Source: Dysgonomonas sp. ZJ279
Lineage (GTDB): Bacteria > Bacteroidota > Bacteroidia > Bacteroidales > Dysgonomonadaceae
Assembly: GCF_011039205.1 (NCBI RefSeq)
Contig: NZ_JAAKEL010000001.1
Coordinates: forward strand, 62,001 to 126,000
DNA length: 64,000 nucleotides
Direction: 5' to 3'
Position 1 is the stretch's first letter; each line of letters starts with the position of its first letter. Position numbers and translations under genes: made by a program. A model generated the notes under the pieces. The model saw only the letters and a program-made list of their open reading frames with translations. It searched no databases and was not told where the DNA came from. Of the stretch, positions 1 through 64,000 are shown piece after piece.

Positions 1-551
1 CAATAAAAGATGTTCCCTTTCAGAAGTGTCTTTTGATTATTCGTATTGATAGCCAAAGAAGGTAAAGTAGTCTTCCATGGAATAGTGTCAGGATCAATTT
101 GATGTATTCTCAGTTCAATCTTGTAATCTCTAGGTGTTCCGTTTTCAGCAAAAATCCTGTATCCGGCGAGTATCGAATAGTCAATGGAATCAGTAGAATT
201 CCAAGTGGCAGTCGAGTCCCCTTTAAAAAGTAAAGTGGTTCCGGCAGGTGTTGAAAAAGGAGAGAGCTTAAGGGTTGTAGCGAATTTCTTAAGCGTTGTT
301 TGGAATGGAAGAGAATCCGGATTATATATTCTCTGTCCTGCTTGGTCTATAACAAATTTAGTTTCTGCTAATACGGCATAATTAATAGTATCGGCAGATG
401 AACGCGCAATACAACTAAGTGATAGTCCGTATATTTGTCCATCCGAAGATGCCGTTCCATATGACGTAGAATTTCCATCTTCTCCACAAGAGTAGAAATA
501 TATGGAAAGAACCAGAGCAAGAAGTAAATGTAAACTTTTCTTTAAATTCAT
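1..551 (-). CDS. Partial lipoprotein, DUF6242-like N-terminal region
   Basis: The N-terminal 183 residues of a minus-strand gene that runs off the window at base 1. It starts MNLKKSLHLLLALVLSIYF and reaches YSCGED, a basic and hydrophobic signal followed by a Cys, so a lipidated, exported protein is likely. The segment around IDQAGQRIYNPDSLPFQTTL resembles Bacteroidales lipoproteins that I recall being annotated DUF6242, whose molecular function is unknown. The ATG at 549-551 was chosen because the signal peptide begins there and a TATTTTTG promoter element lies about 33 bases upstream. The C-terminus and any downstream partner are not visible. Confident that it is a real lipoprotein gene; family assignment is from memory. 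Confidence 0.75.
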   Translation of the reverse strand, partial: MNLKKSLHLLLALVLSIYFYSCGEDGNSTSYGTASSDGQIYGLSLSCIARSSADTINYAVLAETKFVIDQAGQRIYNPDSLPFQTTLKKFATTLKLSPFSTPAGTTLLFKGDSTATWNSTDSIDYSILAGYRIFAENGTPRDYKIELRIHQIDPDTIPWKTTLPSLAINTNNQKTLLKGNIFY

Positions 552-583
552 TTGTTTAAACAGGTTTGTTTAATATCAATTTG

Positions 584-591
584 CAAAAATA
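584..591 (-). promoter_or_regulatory. -7 promoter element for the partial lipoprotein gene
   Basis: The minus strand reads TATTTTTG, a full match to the Bacteroidota TAnnTTTG -7 element, about 33 bases before the lipoprotein start. A CAA-containing stretch on the plus strand at 614-620 could be the -33 box, with about 22 bases of spacing. This separates the gene from ribD upstream. Confidence 0.5.
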
Positions 592-644
592 GAAAGAATT
601 TCGGCTTATGCCTCAACAAATCTAATATTTATGCAATTTTATAA

Positions 645-1694
645 CTAAGTAAGACTCAAATGTAATTGCTTGGATGATCCCCAATTCCATTCCTCAATCA
701 CTTTACCTTGGATGCTTGGAGCTTTTGTTCCTTTTCCAAAATTAATAGGCGATGTTTCGATGTATGCTTCATCCCACAATTGCTGGTCGATAAGGCTTTG
801 CAGTAGTTGGTTGCCGCCTTCTACTAACACCGAATTTATATGGTGATCTCTAAGTATTTTAAATATTTGGGCAAACAGTGTTTCATCGAAAGTAATTTCT
901 TTATAGAGTATGTTGTTTGCCGACTTGATCGTAGGTATTTTCTCTACAAATACAATTGTTTCCACCTTTCCGTCAAAAATCTGGTAATCAAGAGGAATAC
1001 GAGTCTGTCTGTCTAGTATTATCCGAACCGGATTTTTTCCATACCAATAGCGGGTTGTCAGCGATGGATTATCATTCACTGCTGTATTTGTTCCAATCAT
1101 TATGGCCGAAACTTCTGCTCTTTTTTTGTGCACAAGCATTCGTGTGAAATCATTGGAAATTGGAGTTGGTTCAGGTTTTTCGCCTTTTATACGCTCTTTA
1201 TCAATAAATCCATCTTGGGTTTGTGCCCATTTCAGATAGATGTAAGGGCGTCTTTTAGTTTGAGCGGTAAAGAACTCTTTATTAAGCAAAAGTGCTTCTT
1301 TTTCCAATATCCCTGTGATAACATTAATGCCGGCGTCTTGCAACATTTTAATCCCCTTTCCTGCAACGGCATGGTAAGGGTCAAGGCACGCAACAACTGC
1401 ATTAGGTATCTTGCTATCAATAATTAGTTGAGAGCAGGGAGGGGTCTTTCCATGATGCGAACATGGTTCGAGAGAGACATATATTGTCGACTCTTTGAGT
1501 AAAGACTTATCTCTGACACTATTAATAGCATTCACCTCAGCATGTGCTTTGCCATACTGACGATGGTATCCTTCTCCGATAATTTTATTGCCATGAACTA
1601 TAACTGCACCAACCATTGGATTGGGGCTTACAAGACCCTTTCCGTTAGTTGCTAATTGTAAGCAGCGGTGCATATATTTTTCGTCGACAATCAT
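645..1694 (-). CDS. ribD: RibD, bifunctional riboflavin biosynthesis deaminase/reductase
   Basis: Catalyses two consecutive cytosolic riboflavin steps: deamination of diaminohydroxyphosphoribosylaminopyrimidine, then NADPH-dependent reduction of the ribosyl side chain. Residues 1-145 form the cytidine-deaminase-like zinc domain with H51-A-E53 and the PC78SHHGKTPPC87 zinc signature. Residues about 165-349 are the RibD_C reductase domain, with MIGTNTAVNDNPSLTTR and VEGGNQLLQSLI. The length of 349 residues is normal for the two-domain enzyme. It is last in a minus-strand run behind ridA and rlmB; no other riboflavin gene is in the window. Both catalytic domains look intact. Confidence 0.96.
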   Translation of the reverse strand: MIVDEKYMHRCLQLATNGKGLVSPNPMVGAVIVHGNKIIGEGYHRQYGKAHAEVNAINSVRDKSLLKESTIYVSLEPCSHHGKTPPCSQLIIDSKIPNAVVACLDPYHAVAGKGIKMLQDAGINVITGILEKEALLLNKEFFTAQTKRRPYIYLKWAQTQDGFIDKERIKGEKPEPTPISNDFTRMLVHKKRAEVSAIMIGTNTAVNDNPSLTTRYWYGKNPVRIILDRQTRIPLDYQIFDGKVETIVFVEKIPTIKSANNILYKEITFDETLFAQIFKILRDHHINSVLVEGGNQLLQSLIDQQLWDEAYIETSPINFGKGTKAPSIQGKVIEEWNWGSSKQLHLSLT

Positions 1695-1768
1695 ATTTCT
1701 TTGAGTTACTAATTGGAGAAACGCAAATTTCAGATGGATATTTTATTCAAACTCTTTTTTATGAAAAA

Positions 1769-2146
1769 TTAGCGTGCCGCTATTACTTCTATTTCTACGA
1801 GTGCACCTTTTGGTAGATCTTTTACCGCAAATGCCGAACGGGCAGGGAATGTGCCCTCAAACTGGCTTGCATACACATCATTCATCTCTCCGAAGTCCAT
1901 AATGCTAGCTAGTAAAACAGTTGTTTTTACAACATTATCCATGGTTAATCCGGCTTCGGCAAGAATTGCTTTTATATTTTTAAAAGATTGAGCTGTTTGT
2001 TCTTTGATTCCTCCCGAAACGAATTCACCTGTTGCAGGATCAATAGGTATTTGTCCCGAAACGAAAAGCATTCCGTTTACTTCTATTGCTTGGCTATAAG
2101 GACCTATCGCCGCAGGGGCATTGGTTGTCGCTATTATTTTTTTCAT
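1769..2146 (-). CDS. ridA: RidA family reactive imine/enamine deaminase
   Basis: A 125-residue member of the YjgF/YER057c/UK114 family, which hydrolyses reactive enamine/imine intermediates released by PLP enzymes such as threonine dehydratase. Characteristic segments are [19 protein letters not shown] near the N-terminus, the Arg in FPARSAFAV (the family's substrate-carboxylate-binding Arg), and the C-terminal [15 protein letters not shown]. Length is typical. The family forms cytosolic homotrimers. It sits 44 bases after rlmB and 74 before ribD on the same strand, so co-transcription is plausible, without an obvious functional link. Confidence 0.95.
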
Positions 2147-2190
2147 ATATGTGTTTATTGATTGTTTTTCTTTTGATATTTACTATTGTC

Positions 2191-2931
2191 TTAAAATCCT
2201 TTTCGTTGGCGAATAGCCTCATATATCAATACCCCTGCGGCTACCGATACATTTAATGAACTAATTGTTCCAAATTGAGGTATTTTTACCAGATTGTCTA
2301 CTATTCGAAGGTTTTCGTTCGACACACCGGTATCTTCAGCTCCCATCACAATAGCAATAGGGCCTTTATAGTCAGCATTCGTGTAATTGTCAGCGGCACG
2401 CTCAGTAGCAGCAATTACTTTCACTCCGCTATTTTTAAGAAACTGTATAACTTCTGTCAAACTGTTTTCTTTACATACAGGAATCTTAAGCAGTGCTCCG
2501 GCAGATGTTTTGATTGCATCTGCATTTACTGTTACACTTCCACGCGAAGGGATAACGATTGCATCTACTCCTGCCACCTCGCATGTACGGGCAATAGCAC
2601 CGAAGTTACGAACATCAGTAATGCCATCGAGTAGCATAATAAAAGGATCTTTCCCGTTTTCGTACAAAAACGGTATAATATCTTCTATCCTTTCGTAAGT
2701 AATAGCTGAAAGAAAAGCAATTACACCTTGGTGATTTTTGCGGGTAAATCGGTCTAAGCGTTCAGCGGGAACACGTTGTATAGATATATCTTTATCTTTC
2801 AGTGCAGCTAAAAGTTCTCTCGAAAGATCACCTTGCAGCTCACGGCGCATAATGATTTTGTCTATTTCTTTCCCTGCCTCTATGGCTTCTATTACGGCAC
2901 GAATGCCAAAAATCATTTCTTTCTCTTTCAT
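2191..2931 (-). CDS. rlmB: RlmB-type 23S rRNA (guanosine-2'-O)-methyltransferase
   Basis: SpoU/TrmH (SPOUT) methyltransferase of 246 residues. Residues 1-75 form the substrate-binding domain (IFGIRAVIEAIEAGKEIDKI) and 90-246 the knotted SAM-binding domain, with GITDVRNFGAIARTCEVAG carrying the motif 1 N and R, AIVMGAEDTGVS as motif 2, and SSLNVSVAAGVLIYEA as motif 3. RlmB modifies the 23S peptidyl-transferase P-loop (G2251 in E. coli numbering); the paralogue TrmH is less likely because the N-terminal domain matches RlmB. Its start codon lies in an ATGA overlap with the upstream permease stop, implying translational coupling. Confidence 0.93.
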   Translation of the reverse strand: MKEKEMIFGIRAVIEAIEAGKEIDKIIMRRELQGDLSRELLAALKDKDISIQRVPAERLDRFTRKNHQGVIAFLSAITYERIEDIIPFLYENGKDPFIMLLDGITDVRNFGAIARTCEVAGVDAIVIPSRGSVTVNADAIKTSAGALLKIPVCKENSLTEVIQFLKNSGVKVIAATERAADNYTNADYKGPIAIVMGAEDTGVSNENLRIVDNLVKIPQFGTISSLNVSVAAGVLIYEAIRQRKGF

Positions 2932-4622
2932 TCTATTATAGATTCTTTTTTTATTTCTTTTTCGAAACGCTTCTGCAAAGCTAACTTACTTTTTTTATAT
3001 CCGTAGCAAAAATAGATAGTTAAACCTATTGCCAGCCATAATATAAACATTAGCCAGTTAGACCATCCCAACTCGGTCATCAAATATAAATTGGTGAGAA
3101 TACCCAATATGGGTAATAATGAGAATTTATATTTAAAAGCGGCAACCGATAAACCTAGCCACACCAGCCAAAAGACAGATAGGAGGGGTTTGTTTATCAT
3201 AATTGCACGATAGTCAGTCAAACTAAGGAACAAATATACGGCAACTGCGAATGATATGAAAATGATATACTTCCCATTTACATAAGGAACTTTAAATTTA
3301 GCATTTTTACTTAATCCTTTGTGGTCGAGAAACAGTACTCCCGAACAAACAAGGATAAATGCAAAAAACGTACCCACACTTGTCAGGTCGACAACGAACT
3401 GCATATCGAGGAACAGAGATGGAATACAAACGAGTATTCCTGCAATAAATGTAGCGAATGTAGGGGTTTTAAATTTTGGATGTATTTTGCTAAATCTAGG
3501 CCAAAGCAGTCCATCTCGGCTCATAGTCATCCATATACGCGGTTGCCCTATCTGAAAAACAAGTATTGCACTTGTTATGGCTATTATAGCAGTGGCAGAG
3601 ATAACACCGGCTATAAAATTCATATCTACCTTTTGGAAGACATAAGCCAATGGATCATCTACCCCCAGTTCTTTAAAGTTGACCATCCCCGTAAGTACAA
3701 GTGCTATGGCAACATAAAGTATGGTACAAATACCTAAGCAATATAGCATGGCACGAGGCATATCTCGGCGTGGATTTTTACACTCTTCGGCTGTGGTCGA
3801 AATGGAATCGAAACCGATAAATGCAAAGAAAACTGCGGCGACGCCACCTAGCACACCCTGTATGCCATTGGGCGCAAATGGACTCCAATTTTCGGGCTTT
3901 ACAAAAAATGCTCCTGCAATAATGACTAAGAGTATGATCCCTATTTTAAGAAAAACCAGAAGATTAGCGACTGTTTTCGATTCTTTAATTCCAATGTAAA
4001 CCAGAGCAGTAAGTATTATAACAATTAATCCGGCTGGCAGATTGACTAATAGCTTTATTCCGAATAATTCCGGTGCATTCTGATAAACTTGTGCAGCTTT
4101 AATTACGTTAGATGGGAGGTCTGTTGCGCCCTCCATCACTGTCTTGTATGCATTGTATGCGGTGGTGTGCCCTATGGCAAGCCAGTCGGGCCAGTGAATG
4201 CCAAATCCTTCGAGCATAGTAGTGAAATATTCCGACCACGAAATAGCAATAACCATATTCGATACGGCATATTCTAAAATAAGTGCCCAGCCAATCACCC
4301 AAGCGAATACTTCACCGAGCGATACGTAAGTATATGTATATGCACTTCCGCTGACAGAGATCATAGAGGCAAATTGTGCGTAACACAATGCCGTGAAAAT
4401 ACATGCGATAGCAACAAATACGAATAGTAATGAAACGGCTGGCCCTCCATGAAATGAAGCTCTCCCGATTGTGCTGAAAATTCCGGCTCCTATTATGGCT
4501 GCAATACCGAATAGTGTGAGGTCTTTGACTCCTAAAATGCGTTTCATTCCTGAGCCTGATGAATCGCTTTCGGCAGTAATATCGTTAATGTTCTTTTTTC
4601 TAAGTAGTGAGTTTAACCCCAT
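2928..4622 (-). CDS. APC-family amino acid permease
   Basis: A 564-residue inner-membrane transporter of the amino acid-polyamine-organocation superfamily, resembling the cationic amino acid transporter branch. TM1 carries FGIAAIIGAGIFSTIG, the broken helix with the GAGIF substrate motif; the later segment FFAFIGFDSISTTAEECKNPRRDMPRAM is the conserved TM6 to TM7 loop region. About 12-14 hydrophobic segments are visible and the C-terminus is Lys-rich and probably cytoplasmic. Substrate cannot be deduced from sequence; an H+- or Na+-coupled amino acid importer is the family expectation. It overlaps rlmB by 4 bases and follows the FemAB-like gene by 6 bases, so it belongs to the long minus-strand run. 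Confidence 0.92.
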   Translation of the reverse strand: MGLNSLLRKKNINDITAESDSSGSGMKRILGVKDLTLFGIAAIIGAGIFSTIGRASFHGGPAVSLLFVFVAIACIFTALCYAQFASMISVSGSAYTYTYVSLGEVFAWVIGWALILEYAVSNMVIAISWSEYFTTMLEGFGIHWPDWLAIGHTTAYNAYKTVMEGATDLPSNVIKAAQVYQNAPELFGIKLLVNLPAGLIVIILTALVYIGIKESKTVANLLVFLKIGIILLVIIAGAFFVKPENWSPFAPNGIQGVLGGVAAVFFAFIGFDSISTTAEECKNPRRDMPRAMLYCLGICTILYVAIALVLTGMVNFKELGVDDPLAYVFQKVDMNFIAGVISATAIIAITSAILVFQIGQPRIWMTMSRDGLLWPRFSKIHPKFKTPTFATFIAGILVCIPSLFLDMQFVVDLTSVGTFFAFILVCSGVLFLDHKGLSKNAKFKVPYVNGKYIIFISFAVAVYLFLSLTDYRAIMINKPLLSVFWLVWLGLSVAAFKYKFSLLPILGILTNLYLMTELGWSNWLMFILWLAIGLTIYFCYGYKKSKLALQKRFEKEIKKESIIE

Positions 4623-4628
4623 TTATAG

Positions 4629-5564
4629 TTACAATTCAATTGAATAAATGTCATATACGGTACCCCTTGCTCCGAAACCTTCTTTTTGGTAAATCAGGTT
4701 TTCGTTAAGATAAGCACCATTATTTTCGGTGGATATGCCGTAATCAAAATATGTTTTGTGCGGATATGCTACATTTATAATGTAGTCGATAAGTAAATCT
4801 ATTGCCCCGCAGTCTTTTCCTTCTTCTGTACCTGCTGTATATTGTACATGGATGAGGTTTTTCATCTCGAAAATTACGCACCCCGCTATTATCTCATTTT
4901 TTGTATTCAATGCAGAGAAAAGATGTATTTCTTGAGGGAAGTTTGATTGTAAATAGCTTATTTCTTCTAAGGTATGCACGGGTTTTGTACAGTATTTTCC
5001 TTTTAAGTTATCACCCAATATCTTCCAAAAACTTCTCAAGTCGTTAGATAATCCAATTCTCAAGTTGTTTTTCTCGGCCTTCTTGAGACCTCGTTTACGA
5101 GAGTCGGAGTACTCGATCTTGTTAGATAAGAGGATTGTAGAAGATATATTTCGTTCAATCAAAACAGCATTGTTTCTGAATAGGGCATATAAATCTTCTT
5201 CGGCAGGAGACAGATGGTAGATATGAGGGATCGTTTTATATATAATCTTCTTTATCCCTTGCTGTCTAAGGGTTATAGTGATATGTTCAAAGATGGAAAG
5301 AGTATCCACTGTTGTTATCTTATCGCCCATTATCAGACCACCATAAGTAAGCCCTTGATGTGTGTAGAATATTTGTTCTTTCAGATGTCCTGCCATGACT
5401 GCAATCAGATTATTGTCAATATAGAACATGAATGAATGATCGTTGAACCGATCGGAATGATATTCCATGAAATCGCGGCAAAAGAGAAATGTCCCGTTTT
5501 TGGAGTTACGAATAAAATTATCCCACTCTGTTTTATATTCCGGCTTGTATAATTTAATCTCCAT
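4629..5564 (-). CDS. FemAB/GNAT-like acyltransferase
   Basis: A 311-residue soluble protein with the GNAT-fold layout of FemAB-like proteins: an N-terminal half with WDNFIRNSKNGTFLFCRDFMEYHSDRF and the HQGLTYGGLIM strand, and a second GNAT-like half with AGCVIFEMKNLIHVQYTAGTEEGKDCGAIDLLIDYII and the closing FDYGISTENNG segment. There is no signal peptide or membrane segment. Bacteroidota relatives often lie beside FdtA/QdtA sugar isomerases in surface-polysaccharide loci, and here it overlaps a double FdtA-type cupin gene by 11 bases. Transfer of an acyl or aminoacyl group to an amino sugar or a peptidoglycan precursor is inferred from family and neighbour; the substrate is unknown. Confidence 0.75.
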   Translation of the reverse strand: MEIKLYKPEYKTEWDNFIRNSKNGTFLFCRDFMEYHSDRFNDHSFMFYIDNNLIAVMAGHLKEQIFYTHQGLTYGGLIMGDKITTVDTLSIFEHITITLRQQGIKKIIYKTIPHIYHLSPAEEDLYALFRNNAVLIERNISSTILLSNKIEYSDSRKRGLKKAEKNNLRIGLSNDLRSFWKILGDNLKGKYCTKPVHTLEEISYLQSNFPQEIHLFSALNTKNEIIAGCVIFEMKNLIHVQYTAGTEEGKDCGAIDLLIDYIINVAYPHKTYFDYGISTENNGAYLNENLIYQKEGFGARGTVYDIYSIEL

Positions 5565-6429
5565 CTGTGCGGTATTTCTTAAATTCAGAATATGTATGGA
5601 TATAATCTTTTTTATCGTATTTCTCAGATGCCAGAGCTATGCATATTGCTCCCGAAGAATATTCTTTTTCGGTAGCCCACACCCCCGGTGGGATATGTAG
5701 TCCATACATAGGGTGATTGAGCGTTACCACCTTTTTGTTTGTTCCATCGTCCAGTTCCACATTGAAACTACCGCTCGCTGCTATCAGTATCTCATGGCAA
5801 TGCTTGTGTGCGTGCATTCCCCTTTTTTCGCCACTGGGTATATCGTAAATATAAAATACCCGTTCTATATCAAAAGGTATGTTATCGGAACTATGAACAG
5901 GGGTTATATTGCCTGCTCTATTCTTTATAACGGGAAATTCTATGAGAGAGCAGTCGAAAACAGTATTATATTGCGATCTTATATCTATGTCAGCCTTAAT
6001 TTTGTCGATAGTGGCGCAATCGGTTTTATCCGAAATTGCCATCTTTTTGAATTCCCGATAATTCCTTATATAATCATCTTCATCATAAGGATCGGACGCT
6101 ATAACTAAGCAAAGCGAATTTGTTGAAAAATTTTCGAGACTTCTCCACATCATATTCGGGACATAGAGTCCCATATAAGATCGGTTGAGTGTGTGAGCGC
6201 GTTTCTTCTTGCCGTCATCCAGCACAACATCGAAACTGCCGGCCAGAGCAATAATAAGCTCTTGTTGCTTCTTGAATGCATGACTACCACGGCGTTGTCC
6301 GCCGGGAACATCATATATCCAGTATGCTCGTGCTATATTGAACGGAACATGTTCTCGGGCTTCCACGAAGGAGAGATTCCCTCGGCGATCGATAATCTTA
6401 GGTAATTCGATGATCTGTTCACGTTTCAT
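5554..6429 (-). CDS. Tandem FdtA/QdtA (WxcM)-type cupin protein
   Basis: Two consecutive cupin modules of the dTDP-4-keto-6-deoxyhexose 3,4-ketoisomerase type, roughly residues 1-135 and 150-290. The halves are clear internal duplicates: YWIYDVPGGQRRGSHAF with SFDVVLDDG in the first, FYIYDIPSGEKRGMHAHKHCHE with SFNVELDDG in the second. Family members carry an HxH pair in the active-site barrel; the second half keeps HAH, the first has HAF. So one half may be catalytic and the other structural or binding. I prefer the ATG at 6427-6429, which has GGGAG just upstream and clears the envC-like stop; an in-frame ATG nine codons earlier (6456) would overlap that gene. The stop overlaps the FemAB-like gene by 11 bases. 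No aminotransferase or dTDP-sugar genes are nearby. Confidence 0.82.
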   Translation of the reverse strand: MKREQIIELPKIIDRRGNLSFVEAREHVPFNIARAYWIYDVPGGQRRGSHAFKKQQELIIALAGSFDVVLDDGKKKRAHTLNRSYMGLYVPNMMWRSLENFSTNSLCLVIASDPYDEDDYIRNYREFKKMAISDKTDCATIDKIKADIDIRSQYNTVFDCSLIEFPVIKNRAGNITPVHSSDNIPFDIERVFYIYDIPSGEKRGMHAHKHCHEILIAASGSFNVELDDGTNKKVVTLNHPMYGLHIPPGVWATEKEYSSGAICIALASEKYDKKDYIHTYSEFKKYRTDGD

Positions 6430-6440
6430 ATCTCCCTGTT

Positions 6441-7730
6441 TTATCTTCTCAACCAAGGTTCAGGGTTCAGTTTAGTCGTACCCTGCCAAAGTTGGAAGTG
6501 AAGTTGAGATGTACCTGTGTCCGGATCGGTATATACCAGACCCAGAGATTGACCTGTTTTTACTTTATCACCTTGTTTTACAGACACATTCTGAATATTT
6601 CCGTAGAATGTATAGTAGTTTCCATGACGAATAATAATACAATTGTTGTATCCCGGGAAAGCAACCACACGAGAAACTTCGCCATCGAACACCGCTCTGG
6701 CTTGAGCTCCCGATTGAGATTGTACGTCTATACCGTTGCTCGAAGTCGTTACCTGCCATTGGCTGTGCTGATGCGTTCCGAATCGGTTGACGATAGAGTA
6801 ATTTCCTGTTATAGGGAATGGTAATTTACCTTTATTGCCCGAGAACGTATTGGATAAAGTTACGTTTTCGGCGCTGACAGCCGGTGCAGTCGAAGTTGTA
6901 GACTTCGGTTTGCTTGTCGGGGTTTTGGTACTTCCCGCATTTTTTGCTCTTTCGCGTTCTTCGGCTTTTGCCTTTTCTTCAGCTATGCGTCTGGCTTGAC
7001 GTTCCTGACGTGCAACCTCTTCGGCTATGAGTTTAGCTATCTGTTTGTCTAATGCCGCAGCTTGTTGCTTCTTTTGGGTTAATATTTTCTGCAATTCACC
7101 CTGCTTTTTCTTTGCCTCTCCAACTTCTTCCTGATAATTGGTTTCCTCTTTCTTTAGATTAGCTTGTTCAGTTTCTCGCTGACCAAGAAGCGCTAATTTT
7201 TCCGATTTGGTTTTTGCCAGAGCCTCTTTTCTCTCTTTCAATTGATCGCTCTTTTCTTTAATATCGTCAGCTTGTTTACTTCTCCATTCGGAGTAGTCTT
7301 TCAAATAACGGAAACGACGATAAGATTCGGTCAGAGATTTGCCCGAAAGTACAAAAAGCATTTTGTTTTCGTTTTGGCGATTGAGCAGCATGCCATCAAT
7401 GGCTTTGGCATAGCTTTTTTGCTTATCCTTCAGTTCCGATTCCAGTATGGTTATTTCACGCTCTATTTGCTTTTGTTCATCGCTGATGCCGCCTATTTCT
7501 TGATTTAGCAGCCCAACAACTTGTTGTCGGGAAATAATTTGATTCGAAATCAGTTTAATACGGCTTAGTAAGGTCGTCGTGTTCTTCTTTGTGTCGCGCA
7601 GCAGTTTATCGGTATTCGATATGTCGCGCAAAGCTTGTTTCCTTTGCTCTTCCAATTCTTTAATTTTGGAATTTTGAGCGAAAGATGATATGCTGATTAG
7701 CAGGGCGAATAAAAGAAGAAATTTGCGCAT
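6441..7730 (-). CDS. EnvC-like murein hydrolase activator (degenerate M23/LytM)
   Basis: A 429-residue exported protein: signal peptide MRKFLLLFALLISISSFAQ, a long coiled coil from about residue 20 to 260 (rich in K, E, Q), a low-complexity T/S/P/K linker, and a C-terminal LytM domain from about 300 to 429. The zinc-ligand positions look degenerate: the usual first His is replaced in SSNGIDVQ, YxxYGNI has Asn where active enzymes have His, and QLHFQLW keeps one His of HxH. That is the pattern of EnvC, which activates amidases instead of cutting peptidoglycan. Role in septal murein splitting is inferred. It follows the lipoprotein gene by 2 bases, in an order (dut, TPR, lipoprotein, EnvC-like) that I recall from other Bacteroidales. 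Confidence 0.88.
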   Translation of the reverse strand: MRKFLLLFALLISISSFAQNSKIKELEEQRKQALRDISNTDKLLRDTKKNTTTLLSRIKLISNQIISRQQVVGLLNQEIGGISDEQKQIEREITILESELKDKQKSYAKAIDGMLLNRQNENKMLFVLSGKSLTESYRRFRYLKDYSEWRSKQADDIKEKSDQLKERKEALAKTKSEKLALLGQRETEQANLKKEETNYQEEVGEAKKKQGELQKILTQKKQQAAALDKQIAKLIAEEVARQERQARRIAEEKAKAEERERAKNAGSTKTPTSKPKSTTSTAPAVSAENVTLSNTFSGNKGKLPFPITGNYSIVNRFGTHQHSQWQVTTSSNGIDVQSQSGAQARAVFDGEVSRVVAFPGYNNCIIIRHGNYYTFYGNIQNVSVKQGDKVKTGQSLGLVYTDPDTGTSQLHFQLWQGTTKLNPEPWLRR

Positions 7731-7732
7731 TA

Positions 7733-8575
7733 CTATTTTATGTATGAAGACATGAAGTCTATAAAACTAACTTTAGTATATTTTGACGGAATAGAATTGT
7801 CTATATTTAATTCTTTGTCTATGTCCAGTTTTGTATAGTTGATTCCTACATCGACTCTGTTTTTCGCAACATCTACCTTTGCTACCATCGAAGTCGGGTA
7901 TATATTCTTTCCATCTGTTACGAAGTCGCTGTAAGACCATTGTAATGTGAATTTTTTAGCTTCATTGTAAACCAAGGTCGAAGCAATTCTATTCGATGCG
8001 TCTATTGCGAAATTGTAGAGTAAGTCGTTTTTGTCTTTTGTTTGCAACAGATGAACATCCGATGTTGTCGATAGATTAAATTTTTTGTAGTCACCTTTCG
8101 AGACTTCTTTTTTCCCGGGCACAAAGAGTTGATTGGTAAACAGCGCCTGTAAGTTCGAATAATTGAAATCGAGATTCTTAATCATTTCAGAATTAGCGAA
8201 ACTTTCGGCAACATATTGTTTTTTCAGACGATCAATGATCAAGATGCTGTCGGGTGTAAAGCTTACGCGTATGGCTTCCATCCCAAACATAGGGCGCACG
8301 GATGCTTGAATAATACTGTCCTTAACTATCTTAAAAACGGTAGTCATTTTCTTTCCCGAATTCCCTTTTTTCAATTCGAGACTACCTTTCGTTGTTATCG
8401 TTTTATATTTCAGCTCCGACACCAAAACGTCGTTAATTACTTCGTTGTGAGATTTAGTTTCTAACTTTCCACCCGTGTTTACAGATGTTTGCTTCGATTT
8501 ACAACCTGTAACAAAAATTAGTGCAGTTACAGTGATAACCAATGCTGCCGTTTGTTTTAACTTAGTTAATTTCAT
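7733..8575 (-). CDS. DUF4292-type lipoprotein
   Basis: A 280-residue predicted lipoprotein: the N-terminus MKLTKLKQTAALVITVTALI ends at FVTGCKSK, a good lipobox with Cys about residue 25. The rest is a soluble, beta-rich sequence (SLELKKGNSGKKMTTVFKIV, VRPMFGMEAIRVSFTPDSIL) resembling the LolA/LolB-like fold family annotated DUF4292 in Bacteroidota. Its position between a TPR protein and an EnvC-like protein is consistent with an envelope role, possibly lipid or lipoprotein handling; that function is inference only. It overlaps the TPR gene stop by one base and the EnvC-like gene follows after 2 bases. Confidence 0.82.
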   Translation of the reverse strand: MKLTKLKQTAALVITVTALIFVTGCKSKQTSVNTGGKLETKSHNEVINDVLVSELKYKTITTKGSLELKKGNSGKKMTTVFKIVKDSIIQASVRPMFGMEAIRVSFTPDSILIIDRLKKQYVAESFANSEMIKNLDFNYSNLQALFTNQLFVPGKKEVSKGDYKKFNLSTTSDVHLLQTKDKNDLLYNFAIDASNRIASTLVYNEAKKFTLQWSYSDFVTDGKNIYPTSMVAKVDVAKNRVDVGINYTKLDIDKELNIDNSIPSKYTKVSFIDFMSSYIK

Positions 8576-10326
8576 TATTCTGAAATAAAAGTTTTTGTTT
8601 CTATTTTCTTATCCAAAGTTTTGGATTTGCTATCACCTTTTTCTTTGGCTTTTATCCAATATTCCAGTGCTTTTTCGGGTTCATCCGTTTTGTAAAGCAC
8701 ATCGGCATAATGCTCCAGTACCTCTGCGCTTATTGGTTCTTTGCCATCTTCGCTATATTGTAATGCTTTTTCGATATATATTTTAGCCAGAGCGTAGGCT
8801 CCCTGCTCGAATAATATCCAGCCATACGTGTCGAGATAAGTAGGGTTTGTAGGCTCGGCTTTGATGGTGAGGCTACTCATTTTCTCAGCTTTATCCAGAT
8901 CTTTTTTCGTTAATGAAAGATAGTAGCTGTAATTGTTTAATATACCAACATTAGACGGATTATATTGCAGTGCTTTTTCGTATGTTGCAAAAGCACTATC
9001 CTGTTTTCCTAAATTGTAGAAAAGATCGCCCATTTGCCCGTAAAAGTCAGACAAGAGGCCGACATTTTCAGGATCAACATATACAACTCCTTTTTGTAAA
9101 GCTGACAGCGCACCTTCGTATTCTTCTTTCATATATTTGGAGACTCCCAGATAGAAATAAAACTGAGGCTGATCAGGTATATATGATATCGCTTGTTCGC
9201 ATACTTTTATAGCCAGATCGATACTGTCGGGGAAGGTTGTACTTAACATTTGCTCCCATCCCGTAGGATTTGTCGGCTCAGATTCAGCAAATACCTGATA
9301 TTGAAAACGGGCATCATTTTTTCTGTCCTGTATCATTAGCAAGTTGCCGTACATCAGATTCAGTTTGGGCTCTTGTGGATGTTGAGTCATTAGAGTATCG
9401 AAAAGAGCATTGGCAACGTTTGTATCTTTTTTGTTCTGTTGAAGTGTCCCTACATATTGGGCTAATATTCCCAATTTTGTATCTATATCCATTTTGGGGC
9501 TTACAAGGGCTGTCTGTAATTCGCTTTCGGCAGCAGCTTTGTTGTCCGTTTGCTCGTAATATGTTGCCATCGACGAAATCAGATATGGATCTTCGGGATC
9601 TATCGCTTTAGCTTTGCTATATATCATAAAAGCTTCATGCGGTTTTCCTGATTGTAGATATAAGTCGCCTAGTAGTATTTGGTATCTGATTTCGGTGGGA
9701 TATTTGTCTATATATTTCTGGATTTCAGAAAATGCTTTTTTCTCTTGCTTAAGCATCGAATATAACTGAAATTTCTGAATACTTATTTTTTCATTTAATC
9801 CGATAACCTGTTCAAGCTTGTCCAATGCTTCTATTGCTTTGGGTAGATCACCATCCAGGCGATAGGCTTCCGACAGATATATGTATAGCTCGTTGTTGTC
9901 AGAGTTTTTCAATATCAGTGCTTCGTATTTTTCGATAGCATCACTGTATTGCTTAAATTCGAAACAGAGATTTGCATAAGCCATATTATAGTAAAAATTA
10001 TCACTGTCGTAAGTGATAGCTTTACGATAAAAATCCATGGCCTTGTTTTTTTTGTCCAGCGAATTGTAATAATCGCCCAGTTCGTACAATACGTTAGCAT
10101 TTGTAGAATCTATTTCGATACAATATTTCAGGTAGTCGAATGTAGCAGCATATTTATTTAATGCTTTGGCATTCATAGCCTCATAGAAATAGTAGTCGAA
10201 TTTACGCTGGTCGTCCAGCGATAGCTTTGTTTGCAGAGTTGTGTTTGCTTTGCTTTCTTGTGCAAAGATGTTCGAACATCCAATAATGAATGCAAAAAAG
10301 CAAAGAATGTATGTTTTTATATGCAT
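8575..10326 (-). CDS. Exported tetratricopeptide-repeat protein
   Basis: A 583-residue protein with a signal peptide ending around SNIFAQES; a Cys in FIIGCSNIF could alternatively make it a lipoprotein. It consists almost wholly of TPR-like 34-residue helical hairpins, for example NVLYELGDYYNSLDKKNKAM and VGILNNYSYYLSLTKKDLDK near the C-terminal third. TPR arrays act as protein scaffolds; no catalytic domain is visible. The gene follows dut by 17 bases and shares a base with the lipoprotein gene, so it is probably expressed with the envelope genes and may assemble their products in the periplasm. Partner proteins are unknown. Confidence 0.88.
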   Translation of the reverse strand: MHIKTYILCFFAFIIGCSNIFAQESKANTTLQTKLSLDDQRKFDYYFYEAMNAKALNKYAATFDYLKYCIEIDSTNANVLYELGDYYNSLDKKNKAMDFYRKAITYDSDNFYYNMAYANLCFEFKQYSDAIEKYEALILKNSDNNELYIYLSEAYRLDGDLPKAIEALDKLEQVIGLNEKISIQKFQLYSMLKQEKKAFSEIQKYIDKYPTEIRYQILLGDLYLQSGKPHEAFMIYSKAKAIDPEDPYLISSMATYYEQTDNKAAAESELQTALVSPKMDIDTKLGILAQYVGTLQQNKKDTNVANALFDTLMTQHPQEPKLNLMYGNLLMIQDRKNDARFQYQVFAESEPTNPTGWEQMLSTTFPDSIDLAIKVCEQAISYIPDQPQFYFYLGVSKYMKEEYEGALSALQKGVVYVDPENVGLLSDFYGQMGDLFYNLGKQDSAFATYEKALQYNPSNVGILNNYSYYLSLTKKDLDKAEKMSSLTIKAEPTNPTYLDTYGWILFEQGAYALAKIYIEKALQYSEDGKEPISAEVLEHYADVLYKTDEPEKALEYWIKAKEKGDSKSKTLDKKIETKTFISE

Positions 10327-10343
10327 ATTTTGTATACGCTTTG

Positions 10344-10778
10344 TTATTGTTTACCTGTATGTCCAAAACCACCGGCTCCACGCTCGGTTTCGTTTATCGA
10401 TTCTACTTTTTCCCATTCTACTTGCGAATGAGCAGCTATAACCATCTGGCAAATTCGTTCGCCGTCGTTTATAACAAAGTCATCGTTAGATAAGTTGACT
10501 AGTATAACACGAATTTCTCCTCTGTAGTCGGCATCGATCGTACCCGGACTATTCAGAACGGTCAATCCATGTTTGAAAGCCAATCCGCTTCGGGGTCGTA
10601 TCTGAGCTTCATAGCCTTGGGGCAGTTCTAAATATAAACCGGTAGGGACAAGAGTTCTCTCCAGCGGCTTTAGTACTATTGGATTTTCTATGTTTGCTCT
10701 CAGATCTACTCCTGCAGAGTATGGGGTCGCATATTCGGGAAGTGGATGATGCGATTTATTTATAATTTTTACTTTCAT
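10344..10778 (-). CDS. dut: dUTP diphosphatase (dUTPase)
   Basis: Hydrolyses dUTP to dUMP and PPi, preventing uracil incorporation and supplying dTMP synthesis. All five trimeric-dUTPase motifs are present in 144 residues: [11 protein letters not shown] (1), [11 protein letters not shown] (2), [18 protein letters not shown] (3, with the catalytic Asp), GERICQMVI (4) and [10 protein letters not shown] (5, the flexible C-terminal arm, with His where Ser is commoner). Length is normal. It is the first gene of the long minus-strand run to ribD; the region upstream to the tRNA promoter is AT-rich with no clear TAnnTTTG element on this strand. Confidence 0.97.
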
Positions 10779-10916
10779 CGTTTATTATATTTTCTAGTTT
10801 GCGAAAATAGCTAAATCTTTGCAATTTACGCCGAAAATTGATAAAAATTAAGATTTAAAAATCGATCTAAAAATGAACCTCTCGAAAATGTTTTTGTATT
10901 TTTTTTCTTCAATTAT

Positions 10917-10946
10917 TTTGCAGATTGAAAAAAAGATATACCTTTG
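10917..10946 (+). promoter_or_regulatory. Promoter of tRNA-Val
   Basis: TTTG at 10917-10920 and TACCTTTG at 10939-10946, 18 bases apart, match the Bacteroidota -33/-7 consensus and lie about 35 bases upstream of the tRNA 5' end. Confidence 0.75.
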
Positions 10947-10980
10947 CACTGCGTTTGAGAGAAAATGCAACCCTTTAAAA

Positions 10981-11055
10981 GGGCGATTAGCTCAGTTGGT
11001 TCAGAGCATCTGGTTTACACCCAGAGGGTCGGCGGTTCGAACCCGTCATCGCCCA
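10981..11055 (+). tRNA. tRNA-Val (anticodon UAC)
   Basis: A full cloverleaf folds: acceptor GGGCGAT pairs with ATCGCCC, followed by discriminator A at 11055. The D arm contains GCTCAGTTGGTTCAGAGC; the anticodon stem TCTGG/CCAGA encloses loop TTTACAC with anticodon TAC at 11016-11018; the T arm is GGCGG-TTCGAAC-CCGTC. The 3' CCA is not encoded. It decodes GUA and, by wobble, other Val codons. It stands alone with its own promoter and a terminator hairpin about 30 bases downstream. Confidence 0.98.
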
Positions 11056-11084
11056 CTTATAAGTACAACTTATACTAAAACAAT

Positions 11085-11124
11085 AAAAAGTCTTCTTGAT
11101 CTTGTGATCTGGGAGACTTTTTTC
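11085..11124 (+). terminator. Rho-independent terminator after tRNA-Val
   Basis: AAAAGTCT at 11086-11093 pairs with AGACTTTT at 11114-11121 and runs into a T tract, closing the tRNA transcript. Confidence 0.75.
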
Positions 11125-11250
11125 TTTTACACAAAGAATGCTAGCCGAAAGCCTTCTTTCGTGTTCGTCGAATATGATCAACTTCCGCCTTTAACTTTTC
11201 TCTGAAAGAAAAATTTATAATAACTTAGCCCAATAGATAAATTACAAGTT

Positions 11251-11805
11251 ATGAATTTAGATAGAATATCGGATGAGCGTCTTTTTCAAAATAATACAAA
11301 AGAAGATGTAAAGCGTTGGTGCCAAAGGCTTCAATATTTTCATTATATGCGGGCTCGCAGCGGGCATAATTGCGAGGGCGATTCTTTTGCCGTGTATATC
11401 AAATATGACGGACGAGAGGATTTGATAGGTAAACTATCTAAGCTGGGAGTAGTCTTATCTAAGCTTGAAGAGGGTTTTATTGCTTTTGACCCATTGGAGT
11501 CATATTCATTTGATGATTTGGATAAGTTGAAAATCACAATTTCACAATTCAATGATTTGGAACAACCTCAATATGTAGATATTTTCGGGTATAAAGTTCA
11601 TATATGGGTATTAGCGAATCTTTTTGAAATAACTGTATCCGGTACAAAAGATGGTCAGACATATAAAGTTTCGGATGAAGATTTTAAAGTATGCCTTGCT
11701 CTGGAAGACCAGTTTGACAAGTTAGGTTGGAAATCATTAGTCGATGAAGATATAAAGAGCCACGCTCACTGCATTTCTAAAGAGAAATATCCCGAATTAT
11801 TTTAG
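11251..11805 (+). CDS. Hypothetical protein, 184 residues
   Basis: I do not recognise this protein. It begins MNLDRISDERLFQNNTKEDV, is soluble and acidic, and has no signal peptide, membrane segment or known catalytic motif. Visible segments include RWCQRLQYFHYMRARSGHNC near the N-terminus, a central strand-rich part (YVDIFGYKVHIWVLANLFEI) and a C-terminus with HAHCISKEKYPELF. Several Cys/His residues (WCQRL, GHNCEGD, HAHC) could bind metal, but no standard spacing is evident. It is a single-gene unit between the tRNA terminator and a hairpin shared with the convergent lut operon. Codon use and AT content look like the neighbours, so it is probably genuine. Confidence 0.7.
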   Translation: MNLDRISDERLFQNNTKEDVKRWCQRLQYFHYMRARSGHNCEGDSFAVYIKYDGREDLIGKLSKLGVVLSKLEEGFIAFDPLESYSFDDLDKLKITISQFNDLEQPQYVDIFGYKVHIWVLANLFEITVSGTKDGQTYKVSDEDFKVCLALEDQFDKLGWKSLVDEDIKSHAHCISKEKYPELF

Positions 11806-11856
11806 ATGTTTTGCTTTTGTTCACACCTTTTCATGATAACTTAAAAATATAGTAGG

Positions 11857-11889
11857 GAACCTGAACTCAATCTGAAAGAATTCAGGTTC
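11857..11889. terminator. Hairpin between convergent genes
   Basis: GAACCTGAA at 11857-11865 pairs with TTCAGGTTC at 11881-11889, between the stops of the 184-residue protein and lutC. T tracts are weak on either side, so it may be a bidirectional but inefficient terminator. Confidence 0.5.
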
Positions 11890-11918
11890 TAATTGTCTAT
11901 ATTCTCACAAGGGATACA

Positions 11919-12497
11919 CTACCTCAGTATAACCGTAACTCCTTTTGCTCCATGCGCCCCTACCACAAGAGATTGTTCTATATCCGCGGTTTTTGACGGT
12001 CCCGAAATGAATACACCGAAGCCATAATCGTTGAAGGTGATTTTGTCATAGGCCTCATGCATATTATTCACTATATTGTTCTTGTCGACTACTATAACAA
12101 GGTACTCGGCTATAAAATAAACGACTTTCTCCTTTACATTTTGCGGTATCCATACACAGCCATTTTCTGCGACACCCACTTCGCCTTGAATGATTGCCAG
12201 ATCCGTTCCATTCAATTGGTGAGGGTCTGGAACATTATCGGGATTGACTGTCGCAATGGAAATGTCGTTAAGATTAGAAGCTATAACTTTTGCCTCGGGA
12301 TATAGATTGCCGATAATCTTGTTTATATCTTCACCTTCGTTCAGTAAAATAGCATCGCCACCCACAGCCTTACTGATGTCTATGAACTGTGCTATCTTAT
12401 CTGCGTACCGGATTCCCTGAATATCGATGTCGGGCATATCGTATCTGTCGGTGATATGTCGTTTTACGTTTCCTAATATATCGTTTTTGCTGCTCAT
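11919..12497 (-). CDS. lutC: LutC, LUD-domain lactate utilization protein
   Basis: A 192-residue LUD-domain protein (YkgG/LutC family), the third component of the LutABC complex that oxidises L-lactate to pyruvate in the cytoplasm. Typical features are GGDAILLNEGEDINKIIGNL, LAIIQGEVGVAENGCVW and the C-terminal VFISGPSKTADIEQSLVVGAHGAKGVTVIL. The start is placed at ATG 12495-12497 (MSSKNDILG), 4 bases after the lutB stop; the reading frame continues upstream to 12596, but that extension lies inside lutB and is unlike the family. It is last in the aldA-lldP-lutABC run. Confidence 0.93.
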   Translation of the reverse strand: MSSKNDILGNVKRHITDRYDMPDIDIQGIRYADKIAQFIDISKAVGGDAILLNEGEDINKIIGNLYPEAKVIASNLNDISIATVNPDNVPDPHQLNGTDLAIIQGEVGVAENGCVWIPQNVKEKVVYFIAEYLVIVVDKNNIVNNMHEAYDKITFNDYGFGVFISGPSKTADIEQSLVVGAHGAKGVTVILR

Positions 12498-12501
12498 TGT
12501 C

Positions 12502-13881
12502 TTATTTCTTTTTGTTCTGTACTTTTCCTTTCTTCCACATTTGAGTAAAAGATTCACTTGCAAAATGTGGTAATTCACGTCCTTTTCCCCAATCATTCAA
12601 TCCATTATAAAGCATGAAGCGAGGCAGGTGATTTATAATGGGAGCAAATTTAAGTCCGTTATTGTATAGGCTCGGGTGACCGAAAAGGAACTTCATACCT
12701 GAAGACATTACCTTTTTCATTTTGTCGGCTTTACCGAATGAATCGAGGTTCTGCCGCCATCTGTAAATTTGATCTGCCAGATCGATTTGTACAGGACAAA
12801 CATTGTTGCACGAATAGCAAAGCGAGCAAGCCGAAACATTATCAAAGTATTCTTCAGGTGCTTTTAGCATACCCAGATTAATGCCGATAGGTCCCGGAAT
12901 GAAGTATGTGTAAGAATATCCTCCACTGCGACGATACACAGGGCAGGTATTCATACATGCACCACAACGGATACACTTCAGTGTCTGGATATGTTCTTTA
13001 TTGCTTAATATTTCGCTACGTCCGTTGTCTACTAATATAATATGCATTTTACATCCTTTGCGTGGCTTTCTGAAGTGTGAGGTGTAAGTGGTTACAGGCT
13101 GCCCGGTAGCCGAACGTGCCAATAAGCGGGTATATACACTCAATGCTTTATGGTTAGGTATTACCTTTTCTAATCCCATAGATACGATATGTACTTTAGG
13201 CAGCGATGTTCCCATATCTGCATTTCCCTCATTGGTACATACAACTATATCTCCTGTTTCGGCAACACCGAAGTTTGCACCTGTCATACCTACATCTGCT
13301 GTGAGAAACTCATTTCGTAAATGTTGACGGGCAGCACGGGTAAGATACGTAGGGTCGCTGTTATCCTTTTCGGTGTGTAATTTTTCTTCGAAAAGTTTAC
13401 CGACTTCTTGTCTTTTGAGATGGATTGCAGGCATTACGATGTGGCTCGGCGGTTCGTCCATCAATTGTAGAATCCGTTCTCCGAGATCACTCTCTACAAC
13501 ATCGATACCTTTTTCTATCAGGTAAGGATTTAGGTGGCATTCCTCGGTCAACATCGATTTGCTCTTTACCAGCTTTTTCGCTTTATGATCCGATAGTATT
13601 TTATAGACAATCTCATTATGTTCATTTGCATCCTTAGCCCAATGTATAATAACGCCGTTTGCTTCTGCGTTTTCAGTGAACTTTTCCAAGTATTGATCGA
13701 GATGGGTAATTGTATGCATCTTTATTTTACTGGCCAATTCTCTTAGCTTTTCCCATTCGGGGATAGCCATAGCCATACGATCTCTTTTTTCGCGAACCAT
13801 CCAGAGGGTTTCGTTATGCCATGTCTCCTGTTCTTTGTTTGCAATGAAGCGATTAGCAGCTTCTGTATGTTTTGTACTCAT
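12502..13881 (-). CDS. lutB: LutB, iron-sulfur LUD-domain subunit
   Basis: A 459-residue protein (LutB/YkgF family). Residues about 60-290 form the LUD domain (LTRAARQHLRNEFLTADVGM, GVAETGDIVVCTNEGNADMG), and residues about 299-360 hold two 4Fe-4S motifs: CIRCGACMNTCPVYRR and CSLCYSCNNVCPVQ. It passes electrons from lactate within LutABC; the final acceptor is not defined by the sequence. The start overlaps the lutA stop by 4 bases and lutC begins 4 bases after its stop, a tight coupling typical of this operon. All cluster cysteines are present. Confidence 0.96.
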   Translation of the reverse strand: MSTKHTEAANRFIANKEQETWHNETLWMVREKRDRMAMAIPEWEKLRELASKIKMHTITHLDQYLEKFTENAEANGVIIHWAKDANEHNEIVYKILSDHKAKKLVKSKSMLTEECHLNPYLIEKGIDVVESDLGERILQLMDEPPSHIVMPAIHLKRQEVGKLFEEKLHTEKDNSDPTYLTRAARQHLRNEFLTADVGMTGANFGVAETGDIVVCTNEGNADMGTSLPKVHIVSMGLEKVIPNHKALSVYTRLLARSATGQPVTTYTSHFRKPRKGCKMHIILVDNGRSEILSNKEHIQTLKCIRCGACMNTCPVYRRSGGYSYTYFIPGPIGINLGMLKAPEEYFDNVSACSLCYSCNNVCPVQIDLADQIYRWRQNLDSFGKADKMKKVMSSGMKFLFGHPSLYNNGLKFAPIINHLPRFMLYNGLNDWGKGRELPHFASESFTQMWKKGKVQNKKK

Positions 13882-14618
13882 AATCCGGCAGCTAAAATTT
13901 GAATAACATGAATAAATTTAACAGGGAGTTTTTCCCTGCTTACAACACCTTGCATGTGCATCAGACACGAGCTGTCAGCTCCTGTTATATATTCCGCACC
14001 GGTAGCAATATGGTTCTTTACTTTGTCCTGTCCCATACATACCGAAACAGAAGGTTCTTCGATCGAAAACATACCGCCAAAGCCACAACACTCGTCTGCC
14101 TTCTGCGGCTCAAGTATTTCAATTCCCTCCACAAGAGAAAGTAAATCTTTTATTTTAGAGTAGCGGGGGATATTTAATTCGCTGGCAGAAGATAAGTGCA
14201 ATTCGCGCACACCATGACAGCTGTTGTGGACACTTACTTTATGAGGAAATTTACTTGGTAATTTATCTATTTTCAATATGTCGTGAACAAATTCGCACAA
14301 GTCGTATATTTTCCCGCTGGTTTGACAAAGATGTTGTTCTTTTTCTAGCAGCCGGGGGTAATTTTCTTTTACAAAAGCGGTGCAACTAGCCGACGGTGCT
14401 ACAATGTATTCGTATTTGTCAAAAAGCTTCTCGAATTCTTTAGCCAGAGGAATTGCCTTGTCCTCAAATCCTGCGTTTGCCATCGGTTGCCCACAGCAGG
14501 TCTGATCAAGAGGGTAGTCTACATCTACACCGAGATAATCAAGCAGCTTGTAGGATGCAACTCCCACCTCCGGGTATATAGCATTCACATAGCAAGGAAT
14601 AAATAATCCTACTTTCAT
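13878..14618 (-). CDS. lutA: LutA, cysteine-rich lactate utilization subunit
   Basis: A 246-residue protein of the LutA/YkgE (GlpC/HdrD-like) family with two CCG domains: TCCGQPMANAGF near residue 42 and ECCGFGGMFSIEEPS near residue 180, each expected to bind a 4Fe-4S cluster or mediate redox. It begins MKVGLFIPCYVNAIYPEVG. It is required with LutB and LutC for L-lactate to pyruvate oxidation. The gene lies 35 bases after the lactate permease gene and overlaps lutB by 4 bases. Confidence 0.95.
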   Translation of the reverse strand: MKVGLFIPCYVNAIYPEVGVASYKLLDYLGVDVDYPLDQTCCGQPMANAGFEDKAIPLAKEFEKLFDKYEYIVAPSASCTAFVKENYPRLLEKEQHLCQTSGKIYDLCEFVHDILKIDKLPSKFPHKVSVHNSCHGVRELHLSSASELNIPRYSKIKDLLSLVEGIEILEPQKADECCGFGGMFSIEEPSVSVCMGQDKVKNHIATGAEYITGADSSCLMHMQGVVSREKLPVKFIHVIQILAAGL

Positions 14619-14653
14619 GTCAATATTTTTTAGTTGATAGTTCTTTTACAAAA

Positions 14654-16270
14654 TCAGAAAATGAGCGATCCCAAAATTCTGGGTGTAAAATAGACCATAA
14701 GCCCTGTAATAATTATATATCCGAGAGCATATGGCAATGCTTTTTTCATAATTTCGCCTTCTTTTCCTTGTTCTCCGATAGCCGAAGTTGCTACGGCAAT
14801 ACTTTGAGGAGATATGATCTTACCACCTGTTGCTCCGGCAGTATTGGCTGCCGCTAACCAACTGTTATCTACTCCGATATTATGAGCCACATTAGCTTGC
14901 AATTTCCCGAACAATATATTAGATGATGTATCACTTCCTGTAAGGAATGTGCCTAAACATCCTATTGTAGGAGCAAATAATGGATAGAATGAGCCTGTTA
15001 GTAAGGCTAAGGTAATACCTAAGACATAGATCATTCCGCAAAAATCCATTATTGATGATAAAGCAATAAGAGAACAAACTGTGATGAACGTTTTTCTTTG
15101 CTGTTTAACAACCTTCCATAATAATTTGAAAAGCTCTTTTATCTTAGCTCCCTGAATTAGTCCTCCAAGCATCGAACCTAAGAATAGTAATACTCCGGTA
15201 TCGATCAGCCATGATATTTTCACAGATCTTGTAACGTTAAGCTGACTTACAGAATCGAAAATGCTGAAATTGAACGAAGATGTCAGGAGGGGAGCCAGGA
15301 TGTCCCTTATTGATAATAACGGACTACTTAGTATTACTAGAATAAGTATAATACCGTATACACTCCATGCCTTTAAAATTTCAGCAGTAGTTCTTTTCTG
15401 CGATTTATCAGCCAGTACCTTATCTTCTTTTTTTGCTGTTATTTTAGCAAATATTATTATGGTTATGATAGACGCTATACTGCCAATGATAGCAGGTGTT
15501 TCGGCACCCATGTAAATAGCTGCTATATATTGTGTAATCAAAGATACCCCACCAACAAGTATGCTGATTAGTATATTTTTAGGTAGGGCCTTTATTCTTG
15601 GATCTGTCATAAATACCAATACGAAAGGTATTATTAACATCAAAGGCGACAATTGCAATACCAAATTGGAACTTAATGTCTGAATATCGGTAATTCCGGC
15701 TTGTTCGGCTAAAACTTTTACCGGCATTCCTACAGCCCCGAACCCTGTAGCAACACTGTTTGCTATAAGGCTCGCTACGGCTGAGAATACAGGCTTAAAG
15801 CCTAGGCCTATCAATATCGCAGCAGGAATAGCCACTGCGGTACCAAAGCCTGCCATGCCTTCTAGTAATCCTCCGAATCCCCACGTGAGCAGCAGGACTT
15901 GAATACATTTATCTGAAGAAATGGAGGTGAATTGTTCTTTTATAATCTCCATTTTTCCTGTCAGTACAAGTACATTATAGCTAAAAATAGCCATAATAAT
16001 GATTATCAGGATAGGGAAAAAGGCTTTAAGTATCCCATAAACTATGGATAGTGATGTATCGGCTATTGGAAACTTAAAGACCAGTATTGCTATGGCCAGT
16101 GTGGCAACCAATGTCAATAAAGCACTTTTGTGCCCTGCCATTTTCAAGAATCCCAAAAATACAATTAATAAAATAACCGGTATAAGAGCACAGAGTGCTA
16201 ATACCCAGAATGTATCCGAATCGGGAGATAGGGATACAGATAAGAGAATATTCAATATACCGTTATTCAT
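14654..16270 (-). CDS. lldP: L-lactate permease
   Basis: A 538-residue inner-membrane carrier of the LctP family with about 12-14 hydrophobic helices. Family segments include GFGGLLEGMAGFGTAVAIPAA, FKPVFSAVASLIANSVATGF and TFLTGSDTSSNILFGKLQAN, followed by SWLAAANTAGATGGKIISPQ. Proton-coupled uptake of lactate, and glycolate in some relatives, is the family activity. It lies 5 bases after aldA and directly upstream of lutABC, which strongly supports lactate as the substrate. Both conserved loops are intact. Confidence 0.95.
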   Translation of the reverse strand: MNNGILNILLSVSLSPDSDTFWVLALCALIPVILLIVFLGFLKMAGHKSALLTLVATLAIAILVFKFPIADTSLSIVYGILKAFFPILIIIIMAIFSYNVLVLTGKMEIIKEQFTSISSDKCIQVLLLTWGFGGLLEGMAGFGTAVAIPAAILIGLGFKPVFSAVASLIANSVATGFGAVGMPVKVLAEQAGITDIQTLSSNLVLQLSPLMLIIPFVLVFMTDPRIKALPKNILISILVGGVSLITQYIAAIYMGAETPAIIGSIASIITIIIFAKITAKKEDKVLADKSQKRTTAEILKAWSVYGIILILVILSSPLLSIRDILAPLLTSSFNFSIFDSVSQLNVTRSVKISWLIDTGVLLFLGSMLGGLIQGAKIKELFKLLWKVVKQQRKTFITVCSLIALSSIMDFCGMIYVLGITLALLTGSFYPLFAPTIGCLGTFLTGSDTSSNILFGKLQANVAHNIGVDNSWLAAANTAGATGGKIISPQSIAVATSAIGEQGKEGEIMKKALPYALGYIIITGLMVYFTPRILGSLIF

Positions 16271-16275
16271 AATTA

Positions 16276-17712
16276 TCAGCCTTTTGTTTCTAAATAAACG
16301 ACATGTGTTTGAAGATATTCTTCAAGACCATGTTTGCCATCAGCACCACCGATACCCGATTTGCGCCACCCTGCATGGAATCCTTGCATGGCTTCAAAAT
16401 TTTCCCGGTTAATATAAGTTTCGCCGAATTTAAGTGATCTTACCAATTTGAATGCAGTGTCCAGATTTTGAGTATAAACCGATGATGTCAAACCATATTC
16501 ACAGTCGTTAGCCCAGTCAATAGCATCGTTTATATCGGAGAACTCAACAACCGGTAGTACCGGTCCGAAAGTTTCTTCCTGAATTATATCCATCTTTTGA
16601 GTCACCTCGGTTAATACAGTTGCTTCGAAGAAATAACCTTTAGTGCCGATGCGTTTTCCGCCGCAGGCTAGTTTTGCTCCTTGTTTAAGTGCTTTCTCTA
16701 CTTTCTCAGTTACCAATTTCAAAGCATTGGCTTCTACAAGTGGTCCCATATCTAAATCTGCTATTTGCGCAGGATCACCAACTTTTACGGCTTTCATGCC
16801 GGCAATCAGTTTCTCGAGGAATGCATCTTTCACTTTTTTGTGTACATATACACGTTCTGCGCAGTTGCATACCTGTCCTGTGTTGATTACACGTGATGCT
16901 ATAATCGATTTTACAGCCAAATCAAGATCAGCATCGTCCATAACGATAGCAGGTGCTTTTCCTCCAAGTTCTAACGATACTTTAGTAATATTAGGTGCTG
17001 CGGCAGCCATTGTTTGCTGTCCGGCACTTACACTTCCTGTAAGACTGACCATTCCTACTTTCGGGTTGGCCGCCATTTCGTGACCTATTACTGAACCGCG
17101 TCCCATAACCATATTGAATACGCCTGCAGGCAAACCAACTTCTTCTACTATTTGAGCAAATACATATGCATTTTCAGGTGTGATCTGGCTTGGCTTTACT
17201 ACGATTGTGTTTCCTGTAACTAATGCGGGGGCAGCCTTGCGTGCTATTAAGAAAAATGGAAAATTCCAAGGGAGAATACCTGTAGTTACTCCGATTGGTT
17301 TCTTAAACAGGAATATGTTTTCATTCGGACGATCGCTCTGTATAATTTCGCCTTCGTAGCGGCGTGCCCATCCAGCCATATATTCGAGATAGTCGGCTGT
17401 GAAAAGTACTTCGACATTTGCCAGACCTTGTGTTTTGCCACCTTCTTTTACAATAATATCAGTTAATTCTTTTTCTCTTTTGCGGATGCCTGCGGCGATC
17501 TTTATCAGATAGCCGGCTCTTTCTACAGCGGGAGTTTTTTCCCATTTATTCTGTGCTTTTTCTGCTGCATCTATAGCCTTTTTCACGTCTTCTACACTGC
17601 CTTCGGGCAAACGGCAGTTTACTTCTTCTGTCGATGGATTCAAAACATCGATCCATTTACCGGACGTGTTTTCGATGAATTTTCCGTCCACAAACATTTT
17701 TAGTTCTTTCAT
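16276..17712 (-). CDS. aldA: AldA-like lactaldehyde dehydrogenase
   Basis: NAD-dependent aldehyde dehydrogenase of 478 residues, closely similar from memory to E. coli AldA (479 residues), which oxidises L-lactaldehyde from fucose or rhamnose, and glycolaldehyde. Visible markers: GVTTGILPWNFPFFLIARK, the catalytic-base Glu in LELGGKAPAIVMDDADLDLA near residue 248, the nucleophilic Cys in INTGQVCNCAERVYVHKK near 280, and FGETYINRENFEAMQGFHAG near the C-terminus, a stretch shared with AldA. It heads the operon with lldP and lutABC, so its product lactate would feed directly into LutABC. No fucose or rhamnose isomerase genes are in the window, so the aldehyde source is inferred. Confidence 0.92.
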   Translation of the reverse strand: MKELKMFVDGKFIENTSGKWIDVLNPSTEEVNCRLPEGSVEDVKKAIDAAEKAQNKWEKTPAVERAGYLIKIAAGIRKREKELTDIIVKEGGKTQGLANVEVLFTADYLEYMAGWARRYEGEIIQSDRPNENIFLFKKPIGVTTGILPWNFPFFLIARKAAPALVTGNTIVVKPSQITPENAYVFAQIVEEVGLPAGVFNMVMGRGSVIGHEMAANPKVGMVSLTGSVSAGQQTMAAAAPNITKVSLELGGKAPAIVMDDADLDLAVKSIIASRVINTGQVCNCAERVYVHKKVKDAFLEKLIAGMKAVKVGDPAQIADLDMGPLVEANALKLVTEKVEKALKQGAKLACGGKRIGTKGYFFEATVLTEVTQKMDIIQEETFGPVLPVVEFSDINDAIDWANDCEYGLTSSVYTQNLDTAFKLVRSLKFGETYINRENFEAMQGFHAGWRKSGIGGADGKHGLEEYLQTHVVYLETKG

Positions 17713-17882
17713 GGTAATCTTATTTTTAGGTTTTAGAAATAAATTAGTACGAATGCAATGGATTCTAAAATTAAAGAAAATATTGAAAGTTTCACTTATA
17801 TTTTTGACATAAAAGCATTAATCTTTGATAGCAATAATAATTAATGACAGGGAAATAAATACAAGTGTGAATAAAAATATTG

Positions 17883-17890
17883 TAGCTTTG
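17883..17890 (+). promoter_or_regulatory. -7 promoter element of the GH97 gene
   Basis: TAGCTTTG matches TAnnTTTG and lies 54 bases before the GH97 start. No convincing -33 box is seen at the expected spacing. The divergent aldA promoter was not identified in this 232-base gap. Confidence 0.6.
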
Positions 17891-17944
17891 GGATGAATAA
17901 AAATGTAAGCGTAGTTTTATATAACCTCAATTAATTCTAATATA

Positions 17945-19912
17945 ATGAAAAGGATAAATCTATCAATTATTCTACTACTCCTGTTGTCGCAATACGGCTT
18001 CGCTCAAAAAACGGTTTCTTTATTATCACCTGACGGCAGACTCACTTTTTCCTTGAAATTGAGTGATGAATACCCTTCGTATAAGATAATGTTTAAGAAG
18101 CAAATTCTGATAAAAGATTCACCACTCGGTTTCGATTTCGATAATGGCACATTCGGTACCGGTCTTAAAATTAATAAACCCATATATAGGACAGGCAGCG
18201 AAACTTACGAGTTGGTAGTAGGGAAGACAAAAACTGTGCATAGTCAATACAAAGAGGTTATAATTCCTTTCGAGGAAAAAAATGCACAGGGTAGAAAAAT
18301 AAATATGGTTGTAAGAGCTTTCGATGATGGTATTGCTTTCAGGTACGAGTTCCCAAAGCAACCGAATTGGGATTCGTATGTTATGTATGATGAGAATACT
18401 ACATTCAATTTAGTGGGTAACCCTAAGGCTTTGACTCTTTTCTTACCTTCATATACATCGTCACATGAGGGACCTTATACTCATTTGAATTATAATGATA
18501 TAGAAGAGAATAAACTAATGGATATGCCTATAATGCTAGAATATCCGAACAACATTTTCATGTCTATAACCGAAGCGGCGGTTGTTGATTATGCAGGAAT
18601 GTATCTGATGAAAGAAAACGGTATGTTTGTCGGTAAGCTATCTCCATTACCCGGACAGACAAAAATAAAAGTGAAAGCAGATATTCCTCATCGCACTCCC
18701 TGGCGTGTAATATCTATTAGTGATAGAGTTGGGGCTATTATTGAGTCGAATATTCTTACAAATCTGAACGAACCTTGTAAAATAGAAGATACATCGTGGC
18801 TAAGACCGGGGAAGACAACCTTTACATGGTGGAATGGCAATGTAGTACCGGATACAACATTTGCTCCCGGAAATAACTTCGATACGAACAAATATTATAT
18901 AGATTTTGCTGCCCGTAGCGGTTTGGATTATCATTCTATATATGGTTATGCCGAGCAGCCTTGGTATGTTGACGATGGATTTGATTTTGGAACACCCGGA
19001 CCAAATTCCGATATAACAAAGCCGATTAAACCTCTTGATATGAAAGCGATTTGCAAATATGCTTATAGTCAAGGTGTGGGTATTCACCTTTGGATAAACT
19101 GGAAGCCATTGTATGCCAAAATAGATGAGGCATTCGCTCTTTTTCAGGAATGGGGAATTTCAGGTATGATGGTCGATTTTATGGATAGAGATGATCAGGA
19201 AATGATTCGAATACAGGAAGAAATATTGGCAAAAGCAGCAAAACATCATTTATTTATCCAGTTTCATGGTTCAAGTAAACCATCGGGTCTTCATCGTACT
19301 TATCCGAATGAATTTACACGTGAGGGAACAATGAATTATGAGGGGTATAAATGGGGTGCGGAAATAAATGCCGATCATGATATTTCAATGCCTTTCACTC
19401 GTCTGATTGCAGGTGCTACCGATTATCATTTGGGAGGTTTTAGGGCTGTACCAGAAAATAAATTTAAAGTTCAATTTACGAATCCATTGGTGACAAGCAC
19501 AAGATGTCACATGCTGGCGATGTATGTCGTTCTCGAAAGTTATCTGGGTATGGTTTGCGATACACCACCATCGTATGAGGGGCAGCCGGGTTTTGATTTT
19601 ATACAAAAACTACCTACTGTGTGGGATGAAATAAAAGTTCTCAATGCATCGGTAAATGAATATATAACCATTGCCCGCCGGAATGGTGATAGTTGGTACA
19701 TCGGATCATTGAATAATAGTGAAGCCAGAGCATTATCTGTTACTCTTGATTTCCTCGATAATAAGGAATATACGGCTGATATCTATACTGATAGTAAAAA
19801 TGTTGATGTAAATCCGAATCATCTGGTAAAACTAACTAAGAAGGTAAAAAAAGGAGATGTTATAGAATTACCTTTAGCAGCAAGCGGAGGTTCGGTGATA
19901 CGCATTTATTGA
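17945..19912 (+). CDS. GH97 glycoside hydrolase, retaining type
   Basis: A 655-residue exported enzyme: signal peptide MKRINLSIILLLLLSQYGFA, an N-terminal beta-sandwich (residues about 22-270), a TIM barrel (about 280-560) and a C-terminal beta domain. GH97 enzymes are alpha-glucosidases or alpha-galactosidases. Inverting SusB-type members lack an Asp nucleophile, whereas retaining members have one; the segment GMMVDFMDRDDQ here offers D411, and E460 in FTREGTMNYEG fits the general acid. I therefore favour a retaining, alpha-galactosidase-like enzyme, but specificity needs assay. It is a single-gene unit with its own promoter and terminator and does not adjoin the susCD pair, 7 kb away. Periplasmic location is expected. 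Confidence 0.92.
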   Translation: MKRINLSIILLLLLSQYGFAQKTVSLLSPDGRLTFSLKLSDEYPSYKIMFKKQILIKDSPLGFDFDNGTFGTGLKINKPIYRTGSETYELVVGKTKTVHSQYKEVIIPFEEKNAQGRKINMVVRAFDDGIAFRYEFPKQPNWDSYVMYDENTTFNLVGNPKALTLFLPSYTSSHEGPYTHLNYNDIEENKLMDMPIMLEYPNNIFMSITEAAVVDYAGMYLMKENGMFVGKLSPLPGQTKIKVKADIPHRTPWRVISISDRVGAIIESNILTNLNEPCKIEDTSWLRPGKTTFTWWNGNVVPDTTFAPGNNFDTNKYYIDFAARSGLDYHSIYGYAEQPWYVDDGFDFGTPGPNSDITKPIKPLDMKAICKYAYSQGVGIHLWINWKPLYAKIDEAFALFQEWGISGMMVDFMDRDDQEMIRIQEEILAKAAKHHLFIQFHGSSKPSGLHRTYPNEFTREGTMNYEGYKWGAEINADHDISMPFTRLIAGATDYHLGGFRAVPENKFKVQFTNPLVTSTRCHMLAMYVVLESYLGMVCDTPPSYEGQPGFDFIQKLPTVWDEIKVLNASVNEYITIARRNGDSWYIGSLNNSEARALSVTLDFLDNKEYTADIYTDSKNVDVNPNHLVKLTKKVKKGDVIELPLAASGGSVIRIY

Positions 19913-19934
19913 AATAATTCTTTAAAATATAAGT

Positions 19935-19969
19935 AAACGTCTTAGGTATATAATCTAAGGCGTTTTTTT
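19935..19969 (+). terminator. Terminator after the GH97 gene
   Basis: AAACGTCTTAG at 19935-19945 pairs with CTAAGGCGTTT at 19955-19965 (one G-T pair), followed by a run of T. Confidence 0.85.
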
Positions 19970-19976
19970 CTTGAAT

Positions 19977-20078
19977 TTAAACAAGTGTAGCAATTAATGC
20001 TAAACCTATAATTGAAACCCGTATAATGAGTTTTCTTCTCTTTTTTCTTTTCTCGCTAACAGAAATTTCTCTATCCAT
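19977..20078 (-). CDS. Possible 33-residue membrane peptide or gene remnant
   Basis: A minus-strand reading frame from ATG at 20076-20078 to TAA at 19977-19979. The product starts MDREISVSEKRKKRRKLIIR and ends with a hydrophobic stretch VSIIGLALIATLV, giving a basic N-terminus and one short membrane helix. This resembles the very start of RND efflux adaptor proteins in Bacteroidales as I remember them, so it may be a remnant of such a gene cut off beside the GH97 terminator. It could also be a genuine small protein: a TATACTTTG stretch upstream on this strand approximates a -7 element, with one base too many. Evidence is thin. Confidence 0.3.
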   Translation of the reverse strand: MDREISVSEKRKKRRKLIIRVSIIGLALIATLV

Positions 20079-20165
20079 TTTGTGTTCTTTTTTCTGATTT
20101 TATATTCGCAAAGTATATGCCATGGATTAATGTGTTATTGCATAGGTGTTTATGTGTTTGTTGAG

Positions 20166-20190
20166 TGTCCGTAATCGGACAGTATTGTCC
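20166..20190. promoter_or_regulatory. Three alternating TGTCC half-sites
   Basis: TGTCCG (20166-20171), CGGACA (20176-20181) and TGTCC (20186-20190) form two overlapping inverted repeats with 4-base spacers and exact 10-base periodicity. This looks like a cooperative protein-binding site. It lies in the 429-base gap between the GH97 gene and the carboxypeptidase-regulatory-domain gene at 20342, which otherwise holds the GH97 terminator, the small minus frame at 19977 and AT-rich sequence. Confidence 0.4.
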
Positions 20191-20341
20191 ATGTTTATGA
20201 TCAGAAGCATAGAGAATTTATCTCAATTCTACTTGTATTAAAGAACAGAATAAAATACTTACAATTTTCTTTAGGGTTTTTGTTCGTTGAACGATCATAT
20301 TAGTACAGCCGGTTTTATTAATCATCTTAAAAAAATATGAC

Positions 20342-21595
20342 ATGAAAACAAAATATTCAAAAGTAGCACGGTTTATCATTATTCTTTTTATTGCTGGTAT
20401 GGTGCTTCCGCTTTGTGCGCAGGACTATCCCGATTACATTACAATAAATGGTGTAGTAAAAGACAAGAAATCGAAAGATAAACTGGAATATGTAAGTATT
20501 TCTATACCCGGAACAAGTATAGGTACTGTAACAAATGAAGATGGTGGCTTTTCTATCAAGGTAAAAGATTCGCTTCAAGCTAAGGTATTAGAACTTTCGC
20601 GATTGGGATATGCTAATCAGAGATATTCAATAAAAGGCAATGAAGATGATATAACCATATTCATGACTGCTAATGATAATAAATTGAAAGAGGTTGTTAT
20701 CGAATCTGTTGATCCGCTGGAATTAGTGAAAGCTGCAATCGGTAAGATTGCGGATAATAATAGCTGTAATGCGAATTTGTTGACGGGATTCTATCGTGAG
20801 ACCGTCAAGAAGAGACGTAATTACATTAATATCTCCGAGGCCGTTGTAGATGTTTATAAAACACCTTACGACGAAGACGATTCCCGTGACAATATTCAAG
20901 TTTGTAAGGGGCGTAAACTTCTTAGCCCGAAACCATCGGATACACTTATTGTTAAGTTTTTAGGTGGGCCTAATCTGTCTACTTATCTTGATGTTGTGAA
21001 GAATAAAGATCTTATGCTCAATCCGGAAACACTTTCTTACTATGAGTTTTCGATCGAGGACCCTGTTATTCTGAACGAACGTTTGCATTATGTAGTTAGC
21101 TTTAAGCCGCAGGTAATTTTGCCATACGCCTTATTGTATGGAAAACTCTACATCGATAAACAAAGTCTGGCCTTCTCTCGTGCGGAATTTAGTTTAAGTA
21201 TGGACGACCAAAATAAAGCGACAGAAGCAATATTGAGAAAGAAGCCGTATAGACTCCGCTTTAAACCTGAAGAAGTTTCGTATGTAGTGACCTATAAAGA
21301 GCAAAATGGACGGAGTTATTTGAACTATATACGTAATGAAATTCGTTTTAAATGCGACTGGAAACGACGCCTGTTCTCTACGAACTACACAATCTTGCTG
21401 GAAATGGTGATGACAGAAAGAAAAGAAGACCATGTAGAACGCATTCCATCTAAGTTGTTGTTCAATGAAAAGCATTCTCTATCAGATAAAGTAGGTAGCT
21501 TTTACGATCAGGACTTCTGGGAAGACTATAATATTATAGAGCCTACCGAATCGTTAGAATCTGCCGTAACTAAATTGAAGAAACAAAATAAATGA
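20342..21595 (+). CDS. Exported carboxypeptidase-regulatory-like domain protein
   Basis: A 417-residue protein with signal peptide MKTKYSKVARFIIILFIAGM ending near LCAQD, a CarboxypepD_reg-like beta-sandwich at about 35-115 (GVVKDKKSKDKLEYVSISIP, GTVTNEDGGFSIKV), and a 290-residue C-terminal region. That region (LLTGFYRETVKKRRNYINIS, SEAVVDVYK) is paralogous to the C-terminal half of the STN protein at 23056 and resembles the non-barrel part of DUF5686-like proteins. There is no membrane barrel and no terminal aromatic. It lies 55 bases before the ECF sigma gene on the same strand, so it may be part of, or controlled by, that signalling module. Function unknown. Confidence 0.8.
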   Translation: MKTKYSKVARFIIILFIAGMVLPLCAQDYPDYITINGVVKDKKSKDKLEYVSISIPGTSIGTVTNEDGGFSIKVKDSLQAKVLELSRLGYANQRYSIKGNEDDITIFMTANDNKLKEVVIESVDPLELVKAAIGKIADNNSCNANLLTGFYRETVKKRRNYINISEAVVDVYKTPYDEDDSRDNIQVCKGRKLLSPKPSDTLIVKFLGGPNLSTYLDVVKNKDLMLNPETLSYYEFSIEDPVILNERLHYVVSFKPQVILPYALLYGKLYIDKQSLAFSRAEFSLSMDDQNKATEAILRKKPYRLRFKPEEVSYVVTYKEQNGRSYLNYIRNEIRFKCDWKRRLFSTNYTILLEMVMTERKEDHVERIPSKLLFNEKHSLSDKVGSFYDQDFWEDYNIIEPTESLESAVTKLKKQNK

Positions 21596-21613
21596 TTGGA
21601 TGAAAAGTTTTTC

Positions 21614-21621
21614 TATATTTG
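21614..21621 (+). promoter_or_regulatory. -7 element upstream of the ECF sigma gene
   Basis: TATATTTG, 29 bases before the sigma factor start, matches TAnnTTTG. It could give the sigma/FecR/STN genes their own vegetative promoter; no clear -33 box. Confidence 0.5.
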
Positions 21622-21650
21622 ATTGAATTTACTTTATTTTCTGGTCTGCT

Positions 21651-22202
21651 ATGCTGAATGACTTATTTATATTCAAAAAGATAAAAGATGGTGATATAAA
21701 GACATTTGAATATGTCTTTAGGCAATACTATTCTCCTCTCTATATCTACTCATTCAGCATAGTAGGCAAGAAAGAAGCAGCAGAAGAAATTGTACAGGAA
21801 TTATTTTATACGCTATGGAAAGAGCGCGAGAATATTCAGATATTACGTTCTTTGAAAAGCTACCTTTATGGAGCAGTGCGCAATCAGTCGTTGCAATACT
21901 ATGAACATCAGAATGTACAATCCCGCTACCGGGAGACTGTTCTGAGCCGTAAAGACGACATAGAAGAATCGAGTCCTTTGGATGAGTTGGAATATAAAGA
22001 GTTGCAGGATCTGATAAATAAAACGTTGAAAAAGCTTCCTGCCAGACGTCTCCGTATTTTTCAGATGCATCGGATGGAAGGACGTAAATATAAAGAAATA
22101 GCAGAAATTCTTTCTGTATCGGTAAAAACAGTTGAAGCAGAAATGACAAAAACATATCAGGTACTACGCCACGAAGTGGAAAAATATACGCATGCATTAT
22201 GA
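21651..22202 (+). CDS. ECF RNA polymerase sigma factor
   Basis: A 183-residue sigma-70 family ECF factor. Region 2 spans about residues 10-80, with FEYVFRQYYSPLYIYSFSIV and AAEEIVQELFYTLWKERENI; region 4 spans about 120-175, with LKKLPARRLRIFQMHRMEGR and the helix-turn-helix YKEIAEILSVSVKTVEAEMT. It has the length and layout of Bacteroidota FecI-like factors controlled by FecR anti-sigmas. Its stop overlaps the FecR start by 4 bases (ATGA), so the two are translationally coupled. The regulon is not defined; the flanking STN and regulatory-domain genes are candidates. Confidence 0.95.
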   Translation: MLNDLFIFKKIKDGDIKTFEYVFRQYYSPLYIYSFSIVGKKEAAEEIVQELFYTLWKERENIQILRSLKSYLYGAVRNQSLQYYEHQNVQSRYRETVLSRKDDIEESSPLDELEYKELQDLINKTLKKLPARRLRIFQMHRMEGRKYKEIAEILSVSVKTVEAEMTKTYQVLRHEVEKYTHAL

Positions 22203-23041
22203 CACTAAAAGAAAACAATAAAATTACAGATCAGGCGTGGAATCGCCTATACAATCGTTTGGATGAAGATGGGCTATTAGAGGTCGGAGCTTCAGATAAG
22301 CGACCAGTATTGCGCTCAGCCACATTCAAATGGGTAGCAAGTATAGCCGTTATATGTATATGTATAGCATCTGTATCGGTTATACAAAATCGGAAGTCAG
22401 CGCAAATTTATAATCAGACTTTAAGCAATGGAGGCGATGCGCCGACTTTGGTCTCTACTCTCGAAGATGGTTCTGTGGTTTATTTGGCAAACCATACATC
22501 TTTGCAGTATCCTGACCATTTTCCTAAAGATAGGCGACAAGTCTTTTTGCAGGGAGATGCTTTTTTTGATATAAGTAAGAATAAGGAAAAGCCTTTTATC
22601 ATAGATACAGAGCAAACGATGATAGAGGTTCTTGGGACAGCTTTTAATGTGAAAAGTAAAGATGAATCTTTCTCTTTATCGGTTCAACGTGGAGAAGTTA
22701 AGATTACCTCGAAAAAAGATGGTAAATTTGTTTATGTCAAAGCCGGTGAAACGGCCTTGTTTCAATCTGATAAATTGCAGACAATGCAGACAATAGATGC
22801 AGGACAATTCGGTGCCTATTTGAAAAAAGTGCAATTTAAAGATGAGCGATTAGCAGATATTGTTCATGTAATTAATATAAACTCGGGTTCTTCGGTATTA
22901 CAAGTTGCACCGGGGCTTGAAGATAGATTGCTTACTGTGACTTTCTCTGATGATACGCCTTATAGTGTGGCCAAATTGATTTGCATGGCACTGGATCTTA
23001 AATTAACGCAAAAAGAGGATACAATTATTATTTCCGAGTAA
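22199..23041 (+). CDS. FecR-family anti-sigma factor
   Basis: A 280-residue single-pass inner-membrane protein: cytoplasmic N-terminus of about 42 residues (sigma-binding), membrane helix FKWVASIAVICICIASVSVI at about 43-62, then the periplasmic FecR domain (STLEDGSVVYLANHTSLQYP, QVFLQGDAFFDISKNKEKPF, VLGTAFNVKSKDESFSLSVQ) and a C-terminal DUF4974-like domain from about residue 215 (FKDERLADIVHVININSGSS). FecR proteins hold the sigma factor until a periplasmic STN domain signals. Here the only STN protein is encoded immediately downstream, 14 bases away. Confidence 0.93.
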   Translation: MTLKENNKITDQAWNRLYNRLDEDGLLEVGASDKRPVLRSATFKWVASIAVICICIASVSVIQNRKSAQIYNQTLSNGGDAPTLVSTLEDGSVVYLANHTSLQYPDHFPKDRRQVFLQGDAFFDISKNKEKPFIIDTEQTMIEVLGTAFNVKSKDESFSLSVQRGEVKITSKKDGKFVYVKAGETALFQSDKLQTMQTIDAGQFGAYLKKVQFKDERLADIVHVININSGSSVLQVAPGLEDRLLTVTFSDDTPYSVAKLICMALDLKLTQKEDTIIISE

Positions 23042-23055
23042 GAAAATATACCAGA

Positions 23056-24612
23056 ATGAGACGAATGACGGGCGACATATTTCATCGTTTTATTGCCTGC
23101 TTTTTACTGTTTTTTACAGTAATGGCATTGCAGGCAGAAGATGGGAGTGTGTTGGATCGCAAAGTCCGGTTACCAAAAAGTAAAGACACAATTTATCGTT
23201 TGTTGAAGCAGGTATCTGATCAGTCAGGCTACCTGTTTGTTTATGATAGCCAGATTATAGATAACGATAAAGTAATGAAAATTCCGAAAGGAGAATATAC
23301 CGTGCGCGATGCCATATATGCTATAACCGGAAACGAACGATTAAAGATATTGGTCGTAGGCAACCATATTTTACTACAATTGCCCGAAGAAAAGGAAACA
23401 AAAATACAGATTGCAGAAGATAAAATAATTGAACAAAGTAACTATTTTACTTTGGGGGGTATAATCTATGATCGTATATCGGAAGAACCATTGGCTTATA
23501 CCTCTGTCGGAGTCAATAATACAACGATTGGAACTATCACCAATCAGGATGGAGAATTTAGATTAATATTACCTGATTCATTATTAAATCACTCAATAAA
23601 ACTGACCAATGTAGGATATGAAAGTCAGGAGATCGAAATCTCTTTGTTGATTGATCAGCATGTGCGATTTTCTCTTGCGCCGAAAGTTATTCCTTTGCAG
23701 GAAGTAATTGTAAGAGCTGTAAATCCGGTAGACTTATTGAAGGAAATGTTGGCGAAGCGCGAACAGAATTATCCTTCGGAGCCTGTGTATATAACAGCTT
23801 TCTATAGAGAGGGTATAGACCTCAAGAAAAAAAATATTGATCTTACCGAAGCCGTCCTGAAAATTTACAAGACTGGTTATCCTCAAAGTGTCAAGTACGA
23901 TCAGGTGAAAATGGTAAAGATGCGTAGAATTAAAAGTAAGCTGGATAGCGATACTATTTTCACCAGAATAAAATCGGGGATTAATTCTTGTTTGATGCTC
24001 GATATAGTGAAGGAGCTTCCCGATTTTCTTGATCCCGAAGGCAGGGGACAGTCTTTTGTTTATACTCATACGGATATTACAACAATAGATGGGCGCAGAG
24101 TGAATGTTATTTCTTTCGAGCAAAAAGATTACATTAAAGAATCCTTATATAAAGGGCAATTGTTTATTGACACCTACAATCAGGCTTTAATTGAAGCCCG
24201 ATTCGAATTGCATCCCCGTTATATAGAAAAAGCCACAGAGCAGTTTATAGAACGAATAAACAAAGATCTCAAAATGACGCTTGAGCGTGCCAGTTATACC
24301 GTTTCATACAAACGCTCGGAGGATGGATTTGACTACATAAATCACATTCGCGGAGATTTAGAGTTCAAAGTCAGAAAGAAAAGAAGACTCTTTAGTGCAC
24401 CTCTGCATCTTTGGTTTGAGATGGTAAATTGCAAGATGGAAAAGGAAAATGTAGTTGGATTTCCCCGTAATGAGCGTATTTCTCCTCTCAAAATATTCTC
24501 GGAAACCAAATACGAATACGATAAAAACTTTTGGGGGAATTTTAATGTCATAGTTCCCGAAGATAAGTTAAAAGAATTGATAATAAATAATCTGAATGAA
24601 GTGGCAGAATAA
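23056..24612 (+). CDS. STN plus carboxypeptidase-regulatory domain protein, no barrel
   Basis: A 518-residue exported protein. After a signal peptide ending near ALQAEDG, residues about 32-110 form an STN domain (TIYRLLKQVSDQSGYLFVYD, YTVRDAIYAITGNERLKILV), residues about 133-215 a CarboxypepD_reg-like domain (LGGIIYDRISEEPLAYTSVG, TIGTITNQDGEFRLILP), and the rest is paralogous to the protein at 20342 (ITAFYREGIDLKKKNIDLTE). TonB-dependent transducers normally follow STN with a plug and a 22-strand barrel; at 518 residues none fits. It likely senses or relays a signal to FecR in the periplasm. It ends the sigma/FecR operon. The ligand and function of the C-terminal region are unknown. Confidence 0.88.
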   Translation: MRRMTGDIFHRFIACFLLFFTVMALQAEDGSVLDRKVRLPKSKDTIYRLLKQVSDQSGYLFVYDSQIIDNDKVMKIPKGEYTVRDAIYAITGNERLKILVVGNHILLQLPEEKETKIQIAEDKIIEQSNYFTLGGIIYDRISEEPLAYTSVGVNNTTIGTITNQDGEFRLILPDSLLNHSIKLTNVGYESQEIEISLLIDQHVRFSLAPKVIPLQEVIVRAVNPVDLLKEMLAKREQNYPSEPVYITAFYREGIDLKKKNIDLTEAVLKIYKTGYPQSVKYDQVKMVKMRRIKSKLDSDTIFTRIKSGINSCLMLDIVKELPDFLDPEGRGQSFVYTHTDITTIDGRRVNVISFEQKDYIKESLYKGQLFIDTYNQALIEARFELHPRYIEKATEQFIERINKDLKMTLERASYTVSYKRSEDGFDYINHIRGDLEFKVRKKRRLFSAPLHLWFEMVNCKMEKENVVGFPRNERISPLKIFSETKYEYDKNFWGNFNVIVPEDKLKELIINNLNEVAE

Positions 24613-24702
24613 TAAAAGACTAGACTTTTTTTGTTAACATAACGTGAGTTTGATATAAGTATCGTATAATTATGAGCTAAGCTGGCATCTATCTTTTTCT
24701 CA

Positions 24703-24785
24703 TTGTCATCCCGATACGCAGTGAGGGATCTGTACTACTCCTCATTTCAGAATAATAGATCCCTCACTGCGTATCGGGATGACAA
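24703..24785. repeat. Perfect 29-base inverted repeat, REP/MITE-like
   Basis: Arms at 24703-24731 and 24757-24785 are exact reverse complements over 29 bases around a 25-base loop. The arm begins TTGTCATCCCGATACGCAGT and is GC-richer than the surrounding AT-rich gap. It occupies much of the 318-base space between the STN gene and the next gene. The form suggests a dispersed palindromic repeat or small non-autonomous element. It could also end transcription, but no T tract follows the right arm. No second copy is in this window; the remaining gap is AT-rich with no other feature seen. Confidence 0.8.
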
Positions 24786-24930
24786 GGTTCTGCTAAAGAT
24801 TTTACTAGTTATTACTCCTATCCTTATATCGAACTTACGTTAACACAATACCTTCTCATTATCTTCTCTGTAAATATTTGATTGTATTTACTTATTCTTT
24901 ATCTTGCCGAAAGAAACGCTTTAATACCAA

Positions 24931-26553
24931 ATGAAAAAGAAATTACTGACCTTACTCTTACTTTTTTCAACATTATCTTCTTTTGGCACAAATGTTCAGT
25001 TGGATTCTTTATTGAATGTGCTGGACATTACAATAAAGGAACGTCCTGAATACAGCAAAATAAAAGAACTACGGATCGATAGTTTAAAAACACAATTGAC
25101 TAAAATTACAGATTTAGAGCAGCGTTATATCATTTATCAAAACCTGTTTAGCGAATACCGGAACTATAATATGGACTCGGCATTATGGGTTGCAAACGAA
25201 AGGCTCGCAATCTCACAGAAGCTAAATAGCCAGAAATATATATATTCGTCGCAAATGAATATTGCTGAAATAATGGGTATTATGGGTATGTACAAAGAAG
25301 CTCTCGATATTATGAATGCGATAGATAGAGATCAATTAGACAGTAAGCAAGAGTCATACTATTTGCATATCTACCACTCGATATATACAGTAATGTATCA
25401 AAATTCTTTTTCGAAAAAGGAGAAAGATGCATATAAGCAATTGATATATCAATATAAGGATTCATCTCTTCTCATAAAAGATCCCGGATCGCTATCTTAT
25501 CACCTTATCAGAAATGGGATACTTATCGAGCAAGGACGGTACGATGAGGCTCTGGATGTAATGTTGAGGTGTTATAAAGAGCATGCCGACAACGAAGCAT
25601 CGGTGGGAATAATAGCTTATGGCCTTTCCGAGATATATAATAAAAAGGGCGATAAAGAAAAGGAAAAACAATACTTAATAATCTCGGCAATTTCAGATCT
25701 CAGAAGAGGCGTGAAAGAATATATAGCACTGCACAAACTGGCTATATTGCTGTATCAGGAAGGTTCGGTCGACAGAGCATATACATACATTAAATGCTCG
25801 ATAGAAGATGCTACTTTTTGCAAAGCCCGGTTCCGGACACTAGAGATGTCTGAGACCTTGCCTATCATAGCTGTGGCATACGATAAGAAAGTGCAGCACG
25901 AGAAAGATAATCTGATCAAATACTTGGTTCTTATATCGATCCTTTCGGTGGTATTGGCAGTTAGTATTATATATATTTATAAGCAATTGAAGAAACTTTC
26001 GACAGCCAGAAAGTCTATCGACAAGATGTATAACGATGTGAAAGCGTTGAATGAAGAATTGAACGAATTAAATAAAAAACTCTCGGAGTCGAATCTGGTT
26101 AAAGAAGAATATATTGGATCTATATTCAATCTGTGTTCGACCTATATCGACAAGATGGAAGCTTACAGAATCAATATAAATAGAAAAATAAAATCGGGGC
26201 AAGTAGATGAGGCATCTAAGATGACCAGTTCTACTTCGTTGGTTTCGGACGAACTGAAGGAATTTTTCCGCAATTTCGATGCAATATTTTTAAATATATA
26301 CCCCAACTTTGTAGATCAATTTAATTCACTTCTGGTAGATGGGGAGCAAATCTTACCAAAAGCCGGAGATATCCTTACTCCCGAACTTCGTGTTTTTGCA
26401 CTCGTAAGACTAGGTATCAGCGATAGCAGTAAAATTGCAAGCTTTCTTCATTATTCGCCGCAGACAGTCTATAACTATAAACTAAAAGTCAGAAATAAAC
26501 TAAACATCTCTAAAGAAGAATTTGCAATTGCAATACAGCAAATAGGGAAATAA
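24931..26553 (+). CDS. Membrane TPR/HTH regulator, DUF6377-like
   Basis: A 540-residue protein: signal peptide MKKKLLTLLLLFSTLSSFG, a periplasmic helical TPR-like region (about 20-325, for example LSYHLIRNGILIEQGRYDEA), one membrane helix near 331-350 (LVLISILSVVLAVSIIYIY), a cytoplasmic coiled coil (about 355-395), and a C-terminal LuxR-like HTH (about 480-535: RVFALVRLGISDSSKIASFL, SPQTVYNYKLKVRNKLNISK). This is the layout of Bacteroidales proteins I recall as DUF6377, one-piece membrane regulators beside susCD loci. It is immediately upstream of susC, so control of that locus by a periplasmic ligand is a reasonable inference. Confidence 0.85.
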   Translation: MKKKLLTLLLLFSTLSSFGTNVQLDSLLNVLDITIKERPEYSKIKELRIDSLKTQLTKITDLEQRYIIYQNLFSEYRNYNMDSALWVANERLAISQKLNSQKYIYSSQMNIAEIMGIMGMYKEALDIMNAIDRDQLDSKQESYYLHIYHSIYTVMYQNSFSKKEKDAYKQLIYQYKDSSLLIKDPGSLSYHLIRNGILIEQGRYDEALDVMLRCYKEHADNEASVGIIAYGLSEIYNKKGDKEKEKQYLIISAISDLRRGVKEYIALHKLAILLYQEGSVDRAYTYIKCSIEDATFCKARFRTLEMSETLPIIAVAYDKKVQHEKDNLIKYLVLISILSVVLAVSIIYIYKQLKKLSTARKSIDKMYNDVKALNEELNELNKKLSESNLVKEEYIGSIFNLCSTYIDKMEAYRININRKIKSGQVDEASKMTSSTSLVSDELKEFFRNFDAIFLNIYPNFVDQFNSLLVDGEQILPKAGDILTPELRVFALVRLGISDSSKIASFLHYSPQTVYNYKLKVRNKLNISKEEFAIAIQQIGK

Positions 26554-26690
26554 GCCCTAGTGAAATTCTCCTAATCAGATTAATTTAATCTACTTTTTTC
26601 ACTTTTTGTAATTTGGCATAACAGTCTAATAATATGATTATTATGATGTTTTCGTGTCTCTTTTAAATCTACTTGTACATTCTACCGGAC

Positions 26691-26726
26691 TATACAAATT
26701 TAAGTAATGACTTATAGATTTGTATA
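26691..26726 (+). promoter_or_regulatory. Inverted repeat overlapping a candidate susC promoter
   Basis: TATACAAAT (26691-26699) and ATTTGTATA (26718-26726) are exact inverted copies 18 bases apart. The right arm overlaps TAGATTTG (26715-26722), a TAnnTTTG match about 114 bases before susC. A regulator bound here could control susCD; no -33 TTTG box is evident, which fits an activator-dependent promoter. Confidence 0.45.
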
Positions 26727-26835
26727 TGTCAACTCATAATACCGTGGAGAATGTGAAATGCTTCCAACCTTAACGTTAACACCTTAAACATTCCCATGTG
26801 AAATGAGAATTATCTAACTTTAAATTTAATAATCT

Positions 26836-29800
26836 ATGGAATTAAAATCTTTTATTTCCCCAAAGAGCAAGCAGAAAATACTCTTACTACTATTAGTGGG
26901 AGTGTTTGCACTATTCGATTTATCTGCTCAGAATTCCGGTACACTTAAAATAACCGGTCAGGTAATAGATACATCAACAAATGAAACTGTTATCGGAGCT
27001 ACTGTGAAAATAAAAAATACGACTACAGGAACGATCACTGACGATGAAGGACGATTCGAGCTTAATGCTCCGGCTAATGCGACTTTAGTCGTTTCGTTTA
27101 TAGGATACAAATCGACCGAAGTTCCCGTTGGTAGTAAAACCCATCTTTCTATCCTTTTGGATGAAGATGTCGAACTATTAAACGAAGTTGTTGTCATCGG
27201 TTACGGGCAGGTTAAAAAAGGGGATACAACAGGATCATTAACCACAATAACTCCTGACCAACTAAACAAAGGAAATCAACTGACCGCCGAAGATGCCTTG
27301 ATAGGTAAGATGGCAGGTGTAAACGTGATTCCGGGTACAGGAGCCCCCGGCGACGAAGGTACTATCCGTATTCGTATGGGAGCCTCTTTGTCTGCTGATA
27401 ATGATCCGCTTATGGTGATTGATGGAATACCTGTACACAATACATCTATCAGTGCAATCAATCCCAATGATATTGCTACATTCACTGTGCTGAAAGATGC
27501 GTCTGCAACAGCAATCTACGGGTCGCGGGCATCGAATGGTGTAATTATTATCACTACAAAGAAAGGCAATGCGAACGGAGGAAAACCAAAAGTAAATTAC
27601 AGTGCTAATTTCTCGGTAAGCGAGGTTATGGAATATTTGGATGTGTTGTCGACCGATGAGTTTCGCGATACGTTCAATAAATTCTCGGGAGCGCCCGATT
27701 CTTTCAAGTTAGGGGATGCTTCTACCGATTGGCAAAAAGAAATATATCGTAATGCATTAGGTACAGATCACAATCTGTCGGTAACGGGAGCAACTTTAAA
27801 TGTGCCTTACCGTGTATCAGTAGGATATGCCAACCAGAATGGTATTATTCGTGAAAACAATTATGAGCGTTACAACTTAGGACTAGGTATATCCCCTCAA
27901 TTTTTCGATAAACACCTAACCTTTGATATAAATCTAAAAAGTAGTCTTGAAAATAATAAATCGGTTTCGACTTTTGAAAATAATAAATTGATTTCGACTG
28001 GTGTTATTGCTGCCGCTGCAGGTTTTGACCCGACACGCCCTGTATATCAAAAAAATCCGAATGATATTGGATTGGGTTATTTTACATGGATGACAAGTGG
28101 AACATCTACGCCTATTTCCCTTGCGCCAAGCAATCCTGTTGCCGACCTGAAACTGAGCGACAGGCTGAATAAAATAAAACGTCATATAGGAAATATAGCT
28201 GCAAACTACAAAATACATGGATTTGAGGATTTAGTATTGAATGTAAATGCCGGATTTGATATAAAAAGTAATGATTATACCGAAATAGTTCCTCAAAATG
28301 CTCCTTCTATGTGGACATCAAACTTGCAGGACGGAACCGGATTAGATTACTTTACTACTGCTGAAAACAGGAATTATCTTCTTGATTTTTATGCGAATTA
28401 TAATAAGGATTTTGGTACCAAACATCATTTCGATGCAATGGCCGGTTATGGCTGGCAACGTTTTTGGTACAAGAATACTGGTCGTACACACGATACAGAA
28501 GGGAATGAAATTAAACTACCTACGGGTGATGAGGCTGAGTTGTTTCTACTTTCATTCTTTGGTCGTTTAAATTATTCTTATGCTCAAAAATTATTACTCA
28601 CAGCAACTTTACGTTCGGATGCCTCATCCCGATTTGCAAAAGAGAAGCGTTGGGGATATTTTCCTTCCGTAGCATTAGCATATAGAATGAGTGAAGAAGG
28701 ATTTATGAAAGATATTAAAGCTCTGTCGGATCTGAAACTAAGATTAAGTTATGGTCAGACCGGTCAGCAGGATATCGGTACATATTATCAACATCTAGGT
28801 ACTTATTCTACATCATACGATAATTCGCGCTATCAGTTCGGAAACGAATGGATTACTCTTTATCGTCCGAATGGCTATGATCCTCTCATCAAATGGGAAA
28901 CAACCAGTACATATAATGTCGGAGTCGATTATGGTTTTCTCAATAATCGTATTTATGGTAGTATCGATGCCTATAAACGTTATACAAAGGATTTGTTGAA
29001 TAATATATTCGTTCCTGCGGGGAGTAATTTTACGAATATCATAGATACAAATATTGGTGATATGGAGAGTCAGGGAGTTGAGTTTGCGATATCTGCGATC
29101 CCTTTCAAAACTAAAGATTGGGAATGGAGTGTAAGCGGTAACTTCACATGGAATACATCTGAAATCACAAAGCTGAATACAATCGATACCGATAATAATT
29201 ATATGAAGACAGGTAGCGCCGGCGGTACCGGTAAATATCTTCAAATAAATAAAGTAGATGAAACACCAAATACATTCTTCCTTTTGCAACAAGCATATGG
29301 TGACGATGGAAAACCGCTGGATGGCAAATATGTTGCTAAAGATGGTTCGATAACCAGCAGCGAAGAAGACGCAAATAAATATGTAACGGGTAAAAGTTCG
29401 AGAGTGCCTTATTTCTATGGGTTATCTACTAAACTACTCTATAAACAATGGGATTTCGGTATGAACGGACATGGAAGCTTTGGTAATTATGTATACAATT
29501 ATCAGGCAGCTAGTGAATCGTTTGCCTCGCTTTACAGTGCGAATGGAGTTTCTTCGAACATAATGAGATCGACACTTGAATCCGGTTTTACGCAAGAACG
29601 CCTTTATACAGACTATTTCTTAGAAAAAGGGAACTTCTTCAAGCTGGATAATATCACACTGGGATATTCATTAAATAAACTATGGAATACATCCTCTACT
29701 ATGCGGATGGCATTCAGTGTTCAGAATGTATGTATAATTACTAATTATTCAGGTATCGACCCTGAAGTATATTCGGGTATTGACAGGAACGTATATCAAC

Positions 29801-29841
29801 GTCCTAGAATGTATACACTTAGCTTGAATCTAAATTTTTAA
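26836..29841 (+). CDS. SusC/RagA-family TonB-dependent outer-membrane transporter
   Basis: A 1001-residue outer-membrane receptor: N-terminal signal ending near LFDLSAQNS, a CarboxypepD_reg-like domain at about 35-115 (ITGQVIDTSTNETVIGATVK), a TonB-box-like LNEVVVIGYGQVKKGDTTGS at about 115-135, a plug domain to about 250 (DPLMVIDGIPVHNTSISAIN, ATAIYGSRASNGVIIITTKK) and a barrel ending in aromatic YTLSLNLNF. It imports ligands captured by the SusD lipoprotein encoded 19 bases downstream. It has no STN domain, so it is not the transducer of the ECF/FecR module at 21.6 kb. Substrate unknown; no polysaccharide-degrading enzyme is in the transcript. Confidence 0.96.
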   Translation: MELKSFISPKSKQKILLLLLVGVFALFDLSAQNSGTLKITGQVIDTSTNETVIGATVKIKNTTTGTITDDEGRFELNAPANATLVVSFIGYKSTEVPVGSKTHLSILLDEDVELLNEVVVIGYGQVKKGDTTGSLTTITPDQLNKGNQLTAEDALIGKMAGVNVIPGTGAPGDEGTIRIRMGASLSADNDPLMVIDGIPVHNTSISAINPNDIATFTVLKDASATAIYGSRASNGVIIITTKKGNANGGKPKVNYSANFSVSEVMEYLDVLSTDEFRDTFNKFSGAPDSFKLGDASTDWQKEIYRNALGTDHNLSVTGATLNVPYRVSVGYANQNGIIRENNYERYNLGLGISPQFFDKHLTFDINLKSSLENNKSVSTFENNKLISTGVIAAAAGFDPTRPVYQKNPNDIGLGYFTWMTSGTSTPISLAPSNPVADLKLSDRLNKIKRHIGNIAANYKIHGFEDLVLNVNAGFDIKSNDYTEIVPQNAPSMWTSNLQDGTGLDYFTTAENRNYLLDFYANYNKDFGTKHHFDAMAGYGWQRFWYKNTGRTHDTEGNEIKLPTGDEAELFLLSFFGRLNYSYAQKLLLTATLRSDASSRFAKEKRWGYFPSVALAYRMSEEGFMKDIKALSDLKLRLSYGQTGQQDIGTYYQHLGTYSTSYDNSRYQFGNEWITLYRPNGYDPLIKWETTSTYNVGVDYGFLNNRIYGSIDAYKRYTKDLLNNIFVPAGSNFTNIIDTNIGDMESQGVEFAISAIPFKTKDWEWSVSGNFTWNTSEITKLNTIDTDNNYMKTGSAGGTGKYLQINKVDETPNTFFLLQQAYGDDGKPLDGKYVAKDGSITSSEEDANKYVTGKSSRVPYFYGLSTKLLYKQWDFGMNGHGSFGNYVYNYQAASESFASLYSANGVSSNIMRSTLESGFTQERLYTDYFLEKGNFFKLDNITLGYSLNKLWNTSSTMRMAFSVQNVCIITNYSGIDPEVYSGIDRNVYQRPRMYTLSLNLNF

Positions 29842-29860
29842 TTGAAGGAGAACTTAATAT

Positions 29861-31552
29861 ATGAAAACTAATATTTTAAAATATATATCAGCCGCAGTAT
29901 TATCGGTGTTCCTATTTTCATCTTGTCTTGACGATCTGAATAGCGTTCCTTTAGATAAGAATGTCTTGGTAGGAGAAGAAGTTTATAGTACAGCCAGCGG
30001 TTATCGTGGAGTAATAGCCAAATGCTATGCCTCGCTGATACAAACAGGGCAACAAGGTGGTGACGGAGGAAATGGAGATGTAAATGGCATAGACGAAGGT
30101 TATAGCGGTTACACCAGAGCTCTGTTCTATCTCCAGGAAGCATCTACAGATGAGATAGCATTACATGCAGGTAGCGGGCACGGAACATTTGCTATGCTGT
30201 TTATGAATTGGGATTCGTCGACCAAAGTGGTTAGTTATCCATACTACCGTTTGTATATGTCGATCAGCTATTGCAACGAGTTCTTGCGCGAATGTACCGA
30301 GGATAAATTAAGAAGCAGAGGTGTCTATGATGAATTGAAAGATGAATTTGAATCTTATCGTGCCGAAGCCCGTTTTATACGTGCTTACTGTTATAGTATG
30401 ATCTGCGACCTTTACGGTTCCGGTCCTTTCATCGATGAGACAATGGTATTATCTACTATTCCTCATCAAAAATCGAGAGAAGAGATTTATAATTTTGTAG
30501 TATCCGAAGCTGAAACAGTGGCTCTCGAGCTTAAAGCTCCCGGTGCTAACCAGTATGGTCGTGTAGATAGAGTTGCAGCATGGTTTTTATTAGCCCGTGT
30601 ATATCTGAATTCAGAGGTTTGGGTAGGAAAGAAAGAGTATGAAAAGGCTTACCAATATTCGAAGAAGGTTGTATTAGAAGGATTTTATCCATTGGCATCT
30701 GACTATCGTAACATATTCTTAGCCGACAATAATACATGTACCGAGATAATATGGCCTTTGGTTCAGGATGCGACCAATGCACAAAGCAGCGCCGGTACAA
30801 ACTTCTTAATTAAGGCCTTGGTGAATGGACCGATGAATGATTATTATAAAACAGGTATAGGTAGTAGAGGATGGGGGAATGCCCGTGTGAAAACTCAGTT
30901 GGTAGACATGTTTGACTTATCCGATCAGACTTTTGATCCGTTGGATACTTGGGGCGATAAAAAGAAAGACAAACGTGCACAATTCTTTACGATTGAGCAC
31001 ACCAAAGAAACATGGGTTGCAGGTAAAGAATTCCAGAAAGATTTTGCTAATGGCTATGCTTGTATCAAGTGGAGAAATGTAACAAAAGATCGTAAAGAGT
31101 TAGCCGAAAACGGTACCGTTTATTCATCGATCGACTATCCTATGTTCCGCACGGCAGATGCATATCTGATGGCAGCCGAGAGTATATTGCGAGGAGCAAG
31201 CGGTACAAAAGAAGAAGCATTGAATTATGTAAATGAGGTTCGCGACAGAGCATACTTGTCAGGAAATTATGGTAGTGCAGCATCAGGAAGAATAAAAACG
31301 GCTGAACTTACATTAGACTTTATCCTCGATGAACGTGCACGTGAATTACATACCGAGTTGACACGCCGCACAGACCTTATTCGTTTCAATAAATATACGA
31401 AGAATTATAATTGGGACTGGAAAGGTAGTGATGGAGCAGCAAATAACTATATAGGTAAAGATGTAGACGATAAGTATAATCTGTTTCCGATTCCTCAGGA
31501 TGAATTTACGGTAAATCCTTATTTGACTCAAAACCCTAATTACACCAAATAA
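29861..31552 (+). CDS. SusD/RagB-family surface lipoprotein
   Basis: A 563-residue outer-membrane lipoprotein that lids the SusC barrel and binds its ligand. The signal peptide ends at LFSSCLDDLNS with lipidated Cys22. The SusD N-terminal helical part is visible (FESYRAEARFIRAYCYSMIC, DLYGSGPFIDETM), followed by RagB-type C-terminal sequence (RTADAYLMAAESILRGASG, LDFILDERARELHTELTRRT) and the terminal LFPIPQDEFTVNPYLTQNPN. Length is on the long side of normal. It pairs with the preceding susC; a terminator follows about 70 bases after the stop. Confidence 0.96.
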   Translation: MKTNILKYISAAVLSVFLFSSCLDDLNSVPLDKNVLVGEEVYSTASGYRGVIAKCYASLIQTGQQGGDGGNGDVNGIDEGYSGYTRALFYLQEASTDEIALHAGSGHGTFAMLFMNWDSSTKVVSYPYYRLYMSISYCNEFLRECTEDKLRSRGVYDELKDEFESYRAEARFIRAYCYSMICDLYGSGPFIDETMVLSTIPHQKSREEIYNFVVSEAETVALELKAPGANQYGRVDRVAAWFLLARVYLNSEVWVGKKEYEKAYQYSKKVVLEGFYPLASDYRNIFLADNNTCTEIIWPLVQDATNAQSSAGTNFLIKALVNGPMNDYYKTGIGSRGWGNARVKTQLVDMFDLSDQTFDPLDTWGDKKKDKRAQFFTIEHTKETWVAGKEFQKDFANGYACIKWRNVTKDRKELAENGTVYSSIDYPMFRTADAYLMAAESILRGASGTKEEALNYVNEVRDRAYLSGNYGSAASGRIKTAELTLDFILDERARELHTELTRRTDLIRFNKYTKNYNWDWKGSDGAANNYIGKDVDDKYNLFPIPQDEFTVNPYLTQNPNYTK

Positions 31553-31621
31553 AGAGATATAAAGAATACACACTGTGAGATTTAATAAGCGCGCGTGATG
31601 CGTCCTTTTTATGTGGAGAAG

Positions 31622-31655
31622 GCTGCCTTCGATTACAAATTGTAAGGCAGCTTTT
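31622..31655 (+). terminator. Terminator after susD
   Basis: GCTGCCTT at 31622-31629 pairs with AAGGCAGC at 31644-31651, followed by a T-rich stretch. It largely separates susCD from the phosphatase gene. Confidence 0.8.
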
Positions 31656-31679
31656 ATTATTTGTTAAGTGAATATATTA

Positions 31680-32969
31680 ATGAAAAGACTAAATATGAAG
31701 AATTTCTGTTTCCTTTTTTTCTTCTTGTTTTTGAGCTTTTGTCCTGTATTTGGGCAAACATCAAAACAAGAAATGTTCGATACTCCCGAAAAAACAGGAG
31801 GTGTTTATTACGCCTATCCTGAAAATTATCGCATAGTTCAGACACCTGTTCCAAAGGGCTATGAACCTTTCTATATAAGCCATTTTGGCCGTCATGGCTC
31901 GCGTTATTTGATAAACGATGAGGATTATAAGTGGGTACTCGATCTTTTAGCCGATGCTAAAAAAAATCAGGCACTAACTCCATTGGGCGAAGATGCGTAC
32001 AATCGACTGGCAGAGGTATGGATAGAAGCCGAAGGGCATGGCGGTGACCTGTCTCCTCTGGGCGTGCGTCAACATCGCGATATTGCCGAACGTATGTATA
32101 AAGCATATCCGCAAGTGTTTAGCAATAATGTCGAGATTTCGGCTCGTTCGACTGTGGTTATTCGCTGTGTACTTAGTATGGATGCCTTTTGCGAACGTTT
32201 GAAAGAGATCAACCCAACGCTGAATATTACCCGTGAGGCTAGTAATAAATATATGAATTATCTCAATTACCATACAGAGGAGGCGATGGCATTCACTTCC
32301 AGAAAAGGACCATGGTATGAGGAATATCGTAAATTTGAAGAAAGCCATACACGTCCCGATCGATTAATATCCTCTTTGTTTTCAGATACTACATATATAA
32401 AAAAGAAGGTAAATCCTGCACCTTTGATGTGGGCTTTTTACTGGATTGCAAGCGATATGCAGAATATGGAGACGGACTTATCGTTTTATGATTTGTTTGA
32501 GAAAGAAGAACTGTTCGACCTATGGGAAGTTGTAAACTACCGTCTATATGTATGTGATGCAACCTCTGCTTTAAATGGCGGAATTATGATGGAAAATTCG
32601 AAGCCCGTACTTAAAAATATACTGGATAGTGCTAACGAAATCATATCGATAAAAGGCAAAGGTGCAACTCTGCGTTTTGCTCACGATGGCAACATAATTC
32701 CGTTAGCGGCAATATTACATTTGCAGGATTGTTATGCCAGTATATCCGAACCGTCGGATTTTTATAAAGTATGGAGCAATTTCAAAATGGCTCCTATGGC
32801 TGGAAACATCCAAATTGTATTTTTCCAAAAGAAAGGATCTGATGATGTCCTTGTAAAATTCTTATTGAATGAGAAAGAAATACTTATACCTCCTGTAAAC
32901 AGTGATGTATTACCTTATTACCATTGGAAAGATGTAGAAGCTTTCTACAAGTCGCTATTGGCTGAATAG
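31680..32969 (+). CDS. Histidine acid phosphatase (phytase-like)
   Basis: An exported branch-2 histidine phosphatase of about 429 residues. The signal is MKRLNMKNFCFLFFFLFLSF ending near VFGQT. The catalytic SHFGRHGSRYLIN (RHGxR nucleophile) lies near residue 64 and the proton-donor motif is RFAHDGNIIPLAAIL near 337. HD at that site matches classical acid phosphatases and phytases; MINPP enzymes usually have HAE, so I do not call it MINPP. The ATG at 31680 is preferred to a GTG at 31668. It lies downstream of susCD, but a hairpin intervenes, so co-transcription would need readthrough. Periplasmic phosphomonoesterase activity is expected; substrate unknown. Confidence 0.88.
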   Translation: MKRLNMKNFCFLFFFLFLSFCPVFGQTSKQEMFDTPEKTGGVYYAYPENYRIVQTPVPKGYEPFYISHFGRHGSRYLINDEDYKWVLDLLADAKKNQALTPLGEDAYNRLAEVWIEAEGHGGDLSPLGVRQHRDIAERMYKAYPQVFSNNVEISARSTVVIRCVLSMDAFCERLKEINPTLNITREASNKYMNYLNYHTEEAMAFTSRKGPWYEEYRKFEESHTRPDRLISSLFSDTTYIKKKVNPAPLMWAFYWIASDMQNMETDLSFYDLFEKEELFDLWEVVNYRLYVCDATSALNGGIMMENSKPVLKNILDSANEIISIKGKGATLRFAHDGNIIPLAAILHLQDCYASISEPSDFYKVWSNFKMAPMAGNIQIVFFQKKGSDDVLVKFLLNEKEILIPPVNSDVLPYYHWKDVEAFYKSLLAE

Positions 32970-33007
32970 TAGCTGCAATGTGAAGTATTGATATCAAAAT
33001 AAGACTT

Positions 33008-33046
33008 AAGGCATCGTATTCTCATCGGAGGGTACGATGCCTTTGT
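33008..33046 (+). terminator. Terminator after the acid phosphatase
   Basis: AAGGCATCGTA at 33008-33018 pairs perfectly with TACGATGCCTT at 33033-33043, followed by a T-rich stretch. Confidence 0.85.
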
Positions 33047-33061
33047 ATTTATTTCTATATG

Positions 33062-33077
33062 TGTAACAAGTGGTACA
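33062..33077 (+). promoter_or_regulatory. Predicted Crp/Fnr-type operator of hcp
   Basis: TGTAACAAGTGGTACA matches the perfect palindrome core TGTAACATATGTTACA upstream of nrfH at 13 of 16 positions. Its centre is about 41.5 bases upstream of the start site predicted from the TAACTTTG element, the usual class II activator position for Crp/Fnr proteins. The regulator encoded at 39614-40291 is the obvious candidate to bind. Confidence 0.7.
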
Positions 33078-33099
33078 GATTTGGGTTGAACGAAGGGGC

Positions 33100-33107
33100 T
33101 AACTTTG
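33100..33107 (+). promoter_or_regulatory. -7 promoter element of hcp
   Basis: TAACTTTG, a full TAnnTTTG match, 26 bases before the hcp start. A TTTG at 33080-33083 is too close (16 bases) for an ideal -33 box, consistent with activator dependence. Confidence 0.7.
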
Positions 33108-33132
33108 CCTTAAACCTAAAAATAGAATTGTT

Positions 33133-34773
33133 ATGAGTATGTTTTGTTATCAATGTCAGGAAACAGCAAAAGGGACAGGTTGTACCTTAATGGGCGTTTG
33201 TGGGAAGACTCCGGAAGTGTCGGATATTCAAGATTTATTATTATTTGTAGCGAGAGGTATTGCCGTTTATAACGATAAATTGAGAGAACAGGGAAAATCA
33301 TCTAAAGAAGCTGATAAATTCGTTGTAGATGCAATGTTTATGAGCATTACGAATGCAAATTTTGATTTTGAAGCTATCAAAAATAAAGTAAAAGAAGGCT
33401 TATTGCTAAAAAGTAGATTGGCAGGAGTATTGGGTAATGTTGATTCTAATTTGCCCGATGAGTGTACTTGGAGTGGCAGCGAATCCGAATTTATGGAAAA
33501 AGCCAAAGAAGTAGGGGTGTTACGTACTAAAGATGAGGATATACGTTCATTGAAGGAATTGACTCACTATGGCTTGAAAGGAATGGCTGCTTATGCAGAA
33601 CATGCTTATAATCTCGATAAAGTAGACAATGAGTTATACTCTTTTATGCAAAGGGCTTTGGTTCAGATCACCAGAGAAGATATAACCGTAGATGAGTTGG
33701 TTGCGCTGGCTCTCGAAACAGGCAAATATGGTGTTCAGGCTATGGCATTACTAGATGCTGCCAATACTGGAAGATTCGGTAATCCGGAGATAACGGAAGT
33801 GAATATCGGAGTAGGCAGCAAACCGGGAATACTTATCAGCGGACACGACTTAAGAGATATCGAAGAACTCTTACAACAAACTGAAGGAACAGGCGTAGAT
33901 GTCTATACACACAGTGAAATGCTTCCGGCACATTATTATCCGGAATTGAAAAAATATAAACACCTTGTAGGTAACTATGGTGGTGCATGGTGGCAACAAA
34001 AAGAAGATTTTGATGCATTCAACGGGCCGATATTGTTTACTACAAACTGTATCGTTCCTCCATCCAAGAATGCAAGCTATAAAGGACGTATTTTTACTAC
34101 AGGAGCAGCCGGACTTGATGGTGCAATACACATCGCGGAGCGTCAGGATGGTAAACCAAAAGATTTTTCTGAAATTATTGCTATGGCAAAAGAAAGCCAA
34201 ACCCCACGTGAGATTGAGACAGGAACGATTGTAGGAGGATTTGCTCACGCACAAGTACTTGCCTTAGCAGACAAAGTGGTAGATGCTGTGAAATCGGGTG
34301 CTATCCGTAAATTTTTCGTAATGGCGGGTTGCGATGGGCGCATGAAGAGTCGTGATTACTATGCCGATTTTGCAAAAGCATTGCCTGACGATACTATTAT
34401 TCTTACTGCCGGTTGTGCGAAGTATCGTTACAATAAACTGCCATTGGGAGATATAGGTGGTATTCCGCGTGTATTGGATGCCGGTCAGTGTAATGATAGT
34501 TATTCGCTTGCTGTAATTGCACTTAAGCTGAAAGAGGTATTCGGACTCGATGATATTAATGATCTGCCTATTGCTTTCAATATTGCATGGTATGAACAAA
34601 AGGCTGTGATTGTTTTATTGGCATTGTTACATTTGGGAGTGAAAAATATTCATTTAGGACCGACTCTACCCGGATTTTTATCACCTAATGTAGCTAAGGT
34701 TCTGGTTGATAACTTTGGAATTGGCGGAATATCTACAGTAGAAGAAGATATCGAAATGTTTTTAGCAAACTAA
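33133..34773 (+). CDS. hcp: Hydroxylamine reductase / hybrid cluster protein
   Basis: A 546-residue cytosolic hybrid-cluster protein. The N-terminal cysteines C5-x2-C8-x8-C17-x5-C23 ([21 protein letters not shown]) are the class I pattern of strict anaerobes that ligates the proximal cube. Hybrid-cluster ligand segments follow: [56 protein letters not shown] and [20 protein letters not shown]. Hcp reduces hydroxylamine in vitro and is credited with NO reductase/nitrosylation activity in vivo. It is a single-gene transcript with its own promoter, a Crp/Fnr-type site upstream and a strong terminator, 6 kb from the nrf operon that makes or handles NO-related nitrogen. Confidence 0.97.
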
Positions 34774-34791
34774 GAATATTATTTCATTTTT

Positions 34792-34833
34792 CAAATAGTC
34801 TCAATCCTGTAAGGGGTTGAGACTATTTGCTTT
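34792..34833 (+). terminator. Terminator after hcp
   Basis: A 13-base stem: CAAATAGTCTCAA at 34792-34804 pairs with TTGAGACTATTTG at 34817-34829, followed by CTTT. Confidence 0.85.
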
Positions 34834-34879
34834 AAACTAAATGTGATAGTATTTTGTTATACTTAAAAACCATTAGATA

Positions 34880-35239
34880 ATGAAAATACAACTGAAAAGA
34901 GTCTACGATGATTTTGATGAAAATGATGGTTACAGAGTTCTCGTCGACCGGCTCTGGCCACGAGGTATAAGCAAGGCTCGCTTACATTACGATCTTTGGG
35001 CAAAAGATATTACCCCATCATCGAAACTTCGCATCTGGGTTCATGAAGATATGGAAGGTAGATGGGACGATTTTGCCATGGCTTATCGAAAAGAATTAAG
35101 TCAATCTTCGGCAGTACACAAATTTACAGAACAGATAAAGCAATACGATAAGGTAACATTGCTATATGCTTCGAGAGAGACAAAGCATAATCACGCAATT
35201 ATACTAAAAGGGTATTTAGAAAAACTATTGTCTGAATAA
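34880..35239 (+). CDS. DUF488 (YeaO-like) protein
   Basis: A 119-residue soluble protein of the DUF488 family. Markers are VLVDRLWPRGISKARLHYDL, WAKDITPSSKLRIWVHED and the C-terminal LLYASRETKHNHAIILKGYL. The family is widespread and structurally related to uncharacterised nucleic-acid or nucleotide-associated folds; the molecular function is not established. Length is typical. The gene is monocistronic, after the hcp terminator and convergent with ccsA, with 2 bases between the stops. Confidence 0.9.
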   Translation: MKIQLKRVYDDFDENDGYRVLVDRLWPRGISKARLHYDLWAKDITPSSKLRIWVHEDMEGRWDDFAMAYRKELSQSSAVHKFTEQIKQYDKVTLLYASRETKHNHAIILKGYLEKLLSE

Positions 35240-35241
35240 TT

Positions 35242-36024
35242 TTAAGAATATACATGTATACTTCCCTGTGCAGCAGGTAGGTAATTGACACCAATCCACG
35301 TAATCATAAGCAGAACAAATGCAATCGGCAGCATCCATACGGTGAACTTCTGATGATTGTTTTGCAGGCGCATATGTATATAGATGAGGTAGGCGGCAGA
35401 AGTGATAAATGCCCACGTTTCTTTCGGATCCCACGACCAGTAATGCCCCCATGCTTCTTTTGCCCAAACTGCACCCATCAGCATACCCAGAATAAGAAAT
35501 CCGAAGCCGACATAAACAATGTTATCCATAAATTTATACAACTCTTCGTCGGGGCTACCTTTCTTTATTTTTGTCAGTTGGATAAACGCTGCTATCGTTG
35601 CTGCTCCCAACATTGCATATGATAAAATATATACAGTAACATGGGGCACAAACCAGTAGCTTTGCAGTGCAGGCATCAGGTTTGTAGAATGGATTTCCGG
35701 TTTAAAAATGTTGACACAAACGAATACACAGGCTATTACACCACTAAAGGACAAGAGCCATTTATATTTCCAGTGTTTGTATGTCAAAAAACCAATTGTA
35801 GACAAGAAAAACGAATACCACAAGCGAGTCTCTCCCATTGTACGAAGTGGCGGACGTTCTTGTCCGATCCATAGCCCGACAATGAAGGCAGCAAATATAG
35901 CTATGCCCGCAATCATCAAGATATCGATAATGATCTGTTTCTTTACTTTATATATTAATGCGGCGGCAGCTAACCAGCAAATCATAGCAGGTATAGCAAA
36001 CCATAGGTATTCACTCCAAGTCAT
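35242..36024 (-). CDS. ccsA: CcsA/ResC-type cytochrome c haem-transfer protein
   Basis: A 260-residue inner-membrane protein with about eight hydrophobic helices and the defining Trp-rich haem-handling motif WGHYWSWDPKETWAFITSAA near residue 190, plus conserved His residues in flanking loops (VPHVTVYILSY, IHMRLQNNHQ). With CcsB/ResB it exports haem and ligates it to CxxCH motifs (cytochrome c maturation System II). It overlaps ccsB by 14 bases and is last in the nrfHA-ccsBA set, so dedicated maturation of NrfH/NrfA is likely, including the unusual CxxCK site of NrfA. Confidence 0.93.
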   Translation of the reverse strand: MTWSEYLWFAIPAMICWLAAAALIYKVKKQIIIDILMIAGIAIFAAFIVGLWIGQERPPLRTMGETRLWYSFFLSTIGFLTYKHWKYKWLLSFSGVIACVFVCVNIFKPEIHSTNLMPALQSYWFVPHVTVYILSYAMLGAATIAAFIQLTKIKKGSPDEELYKFMDNIVYVGFGFLILGMLMGAVWAKEAWGHYWSWDPKETWAFITSAAYLIYIHMRLQNNHQKFTVWMLPIAFVLLMITWIGVNYLPAAQGSIHVYS

Positions 36025-37273
36025 TTTCTTTCTTTGTTTTTTTGTTGCCCGACCACAACAGGCATATCGAGCCTATTGCTAATAATATAATGCCTAAGTA
36101 AACAGGGTATATCCACGGATCGTATACTAATTCCATACTACTGTAATTCGACATTTTTCCTGCTTGATTATCATACCCATATTGATAAATAACCCAATTG
36201 TCAATTTTTAGCGGCTTGTTTACTTCGAGTATCGCTTTTTCTTCTTTTCCGTCTTCGGTGAATACATCGATATCCGATACAAATCGTTTCGGTTCTGGTT
36301 GAGTCATCACCACACAGAAAGTCGAATCGAGATTGAGGGTCATATATAATTGAGCTGTATTGCCACAACACACCCATCCTGTGGACATTTCACCTGTTGT
36401 TTTATTGGTCGCTTTTACCAGTGCAGCGGGAGATGCTCCCGGCATGTGAACTTCCTGATATGTGCTATCGCTATTGCGTACGGCATCATGTATATATTTC
36501 TCGAGAGTTATGTCCCATTGGTCTATATTGCCATGCGGTCTCTTTTCGTCAATCTGGACATACTCAGGTTTAGCTTCCGGCTGAGGTGTTCCCGACTCTC
36601 TGTTTATAACAGCTAGTTTCGGTGGATATTCTTCCATATAGAAATCGTTGAGCTGGATAGCTATCGGCAGTTCCAGCACATCCTCATTGTCGCTGAATAC
36701 ACGCCATTCTACTTCTCCTTCGTACACGTGCATTACGTAGCGTTTCATATCGGCAGAACCGAGTCCGGCAGCAAAGAGAAGAATCCACAATCCGATGTGG
36801 TTCATGTAAAAAGCATAATCTTTTTTCTTAAAAGCAACTAGTCGTCGTGCAATCAATGATCCTAAAGAAAGCAACGTTAGGAAATAGACTAGAACAAAAG
36901 ACCATGACGAGGTTACTTGCCGAAAACCGAGTTGTGTGAATATATCATTATCGTGCGGATTCGTTTTTATTAATTGAGGAGTAAGCCCCAGGATCAATGC
37001 CAGCAGAAGCATAGCTGTAATCAGTGTTACGGAAAAGGGAACTCCCGAAAACCATTGATAGAAAACATTTTTTCGTTTGAACGAAAAGGCAATTAAGAAT
37101 AAAATGATCGCCGCTCCCACTATTAAGTTGACAGGTGAGCTAAGCAGGAAAAAATTAAATTTCCCTACTGTTAATTGTAATATGAAACCAATGACAATTA
37201 TTCCTCCGACAAGGGCGATGCTCTCTTTGTATCGCCACGGGAATTGCCACATCTTTCGTTTGTTATCTTCCAT
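36011..37273 (-). CDS. ccsB: ResB/CcsB-like cytochrome c biogenesis protein
   Basis: A 420-residue inner-membrane protein with three or four N-terminal helices (ESIALVGGIIVIGFILQLTV, FSVTLITAMLLLALILGL), a helix containing FYMNHIGLWILLFAAGLGS, a large extracytoplasmic domain (about 185-385) and a final helix YPVYLGIILLAIGSICLLW. This is the ResB/CcsB layout; partner of CcsA in System II cytochrome c maturation. The extracytoplasmic CC pair in GWVCCGNT is noteworthy and might interact with apocytochrome thiols, which is speculation. It follows nrfA by about 70 bases across a hairpin terminator. Confidence 0.87.
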   Translation of the reverse strand: MEDNKRKMWQFPWRYKESIALVGGIIVIGFILQLTVGKFNFFLLSSPVNLIVGAAIILFLIAFSFKRKNVFYQWFSGVPFSVTLITAMLLLALILGLTPQLIKTNPHDNDIFTQLGFRQVTSSWSFVLVYFLTLLSLGSLIARRLVAFKKKDYAFYMNHIGLWILLFAAGLGSADMKRYVMHVYEGEVEWRVFSDNEDVLELPIAIQLNDFYMEEYPPKLAVINRESGTPQPEAKPEYVQIDEKRPHGNIDQWDITLEKYIHDAVRNSDSTYQEVHMPGASPAALVKATNKTTGEMSTGWVCCGNTAQLYMTLNLDSTFCVVMTQPEPKRFVSDIDVFTEDGKEEKAILEVNKPLKIDNWVIYQYGYDNQAGKMSNYSSMELVYDPWIYPVYLGIILLAIGSICLLWSGNKKTKKENDLE

Positions 37274-37284
37274 CTATTTATGTA

Positions 37285-37322
37285 ATAAAAAAGTGTCTGA
37301 AGAATTTAAGCATCAGACACTT
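37285..37322 (-). terminator. Attenuating terminator between nrfA and ccsB
   Basis: AAGTGTCTGA (37291-37300) and TCAGACACTT (37313-37322) form a 10-base stem; read on the minus strand it ends in a run of T. It would reduce ccsBA relative to nrfHA transcripts. Confidence 0.75.
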
Positions 37323-37344
37323 CTTCGTGTTATATTTCTATGAT

Positions 37345-38844
37345 TTATAGATTTGCTGTTAAACGTCCTTCTTTCTTCGCTTTTTCCAGCCATTGAGGAG
37401 CAACGGTTTTCAGCCATTTTTCTTTCTTTTCCTTCTTGTCTTTCATGTCAAGACCGATAAATTGTTGAGCTTTGTCTTTGCTTGATATGTCGGGCATTTT
37501 TACATCCATAATACCATGAGCGAACAATACACGTTGTAGTTCAAGTTGTGCTTGTAAGCTTTTGTCCAGACTATGTGCAAGAATACGTTGAGTTTCAACA
37601 GGAGCATGGAAAGAAGCTCCGTGCGAAGCAACGGCAAAATCCCAACGCCATTGTGCCTGACGGATCAGTTTGAGCGATGCATCCATTTCTTTTTGGTTAG
37701 CACCGTTATCCCATGCCGTTTTAGCCATGATGTGTGCCTTCGATAATTCTTGTTCTATACGATCACGTATTTCGAGAGCCTTGTCTTGGTATTCGTATAC
37801 ATAGTTTCTCAATTTATCTTCGCTATCATGATGACATGTTTGGCATGTGTTTGCTATATTTTTGAGTGGACTCATAATCTGATGATTCGAATATTTTATA
37901 CCACCTTCGGCCATATATGGCATATGGCAGTCGGCACATGAAAGTCCGCGTTGTGCATGAGGTCCTAATAAGAATAACTCATAATCGGGATGCTGTGCTT
38001 TTAGCATTGGCGCTTTACTCAGTGCATGCGTCCAGTCCGAGAATCCGATATTATCATAATATTCTTCCATTGCTTCTACGGTCATACCTCCATCCCAAGG
38101 AAAAGTAAGATATTTACCTTCGCCCTGAAACGAATATTCTACATGGCATTGCGCACAAACTAACGCTCTCATTTCTTGTGGAGATGCTTGTGTTATATCT
38201 TTTCCCTGACGTTCGAATGCTTCGACAAGAGCAGGGCGTGTGATTGTTAGATTCATTGTTACGGGATCGTGGCAATCGGCACAACCTATCGGGTTCACTA
38301 TTTCGCTACCCCATTCGCTCCACTTTGCTTTGTAGAAATTCTCAATACCTACCTCGTGCATCATGCGTGGTACATCGGGACTTTTACATGTCCAGCAAGT
38401 TCCCGGTTGCATTTCGCCTTCTCCATTTTCGGGAGATCCTGTACGCAATGTATTGGTCATATCTTCAATAGCATGCATGTGCCCTCTGGGTGCTGTATAT
38501 TCTTGCGAGAAAGCATATCCCGCCCATAGTACTACCATTTGCGGACGGCTTTCCAATACGTCTTGTGGAGCATTACCTAAATGCTTGCTTCGGAAATCCA
38601 TTTCCTGTGTCTTTTTCCATGTATTGTATTCCCGTGGATAATTGACTCCCCATTGTTCGCTGTGAGGATTGATACCCGATATATCAATCTTCTTGTTGTT
38701 GAACAGAGTTGCTATCTCTGCCCTGCGTTCGGTTATAGATGCAGCTAACAAGCCCAATAAAAAAACACCTGCCATAACGACGGCAAATATACCCCAACCG
38801 ATCATTGGTTTTCTTTTTATTGTTTCAGTCAATTTTTTTAGCAT
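37345..38844 (-). CDS. nrfA: NrfA, ammonia-forming pentahaem nitrite reductase
   Basis: A 499-residue periplasmic cytochrome c552 that reduces nitrite to ammonium with six electrons; it can also reduce NO. Five haem sites are seen: the active-site haem CWTCK near residue 150, with Lys as the distal ligand, then CADCH near 188, CAQCH near 230, CADCH near 303 and CQTCH near 333. Catalytic-region segments include PRGHMHAIEDMTNTLRTGSP and CADCHMPYMAEGG. An N-terminal hydrophobic helix (GWGIFAVVMAGVFLLGLLAA) is a signal or anchor. It follows nrfH by 13 bases; NrfH supplies electrons from menaquinol. Confidence 0.98.
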   Translation of the reverse strand: MLKKLTETIKRKPMIGWGIFAVVMAGVFLLGLLAASITERRAEIATLFNNKKIDISGINPHSEQWGVNYPREYNTWKKTQEMDFRSKHLGNAPQDVLESRPQMVVLWAGYAFSQEYTAPRGHMHAIEDMTNTLRTGSPENGEGEMQPGTCWTCKSPDVPRMMHEVGIENFYKAKWSEWGSEIVNPIGCADCHDPVTMNLTITRPALVEAFERQGKDITQASPQEMRALVCAQCHVEYSFQGEGKYLTFPWDGGMTVEAMEEYYDNIGFSDWTHALSKAPMLKAQHPDYELFLLGPHAQRGLSCADCHMPYMAEGGIKYSNHQIMSPLKNIANTCQTCHHDSEDKLRNYVYEYQDKALEIRDRIEQELSKAHIMAKTAWDNGANQKEMDASLKLIRQAQWRWDFAVASHGASFHAPVETQRILAHSLDKSLQAQLELQRVLFAHGIMDVKMPDISSKDKAQQFIGLDMKDKKEKKEKWLKTVAPQWLEKAKKEGRLTANL

Positions 38845-38857
38845 ACCGGTATGTATT

Positions 38858-39445
38858 TTAATTGTTATTTTTTTTCATTTTATTTTTTAGCCACTCTGGT
38901 ACAGGCGAAGCAGGAAGTGGGACAATGGCATTTGGCGATGACGACAGGCTACTCACTTTTGTATGTGGTACTTGTGTGTGACAATCCCAACATGCTTTTC
39001 CCTTGCCTTCCTGAACTTGTACGTAATCTATCATCCCTGTTTTTACAAATTCTGTATTGAGTTGAGTATGACAGCGAATACAGTTATTCATAATTACTTC
39101 GTAGCTTTCGTCACGTGGTCTTATTACCTGAGGTTCGCCTTTCATCGTGAAAACAGCGGCGTGATATAAACCGTCTTTCGCTTTGAAGGCATATTTCGAT
39201 ATCACATTGTCATGCGGTACGTGACAATCGTTGCAGGTTGCCCATTGTGCATGCGAACTGTGATTCCACGATTGATAATAAGGAGTCATTATATGGCAGT
39301 TGATACAGGCTGCCGGATCGTCGGACAGATATGAGTAGGCTCTCGACATATATACGCTATATACTCCAAGTCCGGCAATTACACCACCTGCAATAAGAAA
39401 AGGTAGTATAAACTGATTAGGGATATGCTTGAAAATATTTATCAT
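38858..39445 (-). CDS. nrfH: NrfH, tetrahaem menaquinol dehydrogenase
   Basis: A 195-residue membrane-anchored cytochrome of the NapC/NirT/NrfH family. One N-terminal helix (FILPFLIAGGVIAGLGVYSV) is followed by four CxxCH sites: CINCH, CNDCH, CIRCH and CWDCH, the last followed by TQVPHTKVSS. It oxidises menaquinol and passes electrons to NrfA. It is the first gene of the nrfHA-ccsBA transcript, 81 bases downstream of a consensus promoter and 135 bases from a perfect palindromic operator. A Ser/Pro-rich, Lys-ended tail follows the last haem. Confidence 0.97.
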   Translation of the reverse strand: MINIFKHIPNQFILPFLIAGGVIAGLGVYSVYMSRAYSYLSDDPAACINCHIMTPYYQSWNHSSHAQWATCNDCHVPHDNVISKYAFKAKDGLYHAAVFTMKGEPQVIRPRDESYEVIMNNCIRCHTQLNTEFVKTGMIDYVQVQEGKGKACWDCHTQVPHTKVSSLSSSPNAIVPLPASPVPEWLKNKMKKNNN

Positions 39446-39526
39446 CGATGTATTCCTATTGATATTTAGTTGGTTAACTCAGTAGATGCGCTTTACTCTC
39501 AAAGGTTAACTGAAAAGCGTATTCTA

Positions 39527-39560
39527 CAAATATAGAATACTTTTTATATCTAAACACAAA
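39527..39560 (-). promoter_or_regulatory. Promoter of the nrfHA operon
   Basis: The minus strand has TATATTTG (complement of 39527-39534) and TTTG (complement of 39557-39560), 22 bases apart, matching the Bacteroidota -7/-33 consensus upstream of nrfH. Confidence 0.75.
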
Positions 39561-39580
39561 TTAACTAAAATTAAACGTGT

Positions 39581-39606
39581 AAAAGTGTAACATATGTTAC
39601 ACTTTT
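39581..39606. promoter_or_regulatory. Perfect 26-base palindrome, Crp/Fnr-type operator
   Basis: An uninterrupted palindrome with core TGTAACATATGTTACA flanked by AAAAG and CTTTT, between the Crp/Fnr stop and the nrfH promoter. The TGT-N10-ACA form fits Crp/Fnr operators; its centre is about 70 bases upstream of the predicted nrfH start site, a class I activator position. A similar site precedes hcp. It could double as a weak terminator for the regulator gene. Confidence 0.75.
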
Positions 39607-39613
39607 GAGTAAT

Positions 39614-40291
39614 TCAAGAAAAATGAATCAATTGAATGAGGGCATTCTTATTTTTAATCTGTATACTTTTCTTCTCAACTACAATCAATCCGTCTTCTTG
39701 CATATTATGAAGCTCACGGGCAAGCGATGGACGCGATACCCCAAAATATTCAGCAAGGGAACTTTGGCTTTTGTCCATAATAATGGTATCGCTATTATTG
39801 TTTTTATGTAAAGATAAAATGTGCATCGCCAACTTTTGTCGGATTGTGCGGAACGACATGAGATGAAGCTTCTCCGTTATAAGGGTAGCATAGTTGGCAG
39901 AAATGTCTAAATAGTTTTTCAGGAATTGTTCATTAAGGCTTAATGCCTTCAATATGGATTGCTTTGATATAACAAATGCAGTCACATCTTCGCGGGCAGT
40001 GACCTGAACGGGAAATCTGTTTTTGTCACCAAAAATGAAAAGAATAGCAAGGGGATTAGGGGCATGAATGTCTTCGACTTTAACGACCTTACCGGATGGA
40101 TCTGTCATTTCAGCTTTCACACTACCCTTTGATAGAATAATTAATCGGTTGCATGGCTCATCCTGCAATGCAAGAATATTACCTTTGCTGAAAATCATTT
40201 CTTTAGCATTGGCTTTGAGTAATACCTCTTCGATTTCTGTTTCCTGCATCGAATTGAAAAGCCTGCATTTAGATATATTTTTCGTGTCCAT
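39614..40291 (-). CDS. Crp/Fnr-family regulator, probable nitrite/NO-stress (HcpR-like)
   Basis: A 225-residue cAMP-receptor-like regulator: cyclic-nucleotide-binding-type beta-barrel at about 15-125 (MIFSKGNILALQDEPCNRLI), dimerisation helix to about 150, and winged HTH at about 160-215 with SSLAEYFGVSRPSLARELHN as the HTH. There is no FNR-type Cys cluster at the N-terminus (only single Cys residues), so it is not an iron-sulfur FNR; HcpR proteins of this type are reported to sense NO through haem. Its stop lies 8 bases from the palindrome upstream of nrfH, and a related site precedes hcp. Regulation of both is inferred from these sites. Confidence 0.88.
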   Translation of the reverse strand: MDTKNISKCRLFNSMQETEIEEVLLKANAKEMIFSKGNILALQDEPCNRLIILSKGSVKAEMTDPSGKVVKVEDIHAPNPLAILFIFGDKNRFPVQVTAREDVTAFVISKQSILKALSLNEQFLKNYLDISANYATLITEKLHLMSFRTIRQKLAMHILSLHKNNNSDTIIMDKSQSSLAEYFGVSRPSLARELHNMQEDGLIVVEKKSIQIKNKNALIQLIHFS

Positions 40292-40351
40292 TTTATTATT
40301 CTTTTTTATAAAAGTAAAGATATTTATTGTTCCTGCAATCTATTTCAATGG

Positions 40352-40382
40352 AAAAAGGTTGTGAGACTATCACAACCTTTTC
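40352..40382. terminator. Bidirectional-type hairpin after galK
   Basis: AAAAGGTTGTGA (40353-40364) pairs perfectly with TCACAACCTTTT (40370-40381) around a 5-base loop, with T runs on the minus strand. It ends the galM-galK transcript before the regulator gene. Confidence 0.85.
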
Positions 40383-40404
40383 GATATAAGTAAGTATTTA
40401 ATTA

Positions 40405-41547
40405 TTATAATTTTCTTGCACCATCTTTGATGACTACATCATAAACTTTAGGTTTGATTCTGAATTTTTGTTCGTAGCTTTCTGTTGCACGGGCAATAAA
40501 TGCGTCGTGTAATTCGTCTTTCACCAGATTGATAGTACAGCCGCCAAAGCCACCACCCATAACACGAGATCCTGTAACACCACATTGACGTGCAATATCG
40601 TTTAAGAAATCAAGTTCTTCACAACTTACTTCGTATTTACGGCTAAGCCCTATATGTGTTTCATACATTTTCTTACCCACTGTTTCATAATCGCCTTTCT
40701 TCAATGCCTCGCAAGCATCCAATAAGCGTTGTATTTCTTCTATTACGAATTCAGCTCTGATATAATCCTCTGCACTCACCTCGTTGGCTACCTCTTTCAA
40801 CATATCCAAAGTTGCATCACGTAGAAATTCTACTTCAGGGTGATATTTACGGATATAAGAAGCCGCATTTTCGCACGATTCACGGCGTTTGTTGTAAGCA
40901 GAAGAAGCCAGTTCGTGAGCTACGCATGTATTCAATAATACCAAACGGTAGCCTTTAGGATTGAACGGTACATATTCATATTCCAACGAGCGGCAATCTA
41001 AACGGATAAGCGAACCTTCTTTACCAAAGCATGAAGCAAACTGATCCATGATTCCACATTTTACACCTACATAATTGTGTTCTGTTGCCTGTCCTATTTT
41101 TGCTAACTCGAAGCGGTCGAAGCCTAGATTGTAGATGTCATTCAAAGCGAAGCCAAAGCAACTTTCCAAAGCCGCAGACGACGACATTCCCGCGCCTAAT
41201 GGCACATCTCCTGCAAATACAGTATCGAAGCCACCTATTTTCGCACCTCTTTTCATCATTTCGTGGCAGACACCGAAGATATATTTACCCCATTGTTTGA
41301 TTGGAATATCATCCAGACCGAATTCGTCCATTTCGGATAAGTCCATCGCATAGGCTCTAATTCTATCAGGAGTTCCATTTGGTTTGATGATACAATACAT
41401 TGCTTTATCAATCGCCCCCGGCAGTACAAATCCTCCGTTATAGTCAGTGTGCTCACCGATCAGATTGATACGACCCGGAGATGTGTATATTTCTCCTTCT
41501 GTTTTGTAGAGTTCCTTGAATTTTTCTTTAAGTGCGTTTAATTCCAT
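40405..41547 (-). CDS. galK: Galactokinase
   Basis: A 380-residue GHMP kinase converting alpha-D-galactose to galactose-1-phosphate (Leloir pathway, cytosol). Signature segments: SPGRINLIGEHTDYNGGFVL at about 22-42, the ATP-binding PLGAGMSSSAALES near 125-140, the catalytic Asp in VKCGIMDQFASCFG near 170, and MGGGFGGCTINLV near 335. Length is normal. It lies 42 bases after galM, so the pair supplies the alpha anomer and phosphorylates it. galT and galE are not in the window. Confidence 0.97.
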   Translation of the reverse strand: MELNALKEKFKELYKTEGEIYTSPGRINLIGEHTDYNGGFVLPGAIDKAMYCIIKPNGTPDRIRAYAMDLSEMDEFGLDDIPIKQWGKYIFGVCHEMMKRGAKIGGFDTVFAGDVPLGAGMSSSAALESCFGFALNDIYNLGFDRFELAKIGQATEHNYVGVKCGIMDQFASCFGKEGSLIRLDCRSLEYEYVPFNPKGYRLVLLNTCVAHELASSAYNKRRESCENAASYIRKYHPEVEFLRDATLDMLKEVANEVSAEDYIRAEFVIEEIQRLLDACEALKKGDYETVGKKMYETHIGLSRKYEVSCEELDFLNDIARQCGVTGSRVMGGGFGGCTINLVKDELHDAFIARATESYEQKFRIKPKVYDVVIKDGARKL

Positions 41548-41589
41548 GATTTTCAGGTTTTTTATTTTTATATAAGGTAATGTAATATC

Positions 41590-42693
41590 TTATTTTACTT
41601 TAAATTTATAAATACATGTCTGGGTATATATCTCTCCCGGATTAAGTCGGCTGGATGGAAAGTTCGGTTGATTCGGTGTGTCGGGAAACTTTTGTACTTC
41701 GAGAGCTATCGATTCTCTTCTGTTATGTGTTTTTCCATATTTACCTTTAGTTTTTCCGTCGAACCAATTGCTTGAATAGAATTGTATACCGGGTTGATCT
41801 GTCCACACTTCCATCACGCGTCCGCTGTTAGGTTCGTAAACTGTGGCTGCCCACTCGGTATCTTTTTCTGTTTTCTTATTTATGACCCAGCTATGATCAT
41901 ATCCAGCCCCATTTTTAAGTTGAAGATCATCGTTGTCTATTCTTTCACCAATAACAGTAGGTATTCTGAAATCGAAAGGTGTTCCTTCTACCGAAGGCAT
42001 TTCACCGGTCGGAATACACACTTCATCGATTGGTATTGTCCTGTCGGCATTAATGGTAAGAATGCTATCCATCGCCGTTCCATTACCTTCTCCTTTCAGA
42101 TTGAAATATGAATGGTGCGAGAAATTTACATGAGTCGGCTTATCGGTCGTAGCCTCGTATGTAATTTTAAATTCGTTATCAGGGGTAAGTGTGTAAATCA
42201 TCTTTATGTTAAGCGTGCCTGGGAATCCTTCATCACCATCAGGCGATATATAGGATAACTCTATTTCGTTTTTACTCACATTATCCACATCCCATACCAC
42301 ACTGTCAACTCCTTTGAGTCCTCCATGTAAACAATTGGGTCCATTATTCTGAGGAAGTGTATATGTAACTCCGTCTATATCGAATTTTCCGTTAGCAATG
42401 CGGTTGGCATAACGCCCGACTACTGTTCCGAGAAAACGCTCACCCGTATTGTTTAGATATCGGTCGATACTTTCATAGCCAAGAACCACATCTTCGTATT
42501 CTCCATTTTTATCGGGAGCCCACAGCGAAACAACTCTACCACCAAAGTTTGTTACTTGCATGATAAGACCATTTCCGGAATCTAGTGTGTAAATCGAGAC
42601 AGGCTTATTGTCGACAGTTGCGTCAAAGTCTTTAACATCGAATAAATGTATTTTTTCTTGCAGACTCATAGATTTAGATTTTAAAGTTTGCAT
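41590..42693 (-). CDS. galM: Aldose 1-epimerase (galactose mutarotase)
   Basis: A 367-residue GalM-type beta-sandwich enzyme interconverting alpha and beta anomers of galactose or glucose. Visible motifs: VVGRYANRIANGKFDIDGV, NGPNCLHGGLKGVDSVVW, the catalytic-region HVNFSHHSYFNLKGEG and DQPGIQFYSSNWFDG, and the base Glu near ESIALEVQKFPDTPNQPNFP. There is no signal peptide, so it is cytosolic, unlike secreted Bacteroidota relatives with lipobox starts. First gene of the galM-galK pair; no clear TAnnTTTG element seen just upstream. Confidence 0.95.
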   Translation of the reverse strand: MQTLKSKSMSLQEKIHLFDVKDFDATVDNKPVSIYTLDSGNGLIMQVTNFGGRVVSLWAPDKNGEYEDVVLGYESIDRYLNNTGERFLGTVVGRYANRIANGKFDIDGVTYTLPQNNGPNCLHGGLKGVDSVVWDVDNVSKNEIELSYISPDGDEGFPGTLNIKMIYTLTPDNEFKITYEATTDKPTHVNFSHHSYFNLKGEGNGTAMDSILTINADRTIPIDEVCIPTGEMPSVEGTPFDFRIPTVIGERIDNDDLQLKNGAGYDHSWVINKKTEKDTEWAATVYEPNSGRVMEVWTDQPGIQFYSSNWFDGKTKGKYGKTHNRRESIALEVQKFPDTPNQPNFPSSRLNPGEIYTQTCIYKFKVK

Positions 42694-42829
42694 AAAAATA
42701 CAATTTAATCGAATTGAAAGATGGTAAAAAAGTAAAAAAAAAGCTATGAATGTCTAATTGTTATTTTATAATTGATTTTTCTTTATAATAGACAGTTGTC
42801 TTCTGCATATACTTTTCTGTTTGACCAGA

Positions 42830-43357
42830 TTATATATTCATAAGAAAATGAATATAATTCTGTGCACTATTCTCAAGGGCATCCGAGTGGGGTGCGTTAT
42901 GAGTGTCGTGCAACACAAAATGACCTCTGTAATCTGATTTAGTATAGCGTGTCGTTGTTTTAAAAGGTAGAATAAGCTCTTCGATTGTAACTTTCCATTC
43001 CTTATCTTTTTGTAAATCTTCCTCTCTGATTCCAGCAGAAATAGCCAATGCTATTTTCTTGCCTTTCATCTTATTTCCTTTAGAGCCGTAAGCCCAGCCG
43101 TATGTGAAAGTATCATCCAGCCATTTTTTTAAAAGAGGTGGGCAGTTGAACCAATATAAAGGATATTGAAGAATTAGCGTATCATGTTCTTCAATTAGCT
43201 TTTGTTCTTTTTCGATGTCAATTTTTCCATCTGGATACATACTGTATATATTATGTACAGTAAATTGTTCAGGATATTTTTTCAGCTCTTCTACCCATCG
43301 TTTATTTATTACTGACTTTTCGATATCGGGATGACTTACAATTACAAGTTTTTTCAT
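42830..43357 (-). CDS. NAD(P)H-quinone oxidoreductase-like flavoprotein (KefF/MdaB type)
   Basis: A 175-residue flavodoxin-fold reductase. It starts MKKLVIVSHPDIEKSVINKR (FMN/FAD phosphate loop) and holds TLILQYPLYWFNCPPLLKKW, the characteristic YPLYW-PP segment of the NQO/KefF family, then DDTFTYGWAYGSKGNKMKGK. Two-electron reduction of quinones or electrophiles is expected. It is divergent from an HxlR-family regulator, a common pairing in which the regulator senses quinone or diamide stress and controls the reductase; the shared 171-base region holds a palindrome. Confidence 0.9.
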   Translation of the reverse strand: MKKLVIVSHPDIEKSVINKRWVEELKKYPEQFTVHNIYSMYPDGKIDIEKEQKLIEEHDTLILQYPLYWFNCPPLLKKWLDDTFTYGWAYGSKGNKMKGKKIALAISAGIREEDLQKDKEWKVTIEELILPFKTTTRYTKSDYRGHFVLHDTHNAPHSDALENSAQNYIHFLMNI

Positions 43358-43408
43358 AAACTATCTTCTTTTGTTTCTAATTTAAATGTTTCTAATATCT
43401 TCTAAGTA

Positions 43409-43416
43409 CAAAGTTA
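43409..43416 (-). promoter_or_regulatory. -7 promoter element of the reductase gene
   Basis: The minus strand reads TAACTTTG (full TAnnTTTG match), with TTG-containing sequence about 20 bases upstream as a possible -33 box. Confidence 0.65.
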
Positions 43417-43461
43417 ATACTGCTGAATATCGTTTGCAATAAGGGGCTTTTTTATCCCTAG

Positions 43462-43477
43462 GTGATAATTTTGTCAC
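43462..43477. promoter_or_regulatory. Candidate HxlR operator
   Basis: GTGATAATTTTGTCAC is an imperfect palindrome (6 of 7 bases match between arms) between the divergent reductase and HxlR genes, placed to block or control both promoters. Confidence 0.45.
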
Positions 43478-43528
43478 TATCTTCGTACATTATTATAATG
43501 CATTTTTCAGAAAATTCGTCGAGTGATT

Positions 43529-43885
43529 ATGTATGAACGAAAAATACCTTTAGATTTTGATTGTGGAATTAGTATAGCTATGGAAGTTATCTTCTCTAAG
43601 TGGAAATTTTGTATACTTATAGAAATAAATAGAGGTATCACAAGGCCTAAAGACTTAGTAGGATCTGTTGAGGGCATAACCAAGAGGGTGTTGCATCAGC
43701 AACTAAAGCAATTGGAATTCTATAAAATAGTAGAGAGGACTACTTATGCTGAAGTACCTCTGAGAGTAGAGTATTCGCTGACAGAAGAAGGGAAAAGAGT
43801 ATTGCCTATTCTTGATGATATTAATAAATGGGGGTTGGATTTTGCTCCCAAATTTAAAGAAATAACAAATTCTTGCAATGGATAA
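43529..43885 (+). CDS. HxlR-family transcriptional regulator
   Basis: A 118-residue winged-helix regulator. It begins MYERKIPLDFDCGISIAMEV, then shows the HxlR core SKWKFCILIEINRGITRPKD, the recognition region GITKRVLHQQLKQLEFYKIV and the wing PLRVEYSLTEEGKRVLPILD. The Cys in FDCG corresponds in position to the redox-sensing Cys of YodB/HypR-type HxlR proteins. The ATG at 43529 is preferred over a GTG two codons earlier. Divergent from the quinone-reductase-like gene, which it probably regulates. Confidence 0.9.
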   Translation: MYERKIPLDFDCGISIAMEVIFSKWKFCILIEINRGITRPKDLVGSVEGITKRVLHQQLKQLEFYKIVERTTYAEVPLRVEYSLTEEGKRVLPILDDINKWGLDFAPKFKEITNSCNG

Positions 43886-43973
43886 ATGGAGGTGGAGCGA
43901 TTTCGATTAAAGGTAAAAGAAAGCGAGAGAATTGTCGAATATTCTTATGGATTGTAAACTACAGTTGAACCAG

Positions 43974-44369
43974 TTATTGTTTTAACGCTTCAACCAAGGA
44001 AAAAACTCGTTCAATTAGTACCCATTTTTCTTCAGAGCGTTGTCCCTCTGTCGCTTTTTGGAATTTACCAATAAAAGCTTCCCATTCAGCTTGTCGTTCA
44101 TAAGTGGCTAAACGCCCGAAGGCTTCATCCCAATCGAAGTCTAATGGAGTCTCAACAATCATAAAGGATATATTGTCAATCAGGTAGATTTCCATATCGA
44201 GGATTCCTGCTTTTTGGATACCTAATGGGATTTCTTTCCATATGTTTTTGCTGTTGTGCCAATACTTATATTCTTCTATTGTTTCGGGTACAATACGCAG
44301 CATTTGACAGTAGCGTTTTGTTGTAACGGGCAGGTTTCTTTTATAACCTTCTTTTAGGTTGTTCTCCAT
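43974..44369 (-). CDS. L-rhamnose/L-fucose mutarotase-like protein (RhaM type)
   Basis: A 131-residue dimeric alpha/beta-barrel-like protein of the L-rhamnose mutarotase family, which interconverts anomers of 6-deoxyhexoses. Characteristic are RYCQMLRIVPETIEEYKYWH (the Y-x(3)-H region corresponding to the E. coli YiiL active site) and the C-terminal EKWVLIERVFSLVEALKQ. The start at ATG 44367-44369 is preferred: the in-frame ATG nine codons upstream lies inside a terminator stem. It follows the nucleotidyltransferase/GHMP fusion gene on the same strand across that hairpin. Supply of a particular anomer to that enzyme is an attractive but unproved link. Confidence 0.8.
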   Translation of the reverse strand: MENNLKEGYKRNLPVTTKRYCQMLRIVPETIEEYKYWHNSKNIWKEIPLGIQKAGILDMEIYLIDNISFMIVETPLDFDWDEAFGRLATYERQAEWEAFIGKFQKATEGQRSEEKWVLIERVFSLVEALKQ

Positions 44370-44386
44370 AGGGATGAGTTGTTTGA

Positions 44387-44418
44387 AAAAGCACATTGTT
44401 GTGTGTCAATGTGCTTTT
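44387..44418 (-). terminator. Terminator between the fusion gene and the mutarotase
   Basis: CAATGTGCTTTT (44407-44418) and AAAAGCACATTG (44387-44398) form a perfect 12-base stem with an 8-base loop; on the minus strand it ends in a T run, just after the fusion gene's stop. Confidence 0.8.
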
Positions 44419-44422
44419 ATAA

Positions 44423-45559
44423 TTAATCTCGTCTTATTCTGATTTGTATAGCATTTTTGATTGGCTTCTCACTTACAAAAATAAGATAACCACCACCTCC
44501 TGCACCGCTCATTTTCCATCCTAGAGCCTGACTTTTATATTGATCCAATATTTCCAGAATGTCGGATGAGACCATATTTGGGTACATGGCTATTTGGGCT
44601 TCGAAACTTTCTGTCATAGCTTTCCCAAAAGCGGATAAGTCCTGATCCTTTATTGCTTTCCAGCTACTGTCGGCAGCTTCGCTGAGCTTCTTTGCACTCT
44701 CAATGGTTATATGCGTGTTTGATAGCACATCATAATCATCATGGCGAGGGTATAGAGGTATTAACCATAGATGTTTCTCTATCCAATCCAAAATATTATT
44801 GTCTAAAATACTTTCTATTTTAGAAGGCCAAAAGTCTCCGTCGTAAAACAATCTGTTCAATCCTGGCATTGTGATTCCAATCGAATCCTGCGATCCACTG
44901 ATATATTTAGTACCGGGAGGATTCTCGTAGCAGAAAAGAGTTTTAGCTAGCTTTTCTTTGTCACCTGCAGGTATATCTACATGCCATAACTCAATCGCCT
45001 TTTTTCTCGAACTGGTAGACATACCACTTCGGTCATTAAAATCATAATCGGGTTCTATACATATTGTCAAAACCGGTCCGCTGTATAAAGAGCTGACATT
45101 CGGCTGGTCGAGCCATCCTCCGGCTAGATCCAATCGGTAAGGAATTTTACATTCTTCGCGCAAAGCAGTTGTAGAACGGATAGGTAAACCTTCGTGTGGA
45201 ATTCGTTGGCTAACGATATACTCTATTCCCAGTTCTTTGCATAAATTCTCCTTAACAGAACTATGTCCATCTGAATTTACGAAGAATATATCGGGCTTCA
45301 AAGCTTTTAATTCGTCTAAAAAGTCCATGATACCGCTACCTCTATTGATCCAAGCATCCTTAACCATTCTAAGTGCTTTGATCATATAAAGTCTCTCATC
45401 TTCGTTGTTGATGGTTTTGCGGGATTTGAGTTCATTGATTGTCTTATCAGAACCTATTCCTACATATAAATCTCCATGTGTTGCCGCTTCTTCGAAGAAA
45501 GCAACATGACCACTGTGGAGCATATCGTAACAACCACTAACAAATATCTTTTTCTTCAT
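44423..45559 (-). CDS. Cytidylyltransferase / GHMP-kinase-like fusion protein
   Basis: A 378-residue fusion. Residues 1-130 are a nucleotidyltransferase with FVSGCYDMLHSGHVAFFEEA (HxGH), VGIGSDKTINELK and the IRSTTALR segment (ISSTxxR-like). Residues about 137-378 resemble GHMP sugar kinases: IPYRLDLAGGWLDQP (motif 1-like), SGSQDSIGITMPGLNR (the QD motif seen in HddA/FKP relatives) and WKMSGAGGGGYLIFVSE (motif 3). The usual ATP-binding GxGSSSA motif 2 is not seen between them, and the kinase half is about 240 residues against some 320 normally. I recall similar Bacteroidales proteins, so this is probably a conserved form rather than local damage. A role in NDP-sugar salvage is inferred; the substrate is unknown. 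Confidence 0.8.
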   Translation of the reverse strand: MKKKIFVSGCYDMLHSGHVAFFEEAATHGDLYVGIGSDKTINELKSRKTINNEDERLYMIKALRMVKDAWINRGSGIMDFLDELKALKPDIFFVNSDGHSSVKENLCKELGIEYIVSQRIPHEGLPIRSTTALREECKIPYRLDLAGGWLDQPNVSSLYSGPVLTICIEPDYDFNDRSGMSTSSRKKAIELWHVDIPAGDKEKLAKTLFCYENPPGTKYISGSQDSIGITMPGLNRLFYDGDFWPSKIESILDNNILDWIEKHLWLIPLYPRHDDYDVLSNTHITIESAKKLSEAADSSWKAIKDQDLSAFGKAMTESFEAQIAMYPNMVSSDILEILDQYKSQALGWKMSGAGGGGYLIFVSEKPIKNAIQIRIRRD

Positions 45560-45601
45560 ACCTATGGTTTTGAGGTCGATTTCTTTTTGTCAGATATATA
45601 A

Positions 45602-47083
45602 TTAATACGCTCTTGCGAAAGCAACTCGTTGAGCAGAAGGTTTTCCTGTGACCATGCACACTCCCGGAGTGTTATCTCCTTCTAAAGGGATACAACGGAT
45701 AGTTGCTTTGGTTTCTGTTTTTATTTGTTCTTCGGTCTCGGGAGTCCCATCCCAATGAGCCATAATAAAACCACCATCTTCTATTTTTATTTTAAACTCA
45801 TCGTAAGTTTCTACAGTAGTAGTATTTGAAGCGCGATAATCGAATGCTTTTTTATAAATATTTGATTGAATATCATCCAAAAGGTTCTTGATATATGTAT
45901 CGATATTATCGCACGACACTGTTTCTTTTGTCAATGTGTCACGGCGAGCTACTTCTACGGTATTGCTTTCTAAATCGCGACCACCCATAGCCAGACGTAC
46001 AGGAACACCTTTCAATTCGTATTCCGCAAATTTCCATCCTGGTTTTCTATTGTCAGCATTGTCGTATTTGACACTGATTCCAAGAGCTTTGAGCGATTTT
46101 ACAATGCCATCTACTTTTTCATTTATTAATGCCAGTTGTTCGTCTCCCTTATATATAGGAACGATTACAACCTGAAATGGAGCCAGTTTTGGAGGAAGTA
46201 CCAAGCCATTATCATCGGAATGAGCCATAATGAGTGCGCCTATCAAGCGAGTCGAAACTCCCCATGATGTAGCCCATACATATTCCATTTTTCCATCTTT
46301 ATCTGCAAATTTCACGTCAAATGCTTTAGCAAAGTTTTGACCTAAGAAATGCGAAGTACCCGATTGTAGTGCTTTTCCATCCTGCATCAATGCTTCGATA
46401 GTGTATGTTTCTACAGCTCCGGCAAAACGTTCCGATGCCGATTTTACACCTTTAACAACAGGCATTGCCATATATTCTTCAGCAAACTGAGCATATACTT
46501 CGAGCATCTTGCGAGCTTCTATTTCCGCTTCGTCTTTGGTTGCATGAGCCGTGTGCCCTTCTTGCCAAAGGAACTCGGCAGTACGAAGAAACAGACGTGT
46601 ACGCATTTCCCAACGAACAACATTGGCCCATTGGTTACACAAAATAGGAAGGTCTCTGTAAGATTGAATCCAGTTGCGATATGTATTCCAAATAATAGTT
46701 TCGGATGTCGGGCGAACAATCAGTTCTTCTTCCAGTTTTGCTTCAGGATCTACAATTACACCCGATCCATCAGGGTTATTCTTCAGACGGTAGTGGGTTA
46801 CTACTGCGCACTCTTTAGCGAAACCTTCTACGTGATCAGCCTCTTTACTCAAAAAAGATTTGGGTATAAAAAGCGGAAAATAAGCATTCACATGACCTGT
46901 TTCTTTAAACATGTCATCCAGCTGACGTTGCATTTTTTCCCATATAGCATAGCCATACGGTTTGATAACCATACATCCACGTACAGCAGAGTTTTCTGCC
47001 ATATCTGCTTTTATCACTAAATCTTGATACCACTGACTATAGTCTTGACTTCTTGAAGTCAGTTGTTTGAGTTCTTTTGCCAT
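45602..47083 (-). CDS. proS: Prolyl-tRNA synthetase, archaeal/eukaryote-like type
   Basis: A 493-residue class II aminoacyl-tRNA synthetase charging tRNA-Pro. It lacks the editing insertion of the long bacterial ProRS and has the short-type architecture: class II motif 1 around [20 protein letters not shown], motif 2 in [20 protein letters not shown], motif 3 in [20 protein letters not shown], then an anticodon-binding domain ([14 protein letters not shown]) and the extra C-terminal domain ending in VAFARAY. This form is normal in Bacteroidales. The gene is transcribed alone, divergent from the HAD phosphatase. Confidence 0.97.
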
Positions 47084-47123
47084 ATTATTTTGTAAGCGAA
47101 TTTATTTTTCGAGAAAATTATCA

Positions 47124-47131
47124 CAAAGTTA
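47124..47131 (-). promoter_or_regulatory. -7 promoter element of proS
   Basis: The minus strand reads TAACTTTG, 41 bases before the proS start; a CAAA on the plus strand at 47148-47151 may be part of the -33 box, though spacing is short (16). Confidence 0.6.
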
Positions 47132-47189
47132 GTAAAAATCACTTAATCAAAGAGCATATCAGAAAATCAATTAACTAAGGAGTATTTTA

Positions 47190-47197
47190 TATCTTTG
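47190..47197 (+). promoter_or_regulatory. -7 promoter element of the HAD gene
   Basis: TATCTTTG, full TAnnTTTG match 29 bases before the HAD start codon. Confidence 0.65.
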
Positions 47198-47225
47198 TTC
47201 TTCTTTTTTCAATATTATATACAAA

Positions 47226-47918
47226 ATGAAATATACGACTATTTTTTTCGATTTAGACGATACACTTTGGGATACGGTAAATAATAACACTGAAAGTCTT
47301 GAGGATATTTATAATGATTATAAGATAAACAAATATTATCCGACTTTTTCCGATTTTTATAACGTTTATTCTCCTAATACAAATAAACTTTGGGCAATGT
47401 ATAGTAAAGGCGAAATAGATAAGCCGACATTGCTTCGCGAGCGCTTTTTGTATCCTTTTCGATCTTTTAGCGATGTGACAGAGGAAATGTCTTCTGAAAT
47501 GAATGCTGACTTTTTAAATAGGGTGCAGTTTAAGAAAGGTACAGTTGCCGGAGCAATAGAATTGCTTGATTATTTGAAGTCCAAATATAGGCTGCATATT
47601 ATTTCTAATGGTTTTACTGAAATACAATATACTAAAATGAAAAGTGCAGGCTTGAACCCTTATTTTGATAAGGTTATTTTATCTGATGGAGTAGGGGTAA
47701 ATAAACCTCATCCCGATATTTTCAATTTTGCATTGAAAGAAGCAGGTGTAAATCCTCAAGATGTGATAATGATAGGTGATAATCTACAGACGGATATAAT
47801 AGGTGCCATGAATAGTAAAATAGATCAGGTGTGGTTTAACCCCAATGATGAAATAAGTGGATCCGTTGAGCCTACCTATGTCGTGAAAAACTTATTAGAG
47901 ATAAAATCTATCTTATAA
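47226..47918 (+). CDS. HAD-family hydrolase, YjjG-like
   Basis: A 230-residue haloacid-dehalogenase phosphatase. Motif I is FFDLDDTLWD (DxDxT nucleophile), motif II is LHIISNGFTE, the Lys and motif III-IV lie in GVNKPHPDIFNFALKEAGV and DVIMIGDNLQTDIIGAMN. The helical cap (residues about 20-90) is C1 type. The NGF segment and overall match resemble YjjG, a pyrimidine nucleotidase that removes non-canonical nucleotides, but other small phosphates are possible. Monocistronic with its own promoter and a strong bidirectional terminator downstream. Confidence 0.9.
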   Translation: MKYTTIFFDLDDTLWDTVNNNTESLEDIYNDYKINKYYPTFSDFYNVYSPNTNKLWAMYSKGEIDKPTLLRERFLYPFRSFSDVTEEMSSEMNADFLNRVQFKKGTVAGAIELLDYLKSKYRLHIISNGFTEIQYTKMKSAGLNPYFDKVILSDGVGVNKPHPDIFNFALKEAGVNPQDVIMIGDNLQTDIIGAMNSKIDQVWFNPNDEISGSVEPTYVVKNLLEIKSIL

Positions 47919-47922
47919 ACAG

Positions 47923-47958
47923 CAGAGGCAGATAATCGAAATTATCTGCCTCTGTTAT
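47923..47958. terminator. Bidirectional terminator between HAD gene and fldA
   Basis: A 14-base stem, CAGAGGCAGATAAT (47923-47936) with ATTATCTGCCTCTG (47941-47954), around a CGAA tetraloop, between convergent genes. Confidence 0.88.
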
Positions 47959-47978
47959 TAATTGTCAGACTAAAAATA

Positions 47979-48476
47979 TTAGCCGATTTGTTTTTTTAGG
48001 TTTTCTACCCAAGCTGCAAGGCGAGAGTCTGTTTGGTCGTATTCGTTGTCCTCGTCTAGTGCAAGTCCGATAAATTTACCATCGATTACAGCATCCGACT
48101 CGTCGAAAGTGTAACCATCTGTTGGCACAGAACCAATAATTTCTACTTTTCCTTTCAATGCTTTATAAAGATAATACATTGCTCCGGCAAAGCTGGTAGA
48201 GAAAGACGCACTGTCTCCTAAACTGAACATGGCTACTTTCTTTCCGGCGAAGTTCATTTTCTCAAACTTAGGTAAGAAAATATCCCAGTCGTCTTGAAGG
48301 TCACCAACACCTGTAGTGGATGCGCCTAACACAAGGAAGTCAAAATCTTGGATATCTTCTACTGAAATATCAGCGACATTAAAAAGAGTAGCGTTGTCGA
48401 ATAAAGCTTGTATTTTTTCTGCTACCGCCTCAGTGGCTCCGGTAGATGAACCGTAAACTATTGCAATTTTGCTCAT
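47979..48476 (-). CDS. fldA: Flavodoxin
   Basis: A 165-residue long-chain-type flavodoxin, a cytosolic FMN electron carrier. The phosphate-binding loop is YGSSTGATEAVAEKI, followed by the flavin-stacking loop regions LGASTTGVGDLQDDWD and SLGDSASFSTSFAGAMYYLY, and the acidic C-terminal GLALDEDNEYDQTDSRLAAW. It can replace ferredoxin under iron limitation. It starts 26 bases after the MATE gene stop on the same strand; they may share a transcript. Confidence 0.96.
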   Translation of the reverse strand: MSKIAIVYGSSTGATEAVAEKIQALFDNATLFNVADISVEDIQDFDFLVLGASTTGVGDLQDDWDIFLPKFEKMNFAGKKVAMFSLGDSASFSTSFAGAMYYLYKALKGKVEIIGSVPTDGYTFDESDAVIDGKFIGLALDEDNEYDQTDSRLAAWVENLKKQIG

Positions 48477-48501
48477 AATTACTTAATTAATTAATTATCA
48501 A

Positions 48502-49797
48502 TTATCTGGACTCATTCAAAATAGTAGGTGCCATAAAATACTGGATTATCCCACGTAGAGCCAGATAGACTATAAACGCAAACCATAGTATATTGTTCAA
48601 AAAAAATGTGTTAAAAGAAAAGTATATCACGAAGAAAGAGGCGGATGCAATGAGCATCGAATTTCTCATCTGTCGCGAAGCTGTTGCACCGATGAAAATA
48701 CCATCCCAAAGGAATGCGGAGAATCCTGCGACTGGAATTAACAGTGCCCAGAATTGATATTCTTTGCTTAATTCTACAATATTTTGTTTGTCGGTAAGAA
48801 ATGAAAATATCTGATCGATAAATACTCCATATATAAGAGTAAATATCACAACAATCAGGCCACCCCATATAAATAGACGCTTAACCAATACTTTCAGTTC
48901 AGACTTTTTGCCTGCACCAATTAGTTTTCCTGTAAGAGCTTCGGCGGCATAAGCGAACCCATCCATTATAAAAGAGAACAGAATAAACAACTGCATCATA
49001 AGCGCATTCACCGAAAGAATGTCGTTCCCAAGTTTTGCTGATGCAGACATAAAGAAGGTGGTAACGGCCACAAGTGCCATTGTACGGATAAATATGTTGC
49101 TATTTACTTTGAAAAAAGGAATAAACGATTGCAGGTTAGCCAGTATCTTAAGATTTATATATTGCTTAAGATTCTTATATTGAATATTGCATATAACCAA
49201 TGATGCCAGAAAACCGCTGTATTGTGCCAGAACAGAAGCTAAAGCAACACCTTCTATCTGCATACCTAGGCCGTAAACGAAAATGAAACTTAAACCGATA
49301 TTTACTACGTTGATACCAATAGAAATGAACATGGGGGTTTTAGCGTTCTGCATCCCAATAAACCATCCATTGAAAGCATACATACCTAATATTGCAGGTG
49401 CTGCCCAAATGTATATATGAAAATACGTGAGTGCAAAAGTCTTCAACTCAGGCTCTCTGTCTACAAGTGTAAAGCCTATATAAGCAATTGCTTGTTGCAG
49501 GATAATAATTAATATGCCGGCGGCCATTGCAACCATTAGCGCCCGAAGTAAAATATTCGTTCCCTCCTGCCAGTCTTTAGCCCCATAGGCTTGTGCAGTG
49601 AATCCACTTGTGCCCATTCTCAGGAATGAAAAACTCCAATAAATCGCATTGAAAATCATTGCAGCAAGGGCGATAGCTCCGATGTAGTATTCGGAGTCGA
49701 GATGTCCTACAATAAACATATCTACCATGCCTAGTAGTGGAACAGTAATATTAGAAATTATATTGGGAATCGCGAGGCGGAGAATGTCTTTATTCAT
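48502..49797 (-). CDS. MATE-family multidrug/DinF-like exporter
   Basis: A 431-residue inner-membrane antiporter with 12 predicted helices in two pseudo-symmetric halves: MNKDILRLAIPNIISNITVP, GMVDMFIVGHLDSEYYIGAI and YWSFSFLRMGTSGFTAQAYG in the first half, ILSVNALMMQLFILFSFIMD and FAYAAEALTGKLIGAGKKSE in the second. It resembles the DinF branch of MATE proteins, which export organic cations using Na+ or H+. The ATG at 49795-49797 is used because the in-frame ATG upstream (49836) lies upstream of a consensus promoter element that would then be inside the coding region. Substrate unknown. Confidence 0.92.
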   Translation of the reverse strand: MNKDILRLAIPNIISNITVPLLGMVDMFIVGHLDSEYYIGAIALAAMIFNAIYWSFSFLRMGTSGFTAQAYGAKDWQEGTNILLRALMVAMAAGILIIILQQAIAYIGFTLVDREPELKTFALTYFHIYIWAAPAILGMYAFNGWFIGMQNAKTPMFISIGINVVNIGLSFIFVYGLGMQIEGVALASVLAQYSGFLASLVICNIQYKNLKQYINLKILANLQSFIPFFKVNSNIFIRTMALVAVTTFFMSASAKLGNDILSVNALMMQLFILFSFIMDGFAYAAEALTGKLIGAGKKSELKVLVKRLFIWGGLIVVIFTLIYGVFIDQIFSFLTDKQNIVELSKEYQFWALLIPVAGFSAFLWDGIFIGATASRQMRNSMLIASASFFVIYFSFNTFFLNNILWFAFIVYLALRGIIQYFMAPTILNESR

Positions 49798-49805
49798 AAC
49801 GATTA

Positions 49806-49837
49806 CAAATGTAAGGTTGTAAAATAACATCCACAAA
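49806..49837 (-). promoter_or_regulatory. Promoter of the MATE gene
   Basis: The minus strand has TACATTTG (49806-49813) and TTTG (49834-49837) 20 bases apart, the ideal spacing. The implied leader before ATG 49797 is only a few bases. Confidence 0.7.
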
Positions 49838-49872
49838 TCAAATGATATTATTGTGAGGATAAGAATTTTATA

Positions 49873-49880
49873 TATCTTTG
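49873..49880 (+). promoter_or_regulatory. -7 promoter element of the GYF2/CD225 cluster
   Basis: TATCTTTG, full TAnnTTTG match 58 bases before the GYF2 gene; TTGTG at 49851-49855 may be the -33 box. Confidence 0.65.
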
Positions 49881-49938
49881 CACTGTTTAACTTTTCAGGA
49901 GGTTAAAAGCAAGGTCAAATTTTATAGAACGCATATAC

Positions 49939-50520
49939 ATGAATGGTTTTTATTATATAGACGAAGTGTCTAAGCAGCAATGTGGACCCTTTTCTATCAA
50001 CGAATTACAGGCGAAAAATATTCGCCCTAATACGATGATATGGAGTTCGGGAATGACGGATTGGGCTGAGGCAAGAACTGTGGCAGAATTAGAATTTTTG
50101 TTCAATCCTAATGTGTCTATGCCGGTAGCGCCTCCAACTCAAGGAGATGCTTCTTCACCTCAATATAACAATCAGAGAAATGGTAATGCATCTACCCCTA
50201 ATCAAGGGATGTACGCTTCTAATGTTTATGGTCGTAATACCATCAATAGAGGAGTAGATGTACGTCCGATGCCTAAAAACTGGTTGATCGAATCTATTCT
50301 GGTAACAGTGGCTTGTTGCTTACCTTTTGGTATAGCTGGAATAGTAAGTGCTACGAAGGTTGAGTCTCTTTATTATTCAGGTGACTATGATGGAGCGGAG
50401 CAAGCATCGAAGGATGCTAAAAAGTGGACTGTAATCGGTTTCTGTTGCACAGGGATAGTCATGGTTTTATATATATTATCTCTTGTTATAATCGGTGTCG
50501 CTTCTGCTTTCTCCCTCTAA
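49939..50520 (+). CDS. GYF_2 plus CD225/dispanin membrane protein
   Basis: A 193-residue protein joining an N-terminal GYF_2 domain (about 1-55: FYYIDEVSKQQCGPFSINEL, TMIWSSGMTDWAEA) through a Asn/Pro-rich linker to a C-terminal CD225/dispanin domain (about 112-193). The latter has two hydrophobic helices: SILVTVACCLPFGIAGIVSA and VIGFCCTGIVMVLYILSLVI, separated by the conserved KVESLYYSGDYDGAEQASKD. CD225 is the fold of eukaryotic IFITM proteins, and the CC-P-x-G pair is conserved here. The bacterial function is unknown. GYF_2 domains are thought to bind proline-rich peptides. First of three small membrane-protein genes. Confidence 0.88.
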   Translation: MNGFYYIDEVSKQQCGPFSINELQAKNIRPNTMIWSSGMTDWAEARTVAELEFLFNPNVSMPVAPPTQGDASSPQYNNQRNGNASTPNQGMYASNVYGRNTINRGVDVRPMPKNWLIESILVTVACCLPFGIAGIVSATKVESLYYSGDYDGAEQASKDAKKWTVIGFCCTGIVMVLYILSLVIIGVASAFSL

Positions 50521-50588
50521 TGTGATAAAGTCAGATCAAAATATACACACATAATTATTCTTTTATATTTTATAAAATTTATCAAAAA

Positions 50589-50888
50589 ATGGAAAATAAC
50601 TTAAATGAAAACGGAGGTACTTTCAATAGTGCACCTCAAACTCCCCCTAAAAATTATTTAGTAGAGTCTATCCTTGTTACTGTATTGTGCTGTCTACCTT
50701 TTGGTATAATGGGTATCATTAATGCAACAAAAGTAGAAAGTCTTTATGCTGCCGGTGATTATGAATCATCTCAACGTGCTGCTGACGACGCTAAAAAATT
50801 CTGCAAATACGGTCTTATAGGATGGGGTGTTGTAGTAGTTATCTATGTGATTCTTATGCTTGCGGGTGTTGCTGCAGGGATTAGCTAA
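50589..50888 (+). CDS. CD225/dispanin-family membrane protein
   Basis: A 99-residue protein equal to the CD225 half of the preceding gene without GYF_2: SILVTVLCCLPFGIMGIINA, KVESLYAAGDYESSQRAADD and the second helix LIGWGVVVVIYVILMLAGVA. It appears to be a tandem paralogue. It lies 68 bases after the GYF2 gene and 5 bases before the DUF2752 gene, so the three are probably one unit. Two-helix inner-membrane protein; molecular role not known. Confidence 0.88.
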   Translation: MENNLNENGGTFNSAPQTPPKNYLVESILVTVLCCLPFGIMGIINATKVESLYAAGDYESSQRAADDAKKFCKYGLIGWGVVVVIYVILMLAGVAAGIS

Positions 50889-50893
50889 TATTG

Positions 50894-51283
50894 ATGGTTA
50901 GAACAACAACTATACGTATAATGATAGCAATAGCTTTGACAGCTATTGCTATTGTTATTTATTTTCTATTTAGTCCCGAGGAGTCTAATATATTCCCTCA
51001 GTGTCCTTTTCACTATCTGACAGGGCTTGATTGTCCGGGATGTGGATCGCAAAGGGCTATTCACAATATACTGCATTTTAGAATAAAAGAGGCTTTTTTC
51101 TTTAATCCTCTTCTTGTTATATCCATTCCGTATCTTATCTATGGTATCTATATGGAATACTTCGGGGGCAAACAAAAATACCCCACAGCTCGTCAGATCT
51201 TTTTCGGTAAAACTGCTACTATTATTATTTTCTTTATTGTTATTGTATATTGGGTTGGGCGTAATGTCCTAAAATTCATATAA
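50894..51283 (+). CDS. DUF2752 membrane protein
   Basis: A 129-residue protein with the DUF2752 signature CPFHYLTGLDCPGCGSQRAI near residue 35-55, and three hydrophobic helices (IRIMIAIALTAIAIVIYFLF, NPLLVISIPYLIYGIYM, TATIIIFFIVIVYWVGRNVL). The three Cys of the signature (CPFH, DCPGCG) may bind metal or form a disulfide. ATG 50894 is chosen over the TTG one codon earlier. DUF2752 genes often accompany CD225 or TM2 proteins, as here; the function is unknown. Confidence 0.88.
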   Translation: MVRTTTIRIMIAIALTAIAIVIYFLFSPEESNIFPQCPFHYLTGLDCPGCGSQRAIHNILHFRIKEAFFFNPLLVISIPYLIYGIYMEYFGGKQKYPTARQIFFGKTATIIIFFIVIVYWVGRNVLKFI

Positions 51284-51324
51284 AACTACATTTAACAAGT
51301 ACAAACTAAAAAAGACAATGCTTA

Positions 51325-51357
51325 TTTGCTTTTCTAGTGAATAAACATGTACTTTTG
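51325..51357 (+). promoter_or_regulatory. Promoter of kup
   Basis: TTTG at 51325-51328 and TACTTTTG at 51350-51357, 21 bases apart, match the Bacteroidota -33/-7 consensus, 23 bases before kup. Confidence 0.8.
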
Positions 51358-51380
51358 TCGAGTTTCAAAAAAATGATGCG

Positions 51381-53357
51381 ATGAAAGAGAAGCATAAAGT
51401 CCCGTTTGGTCCTATCGGGGTTATAATGGCCATTGGTATTGTTTTCGGAGATATAGGTACTTCTCCTTTATATGTAATGAGAGCTATAATAAACTCTCTT
51501 CCTGCCGGAGAATTGGCGCGTCCCGATTATATATTGGGAGCTGTCTCTTGTGTCATCTGGACCTTAACTATACAGACCACACTGAAATATGTTATTATCA
51601 CACTACGTGCCGATAATAAGGGTGAAGGTGGTATTTTATCCTTATATGCTCTTATCCGCCAAAGATATCGCTGGGCATATATTATTGCAGCGCTTGGTGC
51701 AGCCACTCTTCTTGCCGATGGTGTAATAACTCCCGCGATGACAGTCATGTCTGCCGTAGAAGGTTTGAATGTTATAGCACCCCATATTCCTGTAATTCCT
51801 GTAACTATTGCTATTGTATTAGGTGTTTTCCTCATACAGCCTTTTGGAACCGGCTCTCTTGGTCGATTCTTCGGTATCTTCATGGTTGGCTGGTTTACAA
51901 TGATGGCTGTGATGGGTATGAGTCAACTGGTTGGAGACCTTAGTGTTCTCAAAGCATTTAGTCCTTATTATGCTGTCAACTTTCTGATAGAGGTACCTCA
52001 GGCGATGATTATATTAGGTGCGATATTCCTTTGTACGACAGGGGCAGAGGCGCTTTATTCCGATTTAGGACATTGTGGCTTGAAAAATATACGTGTATCG
52101 TGGGTTTATGTGAAAGCTGCTCTCATTATAAATTATCTGGGGCAGGCTGCTTGGATTATTAATTCGCCGCAACTGGTAAGCCACGATATTAATCCGTTCT
52201 TTGCCATGATGCCCGAATGGTTTAGCTTTATAGGGGTGATGATGGCAACGCTAGCTGCTATTATAGCCAGTCAGGCTCTCATTAGTGGATCGTTCACCGT
52301 GATAAGTGAAGCTATTTCGCTCAATATATGGCCAAATGTCAAGATAAAATATCCGACTAAGATAAAGGGGCAGATGTACATCCCTTCTATCAATTATACA
52401 TTGATGATATTGTGTATACTTATCATTCTTATGCTCCAATCTTCTATGCACCTCGAAGCAGCGTACGGTTTGGCGATAACCCTGAGTATGCTCATGACAT
52501 CAATTCTTCTTTTCTTATATTTCATAAAAATGAAGAAGCCATTATGGTATAGTATTCCATTGACATTATTCTTTGTAATTATAGAATTAGGATTCTTCTT
52601 TGCCAACATGCAAAAGTTTGCTCACGGTGGTTTTGTACCTATCCTTATGGCGGGAACATTAGTCCTTATCATGTATTCATGGTATAATGGCAGAAGAATA
52701 AAACGTAGTTATACAATCTACGATCAGGTAGACGATCACTATATCAACCAGATTGTAAAAATGAGTGAGGATACGACGATTCCTAAGGCAGCCACTCACC
52801 TTGTTTATATCGTTAAAGCAAATAAGAAAAACTTTTTAGAAAGTAAAATAGCATATTCTTTGTTCAAAAGAACACCTAAACGTGCTGACACCTATTGGTT
52901 TGTTCGTCTGAGAAGGACGGATCAGCCATACGAGTTCAGTTATGAAACAACAGTCTTTGTACCCGGTAAAATATTCCGTGTCGATATTCATGCCGGATTT
53001 AAATTAGGCATCCATACAGATAAATATCTTACACTGATAACAAACGAATTGGAGAAAAACGGTATAGTCGATCTCTCATCCCGTTATCCTTCTTTGCAAG
53101 ATGCCGACGATAAGAGAGGCGATTTTAAATTTATGGTTGTAGACCGTATATTTAGGAATGTGCATATGAATCCTTCGCGTCAGATAATATTCGGTTGCTA
53201 TAACTTGGTGAAACGATTGACCACATCGGATACTCAAATGTATGACATAGATCCATCACTGGCAGTTGTAGAGACTGTGCCATTGAAAGAAAGTGATCAT
53301 ACCGAAGAGCAATTGAGAGAATTGCTGGAGCAATCAAAGTCTGAGGCCGTCGAGTAA
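51381..53357 (+). CDS. kup: Kup potassium uptake protein
   Basis: A 658-residue H+/K+ symporter of the KUP/HAK/KT family. About 12 helices occupy residues 10-440, starting with GVIMAIGIVFGDIGTSPLYV, the signature GDIGTSPLY, followed by NKGEGGILSLYALIRQRYRW and ATLLADGVITPAMTVMSAVE, and a cytoplasmic C-terminal domain of about 200 residues. All standard motifs are present. Low-affinity K+ uptake at acidic or hyperosmotic conditions is the family role. Its stop region overlaps the convergent M20 peptidase gene by 24 bases. Single-gene unit with a consensus promoter. Confidence 0.97.
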   Translation: MKEKHKVPFGPIGVIMAIGIVFGDIGTSPLYVMRAIINSLPAGELARPDYILGAVSCVIWTLTIQTTLKYVIITLRADNKGEGGILSLYALIRQRYRWAYIIAALGAATLLADGVITPAMTVMSAVEGLNVIAPHIPVIPVTIAIVLGVFLIQPFGTGSLGRFFGIFMVGWFTMMAVMGMSQLVGDLSVLKAFSPYYAVNFLIEVPQAMIILGAIFLCTTGAEALYSDLGHCGLKNIRVSWVYVKAALIINYLGQAAWIINSPQLVSHDINPFFAMMPEWFSFIGVMMATLAAIIASQALISGSFTVISEAISLNIWPNVKIKYPTKIKGQMYIPSINYTLMILCILIILMLQSSMHLEAAYGLAITLSMLMTSILLFLYFIKMKKPLWYSIPLTLFFVIIELGFFFANMQKFAHGGFVPILMAGTLVLIMYSWYNGRRIKRSYTIYDQVDDHYINQIVKMSEDTTIPKAATHLVYIVKANKKNFLESKIAYSLFKRTPKRADTYWFVRLRRTDQPYEFSYETTVFVPGKIFRVDIHAGFKLGIHTDKYLTLITNELEKNGIVDLSSRYPSLQDADDKRGDFKFMVVDRIFRNVHMNPSRQIIFGCYNLVKRLTTSDTQMYDIDPSLAVVETVPLKESDHTEEQLRELLEQSKSEAVE

Positions 53358-54401
53358 TTTAACGTAAAGTTCGATTGCTTCTCTAATTTCACTAAGCAGG
53401 ATGTATTCGTCGGCTGTATGAGAACGTGCCGAATCTCCGGGTCCTATCTTTACAGTAGGGAAAGGCATCAAAGCCTGATCCGACAATGTAGGAGAGCCGT
53501 AAGGTTCTTTACCTATCATGATAGCTCGTTGTACAAAAGGGTTTTCGATTGCTATATTCGAAGAGTTTAGTCTGAATGATCGAGGTTTTATCTCGCTGGT
53601 AGTATGCTCGTCGATCAATTTGAAGAGTTCTTCATTGCTATATAATTCATTGCTGCGGACATCTACTACAAAATCGCATTTGTCGGGAACTACATTGTGC
53701 TGTGTGCCTGAATTTATCATTGTAACGGTCATTTTCACAGGACCCAATAAATCACTTTCGTTTGCAAATCGGTAATCTCTGAACCATTCAATGTCTTGTA
53801 ATGCTTTGTATATGGCATTATCTCCCTCGTTGCGGGCTGCATGTCCTGATTTTCCGTAAGAGGTGCAATCTATAACCATGAGTCCTTTTTCTGCCACAGC
53901 AGGATGCATACCTGTCGGCTCACCTACAATGCCGAACTCGATTGCTGGCAGTTCTGAAATGATAGACTCTACACCGCCTTTACCTGATACTTCTTCTTCG
54001 CATGAAGCGAGGAAAATGAGATTGTAGCTCTGAACTTTATTTGTAAGTATGAAGAATGCATGCAAAAGCGACACTACGCTAGCTCCGGCATCGTTACTGC
54101 CTAAACCGAATAGAATATCATCATCGACTACCGAATCGAAAGGGTCTTTTGTCCATGCACTGACAGGTTTCACCGTATCGATGTGCGAATTGAGTAAGAT
54201 TGTTGGGTTCGATGAATCGAAGTCCTTATTTTGTATCCATAGATTATTGCCTTTACGCTTGGGTTCGAAACCCATATTTTTCATGTAGGTTTCTATGTAA
54301 TTTGCTAAATTATCTTCCTCCCTGCTGAAAGAAGGTGTTTGTATCATCGTTTTTAATAAATCGATAGCATTGTAATATAGCGCGTCAATATCTTGCTCCA
54401 T
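53334..54401 (-). CDS. argE: M20-family deacylase, probable ArgE-type acylornithine deacetylase
   Basis: A 355-residue zinc peptidase-fold deacylase (ArgE/DapE/CPG2). Visible are TILLNSHIDTVKPVSAWTKD (first zinc His-x-Asp), FGLGSNDAGASVVSLLHAFF, the catalytic LIFLASCEEEVSGKGGVES (EE pair) and the dimerisation-domain segment YGKSGHAARNEGDNAIYKAL. Removal of the N-acetyl or, in Bacteroides-type pathways, N-succinyl group from ornithine precursors is the likely role; no other arginine gene is in the window, so specificity is inferred. Converges on kup with a 24-base overlap; 10 bases after the DUF1801 gene. Confidence 0.85.
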   Translation of the reverse strand: MEQDIDALYYNAIDLLKTMIQTPSFSREEDNLANYIETYMKNMGFEPKRKGNNLWIQNKDFDSSNPTILLNSHIDTVKPVSAWTKDPFDSVVDDDILFGLGSNDAGASVVSLLHAFFILTNKVQSYNLIFLASCEEEVSGKGGVESIISELPAIEFGIVGEPTGMHPAVAEKGLMVIDCTSYGKSGHAARNEGDNAIYKALQDIEWFRDYRFANESDLLGPVKMTVTMINSGTQHNVVPDKCDFVVDVRSNELYSNEELFKLIDEHTTSEIKPRSFRLNSSNIAIENPFVQRAIMIGKEPYGSPTLSDQALMPFPTVKIGPGDSARSHTADEYILLSEIREAIELYVKLLDGLRL

Positions 54402-54411
54402 AATGGGTTGA

Positions 54412-54780
54412 TTATTTAATTTTTATTCTTCCGCTTTTGTATAAGTCCAAAGCATCATTTAATATAAGTTCGATTGTTTCGATCGGTAAATCTTCACTTG
54501 GATCGATCCTCAATATCTTCATACGAGAGCGATTTCCTTGCTCCAATTCAGGATGGCTAAGAAGTTTACCTTCAACCATCAGGATATATGGTTCGTTGGT
54601 TTTCTTATCAGTCCATAAAAAACAAAACATCTTTTTCTTATAACAAAAACAAGGCATCTCATATTTTACAGTCTCCGACACATTCTCATCTAAGTTCAGA
54701 ATAATACTGCGTAAAGCAAATAAACAACTTTTTTGAGGTTCTACCTGACTCAGATAATAATTTGAAAGTATATCTATCAT
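54412..54780 (-). CDS. DUF1801-like small protein
   Basis: A 122-residue protein resembling the DUF1801/YdhG-like family: VSETVKYEMPCFCYKKKMFC, FLWTDKKTNEPYILMVEGKL and SRMKILRIDPSEDLPIETIE. The family is of unknown function; some members have been linked to iron delivery, which is not established here. It is soluble, with no signal peptide. It lies 89 bases after ispD and 10 bases before the M20 peptidase gene on the same strand, suggesting co-transcription with the latter. Confidence 0.75.
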   Translation of the reverse strand: MIDILSNYYLSQVEPQKSCLFALRSIILNLDENVSETVKYEMPCFCYKKKMFCFLWTDKKTNEPYILMVEGKLLSHPELEQGNRSRMKILRIDPSEDLPIETIELILNDALDLYKSGRIKIK

Positions 54781-54869
54781 TGCTTATCTCTTTTATTCCA
54801 AAAATCCTCATCGAAATTACTTCGAATTGTCACTTTCTTCATTCTTGTATAATCCTTTATAAAATATTT

Positions 54870-55544
54870 TCAGAGGGACGAATTAACGATAAACTCTCCT
54901 ATTTTCAAATCCAAGGGTGTCGTTACTTTTATATTTGTTGTTTCCCCCCTTACCAGATGTATATTTATGCCGATTGCCTCCACTACCGATGCGTCGTCGG
55001 TGAAAGTTTCTGTATAATCGGTCTGATATGCTTTTTTAAGTATCTCGACCGAAAAGACTTGAGGCGTTTGTACTAATCTGATCTTAGAGCGATCTATAAT
55101 TTTGCTTCTTTCAGCGCCTGTCATTTCACGTAGGCTGTCGGTCGAATCGATAACAGGTATTGCAGCCTGATATTGTTGGGCAGCATCGAAACATCTGGCA
55201 ATCATCTCTTTCGATCCGAAAGGTCTTACACCATCCTGCACTCCGACTAAGCCTTCGTTGATAAATGCCAGTCCGTTTTTTACAGAATGAAATCGTGTTT
55301 CGCCACCTGTGGCTATTTGATGAGCAATGTTGAATTTGTATTTTCGACACAACTCTTTCCAATAATCCTGATGTGACTCGGGCAATACAAGCACTATATT
55401 TATGTGCTTATCATACTCATAGAATGCATTGATTGTATGCATCAGAATGGGTTTACCACCTATCGGAATAAATTGCTTCGGAAGATCGGCACCCATACGA
55501 AGCCCCTTTCCTCCGGCGACAATAATAATGTTTTTTTGATTCAT
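54870..55544 (-). CDS. ispD: IspD, MEP cytidylyltransferase
   Basis: A 224-residue 2-C-methyl-D-erythritol 4-phosphate cytidylyltransferase, third step of the MEP isoprenoid pathway. The CTP-binding start IIVAGGKGLRMGADLPKQFI, the segment ATGGETRFHSVKNGL, VGVQDGVRPFGSKEMI and QTPQVFSVEILKKAY with TFTDDASVVEA are all present. Length is normal. Its start overlaps the xseB stop by 4 bases, implying translational coupling with exonuclease VII genes, an arrangement of convenience rather than of pathway. Confidence 0.96.
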   Translation of the reverse strand: MNQKNIIIVAGGKGLRMGADLPKQFIPIGGKPILMHTINAFYEYDKHINIVLVLPESHQDYWKELCRKYKFNIAHQIATGGETRFHSVKNGLAFINEGLVGVQDGVRPFGSKEMIARCFDAAQQYQAAIPVIDSTDSLREMTGAERSKIIDRSKIRLVQTPQVFSVEILKKAYQTDYTETFTDDASVVEAIGINIHLVRGETTNIKVTTPLDLKIGEFIVNSSL

Positions 55545-55738
55545 TCTATCTTGTCTAATATCTTTTGTATCTCATCATTTGTTTTGTGTAATTTATCTTT
55601 GCAGAATTTGATAAGGGTAGCTGCTTTCTTTACCTCTTCGAGTAATACATCTACATCCAGTTCTTCATTCTCTACACGAGACATGATGTCTTGAAGCTCT
55701 TGCATTGCTTCGCCATATGATTGTTCTTTTTTTGCCAT
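55541..55738 (-). CDS. xseB: XseB, exonuclease VII small subunit
   Basis: A 65-residue helical subunit: SYGEAMQELQDIMSRVENEE, then LDVDVLLEEVKKAATLIKFC and KDKLHKTNDEIQKILDKIE. This is the standard XseB length and two-helix pattern. Several copies bind each XseA to form exonuclease VII, a single-strand-specific nuclease. It shares its first base with the last base of xseA and overlaps ispD by 4 bases. Confidence 0.95.
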   Translation of the reverse strand: MAKKEQSYGEAMQELQDIMSRVENEELDVDVLLEEVKKAATLIKFCKDKLHKTNDEIQKILDKIE

Positions 55739-57045
55739 TATATTTTTTTTATGATGGATTCTACTTGTCCTTTAGCAAACACAGTTGTTATCGTATCTCC
55801 TTTTTCCAAGCTATCTGTATGTTTTACTATCTTGCCGTTTTTCATAGTTAAAGTATAGCCTTTCTTTAGGATAGTTTCGGGAGATATAAGATTGAGATGT
55901 TTCTCGAATGTCTCCAGCCTTGTTTCATTGCCCTTTATTGCTTGGTGCATATTTCTTGACAGAGAGTTTCCTAATAAAGAAAATGTATTTTGCTCATTCC
56001 TTACTATTTTCTGAACCTCTTTCCGAAGTACCTCTTTTATCGAAAGCATTTTGTTCTGCTGTTCTTTGTGCCAGTTCTTCAAAAGGAAAGAGATATGTGC
56101 TTCAACAGTATTTAGTTGTAGCATGTTTTCTTGTAAATGTAGGGCGATAGTAGATGTAATACCAATTTGCAAACTGTCTAACTCCTCTGCAATTTCGCCC
56201 ATGTTATTAATCAAGAATTCAGCAACAGCAGTTGGAGTTTTAGCACGTGTATGTGCAACTATGTCTAGAACTGTTTCGTCACGTTCATGCCCTATTCCCG
56301 TTATTATAGGAAGAGGGAATTGTGCGCAACTTGCAGCCAAAAGGTATGAATCAAAACAGCTTAGTTCGGAAGTTGCCCCTCCACCACGGATAATCACTAC
56401 AGCATCGAAACAATCCTGATATTCATAAATTTTTTCCAATGCTGAGATTATAGAATCTTCTGCCCTGTCTCCTTGCATAATAGCAGGGAATAGCTTGGTA
56501 TAGAACGCAAACCCGAAAGGGTTATTCTCTAATTGATTACAAAAGTCCTCATAGCCTGCGGCAGTGGGAGATGAGATTATAGCAATTCTGTTTGTCGGAA
56601 GAGGTAATTCCAGTTCTTTATTAAGATCGATAACGCCGTCTTCTTGAAGTTGCTTTATAATTGCCGCGCGATTAATAGCCTGATCGCCGAGTGTATACGT
56701 CGGGTCTATATCGTGAACTGTAAGGCTGAACCCATATAGCTCATGAAATTCGATACTGACCTTTACCAATACTTTTAATCCTGAAGCAAAAGGCTGATTG
56801 GTCGCATTTTCAAAATACGCTTTCAGTATAAAGAACGTATTAGCCCATATCATTGCGCGGGCTTTCGCTACAATGGATTTGCCTAAAGTATCCTTTTCTA
56901 TAAATTCAAGATAACAATGCCCATTTTGATTAGCACGTACATCGCTCATCTCTGCTCTTATCCAGAACATCTCAGGGAGGCTGTCATGTATGACGCCCCT
57001 TATCAGACGATTCAGTTCATGTAGGGAGATGGCTGTATTATCCAT
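55738..57045 (-). CDS. xseA: XseA, exonuclease VII large subunit
   Basis: A 435-residue catalytic subunit that degrades single-stranded DNA to oligonucleotides. Residues 1-105 are the OB-fold (LRGVIHDSLPEMFWIRAEMS) region; the nuclease domain contains RIAIISSPTAAGYEDFCNQL, VVIIRGGGATSELSCFDSYL and the conserved PIITGIGHERDETVLDIVAH with catalytic His/Asp, then ARAKTPTAVAEFL. The C-terminus (KKGYTLTMKNGKIV) binds XseB. It lies 3 bases after the S8 protease gene stop and shares one base with xseB. Confidence 0.96.
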   Translation of the reverse strand: MDNTAISLHELNRLIRGVIHDSLPEMFWIRAEMSDVRANQNGHCYLEFIEKDTLGKSIVAKARAMIWANTFFILKAYFENATNQPFASGLKVLVKVSIEFHELYGFSLTVHDIDPTYTLGDQAINRAAIIKQLQEDGVIDLNKELELPLPTNRIAIISSPTAAGYEDFCNQLENNPFGFAFYTKLFPAIMQGDRAEDSIISALEKIYEYQDCFDAVVIIRGGGATSELSCFDSYLLAASCAQFPLPIITGIGHERDETVLDIVAHTRAKTPTAVAEFLINNMGEIAEELDSLQIGITSTIALHLQENMLQLNTVEAHISFLLKNWHKEQQNKMLSIKEVLRKEVQKIVRNEQNTFSLLGNSLSRNMHQAIKGNETRLETFEKHLNLISPETILKKGYTLTMKNGKIVKHTDSLEKGDTITTVFAKGQVESIIKKI

Positions 57046-57048
57046 TAT

Positions 57049-58464
57049 TTATTTCTTTTTCTTTTTGGTCATTTCTTTAGCTAATTGCATTGCTTTTCCC
57101 ATATCGGGTAAGCCATAGCCATACGTGTCGTCCGGAGATTCATATTTATTACCTGCTTCTCTGATAACATGGAGCAATTGTCTGTTGGTCAATTTAGGAT
57201 AAGCCTGCCATAAGCATGCTGCTAATCCGCACATAACAGGAGATGAGAAAGAGGTTCCATTTTTAAGTGTCTCATAGCCATTATCCCCTATAACTGCTGT
57301 TCGTGAGCCAAGAGCCACAACATCGGGTTTGGTTCGTAGGTCGGCCGTTAGTCCACGGGAGCTAAAACCTGCAATGATAGAGTCTTGTTGAATAGCCCCA
57401 ACCGTTAATACCAGATTTGCGTCTGATGGAGGGGTTATTTTTCTCCATTCAGAGTTTCCCGAATTACCGGCACTCACGACAACAAACATTCCTTTTCTAA
57501 CTGCCATGTCAGCGCCTCTGGTTATTAATGCAGTCTTGCCATCTAGGTCTGAATGCTCGAAGCTTTTTGCAGGAGTATCGAAATGGTTATATCCTAGGGA
57601 TGTATTTACAACATCGACACCTATACTGTCGGCATATTCTATAGCTGTTACCCAATAATCTTCTTCTATGGGGAATTCGCTGCGAGAGTCTTCCGACCCC
57701 AATAATATATAATTAGCCTCGGGCGCTGTCCCTACAAAAGTATGCGGTTTGTTAGTCGCCATAGCTGATAAAACATTCAGTCCGTGTTGACTGGCATTAT
57801 GAAATATATTCTCTCTGCCACGCACAAATCCTTTAGAGTCTTGTATGTTGATATTGTCCAGCAAGCTTATTCGTAGAAGGTTGTTATATCCGGCATCAAT
57901 TACCGCAATATCAATACCTCCTCCTTTAAATCCGGCTTCGTGCAGTAATTGCCCGTTTTGTATTCTGATGTTTTTTTCGGCAAAACCATAATAATCTCTA
58001 TAAACAGGAGGTTCTATTCTATCTTCGGGTAGTGGTACTATGACCATTATATGCATCATTGTATCGCTTTCACTTTTGGGTGTTTCCGTTACTTTTTTTC
58101 CTTTCCATACAAACCTTGCATCTGCAACAAAAGGTAAAGCTTTGAGCGTTTCTACCATGCTACTGTCTCCGCAGTGAACACTTACCGAATTGAGCCACTT
58201 ACTTTTGGCTACAATAATTCCACCTGTGTTTTCAATGGATTTTATGTAGTCTTCCGAAATTGGAATATCTGTTTTTTCTATCTTTATATTTTGTTTTTCT
58301 CTTCTTTCAATAGCTTTTTTTGAAAGAAACTCCTCCGGCTTATTCAAGGAATATTCCGTTGTTCCCTTGTCTTTTAGAGTTAGTCTGAATTGATAATCAT
58401 AATCCTGTGCTACCAATACGCATGTAAGTAAAAAGGAGACTAATAATAATGTGGTTCTTCTCAT
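57049..58464 (-). CDS. Exported subtilisin-family (S8) serine protease
   Basis: A 471-residue secreted protease. The signal peptide is MRRTTLLLVSFLLTCVLVAQ. Residues about 20-130 form a prodomain-like region with LSKKAIERREKQNIKIEKTD, a start shared by many Bacteroidota S8 proteases. The catalytic triad is visible: D190 in AVIDAGYNN, H227 in SQHGLNVLSAM and S405 in GTSFSSPVMCGLAACLWQA; the oxyanion Asn region is VVSAGNSGNSEW. The C-terminus is basic (KEMTKKKKK) with no sorting domain, so it probably stays periplasmic or is released. It begins the S8-xseA-xseB-ispD run; a promoter element lies just upstream. Confidence 0.94.
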   Translation of the reverse strand: MRRTTLLLVSFLLTCVLVAQDYDYQFRLTLKDKGTTEYSLNKPEEFLSKKAIERREKQNIKIEKTDIPISEDYIKSIENTGGIIVAKSKWLNSVSVHCGDSSMVETLKALPFVADARFVWKGKKVTETPKSESDTMMHIMVIVPLPEDRIEPPVYRDYYGFAEKNIRIQNGQLLHEAGFKGGGIDIAVIDAGYNNLLRISLLDNINIQDSKGFVRGRENIFHNASQHGLNVLSAMATNKPHTFVGTAPEANYILLGSEDSRSEFPIEEDYWVTAIEYADSIGVDVVNTSLGYNHFDTPAKSFEHSDLDGKTALITRGADMAVRKGMFVVVSAGNSGNSEWRKITPPSDANLVLTVGAIQQDSIIAGFSSRGLTADLRTKPDVVALGSRTAVIGDNGYETLKNGTSFSSPVMCGLAACLWQAYPKLTNRQLLHVIREAGNKYESPDDTYGYGLPDMGKAMQLAKEMTKKKKK

Positions 58465-58482
58465 GTTTCTTCGTGTTTACTG

Positions 58483-58490
58483 CAAAAGTA
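58483..58490 (-). promoter_or_regulatory. -7 promoter element of the S8-xseAB-ispD run
   Basis: The minus strand reads TACTTTTG, a full TAnnTTTG match 19 bases before the protease start. No -33 box recognised. Confidence 0.6.
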
Positions 58491-58684
58491 AAGATAATAG
58501 TTTAAATGTAGAATCTGGTTCTGATATTTTATAAATCACGGTTCTTTTAATTCTTTCAAGCCATAATGTTCGGTTTCCTAAAAACTACAAAAGACTTTTA
58601 ATAACAAAATAATTATAACTAACTTGCACCCGTTTTGTAAAAACACGATTTTGAAACAATATTCAGCTATCAAATAGACCATTA

Positions 58685-60514
58685 ATGAACGATTTTATCA
58701 AACTGATAAGGCGCTTTATACCGCCATATAAAAAACAAGTAATACTTAATATTTTCTTCAATATATTAAGTGCTGTGTTAAACGTATTTTCCTTTACACT
58801 TATCATCCCCATACTACAGATATTGTTTGGTATGGATATACAGAAATATGAATACATGCCGGTAGACTGGGATAACCTATTCAATTTCCATATATTAAAG
58901 AACAACTTTTACTGGTTTTTGACCGATTTCATGCAAAAATATGAAGGGGCGACCGTGCTTGTTCTTCTTGGAGCATTTCTTGTATTAACTACCGGATTGA
59001 GAACACTTACTACTTACTTTAGCGGATATTTCATTGTAGCAGTGAGAACCGGAGTTGTGAGAGATATACGTAAGCAGATAAATGATAAAATACTTTCTTT
59101 GCCACTTGGCTTTTTCTCTAATGAGAGAAAAGGAGATATTATGGCACGTATGACGGGAGATGTGGGCGAAGTAGAAAACTCTGTAATGAGTTCGCTCGAG
59201 ATGGTTAGTAAGAACCCTATTCTCATCATAATAAACTTAGTAACTATGTTTATTATCAGTTGGGAGCTGACATTGTTTGTATTGGTATTATTACCTATTG
59301 CCGGTTATATTATGGGTAAAGTAGGTAAGAGTTTGAAGCGAAAGTCGGTAGAGGCTCAGAATCTATGGGGGGGCTTAATGTCTCAGATCGAAGAAACATT
59401 AAGCGGATTGCGGATAATAAAAGCATTTAATGCAGAAGATAAGATGACCCAGCGTTTCGATAAGGTCAGCAATACTTTCAGAGATATGTCGAACCGTATT
59501 GCTCGCCGTCAGATGATGGCACATCCGATGAGTGAATTGTTGGGAACTCTGACGATTGCAATTGTCTTATGGTATGGCGGATCGCTTATATTGGGACAAA
59601 GAAGTGCAATAGACGCTCCGACATTTATTTTTTACATCTCTATTTTTTATCTGATTATCAATCCTGCAAAAGATCTATCGAGATCGGTATACGCTATTCA
59701 GAAAGGTTTAGCCTCGGTAGAACGTATCGACATGATTCTAAAGGCTGATAATAACATAAAAGATCCAGCCAATCCCAAACCAATTCCTTTTGAAAGAGAA
59801 ATAACATACAGAAATATAAAATTTAAATACGAAACAAGCTGGGTGATTAATAATGTGAGCATAACGATTCCTAAAGGAAAAACAATTGCTCTTGTTGGTC
59901 AGTCCGGTTCTGGAAAATCTACAATGGCCGACTTGTTACCTCGTTTCTACGATGTGAACGAAGGGGGTATCTATATTGATGATGTAAATATCAAAGATGC
60001 CTCGTTACACGATTTGAGAGGATTGATGGGCAATGTAAATCAAGAGGCTATCTTATTTAATGATACATTCTTCAATAATATATCTTTCGGAGTGGAGAAT
60101 GCTACTCTCGAACAGGTAATTGAGGCTGCTAAAATAGCTAATGCCCACGACTTCATTATATCCACAGAAAATGGTTACGATACAAATATAGGTGATCGTG
60201 GTGGGAAGATGTCAGGCGGGCAACGTCAGCGTATTAGTATAGCTCGTGCTATATTGAAAAATCCTCAGATATTAATTCTTGACGAAGCTACATCTGCTTT
60301 AGATACCGAGTCGGAACGGCTGGTACAAGATGCATTGGAAAAACTGATGAAAAATCGTACAACGTTGGTTATTGCTCATCGTCTGTCTACAATTAAAAAT
60401 GCAGATGAGATATATGTAATGCATGAAGGAAAAGTTGTAGAACGCGGTCATCATACCGAGCTATTTGAACTAAACGGATATTATCGCAAGCTATGCGATA
60501 TGCAACAATTCTAA
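58685..60514 (+). CDS. ABC transporter, fused permease and ATPase (MsbA-like)
   Basis: A 609-residue half-transporter exporter: six-helix type 1 domain over about residues 15-335 and nucleotide-binding domain over 365-605. Walker A is GQSGSGKST near 408, the signature is MSGGQRQRISIARAIL near 510, Walker B is ILILDEATSALD near 532, and the switch His is in VIAHRLST. Lipid or lipid A flippases of the MsbA type and multidrug exporters share this layout; I cannot tell which from sequence alone. It lies 20 bases before trmB, so may be co-transcribed with trmB and mrp. Confidence 0.94.
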   Translation: MNDFIKLIRRFIPPYKKQVILNIFFNILSAVLNVFSFTLIIPILQILFGMDIQKYEYMPVDWDNLFNFHILKNNFYWFLTDFMQKYEGATVLVLLGAFLVLTTGLRTLTTYFSGYFIVAVRTGVVRDIRKQINDKILSLPLGFFSNERKGDIMARMTGDVGEVENSVMSSLEMVSKNPILIIINLVTMFIISWELTLFVLVLLPIAGYIMGKVGKSLKRKSVEAQNLWGGLMSQIEETLSGLRIIKAFNAEDKMTQRFDKVSNTFRDMSNRIARRQMMAHPMSELLGTLTIAIVLWYGGSLILGQRSAIDAPTFIFYISIFYLIINPAKDLSRSVYAIQKGLASVERIDMILKADNNIKDPANPKPIPFEREITYRNIKFKYETSWVINNVSITIPKGKTIALVGQSGSGKSTMADLLPRFYDVNEGGIYIDDVNIKDASLHDLRGLMGNVNQEAILFNDTFFNNISFGVENATLEQVIEAAKIANAHDFIISTENGYDTNIGDRGGKMSGGQRQRISIARAILKNPQILILDEATSALDTESERLVQDALEKLMKNRTTLVIAHRLSTIKNADEIYVMHEGKVVERGHHTELFELNGYYRKLCDMQQF

Positions 60515-60534
60515 ATCGACAATAAAACAAAGAT

Positions 60535-61296
60535 ATGGGTAAAAATAAGCTCGCTAAGTTTGCCAACATGGAGGAATATCCTCATGTATTTCAATATCCC
60601 TTTTCTGTTTTGCAGGAAAAAGGTTTTGAAATGAGGGGAAAATGGAATGAATTATTTTTCAAAAACGACAATCCCATTGTTCTTGAATTAGGCTGTGGCA
60701 AGGGAGAGTATAGTGTAGGTCTTGCAAAATTATTCCCCAATAAGAATTTTATAGGCATAGATATTAAGGGAGCCCGTATGTGGACAGGGGCAAAGCAATC
60801 CTTTCAGGAGAGTATGACTAATGTCGCTTTTCTTCGTACACACATAGAACTGATCAACAAGTTCTTTGGTGAAGGAGAGATCTCGGAAATCTGGATAACA
60901 TTTCCTGATCCGCAGATGAATAAAGTGAATAAGCGTATGACATCTACCCGTTTTATGAAATTATACCGCGAAATACTTATTCCAAATGGTATTATTCATC
61001 TGAAATCTGACAGTAACTTTATGTTTACCTATACTTGCGAGATGGTAAAAGAAAATAAGCTGCCTGTTCTGTTTCAGACAGATGATCTATACCATTCCGA
61101 TCTGGTGGATGAAATCCTTAAAATTCAGACGTTTTATGAACAACAATGGCTAGCTCGTGGTTTAAATATAAAATATATCAAGTTTGAATGTCAGGACAGG
61201 GATAACTGGATTGAACCCGAATTGGATATCGAAAAAGACAGTTACCGTAGTTTTGGTAGAAATAACACACAATCGCTAAAGGAAGCTAAGCAATAA
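60535..61296 (+). CDS. trmB: TrmB, tRNA (guanine-46-N7)-methyltransferase
   Basis: A 253-residue SAM-dependent enzyme that makes m7G46 in the variable loop of tRNAs. The SAM motif [37 protein letters not shown], and the catalytic-site [20 protein letters not shown] with the conserved [12 protein letters not shown] are visible. Length is in the normal range with a modest C-terminal extension ([18 protein letters not shown]). Middle gene of the ABC exporter-trmB-mrp run, 20 and 10 bases from its neighbours. Confidence 0.96.
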
Positions 61297-61306
61297 ATAA
61301 TTAGAA

Positions 61307-62422
61307 ATGAGTACAAAAATATATCCTAAACTGATTCTGGATGCACTTCGCAATGTGCGTTATCCCGGTACAGGGAAAGACGTTGTCGAGATGGGATTTG
61401 TATCCGATGATATTCATATAGATGGAATGAAAGTGAGTTTCTCGATGTTATTCGATAAACCTAACGATCCATTTATTAAATCGGTAGTGAAAGCATGTGA
61501 AACTGCAATTTTAACATATGCTGATCCGAATATTGAAATAAAGGGAAATATAGAAGTAAAAACGGCGCAAGCTGCACCTCCTAAAGCTGCTAAATTATTA
61601 CCTCAAGTTAAGAATGTAATAGCAGTGTCTTCGGGCAAAGGTGGAGTAGGCAAGAGTACTGTGTCTGTCAATCTGGCTATATCATTAGCAAAAAAAGGCT
61701 ATAAAGTTGGGTTGCTCGATGCTGATATCTTCGGCCCTTCACTCCCTAAAATGTTTAACGAAGAAGATGCACGTCCGCTTTTAGAACCTATTGACGGAAA
61801 AGAATATATCGTTCCTATCGAAAAGTATGGCGTTAAGATGCTTTCTATCGGTTTCTTTGTGAATAGAGATGAGGCTGTTGTATGGCGTGGAGCAATGGCA
61901 GGAAATGCTTTAAAGCAATTGATTGCCGATGCAGATTGGGGCGACTTGGACTATTTCCTTATCGATTTTCCACCCGGTACAAGCGATATTCATTTGACAT
62001 TGGTGCAGACCCTAGCTATTACCGGTGCGGTAGTAGTAAGTACCCCGCAACAAGTCGCTTTGGCCGATGCTCGTAAAGGTATAAACATGTTTACCAACGA
62101 AAAAGTAAATGTGCCGATACTTGGTTTGGTAGAAAATATGGCTTGGTTTACTCCGGCCGAACTTCCTGAAAATAAATATTATATATTTGGTAAAGAAGGT
62201 TGTAAGGCTCTTGCCGAAGAGATGAATGTACCTCTTTTAGGGCAGATACCTATTGTACAGAGCATCTGCGAAGGTGGTGATAGCGGAGTCCCTGTTTCGC
62301 TGAACGAAAACTCTATAACAGGTATGGCATTTGCATCTCTTGCTGATAGCTTTGTGGCTTCGGTCGAAAAACGAAATGCGGAACATGCGCCTACCCAAAA
62401 GGTCGAAGTTCATAAAAAATAA
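61307..62422 (+). CDS. mrp: Mrp/NBP35-family iron-sulfur carrier ATPase
   Basis: A 371-residue P-loop protein of the Mrp/ApbC family, which binds and transfers 4Fe-4S clusters. Residues 1-80 are a DUF59/MIP18-like domain; residues about 100-350 are the ParA-like ATPase with deviant Walker A VSSGKGGVGKSTVSVNLAIS near 107, the LLDADIFGPSLPKMF switch and YFLIDFPPGTSDIHLTLVQT. The usual C-terminal CxxC cluster-binding pair of Mrp is not seen: the corresponding region reads LVENMAWFTPAELPENKYYI, with the cysteines absent, which many Bacteroidota Mrp proteins may also lack. Followed by a terminator. Confidence 0.93.
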   Translation: MSTKIYPKLILDALRNVRYPGTGKDVVEMGFVSDDIHIDGMKVSFSMLFDKPNDPFIKSVVKACETAILTYADPNIEIKGNIEVKTAQAAPPKAAKLLPQVKNVIAVSSGKGGVGKSTVSVNLAISLAKKGYKVGLLDADIFGPSLPKMFNEEDARPLLEPIDGKEYIVPIEKYGVKMLSIGFFVNRDEAVVWRGAMAGNALKQLIADADWGDLDYFLIDFPPGTSDIHLTLVQTLAITGAVVVSTPQQVALADARKGINMFTNEKVNVPILGLVENMAWFTPAELPENKYYIFGKEGCKALAEEMNVPLLGQIPIVQSICEGGDSGVPVSLNENSITGMAFASLADSFVASVEKRNAEHAPTQKVEVHKK

Positions 62423-62444
62423 TATAATTAGGCTATAATATAAC

Positions 62445-62485
62445 GGGCTGGAGGTTGTTCTAACTTTCAGCCCTTTCTTTTTCTA
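62445..62485 (+). terminator. Terminator after mrp
   Basis: GGGCTG (62445-62450) pairs with CAGCCC (62468-62473), extended by AGGTT/AACTT pairing inside, then a T-rich run. Confidence 0.85.
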
Positions 62486-62535
62486 TTTTCTGTCAATTAA
62501 TATTGTATCTTTATTTTCTTATAAACTAGTATAAT

Positions 62536-63780
62536 ATGAAAAAGCCAATTTCTGTTGTTCTCCTTTTTGTTTTATTTATTTTACAAATTGATGCACAACA
62601 AGGCGATGACATAATAAATATAAAGTTAAATACTCCCCAGTACTATGAAGAAACAGAAGGAGGTTTAATTTTTATTCCAAACCCTATTAAAATTTGGCCG
62701 GAAAATGATCTTGTAGCACCATTCGATAGCATTTTGTATGAATTGGTGTTACAAGATGATCTACAATTCAGAAAATCCACAGATATCGGTCAAAAAATAT
62801 GTGAGGATATGCCTGACGGATTAAAAATTCTTCTTAGAAAAGAATCGGATTCGATTATAATAAAGTTATCAAAGCATTATAATTATTTTTTAAAAAATGA
62901 CATAAGGTTATCATATCATGCTGATTCTGCAAAGAAATGGACAAATAAAATTTTACCCGATAATTTATTTCCTCGAATAGATATAATTTATCCTTATTGC
63001 CTCGAGAATAAGATAGAATATAAAACCTGTGAATTATTTTTCCTGCCTTTTGTCGATGGAGTTACTTTCAATGATTCACGATTTTACGAATTACCTCTGA
63101 ATGTTTTTATTTCAAAAATGAGAAATGCAAAATTTCAGAATAATACTATATCCATTATTAAAAACAATCTCGCAAACTCAGATATAGTAGGGCTCGAATT
63201 GAATGTAATAGATTCTTTGGGTAATTATCATGGTGACGCATATGTAAATGGGATAAAATATAAAAGAAATTACCGGTTAAACGATTCAATCTACATAAAC
63301 AATCAATATTACAAACTTACAGAAATTAATGAGAATTGGGATAATGTTCAACTTCAATTATTGACTGATATCAATGAGAAAACTCCATTATTAGCGAATA
63401 TACTATTAGATAAACTAAATCCTTTTTTTACAGAGAAAAAGAAATTCATTGTTATCGATTTTTGGGGAACATGGTGCAGTCCATGTATAGCGACTCTCCC
63501 TAAATTGCGTGAATTATATAACTTATATAATGATAGATACGAATTTGTTAGCGTTTGTTTTGATAGAGCCGATAATTTTGATAAAGCCAAAACAATATTT
63601 GAAGAAAATGATATTCAATGGCCGCAGATATTCGATGAATCTAATAACGAATCGATTACAGTCAAACTAGGTATTACAACATTTCCAACTTATATGTTGA
63701 TAGACCATAAAGGACAAATATTATTGAAAAATGGAGGATTACCCGGGTTTGAAAATTTAGCAAACTATATGAAAAAATGA
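62536..63780 (+). CDS. Exported TlpA-like thioredoxin-fold protein with long N-terminal region
   Basis: A 414-residue protein: signal peptide MKKPISVVLLFVLFILQIDA, a large N-terminal region (about 20-290) that I do not recognise, and a C-terminal thioredoxin/AhpC-TSA-type domain (about 300-414) with DFWGTWCSPCIATLPKLREL carrying the CSPC redox pair near residues 314-317 and the cis-Pro in ITTFPTYMLIDHKG. Periplasmic thiol-disulfide exchange, as in TlpA/ResA relatives, is expected. Such multi-domain thioredoxins are common in Bacteroidota, with variable N-terminal regions. It is transcribed alone after a terminator; TATCTTTA upstream approximates a -7 element. Confidence 0.88.
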   Translation: MKKPISVVLLFVLFILQIDAQQGDDIINIKLNTPQYYEETEGGLIFIPNPIKIWPENDLVAPFDSILYELVLQDDLQFRKSTDIGQKICEDMPDGLKILLRKESDSIIIKLSKHYNYFLKNDIRLSYHADSAKKWTNKILPDNLFPRIDIIYPYCLENKIEYKTCELFFLPFVDGVTFNDSRFYELPLNVFISKMRNAKFQNNTISIIKNNLANSDIVGLELNVIDSLGNYHGDAYVNGIKYKRNYRLNDSIYINNQYYKLTEINENWDNVQLQLLTDINEKTPLLANILLDKLNPFFTEKKKFIVIDFWGTWCSPCIATLPKLRELYNLYNDRYEFVSVCFDRADNFDKAKTIFEENDIQWPQIFDESNNESITVKLGITTFPTYMLIDHKGQILLKNGGLPGFENLANYMKK

Positions 63781-63800
63781 AACTTGAAATTTTCAAGTTT
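63780..63800 (+). terminator. Palindrome after the thioredoxin gene
   Basis: AAACTTGAAA pairs with TTTCAAGTTT around one base, starting at the last base of the stop codon. AT-rich, with few T after it, so only a weak terminator. The remaining 200 bases to the window end hold no gene or motif I can support. Confidence 0.4.
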
Positions 63801-64000
63801 ATATGGCTGAACAATAGGTGTTTTGGCAAAAAAAAATGCGTTTTTAGCTCCAAAGTATTTCATTGATTAAAATTTGAAAGGTTACTTACTATTAACATGA
63901 CTTTTCATACCCATATATAGATAAATACCAAAATAGGTTACAATGGTGATTTTATCCTGATTATCTCAATTGTTAAGCTATGCAAATAGTTAAATTACTT

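Follow-up and report, generated by a model that had tools for sequence, protein, structure and literature searches.

A single HcpR-like class II activator probably drives both hcp and the nrfHA-ccsBA genes of Dysgonomonas sp. ZJ279, in whose genome no dedicated nrf paralogue was found. The window analysed here is a stretch of 64,000 nucleotides that holds both promoters and the regulator gene. Two operator sites, the conserved spacing of their promoters, the sole HcpR-like regulator found and the covariation of recognition helix with operator are all read directly from the DNA. From these we infer regulator binding, activation and a heme-borne NO or nitrite signal. In the proposed mechanism the product of 39614-40291 would recognise TGTAAC-N4-GTTACA-type operators at about -41 and, by class II activation, recruit RNA polymerase to the Bacteroidota -7 element, which is TAnnTTTG at hcp and a weaker nnnnTTTG at nrf. 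The signal may be NO or nitrite sensed via heme, as Met62 corresponds to Met68 of Porphyromonas gingivalis HcpR. With nrfHA brought under HcpR, nitrite ammonification and NO/hydroxylamine repair would be placed on one switch. The features concerned, in window coordinates, are:

33062-33077, plus strand: hcp operator TGTAACAAGTGGTACA in class II position, identified by composite scan, promoter spacing and conservation in relatives
33100-33107, plus strand: hcp promoter -7 element TAACTTTG, starting 22 nt past the operator
33133-34773, plus strand: hcp, hybrid cluster protein/hydroxylamine reductase, 546 aa (Prismane 4.6e-179; NF003658 1.3e-253)
35242-36024, minus strand: CcsA/CcmC-type cytochrome c assembly protein (profile matches), probably an nrf operon member
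36011-37273, minus strand: ResB-like cytochrome c maturation protein of ccsB type (PF05140), probably an nrf operon member
37345-38844, minus strand: gene between nrfH and the ResB-like gene (NF008339 7.8e-194)
38858-39445, minus strand: nrfH, NapC/NirT-type quinol dehydrogenase subunit (TIGR03153 8.3e-51)
39527-39534, minus strand: alternative nrf -7 element TATATTTG, 51 nt from the operator, chosen in the original prediction
39557-39564, minus strand: probable nrf -7 element TTAATTTG, 21 nt from the operator
39581-39606, strand-neutral: perfect 26-base palindrome AAAAGTGTAACATATGTTACACTTTT between the regulator stop (39614) and nrfH
39586-39601, within the palindrome: nrf promoter core operator TGTAACATATGTTACA, identified by composite and spacing scans
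39614-40291, minus strand: HcpR-like Crp/Fnr regulator, 225 aa, identified by profiles, tree and the recognition helix SRPSLAREL

Both sites are real, and they stand above chance with their promoter spacing only, not as bare sequences. Within the window the bare sites, at two or fewer mismatches, give 3 matches against 2.27 expected, and a genome-wide scan with the bare motif proved uninformative, yielding 20 matches against 21 for a control pattern. In the whole 4.1-Mb genome only two places, ahead of hcp and nrfH, carry the composite of operator, 24-26 nt and TTTG, compared with none for the control and about 0.05 expected from base composition. The strict TAnnTTTG composite has no match in the window genome because it excludes both the right half of the hcp operator (GGTACA) and the nrf -7 element. 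Across the relatives' loci there are 117 TGTAAC composites (not deduplicated) against a mean of 1.4 and a highest value of 13 for 19 shuffled half-sites. Three more composite matches in the genus (G041:C98, G055:C59, G025:C30) are without an evident target.

The hcp operator matches 11 of 12 consensus bases at class II spacing, in keeping with the HcpR2-type motif GTAACnnnnGTTAC. It differs from the nrf core operator at 3 of 16 bases, which confirms the predicted 13/16 identity, and its predicted centre at -41.5 agrees with the 22-nt gap to TAACTTTG. The same gap is found in all four Dysgonomonas relatives whose regulator has proline at the residue equivalent to CRP 181 (P181 type; G025, G037, G041, G055), and close P181-type relatives carry TGTAAC-N4-G[AG]TACA 21-22 nt ahead of TAnnTTTG. 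In related genomes, where the original prediction asked for a scan, the layout recurs. Among hcp upstream regions of the family, 30 of 41 score at least 11/12 (four truncated hcp rows, none with more than 100 bases of upstream DNA, were left out). Of the nrf promoter regions, 41 of 49 have an operator exactly 21 nt ahead of nnnnTTTG (a second G043 nrfH copy lacking a start codon was left out), a spacing that shuffles reach in a mean of 0.045 genomes and a maximum of 1.

The perfect palindrome predicted between the Crp/Fnr stop and nrfH is present, and several nrf operators of relatives have flanks like AAGTGTAA..TTACACTTTT. Its placement at -70.5 is probably wrong, having been measured from TATATTTG; TTAATTTG lies instead at the family-conserved 21-nt gap, and G064 carries the identical element. 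Most likely, to judge by spacing, the nrf site sits near -41 in class II position like the hcp site. We regard class I action near -70 on TATATTTG as unlikely, even though that element is closer to the -7 consensus than TTAATTTG and the gap-21 TTTG, lying 22 nt upstream of it, could also be the -33 element of a TATATTTG promoter. A further TAnnTTTG at a gap of 41-61 nt occurs in the window's nrf promoter only (1/41; in none of the 40 other gap-21 genomes), so the second -7 element is not conserved, whereas the 21-nt gap is. It is highly improbable that the palindrome serves the regulator gene as an intrinsic terminator rather than being an operator. It stands just 7 bases from the regulator stop codon, it would form an 11-bp RNA hairpin of -11.9 kcal/mol (z -4.5), and the equivalent operator of Bacteroides sp. 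224 also adjoins the regulator stop. However, good folding is expected of any perfect palindrome, the stem is rich in A+T and is not followed by a U-run, and the box sequence tracks the regulators present. Moreover, 11 genomes in which an ORF precedes nrfH have a box of the nrf kind before that ORF, with the 21-nt spacing kept (region -1450 to -1050, chosen after inspecting them). An Rfam search of 32900-40400 gave no matches at gathering cut-offs. TTTGCA-N4-TGCAAA palindromes upstream of nrfH in some Dysgonomonas were rejected as operators; they fall within the preceding ORF, at its coding end, and the box stands before that ORF.

The local regulator is HcpR-like, as supported by its Crp/Fnr domains, P181, hcp linkage and the GTAACnnnnGTTAC-type hcp operator, and its recognition helix (S-R-P-S-L-A-R) fits the TGTAAC-N4-GTTACA box of both promoters. 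It combines a cNMP-binding-like sensor with a Crp HTH (PF00027 and PF13545 above cut-off; structure model mean pLDDT 79.4, pTM 0.58) and lies 4.8 kb from hcp; hcp or frdX is near same-clade regulators in 22 of 30 loci. In the tree the window clade is separate with its own support of 99/99 and does not include the QRPSLAR clade (long branches underlie the tree's deep order), and the window regulator falls outside the nrf-paralogue clades. Identity to the closest orthologues retrieved is 63-65%, and the relatives compared included no sister species. No autoregulatory operator with two or fewer mismatches was found upstream of the regulator gene itself. The only cysteines, Cys9 and Cys47, do not make an FNR-type four-cysteine cluster. 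Met62 aligns with the P. gingivalis heme ligand, and this column is Met in 14/14 window-clade rows. As a marker of hcp control or of HcpR, Met62 is ruled out by nrf-type paralogues of genera g6-g9, which also have Met there (26/26), and by ERPSLSRAI regulators with hcp boxes, which have Ile or Val (6/6).

The window genome yielded one HcpR-like regulator, the three other matches having E values of 0.0295-0.04. That a different Crp-family protein occupies both sites is a very slight prospect: a second Crp-like gene exists (G000:C12:376729-377352, locus L004), but its product is 21% identical (E 0.04) and its HTH, LASLSNMTTSNAIRTL, is without the R-P-x-x-x-R signature.

Helix residues vary together with operator bases in the family. 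P181 accompanies A at operator position 4 in 20/20 genomes and Q181 accompanies C in 8/9 (Fisher 2e-6), G066 being the exception; the hcp/frdX box of Q181 relatives is different in 8/9. This table was assembled by hand, leaving out four same-clade loci whose available DNA shows no box (L201, L204, L217, L218), taking the Q181 boxes from a relaxed scan, and counting 20 of 21 P rows after removal of duplicate genome names (UBA10850 = G070; Bacteroidales 45-6 = G097). The notion that Q181 genomes have no hcp site was mostly rejected; several have frdX before hcp and the box ahead of frdX. G019, a P181 genome, has this arrangement too.

Position 6 of the nrf operator is T wherever a paralogue with N, K or S at CRP 185 is present (33 genomes), and C in 8 genomes with no N/K/S paralogue among the matches listed (E <=1e-15, plus later-read regulators), so that the rule fits 41/41 genomes. 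It held in the nrf paralogues of three incomplete genomes read after the rule was noted (G064, G065 and G070; 55, 88 and 62%). The number of independent events behind these covariations is small: roughly 1-2 for P/Q and, on the CRP-185 side, a single N-to-R change in the Dysgonomonas paralogue. With P181 and R185, the window regulator fits both its sites.

Many relatives have a separate Crp/Fnr paralogue, which is likely to be the nrf regulator, and a box of its own at nrfHA; the nrf and hcp jobs appear to be split between two switches there. The box of this paralogue, [TC]GT[AC]AT-N4-ATTACA, is found in 33/41 genomes. A regulator search of the window genome found no dedicated nrf paralogue, so HcpR control of nrfHA looks like a handover. 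The resident regulator combines R185 with a TGTAAC box, not N/K/S with T6. Chances are about even that a Dysgonomonas nrf paralogue, which has Ile at the heme-ligand position in 10/10 rows, was lost and that the Met-bearing HcpR-type protein took over the nrfHA promoter. The operator would not have had to move, because base pair 6, read by residue 185, would already have matched.

The operator could also be a relic of a lost R185-type paralogue, now unused or weakly used, leaving HcpR to control hcp alone, since four relatives (G055, G039, G064, G032) combine a C6 nrf operator with an R185 nrf paralogue. We consider this quite improbable. No R185-type nrf paralogue was found in the window genome and TTAATTTG is non-canonical as a -7 element, but canonical TAnnTTTG occupies gap 21 in only 6/41 nrf promoters and the non-canonical form is usual (35/41). 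Decay would be expected of a relic, whereas the 26-base palindrome is perfect at conserved spacing and a resident regulator has matching specificity residues.

Control of hcp and nrfHA by one HcpR-like activator, as first proposed, is thus favoured here by sites, layout, helix fit and the sole HcpR-like gene, but a P181/R185 HcpR coincides with a C6 nrf operator, and with no nrf paralogue found, in one genome only, the window's. It is no general HcpR-nrfHA rule in Bacteroidales, because of the relatives' nrf paralogues and because 5 of 6 g5 genomes read (G004, G014, G020, G024, G028) have no class II site at nrfH. In four of those five the matches listed contain no regulator besides that of the window clade; none was found in G028. 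One-regulator wiring of nrfH together with the hcp/frdX operon is also seen in G011, G021 and G045, where the common box is a different one, CGTAAC-N4-GTTACG. Same-clade regulators with frdX or frdX-hcp on one side and nrfHA on the other occur in Parabacteroides PFB2-10 and PF5-6 and in Bacteroides sp. 224.

If the HcpR-like activator does control both promoters, nitrite ammonification would come under NO/heme sensing and the predicted HcpR regulon of a Bacteroidales lineage would widen from hcp to nrfHA, a small, clear case of a regulon gaining a target through paralogue loss. A two-residue, two-base-pair code, which pairs helix residues 181 and 185 with operator base pairs 4 and 6 and separates HcpR from nrf-paralogue promoters, would then predict promoter ownership in the family.

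The top PDB sequence match of the window regulator is 9day, whose matched stretch is letter-identical to 5v30 and 6np6; we take all three to be P. gingivalis HcpR. In that protein Met68 lies in RAEMVGPSGK, equivalent to Met62 in KAEMTDPSGK, and the available text of the report does not contain 'nrf' (PMC12750200). P. gingivalis HcpR has Gln at 181 and another motif, according to the accessible part of Rodionov et al. 2005 (PMC1274295). The same text describes the HcpR2 regulon, which shares with the window a Crp/Fnr regulator that controls hcp, the motif GTAACnnnnGTTAC and a proline at the 181 equivalent; its predicted extent in most Bacteroides is hcp only, and nrfHA is assigned to Geobacter/Desulfuromonas HcpR with a TTGAC-type box. 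In Bacteroides thetaiotaomicron, the accessible portion of a 2026 preprint (PMC13370916) reports that hcp needs HcpR, that an antisense RNA locus lies at the hcp promoter (HcpR/SnoA/Hcp) and that Pro187/Ser188/Arg191 are modelled as site contacts; this P-S-x-x-R is also present in the window protein. The hcpR deletion had only a modest nrfA effect there, which counts against HcpR control of nrfHA. B. thetaiotaomicron differs from the window in that nrfA lies about 0.89 Mb away and in the predicted regulator of its nrf operon, a different Crp-like gene, BT1413 (PMC10434189). The nrf-adjacent Crp/Fnr paralogues of the relatives, BT1413-like by synteny only, share with the window a class II box 21 nt before nnnnTTTG at nrf, but differ in their [TC]GT[AC]AT-N4-ATTACA box and in having N, K or S for R at 185.

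A single HcpR-like regulator would act in Dysgonomonas sp. ZJ279 as a class II activator at both the hcp and nrfHA promoters, with the two co-induced. This reading draws on sites, spacing, regulator repertoire and covariation, all of which can be observed in sequence. The window regulator very probably controls hcp and probably controls nrfHA, and the two assignments holding together is likely, if somewhat less assured. The genome (4.1 Mb, 99.14% complete, Dysgonomonas, GTDB genus g1, family Dysgonomonadaceae) carries the following at this locus:

33133-34773, + strand: hcp, followed by the DUF488-family gene listed next
34880-35239, + strand: DUF488-family gene, between hcp and the nrf/ccs operon
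40291-39614, strand opposite to hcp: HcpR-like Crp/Fnr regulator gene
39564-39557: TTAATTTG, candidate nrf -7 element, 21 nt from the operator by the family spacing rule

The strand opposite to hcp holds, in order, the regulator, nrfH and nrfA, and after these the genes for a ResB-like and a CcsA-type protein. In a relative (G043:C1:3480279-3482313, locus L121), an additional nrfH-like frame about 1.5 kb from the first shares 86% identity with window nrfH, which suggests partial tandem nrf duplication.

The window regulator has Crp/Fnr domains. Among solved structures 9day is its top sequence relative, and over the matched stretch 9day is letter for letter identical with 5v30/6np6; all are probably P. 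gingivalis HcpR. Their RAEMVGPSG segment matches the primer for Met68 given in PMC12750200, where Met68 is the putative heme ligand of P. gingivalis HcpR. Met62 of the window regulator aligns with Met68, and the protein may be a heme/NO sensor. When 95 family regulators are placed in a tree, the window protein belongs to a clade with 99/99 support that is separate from the nrf-adjacent clades and from the hcp-adjacent QRPSLAR clade; the deep order rests on long branches and is unsure. The heme-ligand column is Met in 14/14 rows of the window clade and Ile in 10/10 Dysgonomonas nrf paralogues (separate Crp/Fnr regulators near nrf), so that handover of nrfHA from a dedicated paralogue to HcpR would mean a changed signal. 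Met as a clean marker is ruled out by the 26/26 nrf-type paralogues of genera g6-g9 that also carry it and by the ERPSLSRAI regulators (Ile or Val in 6/6), several with a box at hcp or frdX.

The 26-base palindrome at nrf and the site at hcp are both present exactly as the original prediction described. The bare operator strings are not unusual by frequency; rarity is gained once promoter spacing is added. TGTAAC-N4-GNTACA followed by 24-26 nt and TTTG matches twice genome-wide, at hcp and nrfH, against none for the control and ~0.05 expected from base composition. Across 25 genus genomes there are 12 such matches versus one control match; nine of the 12 belong to hcp or to the nrf operon, and three are without an evident target. 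The window nrf operator is perfectly symmetric, unlike the hcp operators of the SRPSL[AS]RE[LM] group, whose right half is imperfect (GATACA or GGTACA) in 10/10 genomes read; these comprise the window genome (site at 33062-33077) and P181-type relatives, including G028, where no regulator was found.

Regulator, nrfH and hcp were surveyed in 61 family genomes with upstream DNA fetched, and the window-clade regulator was sought in 25 genus and 101 family genomes. The sites recur in relatives, as the original prediction would have them do. At hcp, a site with at least 11/12 consensus bases lies within 300 bp in 30/41 usable regions (about 0.15% in simple shuffles), and at nrf the palindromic operator stands exactly 21 nt before nnnnTTTG in 41/49 promoter regions (dinucleotide shuffles: mean 0.045 genomes, at most 1). 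Composites that require a strict -7 element number 117 in the fetched loci, not deduplicated, against a mean of 1.4 and a maximum of 13 for 19 shuffled half-sites, the relevant control because loci were picked around hcp, nrfH and regulators. In 11 genomes the nrf box stands before an extra ORF preceding nrfH; the sole copy tested, that of G055, encodes a Porin_O_P porin. The 21-nt layout was not found in eight nrf regions, those of G009, G027 and G040 and, out of six g5 genomes read, the five of G004, G014, G020, G024 and G028, which have no class II box at nrfH.

The nrf -7 element is placed from this fixed spacing, as only 6/41 promoters have a canonical TAnnTTTG there. The rule points to TTAATTTG in the window, identical at the same place in G064, and favours a class II operator near -41. 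The original prediction had put the nrf site at -70.5, measured from TATATTTG, 30 nt beyond TTAATTTG. The main rival here is that class I arrangement, with an operator near -70 working on TATATTTG and the TTTG at gap 21 possibly acting as its -33 element; however, among the 41 nrf promoters with a gap-21 operator, TAnnTTTG at gap 41-61 occurs in the window only. Control of the class II operator could itself be read differently, the chief alternative being that the nrf box is a relic of a lost R185 paralogue. In many relatives nrf probably belongs to a dedicated paralogue, and in genomes whose HcpR has Q181 (G032, G039, G064) the nrf box tracks the paralogue, not HcpR. No dedicated nrf paralogue was found in the window genome, which yielded a single HcpR-like gene, its three remaining matches lying at E 0.0295-0.04.

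The recognition helix (CRP numbering by helix alignment, as in PMC1274295) is R180 P181 R185. Within the clade, P181 goes with A at position 4 of the hcp/frdX operator in 20/20 genomes and Q181 with C in 8/9 (exception G066), an association (Fisher 2e-6) among related rows that reflects only one or two events or so. The nrf operators carry T at position 6 in 33 genomes for which an N/K/S185 paralogue is listed and C in eight lacking one, a rule holding 41/41; it was set down when G064, G065 and G070 were known for their nrf operators but their paralogues were unread, and these then fitted 3/3. The window regulator fits both of its operators. The proposal of one regulator for hcp and nrfHA is partly supported, by sites, spacing, helix fit and the sole HcpR-like gene found, with co-induction a matter of inference. 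Wiring by one regulator is seen in two cases, which differ in both regulator and box: beside the window genome, in G011, G021 and G045 the only regulator listed is of a third kind, ERPSLSRAI, and CGTAAC-N4-GTTACG stands at nrfH and before hcp (G021, G045) or frdX, the gene preceding hcp (G011). HcpR control of nrfHA is not a general rule in Bacteroidales, given the nrf paralogues of many relatives and the g5 genomes lacking the box.

Further targets are suggested by the same layout. A small gene in loci of genera g7-g9 (L100:3222, L094:3191, L095, L098, L124:3708, L135, L138), with a cupin domain in L100 (sole copy tested), has a perfect TGTAAC-N4-GTTACA 21 nt before TAnnTTTG, lies just beyond hcp where its locus includes hcp, and is a likely HcpR target. 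TGTCAC-N4-GTGACA is similarly placed before a gene at L145:2202 (-) and L149:2433 (-), DUF6448 in L145 (sole copy tested); both loci have QRQSLAR-type regulators, and control by this third paralogue is possible. So is autoregulation in G005, G047, G011 and G031 (L038, L042, L088, L043), where a class II type box precedes the regulator's own gene, whereas the window regulator has none.

Parabacteroides sp. PFB2-10 and PF5-6 and Bacteroides sp. 224 carry window-clade regulators between frdX or frdX-hcp and nrfHA. Bacteroides sp. 224 shares the regulator-operator-nrfH order of the window but differs in its T6 box and nearby K185 paralogue. Literature searches turned up no report that HcpR controls nrfHA in Dysgonomonas or that a regulator handover took place at nrf in Bacteroidales, and a term search of a 2025 review of nrf regulation gave neither HcpR nor Bacteroides (PMC12285233). 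In B. thetaiotaomicron, hcp depends on HcpR, which has a modest nrfA effect (PMC13370916, 2026 preprint), and the predicted regulator of the nrf operon is the Crp-like gene BT1413 (PMC10434189); no HcpR site was found at Desulfovibrio desulfuricans nrfHA (PMC5701242). For most Bacteroides, HcpR2 is predicted to govern hcp alone, and nrfHA is predicted to be under HcpR in Geobacter and Desulfuromonas (PMC1274295).
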